Shown in pieces: positions 1 to 21,119 of a DNA stretch of 21,119 bases (position 1 is the first letter of the stretch; the number at the start of each line of letters is the position of its first letter). The notes under the pieces were generated by a model. It did not search any database, was not told where the DNA came from, and saw only the letters and a program-made list of their open reading frames with translations. The position numbers and the translations under genes are program-made. The DNA is from a virus, in the IMG/VR virus record IMGVR_UViG_3300025887_000177, positions 1 through 21,119 of that record. One strand, 5' to 3'.

Positions 1-645
1 TTGAACCTGAAGTATATCTGTTGTGGACATAGCACCTAGTCCTGTGTAGTCAGTGTCAACACCACCTGCAGCATCTCTAGCTCTTATAGTAGGCTCTGAG
101 ATACTTGCCATAATGTCTGATCCTTTTCTACCCATGATCTCAGATGAGTAAACATCATATCGGATCTCATCCATAGATGGAGTTCCAATTAATTTTCCTA
201 AGAAAGATCTTTCCTGTGCAGGAGGATCTATCTCTGCACCCTCTACAAAATCAGGTGCTGCTTTCTTAATTAATTCTGAAGCAGTCATACCTGTAGATTC
301 GTATCCCTCTGCCATTGTTACTGCACTATTTAAAATATTAGGAGTAAGTCTACCAGATTTTAATTTATAGTTTTGGGCAACGGTATACAGACTTAACATT
401 TCTTTTGGATCTGTATCTAAAAGAGCTAAAGCCCTGTCTTCTTCAAGTCCGTTGCCTGTTAAGTAATCATAAGCTTCTTGTAATTGTGTTTTAGATTTCT
501 TTACTTCGTTACGCCTGTTAAGACCTGCTGTCCACAGGTACTCCTGCATAGCGTCAGATGTTTTTCGAGTATACTCTCTATTTTCTTCTAGTCTATCTGA
601 GAGAGCACCAAAGAAAGCACCTCTTCTTACTGCTTTTAGTACCAT
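1..645 (-). CDS. Unknown phage protein, N-terminal 215 residues (cut by left edge)
   Basis: An open frame runs from an ATG at 643-645 to the first base of the window with no stop, giving 215 residues that begin MVLKAVRRGAFFGALSDR. It starts 4 nt after the stop of the 170-aa gene. A GAGG ribosome binding site lies inside the end of that upstream gene (minus strand GGCGAGGTAATAAG before the ATG), which supports the start. The visible part is mostly predicted helical and charged, with a basic start and segments such as EENREYTRKTSDAMQEYLW and PKEMLSLYTVAQNY. I see no signal peptide, membrane segment or catalytic motif. I do not recognise the family. Its place at the end of the structural block, after a lysozyme-bearing gene and a giant low-complexity gene, would fit an internal virion or ejection protein, but this is inference only. 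Confidence 0.85.
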   Translation of the reverse strand, partial: MVLKAVRRGAFFGALSDRLEENREYTRKTSDAMQEYLWTAGLNRRNEVKKSKTQLQEAYDYLTGNGLEEDRALALLDTDPKEMLSLYTVAQNYKLKSGRLTPNILNSAVTMAEGYESTGMTASELIKKAAPDFVEGAEIDPPAQERSFLGKLIGTPSMDEIRYDVYSSEIMGRKGSDIMASISEPTIRARDAAGGVDTDYTGLGAMSTTDILQVQ

Positions 646-649
646 CTTA

Positions 650-1162
650 TTACCTCGCCATTAAACCTTTTGATTTTTCTTCTGTCATTTCTTCTTCAGG
701 TTTTTCTTTCACTGACTCAGCAGCTTCTTTTAAAACTTTAAAACCTTCATCTCTTTTATCTTTTGGTGTTGCCTGTACAGCACCCATGAGCATAGCAGCA
801 CGTTCTTCAGTGCTCATCACATCACCTTTAAAAGTTTCTTTGTACTCTACACCTGCCATGTCTGCAGACTTCATAATAAAAGATCTGATAATAGGCTCCG
901 CTATTAAGCTTACATCTATACTGTGAATACCACTGGCTACTGCACCTGACATCATGGAATCAGACAATACCTTTGCAGGTACTCCAAACTCAAGGGCATC
1001 AAGAATATTATCTATTACATTTTCTTGTGATACTCTATCCATGTGATACTTTACAGCATCGTTAAAATCTACTAACTCAGGTGGTCTTTCCCAAGGGTAG
1101 TTCTTTGGATAATCCGTAAGAGATTGTCCTGGTATTGCTGCCATAAGTGCTGCTTCTGTCAT
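650..1162 (-). CDS. Conserved phage protein with IPGQSLT / PWERPPE motif, probable structural
   Basis: 170 residues with an ATG at 1160-1162 and an AAGGAAG ribosome binding site ending about 10 nt upstream; the start lies 3 nt after the lysozyme-gene stop. The N-terminal motif IPGQSLTDYPKNYPWERPPE (residues 10-29) is one I recall from conserved, uncharacterised proteins of marine phages. The middle (about 45-110) looks like amphipathic helices with several small and Met residues (LSDSMMSGAVASGIHSIDV) and could contact membrane or protein, but no clear transmembrane segment is visible. The C-terminus (about 130-170) is highly charged (KEAAESVKEKPEEEMTEEK) and probably disordered. No enzyme motif is seen. 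Gene position suggests a virion component; the function is unknown. Confidence 0.85.
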   Translation of the reverse strand: MTEAALMAAIPGQSLTDYPKNYPWERPPELVDFNDAVKYHMDRVSQENVIDNILDALEFGVPAKVLSDSMMSGAVASGIHSIDVSLIAEPIIRSFIMKSADMAGVEYKETFKGDVMSTEERAAMLMGAVQATPKDKRDEGFKVLKEAAESVKEKPEEEMTEEKSKGLMAR

Positions 1163-1165
1163 TTT

Positions 1166-1948
1166 CTAATCTTCCTTCTTGTAGCCTTGAGTAAACAACT
1201 CAGCTTCAGCTTTTCTACGTTTTGTAAGTCCTTCTAATTCTTTACCATCAGAAGTGTTATACTCTAAAAGCATGTATGAAATTTCCTCATCGCCTCTTGT
1301 ACCATCTTCAATTAATTTATTAAGGTTCTTTGGCCCTGCATTATAAGTAAAACTAGTTAGTGCATCAACTTGATTGTCAGACCAATTGTAATTATATTTC
1401 TTTTTAGCTTTTAAAACATATTCTTTAGCTATTTTTATATCTTTATTCATAGCTTTTAAAGCTTGTTCTTTAGTTATTTTTTGGTTAGGCCCAGATGCTT
1501 TTGTACCGTATCCAATAGCTAACTTACCCACATCATTGTAGGGAGTAGATCTAAAACCTTCAAATCCTGCAATAAAACTTGCTACATTTCCTGAAGTTTT
1601 AACATCAGGGTCTTCCAAAGGGGGTTCAGTTTCTATAGATCTAGTGCTTAAACTAGCTTTCTTTTCTGTTAACTCTTGTTGTTCATCTAAACTTGCTATA
1701 GCTTCCATCCAACCACCTACTGTAGCAAGGAGATTATCATAGTCCTTACTACTAGATTTTTCTTTAGAGTCATTTTTGTTGCTCCTCATACCTTCTCTAA
1801 CTTCATCAGCATCAGGCACTGAAACCTTTTGAGCACCAAGTCCTGATGATAATTTATTTATAACACCAGGTTCCGCTATACTTAACTCAGGGTTAAGTTG
1901 TTGATTTAAATTTCTTTTTGCTATTATATCTTGTCTATCATCTAACAT
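1166..1948 (-). CDS. GH24/T4-lysozyme-like peptidoglycan hydrolase with long N-terminal extension
   Basis: 260 residues; ATG at 1946-1948 with an AGGA ribosome binding site 14 nt after the preceding stop. Residues 121-258 form a phage lysozyme (GH24) domain: catalytic-type Glu130 in AGFEGFRSTPY, Asp139 nine residues later, IGYGT at 145-149, then the helical signature DNQVDALTSFTYNAGP (191-206) and the C-terminal GLTKRRKAEAELF (240-252). Such enzymes cleave the MurNAc-GlcNAc bond of peptidoglycan. The residue before IGYG is Ala144, where T4 lysozyme has its catalytic Thr26. Residues 1-120 are polar, Ser/Lys/Glu rich and probably disordered, with no signal peptide or SAR helix. The extension and the location among virion genes suggest a virion-associated lysozyme used at entry; an ordinary endolysin delivered by a holin is the alternative. 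Confidence 0.88.
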   Translation of the reverse strand: MLDDRQDIIAKRNLNQQLNPELSIAEPGVINKLSSGLGAQKVSVPDADEVREGMRSNKNDSKEKSSSKDYDNLLATVGGWMEAIASLDEQQELTEKKASLSTRSIETEPPLEDPDVKTSGNVASFIAGFEGFRSTPYNDVGKLAIGYGTKASGPNQKITKEQALKAMNKDIKIAKEYVLKAKKKYNYNWSDNQVDALTSFTYNAGPKNLNKLIEDGTRGDEEISYMLLEYNTSDGKELEGLTKRRKAEAELFTQGYKKED

Positions 1949-1962
1949 ATTCTAATCCTAAG

Positions 1963-4900
1963 TTATAAACCTACTATAGTTGTAAAGAGATCAAAAATAC
2001 CTCTACCTTCTTGTCCTGCAGCTTGAATCTGAGCTTGTAATTCTGCTACATCTATTGAAGCATCAGCAGCCATCTTCTGAAGTATAATACTGTTAGCTCT
2101 TTCAGAGTTACCCTCTGACACTTGGAAAGCCATAGATAACATATCCCTTTCTCTCTGCCATATTGAGTCAAGGTTACTAGAAGTCAAAGAGTTTATAGTC
2201 TGAGCAAAGTTCATGTTGCTTTCATTCTGTGCAGCAGTGTTAAGTGTAGCTAAGTTCTGTCTCCACTGAGCGTTAGCCTGTGCTATCACCAAACCATTCT
2301 GTGCGTTGAACTGATCACGTTGTTGTTGTAACCCAGAGTTAAACTCACGTAAAGCGTTAACACTGTTTATGTTAAACTGATCCATAGCATTTTGTTGTGT
2401 AGAATTAAACTGTCCTGTTTGACTAGCTAAGTTAGCAAAGAACTGATTGGTCTGATTATCGTTTGCTGCATTAAACTGTTCAGATGCGTTATCTGCAGCC
2501 TGATCAGTAAACAAAGCCTGTATGTTTTGCTGTGCTTTAAACACTTCTGTTTGCTGTTTGTTAGATAGGTTAGTCATATCCATCTGTAAGAAATTCTGGG
2601 CATTTTGTACAGCAGCTTGTTGTCTGTTAGATAAGTTAGCCATATCAAGTTGAGATAAAGCAGCAGCCTCTGCCATAACACCTGCCTGTTTATTAGACAG
2701 ATTGTTTAACTCCATAGTGTTAGCTGCACGAGAATCCTCTAGAGCTATTTGCTGTTTGGAATTAAAGGTCATGTTGGCTACGTCAGCAATCTTAGCTGCG
2801 TTCTGCACACGAGCCTGAAACGCTTGATCAAACTCTTGGCCTATAAATGTAGCACGTTGTTGTGCAGCAAGCATAGCACGTTGCTGTCTGTTAGACAAGT
2901 TCTGTGCTTCAAACTGAGCCTGTGTCTGTGCATCCATTTGAGCAATAGGTAGTGCAGACTCCATAGCAGCCTGAACTATTGCTTGCCCTGCCATAGAAGA
3001 TGCACCAAGACCTCTTGCAATCATAGTACTCGTAGCGGCTCTCATAGCACCTGAAGCCCAAGCAGGTGTGTTACCACCCTCGAACTGAGCCATCAATCCT
3101 TCTAGCTGACCTTGAACTGTAGCCTGTTTACTTGGGGTAGCAGTCTTAGCTTCTTTAGCTTCAGCAAAAGCTGCAGCAGTCTCAGCGTTAGCAGAACCAG
3201 ATATAATTTCACTTTCACCTGTAACAGGATCTGTCTCTAGTTTTCTGGCTGTAGGTCCAGTTACATCTATTGCATTACCTTGTGCAGCTTTTATGTCTAA
3301 AGAAGAAGTACCCTCTTTAGGATCTATCGTTGAACCAGGAACTATAACTCCTTGTGCAGGTTTTAGTTTATCAGTTTGAGTTTGAACATCTGGTGCTACA
3401 GAAGTAGGGACCATTTGAGACACTGTAGGCATTATAGGCATAGCAGACTGTTGTACGTTACCTACTGTAGCAGCTTCAGCAAAAGGAGCTATAGGTGTAA
3501 CTTGACCTGCATCAATAGGTACAAAGTCAGGAGCAGTTGGTTGTATAAAAGATGGAAGTGCTTGGATAGGCTGCATAGTTTGACTTACCAAGTTGGAAGT
3601 CATTTGAGCTAGAGGATTAGGTGCAACAGGAGCAGGAGTAGGAGCAGGTGGAGGAGTAGGTGTAGGCGTAGGTATTGTATAACCTGTTGGATTTTTTTGA
3701 TACTCTACAAAATCAAAACCTGTAGGTGGCTTAAATACTTTTGTATCAGGACCAGAACCATAATTATATACCCCTTTTCCTGCAAGATTTTGATTAGGAT
3801 ATTTTGCTATTGTAGCTTCATCATAAGGAGTAAATCGTAAATCTGTAGGTATACCACCATTAGTAAACCCTCTAACAGGTCCACCTTGGTACATCTGCTG
3901 TATTGGTTGAGACATATTAGACATAGCTTGTCTGTACTTACCCATACGTGCAGCAGCAGCAGGGTTAGCTGCTAGAAAGTTATTTAGTTGTTGAGGTGGC
4001 CCATCAAATCCTAAAAACTTTTTAGCAAGAGAGACATCTCCACCTTCAGACATTGCAGTAGTGGTTGGAGCCTGAGTAGTCTTTTGTCTGTAAAATCCTG
4101 GAGGAACATAAGTAACAGGTTGACCGTTAAACTCTGTAATCATTATACGTTGACCTAGATCATTAACGTAATAAACAGTCTGGTATCCAGTTGTGTATTG
4201 TTGCCCAGATCCAGGGGCAGTAGTAACAAGTGTTTGTGGTACAGCACCTGCAGTACCTGCGTAGTGTGTCTTATAAGTTACTTGACTTGGAACAGCACTT
4301 GTTCCTGCTGTTGCCAGTGGTGCAGAAAAAGTTCCTGGAATAGCTGCCATAGGAGCAGGTAATCCTGCAACATAACTTGTTGTTGGAGATGTTATAGATG
4401 TAGGTACTGGAACTGAAGGTCCAGAAGAAACAGGAGCAGGAGGAGCAACAGGAGTTGGTTGATAAGTTACAGGAGATACTTGTTGAATAGCTGTTTGTGG
4501 AACACTAGGATTAACAACAGCTACTCCACCTGCAGGTACATTTTGGACTTCTGTTGCAGGAATAGTAGGTACAAAATCCCCACCGAATTGTGGTCCTGTT
4601 GGCCCAGGTACACTTGGACTTATAGGAACTGGAGCAGGTGCAGGTGCAGGTGCAGGTGCTCCTGGCACTGGTGCTCCTGGAACTGGTGCAGGTGCAGGTG
4701 CAGGAGTAGGTGTAGGAGTAGGTGTAGGTGTAGGTGTAGGTACAGGTGCTCCTGGTGCAGTATTTAATGCAGCCAAAGCATTCATGTAAGCAGGACGATT
4801 AACACCGTAATGAGTATCGTAAATATCACCCTCACCAATTGAAGCAATAGTTTCAGGTGATGTAAAGTCAGTCGGTTTTGGTTCATAACCTGCAGCTTGC

Positions 4901-5172
4901 ATTTCTTCTACTTTTTGATCAATAGTAGCTCTAGACGCATCAATCGCAGCTTGAGCTTGCTCCTCAGTCAAAACACCTTCCGCAACCGCATTAGAGATTA
5001 CATTTGTCTGTCGTGTAGCTAGATCTTTCTGAACAGCCTCTAAACTATTTTCATAAGCTTCCACAATGGCAGGATCTATATCAGGTTTAGGAACCGCATC
5101 ATACATAGCTTGGGCATCTGCCTCACTATAACCATAATTATCCATTATTGCCTTAACAATACCTTGTGTCAT
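1963..5172 (-). CDS. Giant low-complexity virion protein with Pro-rich linkers and helical 22-residue repeats
   Basis: 1069 residues; ATG at 5170-5172 preceded by AAAGGAA, starting 11 nt after the 84-aa gene. N-terminal residues 1-135 look helical and charged. Residues 136-190 are a (PT)n/(PA)n tract, and 200-370 are Pro/Thr/Val/Gln rich. Residues 373-445 hold a more conserved-looking island with SEGGDV, GGPVRGFTNGG and a Lys/Ala-rich helix. A second Pro tract lies at 499-520. Residues 685-1069 are strongly helical, Gln/Ala/Asn rich, with a 22-residue repeat (NLSNRQQ at 758, related copies at 802, 824, 846 and 868). The end is hydrophobic (GIFDLFTTIVGL). I infer a structural or internal/ejection protein, partly because it is followed by a lysozyme gene. 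No enzyme domain is visible. The glycine motifs resemble those in the protein at the right edge. Confidence 0.88.
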   Translation of the reverse strand: MTQGIVKAIMDNYGYSEADAQAMYDAVPKPDIDPAIVEAYENSLEAVQKDLATRQTNVISNAVAEGVLTEEQAQAAIDASRATIDQKVEEMQAAGYEPKPTDFTSPETIASIGEGDIYDTHYGVNRPAYMNALAALNTAPGAPVPTPTPTPTPTPTPAPAPAPVPGAPVPGAPAPAPAPAPVPISPSVPGPTGPQFGGDFVPTIPATEVQNVPAGGVAVVNPSVPQTAIQQVSPVTYQPTPVAPPAPVSSGPSVPVPTSITSPTTSYVAGLPAPMAAIPGTFSAPLATAGTSAVPSQVTYKTHYAGTAGAVPQTLVTTAPGSGQQYTTGYQTVYYVNDLGQRIMITEFNGQPVTYVPPGFYRQKTTQAPTTTAMSEGGDVSLAKKFLGFDGPPQQLNNFLAANPAAAARMGKYRQAMSNMSQPIQQMYQGGPVRGFTNGGIPTDLRFTPYDEATIAKYPNQNLAGKGVYNYGSGPDTKVFKPPTGFDFVEYQKNPTGYTIPTPTPTPPPAPTPAPVAPNPLAQMTSNLVSQTMQPIQALPSFIQPTAPDFVPIDAGQVTPIAPFAEAATVGNVQQSAMPIMPTVSQMVPTSVAPDVQTQTDKLKPAQGVIVPGSTIDPKEGTSSLDIKAAQGNAIDVTGPTARKLETDPVTGESEIISGSANAETAAAFAEAKEAKTATPSKQATVQGQLEGLMAQFEGGNTPAWASGAMRAATSTMIARGLGASSMAGQAIVQAAMESALPIAQMDAQTQAQFEAQNLSNRQQRAMLAAQQRATFIGQEFDQAFQARVQNAAKIADVANMTFNSKQQIALEDSRAANTMELNNLSNKQAGVMAEAAALSQLDMANLSNRQQAAVQNAQNFLQMDMTNLSNKQQTEVFKAQQNIQALFTDQAADNASEQFNAANDNQTNQFFANLASQTGQFNSTQQNAMDQFNINSVNALREFNSGLQQQRDQFNAQNGLVIAQANAQWRQNLATLNTAAQNESNMNFAQTINSLTSSNLDSIWQRERDMLSMAFQVSEGNSERANSIILQKMAADASIDVAELQAQIQAAGQEGRGIFDLFTTIVGL
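2503..2901 (-). repeat. 22-residue (66-nt) helical repeat in the giant protein
   Basis: Within residues 758-890, the motif NLSN(R/K)QQ recurs at 758, 824, 846 and 868, with a weaker copy (TFNSKQQ) at 802. These positions fall on an exact 22-residue grid; the positions expected at 780 and 890 carry diverged sequence. A 22-residue period equals two hendecads, the spacing expected of a continuous or right-handed helical coil. At DNA level the copies have diverged, so this is a protein repeat rather than a recent tandem duplication. Confidence 0.75.
4631..4760 (-). repeat. Hexanucleotide microsatellite coding for Pro-Thr / Pro-Ala linker
   Basis: On the plus strand the tract is made of ggtgca and ggtgta hexamers (caggtgcaggtgcaggtg, then taggtgtaggtgtaggtg) with interruptions by cctggcactggtgct. 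It encodes (PT)n and (PA)n, residues about 142-180 of the 1069-aa protein. Because the unit is six bases, gain or loss of a unit keeps the frame and changes only the linker length. A shorter, less regular Pro tract of the same kind lies at about 3620-3676. Confidence 0.85.
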
Positions 5173-5183
5173 ACTTTATTCCT

Positions 5184-5438
5184 TTATTTACCCATTGTCA
5201 TCCACACTGCACCTGCAATAAACGTCAGCAGTGCGACAGTGGCTAATTTAACTACAGTAGACCAGACAGACCTACGTGTGTCTCTCCAAGCTTCTAACAG
5301 ACTTCTCATCTCTATGATGTCTCTGGCTGCATCATCATCAAGTAACCCAATAGAACGCAGTGCCTCTTTAGCACCACGTCTAGCTGCGTTGTCTAGCATT
5401 TCCTCTAGATCGTCAGGGGTAAGTTTGATGTCACTCAT
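5184..5438 (-). CDS. Small C-terminally membrane-anchored protein, DUF6127-like (candidate holin)
   Basis: 84 residues. The ATG (5436-5438) shares a base with the upstream stop (TAATG), so translation is probably coupled. Residues 1-55 are a charged amphipathic helix (LTPDDLEEMLDNAARRGAKE, then the MRSLLEAWRDTRRS segment). Residues 61-81 (VVKLATVALLTFIAGAVWM) form one clear transmembrane helix, ending in GK. From memory the pattern matches DUF6127, a family of short single-TM proteins in alphaproteobacterial phages and genomes. Size, single TM helix and closeness to the lysozyme gene make a holin or other lysis accessory plausible, but the topology (cytoplasmic N-terminus, TM at the extreme C-terminus) is not diagnostic. 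A membrane-bound entry factor is the alternative. Confidence 0.85.
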   Translation of the reverse strand: MSDIKLTPDDLEEMLDNAARRGAKEALRSIGLLDDDAARDIIEMRSLLEAWRDTRRSVWSTVVKLATVALLTFIAGAVWMTMGK

Positions 5439-6295
5439 TACGTTTTATCCTCTAACTGTGGTGTGTTTGTCAAAGATGTTTTATCTAAGATGTTAAACCC
5501 TCTGCTGTTAGCAAAGTTACCTGGACAGTGAGCCCACTTGTCAGCTAACTGCTCTAGCCAATTTACAGTGTGGTGATGCTCTGGTGCTTTACCGTCCTGT
5601 ATTGTTTTGTTTTCCCACTCTAGGTAAGCAAACACTTCAGCCTGTGCCTGTGCTGCATTAATACCTAAGTCAAACAAGTATATCATATTACCTTCATCAA
5701 TAATACCCTGTCGTGGTCTAGCACTGTTGAGTGCTTGCTTCATGCAAGTCATAATATGGTACTTGATTTCTTCTAGCTCGTAGTCTTCTTCTGTCAGTTC
5801 TTCTTTACCTATCTTCTCCATTAGGTTGTCGTACTGGTTCGTAAAGAAGTTTAGCTTACGTACTGCAGCCTCAACGTAACCACGAGAGCTTGCTGCGTTA
5901 GCTTGCTTCTCTGTTATCTTTATCTCTAGCATCTCTTGCTCTAGTGGGTCAGTCTCATCTAGTAGCTTACGTTCTAGCTTCTTTAGTTTTACTTCATCCT
6001 TCTTCATCTTGAAGTAGGACTCTTGTAGTGCAGACTTAGTTTTTTCTATCTCAGCTAAACTGTGCTTAATAGAACGTATAGGTGTGATAGCTGTAACATC
6101 CAGTGTTACACTCATCATCTGTGAGTGAGACTTGTAGAAGTTACTTGATGCCTGTCGTATAGCAGGAGCATGGTCTTTGATATTAGCCAACATAGATTTA
6201 TATTCAGGCTTTGACATTGGTAGCTGAATGTCTATGTCTTGTGTGACCAGTTGTGTCTGATCCTCGTTGTAATTTTTTGATAAGTCTTTTAACAT
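5438..6295 (-). CDS. Conserved coiled-coil phage protein of unknown function
   Basis: 285 residues; ATG at 6293-6295 with AAAGGA just upstream, beginning 14 nt after the DUF7483-like fibre gene. Residues about 74-165 are strongly helical and charged with heptad-like spacing (KTKSALQESYFKMKKDEVKL and LEQEMLEIKITEKQ), consistent with a coiled coil. The C-terminal third looks globular: YLFDLGINAAQAQAEVFAYL (206-225), a His cluster EHHHTVNWLEQLADKW (239-254) and AHCPGN (255-260). The grouping of His240-242, His256 and Cys257 could bind a metal, but no known enzyme pattern is matched. No membrane segment is seen. I do not recognise a function. Its place between fibre and lysis-type genes allows a virion protein or a fibre-assembly helper. 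Confidence 0.83.
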   Translation of the reverse strand: MLKDLSKNYNEDQTQLVTQDIDIQLPMSKPEYKSMLANIKDHAPAIRQASSNFYKSHSQMMSVTLDVTAITPIRSIKHSLAEIEKTKSALQESYFKMKKDEVKLKKLERKLLDETDPLEQEMLEIKITEKQANAASSRGYVEAAVRKLNFFTNQYDNLMEKIGKEELTEEDYELEEIKYHIMTCMKQALNSARPRQGIIDEGNMIYLFDLGINAAQAQAEVFAYLEWENKTIQDGKAPEHHHTVNWLEQLADKWAHCPGNFANSRGFNILDKTSLTNTPQLEDKT

Positions 6296-6309
6296 TTTAA
6301 TCCTTTGTG

Positions 6310-8313
6310 TTATGATATTGCTGCTATAGCATAGAATATGTAGTCACCATCAGTAAGGCTAGAGGTAGTAGCAAATCCACCTGAGTAAGGATCAACTATA
6401 TCTGCATTTGAAACTTCTGCAGAGTCATCATTTAAGTAAAATGATTTATCATTTCCCGAAACAATGCTTCTTAATATATACCAATTACCTGTATCATCTG
6501 TTCTTTTAAGTATTACTAATGAAGGAGTGTCTCCCGAAAAACCACACGATACATTTGTAGCTCCACTTTGAGTAAATGAACCAACTTTAGATATATCTGC
6601 TACAGTAGCAAAAAGGTAGGCTATGTAGGTTCTTGCAGAAACATTTACATAAGCGTCTGTACCTACAGTAAATGTAGTAGAAGACGCTCCAGTAACTCTA
6701 TTAGTTTCTGTACCATAAGCACCGTTTAGTTCTAATCTAGCACCTTTACTAAACCCTTCAGTTTTGTTATATACAGCCCATCCAACGGCATTACTTCTTG
6801 TTTTTACCCATATCATCTCAGGTTCAACTCCAAGATTATGACTTACGTTTAAAGATGATCCTGTGCCTGTCCATGTGGCTAAGTCAAAATAACCTCTGGC
6901 TCTAGCCCACATGTATGATACATATGTAGCAATCGTACTAGTGCTGTTCCACCATCCATTGTTAAAATCAAATGCGTAATCAGCACCACCATCTGCTTGT
7001 GCATTAGCTGCGTTCATACGTAAATATTGTGGTCCAGTTAAACGTGATGCAATATATCTATCAGCAGTACCATTAGTAATTCCATAAATTCCCATATCTA
7101 CAGGAAAACTTGATCTATATGCAGGTGCTGCACCATCTCCTGTTGAACCAAATGTATCTATATTAAACACACTAGACGCTGCAGTTGGGGTTTGCATACC
7201 ACCACGTCTTATTGCCATGTAGATAAAAGTTTCAGATGGGTCTATAATGTTTGTTCCATCTGTAACAAAACCTGTGGGTGTTGGTGTTATAACAGTATTA
7301 CTAGTTCCTTCAGCATTTAAAAGATTAGCTGCTAACCAAGCATCATTTGAACCATTTACCATACCACGCATTATGTCAACTATAAACCAACTGCTTCCAT
7401 TGTGTGTACCTTTAAACAACACCCATTGTGGCTCAAACCCTAAGTCTACAGTTGCTATACCATTTGAATCAGATGTGAACGAACCACACTTAATAATATC
7501 TTGATCTCCAGGTTCACCAAAGCCACCGTCATCATCGTTGTGTGCGAATAGATAGGCTACATATGGAGCACTATCTACACTATGAGTTGTGCCAACAGTA
7601 AACTGTGTACTTGTAGGCTCAGTATCTCCCCAATAAGTTGCATTATCATATCTTCCATCAGTTAAGTTTAAAAACACACCGTCAGTTGCGTCAATGCTTC
7701 TATGTTTAATGCCCCAATTACCTGCATCATTTAATCGTTTTACCATAATCATTCCAGGCACTGAGCCAAGGTTATGATTTACGGTTTGGGTGGAATTGTC
7801 TCCAGTATATGTAACGATGTCAAAAAATTTAGGTTGTTTTCTAAAACTCCAGGCAACGTAATCGTTTGCAGCAGCTATATCACCACCATCCCAACCGATA
7901 GAGAATCCGTTATTTAAAAATGTTAATCCGTCAGCACCTAAACCACCACTACCGTTAGAACTACTAGGTATTAAACTTTCATTTGTACCTCTCACTGTGT
8001 CTATAATACGTGCAGCTTGTGTGCTTGATCTAGATTTAAACCAAATAAGACCACCTTTACCTGACATATTTAAACCTGTATTAAAAGTTTGCGTAGCAGT
8101 AGAATTATCCCCAGTATACAGAGTTGTGTTGAACAAACCATCAACAAAAGCAGAAGGGTTAACGTTAGCTACGTTAGGCCAGTTACCACCTTTGATAAGG
8201 TCTAGTGCTTCATTGATATCCCATATACCTGACGCTTTGCTATCTTTAAAGTTACCATCAGGTACTACTTTAGAAGAAGATATAACGTTAGCTGTAAAGT
8301 CTTTAGTTGACAT
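6310..8313 (-). CDS. Tail fibre/adhesin with five DUF7483-like beta repeats
   Basis: 667 residues; the ATG (8311-8313) overlaps the stop of the upstream kelch-like gene as TAATG. The N-terminus has a GIWDINEALDLIKGGNWPN motif (29-47), a GxW...WP signature also present in the neighbouring adhesin. Five copies of a beta unit follow, each with a Y/F-T-G/S strand, then LG..P..(I/V)..K and W.I: LYTGDNST (65), TYTGDNSTQTVNHNLGSVPG (169), GSFTSDSNGIATVDLGFEPQ (277), TWTGTGSSLNVSHNLGVEPE (480) and GSFTQSGATN (578). The intervening YVAYLFAHNDDDGGFGEPGDQDIIKC-type segment (251-276) is the phrase I associate with DUF7483 proteins of marine phages. No catalytic motif is seen. It is most likely a receptor-binding or side-fibre component. 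The precise fold is not known to me. Confidence 0.87.
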   Translation of the reverse strand: MSTKDFTANVISSSKVVPDGNFKDSKASGIWDINEALDLIKGGNWPNVANVNPSAFVDGLFNTTLYTGDNSTATQTFNTGLNMSGKGGLIWFKSRSSTQAARIIDTVRGTNESLIPSSSNGSGGLGADGLTFLNNGFSIGWDGGDIAAANDYVAWSFRKQPKFFDIVTYTGDNSTQTVNHNLGSVPGMIMVKRLNDAGNWGIKHRSIDATDGVFLNLTDGRYDNATYWGDTEPTSTQFTVGTTHSVDSAPYVAYLFAHNDDDGGFGEPGDQDIIKCGSFTSDSNGIATVDLGFEPQWVLFKGTHNGSSWFIVDIMRGMVNGSNDAWLAANLLNAEGTSNTVITPTPTGFVTDGTNIIDPSETFIYMAIRRGGMQTPTAASSVFNIDTFGSTGDGAAPAYRSSFPVDMGIYGITNGTADRYIASRLTGPQYLRMNAANAQADGGADYAFDFNNGWWNSTSTIATYVSYMWARARGYFDLATWTGTGSSLNVSHNLGVEPEMIWVKTRSNAVGWAVYNKTEGFSKGARLELNGAYGTETNRVTGASSTTFTVGTDAYVNVSARTYIAYLFATVADISKVGSFTQSGATNVSCGFSGDTPSLVILKRTDDTGNWYILRSIVSGNDKSFYLNDDSAEVSNADIVDPYSGGFATTSSLTDGDYIFYAIAAIS

Positions 8314-9272
8314 TAAGCTATTCCTCCATGTGCAGAAGATGTTGCAGCAGAAAATCTACGGCCTACTACCCCATCTCCAAAGTCGGTAGCATTACCTGTA
8401 GAAGCTATCGTAACAGATTCTATAGTAACTATAGCAACAGCCTCTCCTGCTTCTCTACCATTTATAAACAAACCTTGAGTTTTATTTGCTGTAGCAGTAA
8501 GTGCATATCTAGCAGCCGTTAAATTTCCAAAGTCTGTAGTGTTACCTGTACTAGCTATGGTTATGTACTGAATTACATCTGAAGCACTAGAAGGTATACC
8601 ACCTCCAAATATTCCTCTTGTAGAACCTGCACATGCAGAAAGCTGTTGATTAGCCGCAACTAAGTTACCAAAATCTGTGACATCGCCTGTGCTACCTATT
8701 GTTACATACTCCATTACATCTAAATTAGAACCAGAGTTTCCACCACCAATTACAGCCCTAGTTGCACTAGCTAATCCTGATACATAGTTTTTAGCTGCAC
8801 TTGCATCACCAAAGTCTTGTGCGTTGCCTGTAGAAGCTATTGTTACGTAATCTATTACGTCACTGTTTCCACTACCTGTATTTCCACATGCTGTAAGACT
8901 ACGTGTTGAACTTGATGCTCCTGCTGCACCTCCTCTAGCTACTGTTAAGTCTCCAAAGTCAGCAGTCGTACCTGCACTAGCTATAGTAACATATTGTATT
9001 ACATTATGCCCACTGCCACTAGGATTACCACCAGAAAATAAACCTCTAGTTGAAGAGCCTGACCCTGCAGGTTCTCTTGCACCAACTCCTACATCACCCC
9101 AGTCAGTTGCGTTTCCACCACTACCAAAATTTACTGTGTCTATTGATGCAGCGTCATTACCCCCAGATAATAATGTACCCATACCAAAAACAGCAATGTC
9201 TGGAGGACTAGGCCAAGCACTAGCATACTGCAACTGTGTTGTGAGTGACCACACGCCATTAAAGTTGGGCAT
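8313..9272 (-). CDS. Kelch-like repeat adhesin, second paralogue (six units)
   Basis: 319 residues from the ATG at 9270-9272, which overlaps the upstream stop as TAATG and follows a GGGGGTATT stretch. An upstream in-frame TTG at 9302 lies inside the preceding gene and is rejected as the start. The N-terminus carries GVWSLTTQLQYASAWP (6-21). Six repeat units of about 47 residues follow, with openings AVFGMG (27), RGLFSGG (76), RSLTACG (124), RAVIGGG (172), RGIFGGG (219) and QGLFING (266). Each is followed by a strand like VIQYVTIASTGNATDFGDL. The chain closes with HGGIA, matching a partial repeat start. The pattern resembles kelch-type beta-propellers. It is paralogous to the gene just upstream. 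Its probable role is a tail spike/fibre head binding a host-surface receptor; this is inferred from the context. Confidence 0.88.
   Translation of the reverse strand: MPNFNGVWSLTTQLQYASAWPSPPDIAVFGMGTLLSGGNDAASIDTVNFGSGGNATDWGDVGVGAREPAGSGSSTRGLFSGGNPSGSGHNVIQYVTIASAGTTADFGDLTVARGGAAGASSSTRSLTACGNTGSGNSDVIDYVTIASTGNAQDFGDASAAKNYVSGLASATRAVIGGGNSGSNLDVMEYVTIGSTGDVTDFGNLVAANQQLSACAGSTRGIFGGGIPSSASDVIQYITIASTGNTTDFGNLTAARYALTATANKTQGLFINGREAGEAVAIVTIESVTIASTGNATDFGDGVVGRRFSAATSSAHGGIA
8316..9194 (-). repeat. Six kelch-like repeats (about 47 aa each) in the second adhesin
   Basis: The openings (x-G-hydrophobic-F-x-GG) are at residues 27, 76, 124, 172, 219 and 266, and each unit holds a copy of IASTGN.TDFG(D/N)L...AR. 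Copies are similar but clearly diverged at DNA level. The final HGGIA looks like the beginning of a seventh unit and may complete the first or last blade. Confidence 0.8.
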
Positions 9273-10501
9273 TATGTAATACCCCCATGTGAATTTGAAC
9301 AACCTGCAAGTAATCTTGTTACTGCTGTTAAATCACCAAAGTCAACAGCATTTCCTGCTGAAGCTATAGTAATATATTCAATAATATTAAGTTCACCAAC
9401 ACCCGATAAAATTCCACCTGCAAAAACACCCCTTAAAGTTGAGGATGCAGCACTGAAGTTTTGACGTGCTGCACTAAGATTGCCAAAGTCTGAAGCATTG
9501 CCTGTAGAACCTACGGTAATATAATCTATAACATCCACTGCATCTCCTGCATCTCTGCCACCTGCAATAATACCTCTAGTTGCTGAAGCACAACCAACTG
9601 GAAGCTGCCTTCCTACTGTTAAATTTCCAAAATCAGAAGCGTTACCTGTAGAAGCTATTGTTACATAATCAATAGTGTCTTCAACATATGGATCAGCAGC
9701 AATTTGCCCTCCTGCAAAAAAACCTCTACCTGCGGATGAAGCACCTGCTGCCAAACTATTACGTGCTACTGAAAGATTACCAAAATCAGAAGCGTTACCT
9801 GCTGAAGCCATAGTTACATAATCAATAGTGTCAGTGCGAGCACTATTATCAACCCCTTTTGCGTATATACCCCTAGTGTCATTAGAAGTTCCTGCACCAC
9901 TATTTGCTATTGTAGAAGCATCACCAAAATCTGTGGCGTTGCCTGTAGAGGCAAAAAGAACAAAATCAATTACATTTACACTAGCACCAGCAGCATTTTG
10001 CCCTGCTGCCCAAAGTCCTCTGGTAGCAGAACCAAAACTAGAAGGATTGTATCTTGCTACAGTTAAATCACCATGATCTGTAGCGTTTGCAGTAGTAGTT
10101 ATAACCACAGATTCTACAGTATTATTTGGACTAGTGCTAGTATAACCACCGCCAAATAAAGCTGTTGGTGCTGCAGTAGGAGTAAAACTAGCACTAGCAA
10201 CACTAGGAGCAGATGTACCATAAGCATTTACAGCCCACACTTTAGCTGTAGCTGCAGTACCTGCTGTAAGACTACTTACAACAATAGGTGAAGATGACCC
10301 TGTATTAGAACCTGCACTATAGTCAGTACCGTCTGTACTAACTTGTGCAACAAACCCTGTGATAGCAGACGTACCTGCATCAGTAGGTGCAGTAAATGCC
10401 ACACTAACAGATAATGAACCTGCAGTAGGTGTAACTGCTGTAGGTGGATCAGGAGCATCTAATCCATCAGTACCAATAAAGCCACCGTTCTTATTAGCCA
10501 T
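9272..10501 (-). CDS. Fn3-like domain plus kelch-like repeat adhesin, first paralogue (six units)
   Basis: 409 residues; ATG at 10499-10501, 2 nt after the preceding stop. Residues 18-110 look like a fibronectin type III or similar Ig-like domain: PDPPTAVTPTAGSLSVSVAF, then ITGFVAQVSTDGTDYSAG and AKVWAVNAYGTSAPS. Six repeat units of 46-50 residues follow, opening with ALFGGGY (114), RGLWAAG (161), RGIYAKG (210), RGFFAGG (259), RGIIAGG (309) and RGVFAGG (357). Each contains (V/T)IDYVTIASTGNASDFGNL and ends in a variable loop. The protein ends SHGGIT, the same closure as in the downstream paralogue. I infer a beta-propeller-like receptor-binding protein attached through the Fn3-like domain. No enzyme motif is seen. 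The absence of the GVW...WP motif found in the next two adhesins suggests a different attachment point. Confidence 0.88.
   Translation of the reverse strand: MANKNGGFIGTDGLDAPDPPTAVTPTAGSLSVSVAFTAPTDAGTSAITGFVAQVSTDGTDYSAGSNTGSSSPIVVSSLTAGTAATAKVWAVNAYGTSAPSVASASFTPTAAPTALFGGGYTSTSPNNTVESVVITTTANATDHGDLTVARYNPSSFGSATRGLWAAGQNAAGASVNVIDFVLFASTGNATDFGDASTIANSGAGTSNDTRGIYAKGVDNSARTDTIDYVTMASAGNASDFGNLSVARNSLAAGASSAGRGFFAGGQIAADPYVEDTIDYVTIASTGNASDFGNLTVGRQLPVGCASATRGIIAGGRDAGDAVDVIDYITVGSTGNASDFGNLSAARQNFSAASSTLRGVFAGGILSGVGELNIIEYITIASAGNAVDFGDLTAVTRLLAGCSNSHGGIT
9275..10160 (-). repeat. Six kelch-like repeats (46-50 aa each) in the first adhesin
   Basis: Unit openings are at residues 114, 161, 210, 259, 309 and 357, spaced 47-50 residues. 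Conserved features in each unit are GG after a hydrophobic pair, ID(Y/F)(V/I) and S(T/A)GNA(T/S/V)DFG(D/N)L. The loops between the GG and the ID strand vary most in length and sequence, as expected for exposed binding loops of a propeller. Confidence 0.8.
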
Positions 10502-10503
10502 TA

Positions 10504-10869
10504 TTATGCATCATCCATCAGTTCAAAGCTACACAAGTATGTTAAGTCACTGTTTGCAGAAGCTGTAACTGCAAGTAAGTCTGTCTCATCTAAGTAAAAC
10601 CCATTGTCTTTACCTACAACAACTAGTGTAGCATCAGCAGGTACAGATACAGTTTTAGCAATGGCAACATAGTTTGATCCATTGTCTACACTTACCTCTA
10701 CTGTAACATCAGCAGCGTTAGTACCATCAATGTTAGATATCATAAGTGTGTTTACTTTAGCAACTTTATCTGCAGCGACATCAATAATAGATGCCCTACT
10801 TGTTGTTACTGCACCTGCTACTGTCGTAGGTGTAATACTTGATACATTAATTAGATTTATTACGGTCAT
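10504..10869 (-). CDS. Small beta-rich virion protein between the tail fibre and the adhesins
   Basis: 121 residues; ATG at 10867-10869 with AGGAAAAGGT immediately upstream, 15 nt after the 907-aa fibre stop. The sequence alternates hydrophobic strands and turns: INLINVSSITPTTVAGAV, NTLMISNIDGTNAADVTVEV, VDNGSNYVAIAKTVSVPAD, ATLVVVGKDNGFYLDETDLL and SANSDLTYLCSFELMDDA. It reads like a single Ig-like or jelly-roll domain in which a strand, a GSNYV turn and a final strand form a sandwich. I recall proteins with this VSVDNGS / FYLDETD pattern next to fibre genes of marine phages. There is no signal peptide, membrane helix or catalytic motif. A fibre adaptor, decoration protein or capping protein is plausible; none is proven by the sequence. 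Confidence 0.83.
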   Translation of the reverse strand: MTVINLINVSSITPTTVAGAVTTSRASIIDVAADKVAKVNTLMISNIDGTNAADVTVEVSVDNGSNYVAIAKTVSVPADATLVVVGKDNGFYLDETDLLAVTASANSDLTYLCSFELMDDA

Positions 10870-10884
10870 TTACCTTTTCCTTTA

Positions 10885-13608
10885 TTACCCGAATACAATT
10901 GCCATAGCGATAGCAAATCCTTTAGTGGCTGCACTACCTGCAGCGTAAGTTTTTACATCTGTTGCAGGAATAGTTTTCATTGTTCCACCATCATTAACAA
11001 CAAAACCATCAGCATCTGCTACTGTTATTGAGCTACCAACAGAAGTGCCACCGTCTAGTAAGTTTAGTTCTGATGCAGTAGCAGTTACTCCATCTAATAT
11101 GTTTAACTCTGCAGCAGTAGATGTTACATTAGTGCCACCGATATCTAGTGTTGTCAAGGACACTTCACCTGCAACTGTAACAAGTCCATTAGCAACAGTT
11201 ATCAAATCTGTGTCATCTGTGTGACCAATAGTTGAACCGTTAATAAGAACATTATCAATATCTAATGAACCACCAGATATAAGTCCTGTAGTAGTAATAG
11301 TAGAAGAACCTGTGTCAATAGTTCCAAACCCAGAGGTAATACTACCAGAATTTAATGCTCCTACTGTAGTAGCTGCAGTAGTTACAAGGTTAGGCATTGC
11401 AGTTATTTCATCGTCAAAGTACGCAGCAAGGTCTGTCACAGCTACTTGAACCATAGTGCCGTTGTCATTCATAACAACACGATCTGCATCTGCTACTGTA
11501 GTTGATGTAGCAGAAGTACCACCATCTACTATGTTTAACTCTTCTGGTGTAGAGGTAACTGCAGTGTTACTTGCTGCAGCTAGTACAGGTATAGTACCAC
11601 TTTGGTTAGGTAAGTTAATAGTACGGTCTGCTGTAGGGTCTACAATAGTAAGTGTAGTTTCGTGTGCATCTGCTGTAGCACCTTCAAACACAATAGCGTT
11701 AGCTGCTTCCATAGTAACAGTATCAACTGTGGTAGTTGTTCCTGCTACAGATAAATTACCTGTTATAGTAAAGTTACGTATGCCTGTATAGTCTTTGTTA
11801 GAATCTAGTATGACTGCTTTAGATGCTACGGCTGTACCCACTGCTGTTGAACCAATGTCCAATGCGTTAAGTTCTCCTACTACTGCAGTGATACCGTCCA
11901 GTACGTTTAACTCTGTGGCTGTAGCTGTGACTGCTACATCCTCGTTAATCTTAGGAGAGGTTAAAGTTTTATTAGTAAGTGTGTCTGTTGATACAAGAGA
12001 TACTAGTGTTGAGTTAGCACCTGCAGGTAACATTAAAGTATTTGTAACACCTGCAGAGTGAGGTTGTCCATATACTTTTTGCCCATGACTGTTGCTTTCA
12101 CAGTTAAAGACTACAGCACCTGAGTTAGTGTTACCTCTTACAACAACTGTACCTGTTCCGTTAGGAGCTAAGTCAAGAGTAGCGTTAGAGGTAGTTACAA
12201 TATCATTTCCGTTAAGGTCTAAGTTACCGCCTAACTGTGGTGTGGAGTCTTCTGATATATTAGATATGTTACCAGATACACCAGTACCTGCAATAATAGC
12301 ACTCCTACTAATCTTTTTAAGACCACCACCAGAAGTATCTACAGCTATAAATACGTCATCATCTGCTGCTGTGCTAATCTCACTTAGTGAAGTTACTAGA
12401 GTAGGATTAAAGTTTGTACCGTCTGCAATAAGTAAAGCACCTGCAGTATTAGTAGCCATTGTAAGATCGTCACCACTAATAGTAAGATCACCACCTACAA
12501 CTACGTCACCGTTAAATGTAGCCTTACCTGCAAGAGCCATGTCAATGTCAAGAGCAGTAATAGCACTAGAACCATCTGTACCTTTAATAGTAAAGTTTTT
12601 ATCTGCTGTTTCTACGGTAAATACTGCATCACTAGAATCGTTTTTAAGAGCAAGTATAGATGTGCCAGAGGCTTTAAAAAACACTTCATTTCCTGCGGCA
12701 TCAAGTATAATGTCACCACCTGAGTCTAGTGTAATGTCTGTTCCATCGTTAGTAATTGTGTCAAGGGCAATGCTACCAACATTTGTAATATCAGCATCAC
12801 CGAAAGAAGTAGCTCCTAGTGTAGTAGAACCAGATACAGTTAAAGCACCAACATTAGCTGTGTCAATGCTACCTGTATCAATGTTAGCTGTACCATCTAT
12901 GTACAGGTCTTTAAACTGTAACGCACTAGAACCTAAGTCTACATCGTCATCTGTTGTAGGGAGTATTGATCCGTTGTTAAACGTAACTTGTGTTTCACCA
13001 CCAGTAGTAATTGTAATTACATCAGAGCCACTAAATGCTATGCTTGTGTTAGAGTCAGCATCACCTGAAATACTGTCTAGAGATATGTCACCTGCGTTAG
13101 TAAAGTTAGCATCACTAAGATCAAACGTACCTGTTACATCTAAGTTACCACCTACAGATAGGTTGCCCGATATATCTACTGCACCGTTTATGTCTATTGT
13201 TGTAGCAGCAAGTTGTATTTCTGTATCTGCAACAAGGTCAAGCTGACCATCTGCACTAGAGTTAATGTAAATAGCTGTGTCACGAAACTGTAGTTTTTCT
13301 GTAGAGGCAACAAGTATATCATCAGAGAACTCAAAGTAGTCCTCGTCTTCCATCCACTTAAACACACCATCGTTACTCTCACCATCAAAGGTAACTGTAA
13401 TGTCAGTGCCTGTTGTAGCATCACCAATAGTAATATTAGCCCCTAGCAACTTGGTAACAGGTCCACCCTCTCCTGCTGTCCCATCGTGAGTGTGGCCTGT
13501 ACTTGCTGCAAAAGCAGCTAAGAGTTGATCATATTCATTGTTGAACAGATCAGCAGTAATAACATCACCGTCTGTAAAACTAGATTGTCTCGTGTATGTA
13601 TTACCCAT
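10885..13608 (-). CDS. Tail fibre protein with ELN-LDG repeats
   Basis: 907 residues; the ATG (13606-13608) directly follows the upstream stop (TAG then ATG), with GGAGC about 12 nt upstream. The N-terminus (DGDVITADLFNNEYDQLLAAF, then GHTHDGTAGEGGPV at 38-51) is the start I associate with phage tail fibres that dock on the tail. The shaft is a long run of Ser/Thr/Gly/Asp-rich beta strands with LDLNGNDI, LSVGGNLDVTGTF and SVAGTTTTV-like turns, as in triple beta-helix fibres. ELN(V/I/L)(L/V)DG motifs occur at 566, 690, 834 and 847, with a diverged copy GELNALD at 578. A (V/I)ADAD..V.ND.GTM module appears twice (705-719 and 863-877). The end AATKGFAIAMAIVFG is hydrophobic and may form the trimer cap. 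No chaperone domain is visible. Confidence 0.88.
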   Translation of the reverse strand: MGNTYTRQSSFTDGDVITADLFNNEYDQLLAAFAASTGHTHDGTAGEGGPVTKLLGANITIGDATTGTDITVTFDGESNDGVFKWMEDEDYFEFSDDILVASTEKLQFRDTAIYINSSADGQLDLVADTEIQLAATTIDINGAVDISGNLSVGGNLDVTGTFDLSDANFTNAGDISLDSISGDADSNTSIAFSGSDVITITTGGETQVTFNNGSILPTTDDDVDLGSSALQFKDLYIDGTANIDTGSIDTANVGALTVSGSTTLGATSFGDADITNVGSIALDTITNDGTDITLDSGGDIILDAAGNEVFFKASGTSILALKNDSSDAVFTVETADKNFTIKGTDGSSAITALDIDMALAGKATFNGDVVVGGDLTISGDDLTMATNTAGALLIADGTNFNPTLVTSLSEISTAADDDVFIAVDTSGGGLKKISRSAIIAGTGVSGNISNISEDSTPQLGGNLDLNGNDIVTTSNATLDLAPNGTGTVVVRGNTNSGAVVFNCESNSHGQKVYGQPHSAGVTNTLMLPAGANSTLVSLVSTDTLTNKTLTSPKINEDVAVTATATELNVLDGITAVVGELNALDIGSTAVGTAVASKAVILDSNKDYTGIRNFTITGNLSVAGTTTTVDTVTMEAANAIVFEGATADAHETTLTIVDPTADRTINLPNQSGTIPVLAAASNTAVTSTPEELNIVDGGTSATSTTVADADRVVMNDNGTMVQVAVTDLAAYFDDEITAMPNLVTTAATTVGALNSGSITSGFGTIDTGSSTITTTGLISGGSLDIDNVLINGSTIGHTDDTDLITVANGLVTVAGEVSLTTLDIGGTNVTSTAAELNILDGVTATASELNLLDGGTSVGSSITVADADGFVVNDGGTMKTIPATDVKTYAAGSAATKGFAIAMAIVFG

Positions 13609-15348
13609 CTAACGTCTTGCTCCTACTTGATATTCTAATTGAAACCCTTTAAGGGAATACGGTGCTGTTTCTCCACCGTCATTAATTCTTAGTGCAACAG
13701 AAAAACCTGAACCCTCTACTGGTTGTCTTACAAGTGGCTGTGAAGGACCACCAAAAACAAATTGCACTGCACTGCTACTAGTACTAAAAATAGCTGTACC
13801 AAATAAAGCAGCTACATCTGAAGTATCTAACGCATAGGGAGCAGGTCTTGCTGAGTCTGTAGATTCGTTATCATACAACATTAACAAGTCTGCATCAATG
13901 GATGACTCAGGTTTATAGTTAAGGATAACTCTTTGCATGTGTTTTCTAACACCAGTATCTCCAAAACTTAAATCTGGACTTCTATATCTTCCTAGTATTG
14001 CTGTTCCATCAAAAGTATTACCTCTTTCTTGTCTGTGAACATATCCTGAAAAGTCACCATGTATGACTCTAACATCTCCATCAACAACTAAAGTATCTGT
14101 AGCTGAAGGTTTTACTCCACGTATTTCTGCAAACTCAAATTTGTCTGCTCTTCTAACACAAATAATACCTTTTGTTATTTTTTCACCCTGTCCTACTTTT
14201 GAGAAAAATATTCTGTACTGTGTTTTATCTGGTATAACTACACTTTCAAATACTGTTGAGTCTTTAATATTAACATCAAAGATAGACTGTACGTTTTGTG
14301 TAATAGCACCAAGAGCCGTATCACCAATTCTTGCAGTAGCAGCAACAGTCCTAAGTCCATCAGGACCAAGGAATAATAAATCACCTGCAAATTCTTGTAT
14401 AGTATCTTTATTAACACAACCAATATCTCTAGTAACTGGTTGTATAGCAAAGTCACTGAGAGTAGATCCTGTCATTTTAAATATTCTGTTTTCACAAAAT
14501 ATAAACAGTGCATCCCTAAATACTTTTAATCCAACAATGTTATCGTCTACTTTAATAGTACCTGCACCTTGACCTCCTGTAAAACCATCTTCATCAAAGG
14601 GTTCACTAAACACTAAGGTTTGAGGTGTAGTAGACTTACCTGCGTAAAACATGTGAGATTTAAAAGCTACAACTATTGTAGATCCTGCTACAGAACTTTC
14701 ACTTACATCTGTTGCAGATAAAGAAGAGTTAAAAATAGTTGGAGCGTTTGTACCGTCTACAACAATAATCTTTTCGTTGCCGTCAAAGTTATATCGTTCA
14801 AAACTGTACTTATCCGCACTAGTTCTCCCAGTATCTCGTTCAGTCCAAGACTCTGACACTGCATCATCAACAGCATGATCAGCAGCAGTTGTACTTGACG
14901 TAGCACGAGTTACACCTGTAAAAGTACTGGCGGTAACACCAGTATACGTAAATAACTCATCGTTAATTTGTAATGTTCCGCTAGAAGTAAAGCCTGTTGT
15001 TGAGTCTACATTTAAAGTTCCTGATCCTGTCATACCTGTGCCAGATGCAACTTTATTTGTAAGCTCCGTAGACGCAGAACTAAATATCTTCTCACCTCTA
15101 GCTGCTACTATTTTATCTGCAAAGTTAGCAACCATAAGTATTTTTTCACCAGAACTAGATGTCTGAGGTACTTGTTGATTTACGTATTTACGAAAGCCAT
15201 TTATTCTCCTGTAGCCACCCTCAATGTCAGGCTCAAAGTTTTCTAACTCTAACGCTTCACCAGGTTGCATTAGAAACGTAGAACGGTTTAAAACTAAACC
15301 ACCCTCACAGTTAAACGCTGCAGGTTGAGCTTGAGAAAGATCAGGCAT
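13609..15348 (-). CDS. Tail nozzle / DNA-stabilisation protein (T7 gp12 or P22 gp10-like role)
   Basis: 579 residues; the ATG (15346-15348) overlaps the stop of the adaptor gene as TAATG. The N-terminus has NFEPDIEGGYRRINGFRKY (37-55), a phrase typical of phage tail-tube B/stabilisation proteins. Beta-propeller-like strands follow: KILMVANFADKIVAARGEKI (69-88), NEKIIVVDGTNAPTIF, FKSHMFYAGK, IVGLKVFRDALFIFCENRIF and FAGDLLFLGPDGLRTVAATA. Residues 106-165 are an inserted beta module (STTGFTSSG...FTYTGV...FTGVTR) that is related to one in the neighbouring adaptor. The length is between P22 gp10 and T7 gp12. In the virion it should form the end of the short tail and hold the packaged DNA. Assignment rests on these motifs and on its order after the adaptor and before the fibre. 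Confidence 0.85.
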   Translation of the reverse strand: MPDLSQAQPAAFNCEGGLVLNRSTFLMQPGEALELENFEPDIEGGYRRINGFRKYVNQQVPQTSSSGEKILMVANFADKIVAARGEKIFSSASTELTNKVASGTGMTGSGTLNVDSTTGFTSSGTLQINDELFTYTGVTASTFTGVTRATSSTTAADHAVDDAVSESWTERDTGRTSADKYSFERYNFDGNEKIIVVDGTNAPTIFNSSLSATDVSESSVAGSTIVVAFKSHMFYAGKSTTPQTLVFSEPFDEDGFTGGQGAGTIKVDDNIVGLKVFRDALFIFCENRIFKMTGSTLSDFAIQPVTRDIGCVNKDTIQEFAGDLLFLGPDGLRTVAATARIGDTALGAITQNVQSIFDVNIKDSTVFESVVIPDKTQYRIFFSKVGQGEKITKGIICVRRADKFEFAEIRGVKPSATDTLVVDGDVRVIHGDFSGYVHRQERGNTFDGTAILGRYRSPDLSFGDTGVRKHMQRVILNYKPESSIDADLLMLYDNESTDSARPAPYALDTSDVAALFGTAIFSTSSSAVQFVFGGPSQPLVRQPVEGSGFSVALRINDGGETAPYSLKGFQLEYQVGARR

Positions 15349-16286
15349 TATGAAATAACTCCTGCCATAAAGTTAGCAGAACCTCTAGGAGTTATAAGAA
15401 CTGTAGATCTTACATACTCGTATTTGTTGATAAGCAAGCTCTGCATGTTTTTAATGCCTTGCTCAAACCTACCAAAGTTTAATTGGTACTGTTGTATCTC
15501 ACCACGATATTGATAAACAAAAGCTGTAGCACCATCTACAATTACAGGACCAAACCTGTCTGGTATACTTGTAGTATCACCATGTGCAGATAGGTCAGAA
15601 GGAAATGTAAAGTAATCAAAGACTAGTGTGTATTGTTTGTCTGGGTAAGGATATAACAAGTAGTTATTATCTGGGGTGCGTACTATATTTCTAGGAACAC
15701 CTCCACCATCAAACTGCGTTACTGTTGTACCATCTGCATGTAAAGCAGCAGTTGTACTGTTAGCACCCCTTGTGCAACCTGTAATATCGTTACCTGAAAC
15801 AGCAGTATAAGTTACTTGCTCACCACCAATGTACACTTTACCTGATGCAGAAAAACCTGTGGTAGAAGTTAAAGTAAGAGTTGTTACAGAACTTGAGTGT
15901 GATCCGTTAAGAGTTGTTGATTTAATCTGATCTTCCTCGTTAGGATAATCTTTATCAATGTACTCATTATAGTTAAGAGAAACTAAATTATTACCTGCAG
16001 AGTTAAGATCATCATCTTTTTTAATTCTTGCAGTGTTATAGTCTACTGACTTAGTACTTGTAGGTAGGCTGTACCTTGCTACACCTGGAGTCAAAGTAGA
16101 AGAATTTTGTGCGTGGTTAAAAGAGTATCCAAACTCTCTTTGATTAATATATCTTATAGCTTCATTAACAGCATTTTTACATTGTACCTGGACACCCCTT
16201 GCACTAGTAAAATTAGTAGAGGTAAGCACTACTTCATTCATGCGTGTAATAACATCGTTAGTTAACGAAAGAAATGTCAAAGCCAT
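15348..16286 (-). CDS. Head-tail adaptor / tail tubular protein A-like
   Basis: 312 residues; ATG at 16284-16286 with an AAGGA ribosome binding site 6 nt upstream, placed inside a hairpin. The N-terminal helical part (VITRMNEVVLTSTNF, then VQCKNAVNEAIRYINQREF), the GYSFNHAQNSSTLTPGVARY segment and the C-terminal helices (IVDGATAFVYQYRGEIQQYQ, then FGRFEQGIKNMQSLLINKYE) fit the adaptor / tail tubular A family of short-tailed phages. These proteins form a ring between the portal and the nozzle. The protein is longer than T7 gp11 mainly because residues 123-190 form an extra beta module (STTGFSASGKVYIGGEQVTY, then GCTRGANSTTAALHADGTTV) resembling one in the next gene. The string GGVPRNIVRTPDNNYLLYPY (195-214) resumes the family core. 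Confidence 0.83.
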   Translation of the reverse strand: MALTFLSLTNDVITRMNEVVLTSTNFTSARGVQVQCKNAVNEAIRYINQREFGYSFNHAQNSSTLTPGVARYSLPTSTKSVDYNTARIKKDDDLNSAGNNLVSLNYNEYIDKDYPNEEDQIKSTTLNGSHSSSVTTLTLTSTTGFSASGKVYIGGEQVTYTAVSGNDITGCTRGANSTTAALHADGTTVTQFDGGGVPRNIVRTPDNNYLLYPYPDKQYTLVFDYFTFPSDLSAHGDTTSIPDRFGPVIVDGATAFVYQYRGEIQQYQLNFGRFEQGIKNMQSLLINKYEYVRSTVLITPRGSANFMAGVIS

Positions 16287-16293
16287 ATTGTTT

Positions 16294-16312
16294 CCTTTAG
16301 ATAAGCTAAAGG
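16294..16312 (-). promoter_or_regulatory. Hairpin covering the ribosome binding site of the adaptor gene
   Basis: The minus-strand sequence CCTTTAG-CTTAT-CTAAAGG is a perfect 7-bp stem with a 5-nt loop. The 3' arm contains the AAGG of the Shine-Dalgarno sequence (16294-16297) of the gene starting at 16286, so folding would hide it. The 5' arm shares two bases (16311-16312) with the terminator-like hairpin just upstream, so the two structures cannot both be fully formed. Translational control is inferred. Confidence 0.6.
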
Positions 16313-16332
16313 GGCCAACCTAAGTCAGCCCC
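16311..16332 (-). terminator. Terminator-like hairpin after the decoration gene
   Basis: On the minus strand GGGGCTGAC-TTAG-GTTGGCCCC forms a 9-bp stem with two G-U pairs and a 4-nt loop, beginning 11 nt after the stop of the capsid decoration gene. Downstream the strand reads TTTAGCTT, which is a weak U tract. It is therefore probably a partial terminator or an RNA-processing and stabilising structure that lowers expression of the tail genes compared with the head genes. Confidence 0.6.
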
Positions 16333-16342
16333 AAAAGTTGTT

Positions 16343-16876
16343 TTATGCTAAGTCACGAGCAGCAACCGCTGCTTCTGTTTGTGCAGCAGAAACATCGACA
16401 ACTACTGCGTAGACACGTAAGCGTCCAGTTGCAGCAGCAGCACCTGCGATTGTAACATCGATAGTGTCAGCAGTACCCACAAGAGCCAAAGACTCAGCAG
16501 CATACGTAGAAGCTGCACCTGTGTTTACAATATTAGCTTCACCGTTACTACCTTTTACAAGGTATGTACCTGCTGCAGCATCTAGTGCCGCACCATCAAT
16601 GATGTCATCTCCACCACCAAAGTCAATGTTACAAGTACAACTTGCAGTAAAAGACTTCATGATTTCAGCACCTGCAGCAATCACAATTGATTCAGAAGGT
16701 ACTTCTAGTAGTTGAAAGATGTCACCGTTAGCAATAGTAGCACCTGCAGCAATCATAGCGTCAATGTCTAAGATCGCTTCCATAGTGCGTACTGTATTTC
16801 CTACTACAGTTGGAACAGCAAGAACGTCTGCACCAACACCTGCAGTAGAAGAGAGAGTCATATCAAAAGTAGCCAT
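16343..16876 (-). CDS. Probable capsid decoration/head protein
   Basis: 177 residues; ATG at 16874-16876 with a GGAGG ribosome binding site (16886-16890), 16 nt after the coat stop, so it is co-expressed with the coat gene. The sequence is small-residue rich (Ala, Gly, Val, Thr) and beta-like throughout, with acidic turns such as IDFGGGDDIIDGAALDAAAG. The strand pattern runs VRTMEAILDIDAMI, ANGDIFQLLEVPSESIVIAA, IMKSFTASCTCNIDF, ESLALVGTADTIDVTI and GRLRVYAVVVDVS. The last ten residues (EAAVAARDLA) are helical. It lacks membrane and catalytic motifs. Position directly after the coat gene, size and composition are those of head decoration or head-fibre proteins. The exact family is not recognised, and the terminator-like hairpin downstream groups it with the coat gene. 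Confidence 0.8.
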   Translation of the reverse strand: MATFDMTLSSTAGVGADVLAVPTVVGNTVRTMEAILDIDAMIAAGATIANGDIFQLLEVPSESIVIAAGAEIMKSFTASCTCNIDFGGGDDIIDGAALDAAAGTYLVKGSNGEANIVNTGAASTYAAESLALVGTADTIDVTIAGAAAATGRLRVYAVVVDVSAAQTEAAVAARDLA

Positions 16877-16892
16877 AAGTTATATCCTCCCC

Positions 16893-17966
16893 TTACGCTG
16901 CGTTATATTTAGCAGTAACCAAGGCTTCTGGCCTTAGTATTTTTCTGCCGTATAGATGCATACCACGAACAATGTCAGCAAAGCTGTCAGGGTCACGATA
17001 AGTTTCAGTCTTGCTGATTTGCTCCGCAGTTGCGACAGCAGAATCATGACCACCAACGATAACACCAAAGTTAGTAAGTTGGTTTGCAGTGCCTGATGTA
17101 CCTGGACCTGTGCCTAGAGCAGGAAGGTTTGATGATACATATAGACGGAAACCATGAAAGTTATTGATAGTAAGACCGTTACGTAGTCCACCACTTTCAC
17201 CGTAGTCTCCATTCATGAAGCGTGAGTCCTCATCAGAGAGTAGCTCCATAAACACTGGGTCAACAACAAGCCATCTACCTTGGGTATCAACTTGTTGTAC
17301 GTCAAGCAATCGTTTCATTCTTGCAACAATCATTGCAGGTGAAACTGTAGCTGTTGGTAGAGATGTAGCACCTGGCATACGAGCAGTTACTGGGATTGAA
17401 TGATCCCCTGCTGATGTTGTCGTAATGTTACCAAATGAATCTTTACGTAGCTTCATGCTTGTAAGCAACTCGTCTGAACCTGCAGAAGAAACAGACTTTG
17501 AACCATTTACTTGGTCATTTACTGTATCAGCTTTTGAGTGTAGACTTGACTGCTTAAAACCTGACAGATAGCCAAGAACTTCTTGGTCATACTGATCAGC
17601 TAGTCTGTAAGCTGCACGATCCGTTGCAAGTTGCATGAAGTTTACATGTGAGTGCGCTTCTTCGATATCGTCCATCTTAAAAGCATAGTAGTTGCTTTTA
17701 TCTACGACTAACTGAAAATCGTCATCTTCAAGATCTTGTGCTGTGATGTTTGTACCACGAGCATAAGCTTGGACAGAAATTTCAGGTTCTTTAATAATAC
17801 GCACAGTATCACCTTGTGCGCTAATCTCTCCGAAATAATCAGAGTTAGTTATGTCTCCTACAGTAGCAGCTTTACGGAAAGCAAGCTGTACTTTTTTGGA
17901 GTAGATTATTGGCGAAAAGTTACCGTTTGGTAAATTGCCATAACCTGTTGCGGTTTGAAAAGCCAT
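16893..17966 (-). CDS. Major capsid protein (HK97-fold type, predicted)
   Basis: 357 residues from ATG 17964-17966. The start is decided by a perfect GGAGG at 17976-17980 (9-nt spacing) and the MAFQTATGYGNLPNGNF beginning; an in-frame GTG at 18014 would add 16 residues but has no ribosome binding site. The sequence has coat-protein features: FSPIIYSKKVQLAFRKAATV (18-37), DYFGEISAQGDTVRIIKEPE (43-62), a QDLEDDDFQLVVDKSNYYAF run followed by KMDDIEEAHSHVN (77-109), and a central MIVARMKRLLDVQQVDTQGR segment leading to WLVVDPVFMELL. In phages with HK97-fold coats, the VDKxxYYxFxMDDIE stretch is typical of the P22/N4-like branch. It follows the scaffold gene and has its own promoter and leader. 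It should form the icosahedral shell. Confidence 0.9.
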   Translation of the reverse strand: MAFQTATGYGNLPNGNFSPIIYSKKVQLAFRKAATVGDITNSDYFGEISAQGDTVRIIKEPEISVQAYARGTNITAQDLEDDDFQLVVDKSNYYAFKMDDIEEAHSHVNFMQLATDRAAYRLADQYDQEVLGYLSGFKQSSLHSKADTVNDQVNGSKSVSSAGSDELLTSMKLRKDSFGNITTTSAGDHSIPVTARMPGATSLPTATVSPAMIVARMKRLLDVQQVDTQGRWLVVDPVFMELLSDEDSRFMNGDYGESGGLRNGLTINNFHGFRLYVSSNLPALGTGPGTSGTANQLTNFGVIVGGHDSAVATAEQISKTETYRDPDSFADIVRGMHLYGRKILRPEALVTAKYNAA

Positions 17967-18172
17967 GATTAAAATCCTCCATGATATTTGGCTTTGAGAA
18001 TAAAGCTTAAACACCTGAAAGAGGCTGTACGTTTTCTAGGGTGCAGAGAGCATTCAGTTGCGCTACCGAATACTACTGGGCCTATACTTGGACAGGTAGT
18101 TCTTTGTAGTTTAGACTTTTGGGTTAAATGTATCTTTGAAGGTAGTCCTTACGGAGGCTTCAAGTCAGATAC
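17967..18172 (-). other. Long structured 5' leader of the coat gene
   Basis: Between the predicted transcription start (about 18171) and the coat ATG there are about 205 non-coding nt. The leader begins with a bulged hairpin (18130-18172). It contains two ACTACC copies of its own (minus strand at 18141-18146 and 18095-18100), a third lying just upstream over the -10 region at 18174-18179. It ends with a small GCTTT/AAAGC hairpin (17991-18006) just upstream of the GGAGG. No convincing small ORF is present. I do not recognise any known riboswitch class. A stabilising or regulatory role for the coat mRNA is inference. Confidence 0.5.
18130..18172 (-). promoter_or_regulatory. 5'-terminal stem-loop of the coat transcript
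   Basis: Minus strand GTATCT (18172-18167), bulge GAC, TTGAAG (18163-18158), apical CCT/AGG stem with CCGTA loop, CTTCAA (18141-18136), AGATAC (18135-18130). Two perfect 6-bp helices are interrupted by a 3-nt bulge. The first base coincides with the start site expected from the promoter, so the mRNA would begin in a stable hairpin, a known way to protect transcripts from 5'-end-dependent decay. Confidence 0.6.
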
Positions 18173-18177
18173 TGGTA

Positions 18178-18205
18178 GTTATATGCTTGACTTAATATAT
18201 GTCAA
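18178..18205 (-). promoter_or_regulatory. Sigma-70-like promoter of the coat gene
   Basis: Minus-strand TTGACA (18205-18200, perfect -35 consensus), 16-nt spacer, TATAAC (18183-18178, one mismatch to the -10 consensus). It lies in the non-coding gap right after the scaffold stop codon, which strengthens the call. It would give the coat and decoration genes extra transcription beyond that from the upstream operon. Confidence 0.72.
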
Positions 18206-18209
18206 CCAT

Positions 18210-19160
18210 TTATCTTGCAGAACCAGACATATCATAAACAAACTTGCCATTACGCATAGATTCGTTTATCTTGTCCTGCATTTCCTCAAACTCCTTACTA
18301 GACATTCTAGCTACATCAGACTCTTTTATTTGTCCTTGTACGCCTTTTGCGTCTACAGAAGTACGAGTTCCTTTAGCAACAGTAGATGCTGCAGCTTTTC
18401 TAGATTGTTTCTTAGCTGCTATAGTCATACCGTTGTCAATTTTAAATAAGTCAATCACACGTACAACTGACGCAGGATCATCCATATTTTCGTAGAGTGC
18501 ATCCTTAACCCACTTGGGTTGTTCGTCTGCCCAGTTGTGAAACTGATCTGATTGTCTTAGCTCATCAAAGTCTTCGTGAGACTTGCGAATAACATTCTCT
18601 GACTTTATTCTTTGAGCTTCAGAGTGAGCCTCATCTAACTCTTGTAAACGTGACTCAGCCTTGTTGAACATCTCTTGAGCTTTCTTAGCTGCAATAGTTT
18701 CAACAATACCTGCTACGTCTGGGTACTCACTTGCCCACTTCTCTATGTCTTCATCAGACTTAGGAGGAACAATACCCTCACGTTTACTTTTGTTTTCTAG
18801 AGCGTCAAACTTTTCTTGCCACTCTTTTTCTTTAGAAGCTAAGTGTTTACGAATGTCACCGTAGCGTTTCTTAAAAGACTTTTCTTCAGCGTTTAACTCG
18901 CTGTCATCGTCTTCCTGTGCTTTGGTTTCCTCTGAGGTTTCTTCTTGTTGAGTATTACTCGTTGCTTGAACTTCGGAGTTCTCAGTACCATTGCTACTGG
19001 ATTCCTGTTGTTCTTCCACTTCTTCACCACGAGCCTCTGCTTCTAGTCTAGCAATCTCAGCCTCTTCAGCTTCCATTTGCTTTTGTTTCTTAGCGTGGTT
19101 ATATCCACGATCTACAAAACCTGCTGTTTTAGGTTTTTCCATTGTAGTTAGTTCAGGCAT
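18210..19160 (-). CDS. Capsid scaffolding / assembly protein
   Basis: 316 residues; ATG at 19158-19160 with AAAGGAG about 10 nt upstream. The composition is very acidic and Gln/Ser rich at the N-terminus (residues 28-95, with EEAEIARLEAEARGEEVEEQ and a run of Glu/Asp/Ser), then coiled-coil helices (91-125 and 155-195). A globular-like helical region DFDELRQSDQFHNWADEQPK WVKDAL (197-222) and a basic C-terminal part (KKQSRKAAASTVAKG, 250-264) complete it. This acidic N-terminal/basic C-terminal layout and the DFDELR...FHNWA...PKWV phrase are typical of scaffold proteins in T7-like and marine podovirus-like phages. It directs coat assembly around the portal and is removed at packaging. The coat gene follows it, separated by a promoter-bearing gap. 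Confidence 0.88.
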   Translation of the reverse strand: MPELTTMEKPKTAGFVDRGYNHAKKQKQMEAEEAEIARLEAEARGEEVEEQQESSSNGTENSEVQATSNTQQEETSEETKAQEDDDSELNAEEKSFKKRYGDIRKHLASKEKEWQEKFDALENKSKREGIVPPKSDEDIEKWASEYPDVAGIVETIAAKKAQEMFNKAESRLQELDEAHSEAQRIKSENVIRKSHEDFDELRQSDQFHNWADEQPKWVKDALYENMDDPASVVRVIDLFKIDNGMTIAAKKQSRKAAASTVAKGTRTSVDAKGVQGQIKESDVARMSSKEFEEMQDKINESMRNGKFVYDMSGSAR

Positions 19161-19184
19161 TTAAAGTTCTCCTTTATGTTGGGG

Positions 19185-19201
19185 CCAGGAACCATTCCTG
19201 G
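19185..19201 (-). promoter_or_regulatory. Hairpin upstream of the scaffold gene
   Basis: Minus strand CCAGGAA-TGG-TTCCTGG forms a perfect 7-bp stem in the 60-nt gap 19161..19220. It is not followed by a U tract (CCCCAACATAAAGGAG follows), so it is unlikely to terminate transcription. It may act as an RNA-processing or stability element upstream of the scaffold mRNA. Confidence 0.4.
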
Positions 19202-19220
19202 GTAGCCTTATTGTTATTGT

Positions 19221-21119
19221 TTACTTCTTGCCCTTTTTTTTCATTAGTCCACCTTTGTTCATCGGACCAGTAATATCTGAGCCACCTGGACCTGCACCTA
19301 CATCAGATCCTGCTATCATTTGTGCACCAGAAAGTTTTCTAGCTGTGTCTGTGCTAATACCAGAAGCTTTAGCTTTTATTATTGCTTTTGCTCTACCTGA
19401 CGATGTTCCTTTACTAGCTTGTTTTTTAGAAGCAGCTATGTTTGCTTTATTTTTTTGTTTTTTCGTTTGAACTAAAGGACTAGATGTAGAATCAGATTTT
19501 TTAGTCTTAAAGATTCTATCTACTATATTTTTATAATCCTTGTCTTTTTGTAATGCAGAAGCAGTTGAAGTTCCGTTTATTCCACCTTCAGGAACAAACT
19601 GTAAAGCTTTGTTGTTTTCTACTACTTTTCTTGCTTTTCCACGTAGTACTTCAGCTAACTTATCATTTCCTTCTGCTTCTGCAATAATAGCTAAAGCTCT
19701 TGTTCGTGCTACACTTTGGCCTAGTTTAATTATACCATCATCTTTTTTACCTAGATTTTCATCTGCCCATGCTACAGGGTCTGTAATATTTTCTGCCCAA
19801 GCATTAGGATCTGGTTTTGGTACAGGTGGTCGTATATTAACACCTCCTCCGTTTCCACCTATTGTTGGGGGAGTTACAGCTTTTGTTTTTGAGTATCCCT
19901 CTGTTATAAGCCTAGCTACTTCTGCTGTGTCTGCTTCACTTAGAGGCATGGTAAACATTCTTATTTCACCATTAGGACCATAGAGAGTCATACTCTCAGG
20001 AATTGCAGGTGTATCTGCAACTGGTGGTTGTTGCTGTGGTTGACCACCCATAAAACTGTAACCTGCTCCATAATTAAAAGGATCAAATGGATTTTGAGCA
20101 TACATCATTTGATCTTGAGCAGGAGTAACAGGAGTAACTGGTCCTCCTGGTTGATAGCCTTGTACTTGACCACCACTAGCCATGCTTTGCATAGGCATCT
20201 GATTCTCTACAGGATTAGGATTGATGTTAGTTAAAGTTGTGTTTCTTTTTTCATCTATAGGAGCAGGTCTAGGTTGACTGTACAGTTGTTGTTGTTGGAG
20301 GTAAGGGTTTTGTACCTGACCACCTTCATTCATGTTAGCACCCATCATCTCTTGTATAGCTTGCATTTCTTGAGGGGATAACTCACTGTCGTTTATAGGA
20401 CCACCTGCAGGTACAGGCTCTCCACCTATACGCCCATTGGCTTCCATATCAGCTAGACCCATCTTAGCTTGATCTCTTAGATCTTCAAAGAACTTGACAC
20501 CGTAGTATCTGACAACATCAGCAGGAACGACATACTCACCCTCAGAGAGTTGTGCAGGAATATCATCTCGTACTTCTTCTGCAAGAGAGCCAGGTGGTAC
20601 TTCGTTTCCTGATACTGGATCTACGTCCAGATCATCATCTATTATTCCACCCTCATCCATAAATGCCATCTTCATTTGATCGTCCATTACTGCACCGCCC
20701 TTGTTAAAAGGAAAAACATCTGGGTCTGTCTTCTTTGCATTTTTTGCTAAGACCAAATGTCCTACCTGAATTACTTCATCTGCTTCTAGGATTGCTTGTC
20801 CAGTTTCTCTGTCATAAAAGAAACCTCTTTTTATTGGGTCATACCCTACTTGTGTCCACTCACTACTATCAAAAACTTCTTTTGACATAGTGAAAAGTTC
20901 ATCATCAGTACCCTCTACATATTCGCCTGTCATAACAGCAAAAGGATTTTTTTCACCACCCTCTGCTACTTTAAGAGCTTTAGAGCTATCTGTTCTTTTT
21001 GCACTACCACTTAAAGTAGGTTTTATAAAGTTGACATTTTTTAGTCTAACTGCAGCTTTGTATTTTTCTTTTCCATCATGCCTAATTGTAGGAACCCAAA
21101 CATTGTAGTCAGTATATGC
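19221..21119 (-). CDS. Large virion protein, C-terminal 632 residues, polyvalent-protein-like domain plus GG-motif linkers (cut by right edge)
   Basis: The frame is open from the right edge (codon 21117-21119) to the TAA at 19221-19223; an internal Met at 20933 is not the start because 62 in-frame codons precede it. Visible parts: DYNVWVPTIRHDGKEKYKAA, then EKNPFAVMTGEYVEGTDDEL, QVGYDPIKRGFFYDRETGQA and EADEVIQVGHLVLAKN form a region that resembles a conserved domain of phage large polyvalent proteins. Next comes SGNEVPPGSLAEEVRDDIPA with LSEGEYVVPADVVRYYGVKF, a phrase I recall from marine phage proteins. Low-complexity Gly/Gln/Pro sequence with short GG motifs (NKGGAV, NEGGQV, ASGGQV) follows, and a Lys-rich end (KGGLMKKKGKK). 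The upstream place of the scaffold gene would suit a portal-adjacent minor head protein. The role is unknown. Confidence 0.8.
   Translation of the reverse strand, partial: AYTDYNVWVPTIRHDGKEKYKAAVRLKNVNFIKPTLSGSAKRTDSSKALKVAEGGEKNPFAVMTGEYVEGTDDELFTMSKEVFDSSEWTQVGYDPIKRGFFYDRETGQAILEADEVIQVGHLVLAKNAKKTDPDVFPFNKGGAVMDDQMKMAFMDEGGIIDDDLDVDPVSGNEVPPGSLAEEVRDDIPAQLSEGEYVVPADVVRYYGVKFFEDLRDQAKMGLADMEANGRIGGEPVPAGGPINDSELSPQEMQAIQEMMGANMNEGGQVQNPYLQQQQLYSQPRPAPIDEKRNTTLTNINPNPVENQMPMQSMASGGQVQGYQPGGPVTPVTPAQDQMMYAQNPFDPFNYGAGYSFMGGQPQQQPPVADTPAIPESMTLYGPNGEIRMFTMPLSEADTAEVARLITEGYSKTKAVTPPTIGGNGGGVNIRPPVPKPDPNAWAENITDPVAWADENLGKKDDGIIKLGQSVARTRALAIIAEAEGNDKLAEVLRGKARKVVENNKALQFVPEGGINGTSTASALQKDKDYKNIVDRIFKTKKSDSTSSPLVQTKKQKNKANIAASKKQASKGTSSGRAKAIIKAKASGISTDTARKLSGAQMIAGSDVGAGPGGSDITGPMNKGGLMKKKGKK

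Follow-up and report, generated by a model that had tools for sequence, protein, structure and literature searches.

A conserved structured RNA between the promoter and the coat gene of HMO-2011-type ocean phages

Comparison of homologous leaders indicates that the coat gene of an HMO-2011-type podovirus is preceded by a conserved promoter of its own and by a conserved structured RNA. The promoter, the RNA, its helices and its link to the coat gene all emerge from this comparison. The RNA probably regulates coat protein output, since its conserved fold draws on bases that are otherwise used to conceal the ribosome-binding site. The window, by which we mean the whole stretch of DNA analyzed, is a 21-kb virus record of 21,119 nucleotides with all of its main genes on the minus strand, the strand of every promoter and leader feature given below in window coordinates. 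The major capsid (coat) gene is of the P22-coat type (16893–17966, minus strand, ATG at 17966–17964), and its product is 78% identical to the coat protein of Roseobacter phage CRP-9 and 71% identical to that of HMO-2011. The upstream gene (18210–19160, minus strand) occupies the scaffold position and belongs to PHROG 13678, a family of unknown function. HMO-2011-type phages are described as dominant and widely distributed in the ocean (PMC9038755). An RNA fixed to the capsid gene in phages of SAR116, Roseobacter, and Rhizobium would mean that tailed DNA phages control coat synthesis by RNA.

The promoter of the coat transcript, TTGACA-N16-TATAAC (18178–18205), begins 5 bp past the stop of the upstream gene, in the gap before the coat gene. 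TTGACA lies at 18205–18200 and TATAAC at 18183–18178, with a 16-nt spacer between them. The initial annotation had described exactly this pair, a perfect TTGACA and a near-perfect TATAAC at 16-nt spacing, and its positions for the promoter, the first hairpin, the GGAGG and the ATG were correct to within 1–2 bases. The exact sequence TTGACA-N16-TATAACTA occurs once in the window and is also the promoter consensus of the homologous leaders; 274 of the 297 leaders with a detected promoter keep the 16-nt spacing. Conserved −35 and −10 hexamers within a spacing of 15–19 nt support a sigma-70-type promoter. A simple promoter scan missed the TATAAC site solely because it accepts a second hexamer only if this ends in T. 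In the CRP-235 group TTGACA is rare (8 of 76), and a TGnTATAAT site is found instead in 43 of 80.

Sites of the form TTGACA-N15-18-TAWAACTA also recur outside the coat leader. Among the phages compared (CRP-1, CRP-345, CRP-2, CRP-207, CRP-603, and HMO-2011), they occur at ∼11–13 kb on the plus strand in the CRP phages but not in HMO-2011, and at ∼53–54 kb on the minus strand in CRP-1, CRP-345, CRP-603, and HMO-2011. The reversed pattern, used as a control, gave zero matches in the same phages. These sites are possibly a promoter set of the HMO-2011-type phage group.

The architecture of the leader, a 5′ hairpin followed by a nested second domain, was read from the sequences and tested afterwards. 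Hairpin 1 (18130–18172) comprises an outer stem, the first copy of an internal loop, an inner stem and a terminal loop. As proposed in the initial annotation, it is built from two 6-bp helices (GTATCT/AGATAC and TTGAAG/CTTCAA) and a 3-nt bulge (GAC); its stability is −13.3 kcal/mol (z = −3.0), and 2 of 200 shuffled sequences were equally stable. A linker (18105–18129), part of which, AAAGTCTAAAC, is conserved among close relatives, leads to domain 2 (18019–18104), the core of the RNA. The earlier suggestion of a structured leader RNA was thus real but incomplete, since domain 2 had been overlooked. Within domain 2, stem 2a pairs 18104–18101 with 18022–18019, and stem 2b pairs 18094–18092 with 18028–18026 and 18084–18082 with 18039–18037. 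Loop copy 2 sets ACUACC (18100–18095) opposite GCC (18025–18023), and loop copy 3 sets GCC (18081–18079) opposite CACC (18043–18040). Inside the domain lies hairpin C (18044–18078), with the loop AGCGCA at 18059–18064.

The two loops of domain 2 are oppositely oriented copies of one asymmetric internal loop, of the type GCC opposite CUACC. They flank a shared short stem and face away from it, giving a pseudo-two-fold arrangement. The same loop is found in hairpin 1, where GCC (18158–18156) lies opposite CUACC (18145–18141), and this repeated element may represent a new building block of RNA structure. It resembles the C-loop motif (PMC8983868) in being an asymmetric internal loop whose longer strand, as is often the case in C-loops, begins with C. 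In the published C-loop example the short strand is all A and makes C-A and A-U contacts. Identity with the C-loop was rejected, as the short strand is GCC in 81/81 domain 2 sequences.

Covariation was assessed with 414 coat upstream sequences collected in five IMG/VR scans, for which five coat proteins were used, and from cultured phages. The most conserved segments of the leader are short C-rich blocks, and the intervening stems vary in sequence and in length. With anchors picked from sequence alone in 194 distinct leaders, outer pair 2 of stem 2b was GC in 94, AT in 41, and CG in 35 (95% paired versus 53% when shuffled), and inner pair 2 was AT in 97 and TA in 60 (88% versus 48%). Hairpin 1 and hairpin C, anchored in the same way, also covaried strongly. 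The compensatory changes in both helices of hairpin 1 that the initial annotation had proposed to look for in homologous leaders were found. In a MAFFT alignment of a narrower set (A2), 20 of 34 pairs changed on both sides, with a score of 0.379 against 0.151 for shuffled and at most 0.146 for slid partners, and 86% of cells were paired against 72.7% (shuffled) and 42–44% (one-base slide). In an 81-sequence alignment fitted to a covariance model (A3), whose counts are therefore biased toward that model, 33 of 34 pairs changed on both sides, the score was 0.602 versus 0.172, and 88.7% of cells were paired versus 58.6% when shuffled. The A2 and anchored counts are independent of the model, yet are drawn from related sequences. 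Across these comparisons the leader behaves as a conserved structured RNA with helices that covary across homologs.

Automated folding recovered less of this architecture. RNAalifold run on a plain MAFFT alignment (A1) returned almost no structure because stems of variable length fall out of register; the alternative GGC/GCC pairing that it suggested is invariant throughout, so that covariation cannot judge it. The narrower set A2 yielded hairpin C without guidance, together with a local CCUG/UAGG hairpin. The latter was set aside as a candidate for the main fold because the pair at its end shows one-sided changes and is broken in one leader (L035), in contrast to the nested stem 2b, which covaries.

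Shared descent or a feature acting at the DNA level could in principle account for these patterns without any RNA function. Related sequences do inflate shuffle tests, and the excess of G-U over A-C on the coat strand, only two-fold in A3 (154 versus 72), is slight in A2 (40 versus 35). However, the long-range pairs contain hundreds of double changes, the pairing collapses in both A2 and A3 when partners are slid by a single base, and stem lengths vary around constant loops. We consider this explanation barely credible.

The invariance of the loops stands out against the variable helices. In the 81 aligned sequences the domain 2 loop strands ACC, GCC, ACC, and GCC, twelve bases in all, are 100% invariant in 81/81, whereas the paired columns average only 53% conservation. 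For the anchored counts this invariance is partly built in, as the anchoring rule requires ACC and GCC; the covariance models contain no such rule, but their training sequences carry both.

The RNA was found strictly in front of coat genes, once per genome. A covariance model (R1) trained on 23 close relatives matched one site per genome in CRP-1, -2, -3, -9, -13, -235, and -345 and in HMO-2011 (E = 1e-7 for HMO-2011), and at E values up to 0.001 all of its 81 matches in 457 kb lay at the place and on the strand of the coat leader. The second model (R2) added CRP-207, -212, and -603 and ctYwJ313 and gave weak matches at the correct place in Rhizobium and Sinorhizobium phages (E = 0.02 and 0.005). 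R2 also found left-out leaders, and 46 of its 47 matches had the place and strand of the coat leader; among exact-motif matches the coat gene came next in 119 of 119 testable cases. R2 did not find the RNA in the Pelagibacter phages HTVC033P, HTVC103P, and HTVC115P (the last with one chance-level match elsewhere), nor in Vibrio phage CHOED, Aeromonas phage 1233, Slicky01, or phiSASD1; these distant coat relatives have a short gap before the coat gene. The long leader of CRP-738 contains similar blocks but scores below threshold. Coat matches in bacterial genomes, which come from marine metagenome-assembled contigs with mixed taxon names, were excluded because they are probably phage contigs binned with hosts. 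Contigs of this phage group (L529–L537) occur in metagenome-assembled genomes labeled Flavobacteriales, Neomarinimicrobiota, and Euryarchaeota, among others; two of the contig names each appear in two such genomes, which makes the binning suspect.

Some leaders depart from the common plan. Hairpin 1 is the variable part; it is a plain hairpin in the HMO-2011 group and is lost in ctYwJ313 (L084), where the leader is reduced to its 3′ part, with domain 2 kept and hairpin 1 and the usual promoter gone. Immediately upstream of that leader lies a gene for an HNH-type endonuclease (815–1384 of ctYwJ313), in the place held in related phages by the end of the scaffold-position gene. Three leaders (L057, L058, and L071) carry an extra insert of ∼50 nt (GAGTCGGGATG..CTCA), with inverted repeats of its own, in the segment that separates the ribosome-binding site from the last GCC.

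The coat leader RNA is previously uncatalogued. A search of Rfam 15 with the window and 15 relatives gave zero matches at the gathering threshold and only chance-level matches at a permissive one, in agreement with the initial view that the leader fits no recognized riboswitch class. A tRNA remnant was rejected, ARAGORN giving no match, as was a terminator or attenuator, none being detected inside the leader by a scan of 16000–21119. Two genome papers on HMO-2011-type phages mention neither promoters nor non-coding or untranslated elements; an earlier description elsewhere is possible.

The ribosome-binding site of the coat gene, GGAGG, was found at 17980–17976, before the ATG, as first annotated. 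An alternative hairpin (17975–18022) pairs CUUUC (18021–18017) with this GGAGG and is incompatible with stem 2a. The second small hairpin in the initial annotation, AGCTTT..AAAGC, is present and forms the tip of this GGAGG-holding hairpin in the predicted free fold. In the minimum free energy fold of the window leader (−56.3 kcal/mol) the GGAGG is paired with the CUUUC that follows the last GCC, with a predicted unpaired probability of 0.01. With domain 2 enforced (−53.0 kcal/mol), four of its five bases are predicted to be unpaired with probabilities of 0.76–0.85. The two predicted folds are mutually exclusive because their strands overlap at 18021–18019. A predicted free fold that hides the GGAGG fits regulation better than the simple high expression suggested initially.

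The effect differed among groups. Over 129 leaders, the mean predicted openness of the site rose from 0.27 in the free fold to 0.51 with domain 2 enforced, and the free value was slightly below the 0.31 of a control in which the intervening segment was shuffled (p = 0.003). Group means rose from 0.20 to 0.52 for the window group, from 0.12 to 0.69 for CRP-2, and from 0.15 to 0.50 for Rhizobium; predicted opening was strong in CRP-2 and moderate for the window and Rhizobium, while HMO leaders showed a weak effect and CRP-235 leaders none. By nearest-neighbor energies, the median cost of enforcing domain 2 is ∼3–7 kcal/mol in most groups, and a switch model would therefore require added stabilization. 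The ribosome-binding site coevolves with its partner in the CRP-2 group (0 of 5000 permutations), where GAAAGGA occurs with UUUCA-type partners and AUAAGGAG with CUCUUUA, and the two also coevolve in the CRP-235 group (12 of 5000). There was no advantage of cognate pairing in the window and HMO groups, whose strands show little variation; HMO was slightly reversed, and a test stratified over all groups was weak (280 of 5000). Family-wide coevolution of the site and its partner was not supported.

From these folds we infer a switch, its direction and its trigger. The sigma-70-type promoter would give a coat transcript whose long leader folds into the 5′ hairpin and then the rod-like domain 2, its two internal-loop copies set about a short stem. 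When domain 2 is formed, its last strand (UCUU, just past the invariant GCC) would be occupied and the GGAGG free; when it is not, UCUU would pair with the GGAGG and coat translation would be low. The balance would be set by binding to the invariant loops, either of a phage or host protein or of a second copy of the RNA through the palindromic loop of hairpin C. Action in cis on coat translation is the most likely role of the leader, although we hold this account as a whole, with its ribosome-site switch, to be about evenly balanced. The folding predictions make the switch most likely for the window clade and stop short of proof across the family.

In a tentative reading that we think somewhat unlikely, the RNA is a protein operator. 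The coat protein, the scaffold protein or a host protein would bind the GCC/CUACC loops and exert feedback on coat translation, with ribosome-site pairing as a lineage-specific output. The two or three copies of the invariant loop, in a two-fold arrangement, could be read by a dimeric protein; the RNA is flanked by the coat gene and the gene in the scaffold position, and the loop is kept even in lineages without a predicted ribosome-site switch. Against this, the RNA is absent before more distant P22-type coat genes.

A small molecule seems a very improbable effector. Loop bases that stay constant while the stems around them vary and covary, together with a predicted hairpin that competes at the ribosome site, are what a riboswitch would show, but the RNA was always found on one structural gene and never on genes of metabolism or of a ligand pathway, no Rfam riboswitch matched, and a coat gene suggests no obvious ligand. 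Translational riboswitches and ribosomal-protein leaders share with the coat leader a long structured 5′ region, invariant loops in covarying stems and an alternative pairing of the ribosome-binding site, here predicted; the coat leader differs in its phage coat gene, in its lack of an Rfam 15 match and in its non-uniform switch. The manA, wcaG, and PhotoRC-II motifs of marine phages and cyanophages are likewise structured RNAs found by comparison (Weinberg 2010, PMC2864571). However, they adjoin metabolic or photosynthesis genes, whereas the RNA described here adjoins the coat gene, and the words "capsid" and "coat" do not occur in that text.

Stabilization of the coat mRNA, proposed initially, would have the 5′-terminal hairpin and the compact fold block decay. 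Most groups do have a hairpin at the expected start or close to it, with energies well below those of shuffled sequences (mean z of −1.6 to −3.9), and a hairpin persists where loop copy 1 is lost. Such a role leaves the invariant loop bases and the long-range domain 2 unexplained, and ctYwJ313 keeps domain 2 without hairpin 1. As the chief function it is improbable; it may be an additional one.

The loop of hairpin C has a palindromic core, GCGC in the window and GGCC, GATC, or GTAC in relatives. These four sequences, which are all of the possible G..C palindromes, account for 128 of the 171 resolvable loops; 15 others are GGCA or GGCG and 28 are different again. On the coat-protein tree the loop changed state 36 times. 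A loop that changes yet is mostly palindromic hints at the self-pairing of two leaders. GGCA and GGCG loops recur as exceptions, and a strict kissing-loop rule was rejected as universal. The packaging RNA of phi29 is a podovirus RNA that self-associates through loops. It shares with the present RNA its type of phage, and loop C here is mostly palindromic; the coat leader differs in being an mRNA leader fixed before the coat gene and in having no Rfam match. It is an unlikely, if attractive, extension that these leaders are a new class of ocean-phage RNA, dimerizing through the palindromic loop and sensing their own concentration, or the coat or scaffold protein, through the twice-repeated invariant loop. 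If so, capsid protein output would be set by the RNA itself.

Two further regions of the window were noted. The protein encoded at 13609–15348 has amidase (lysis) as its best PHROG label, which is doubtful, as it is encoded amid virion genes and has further matches to head-closure and internal virion families. At 8313–10501, two neighboring tail-region proteins are made of STGNATDFGNL-type repeats.
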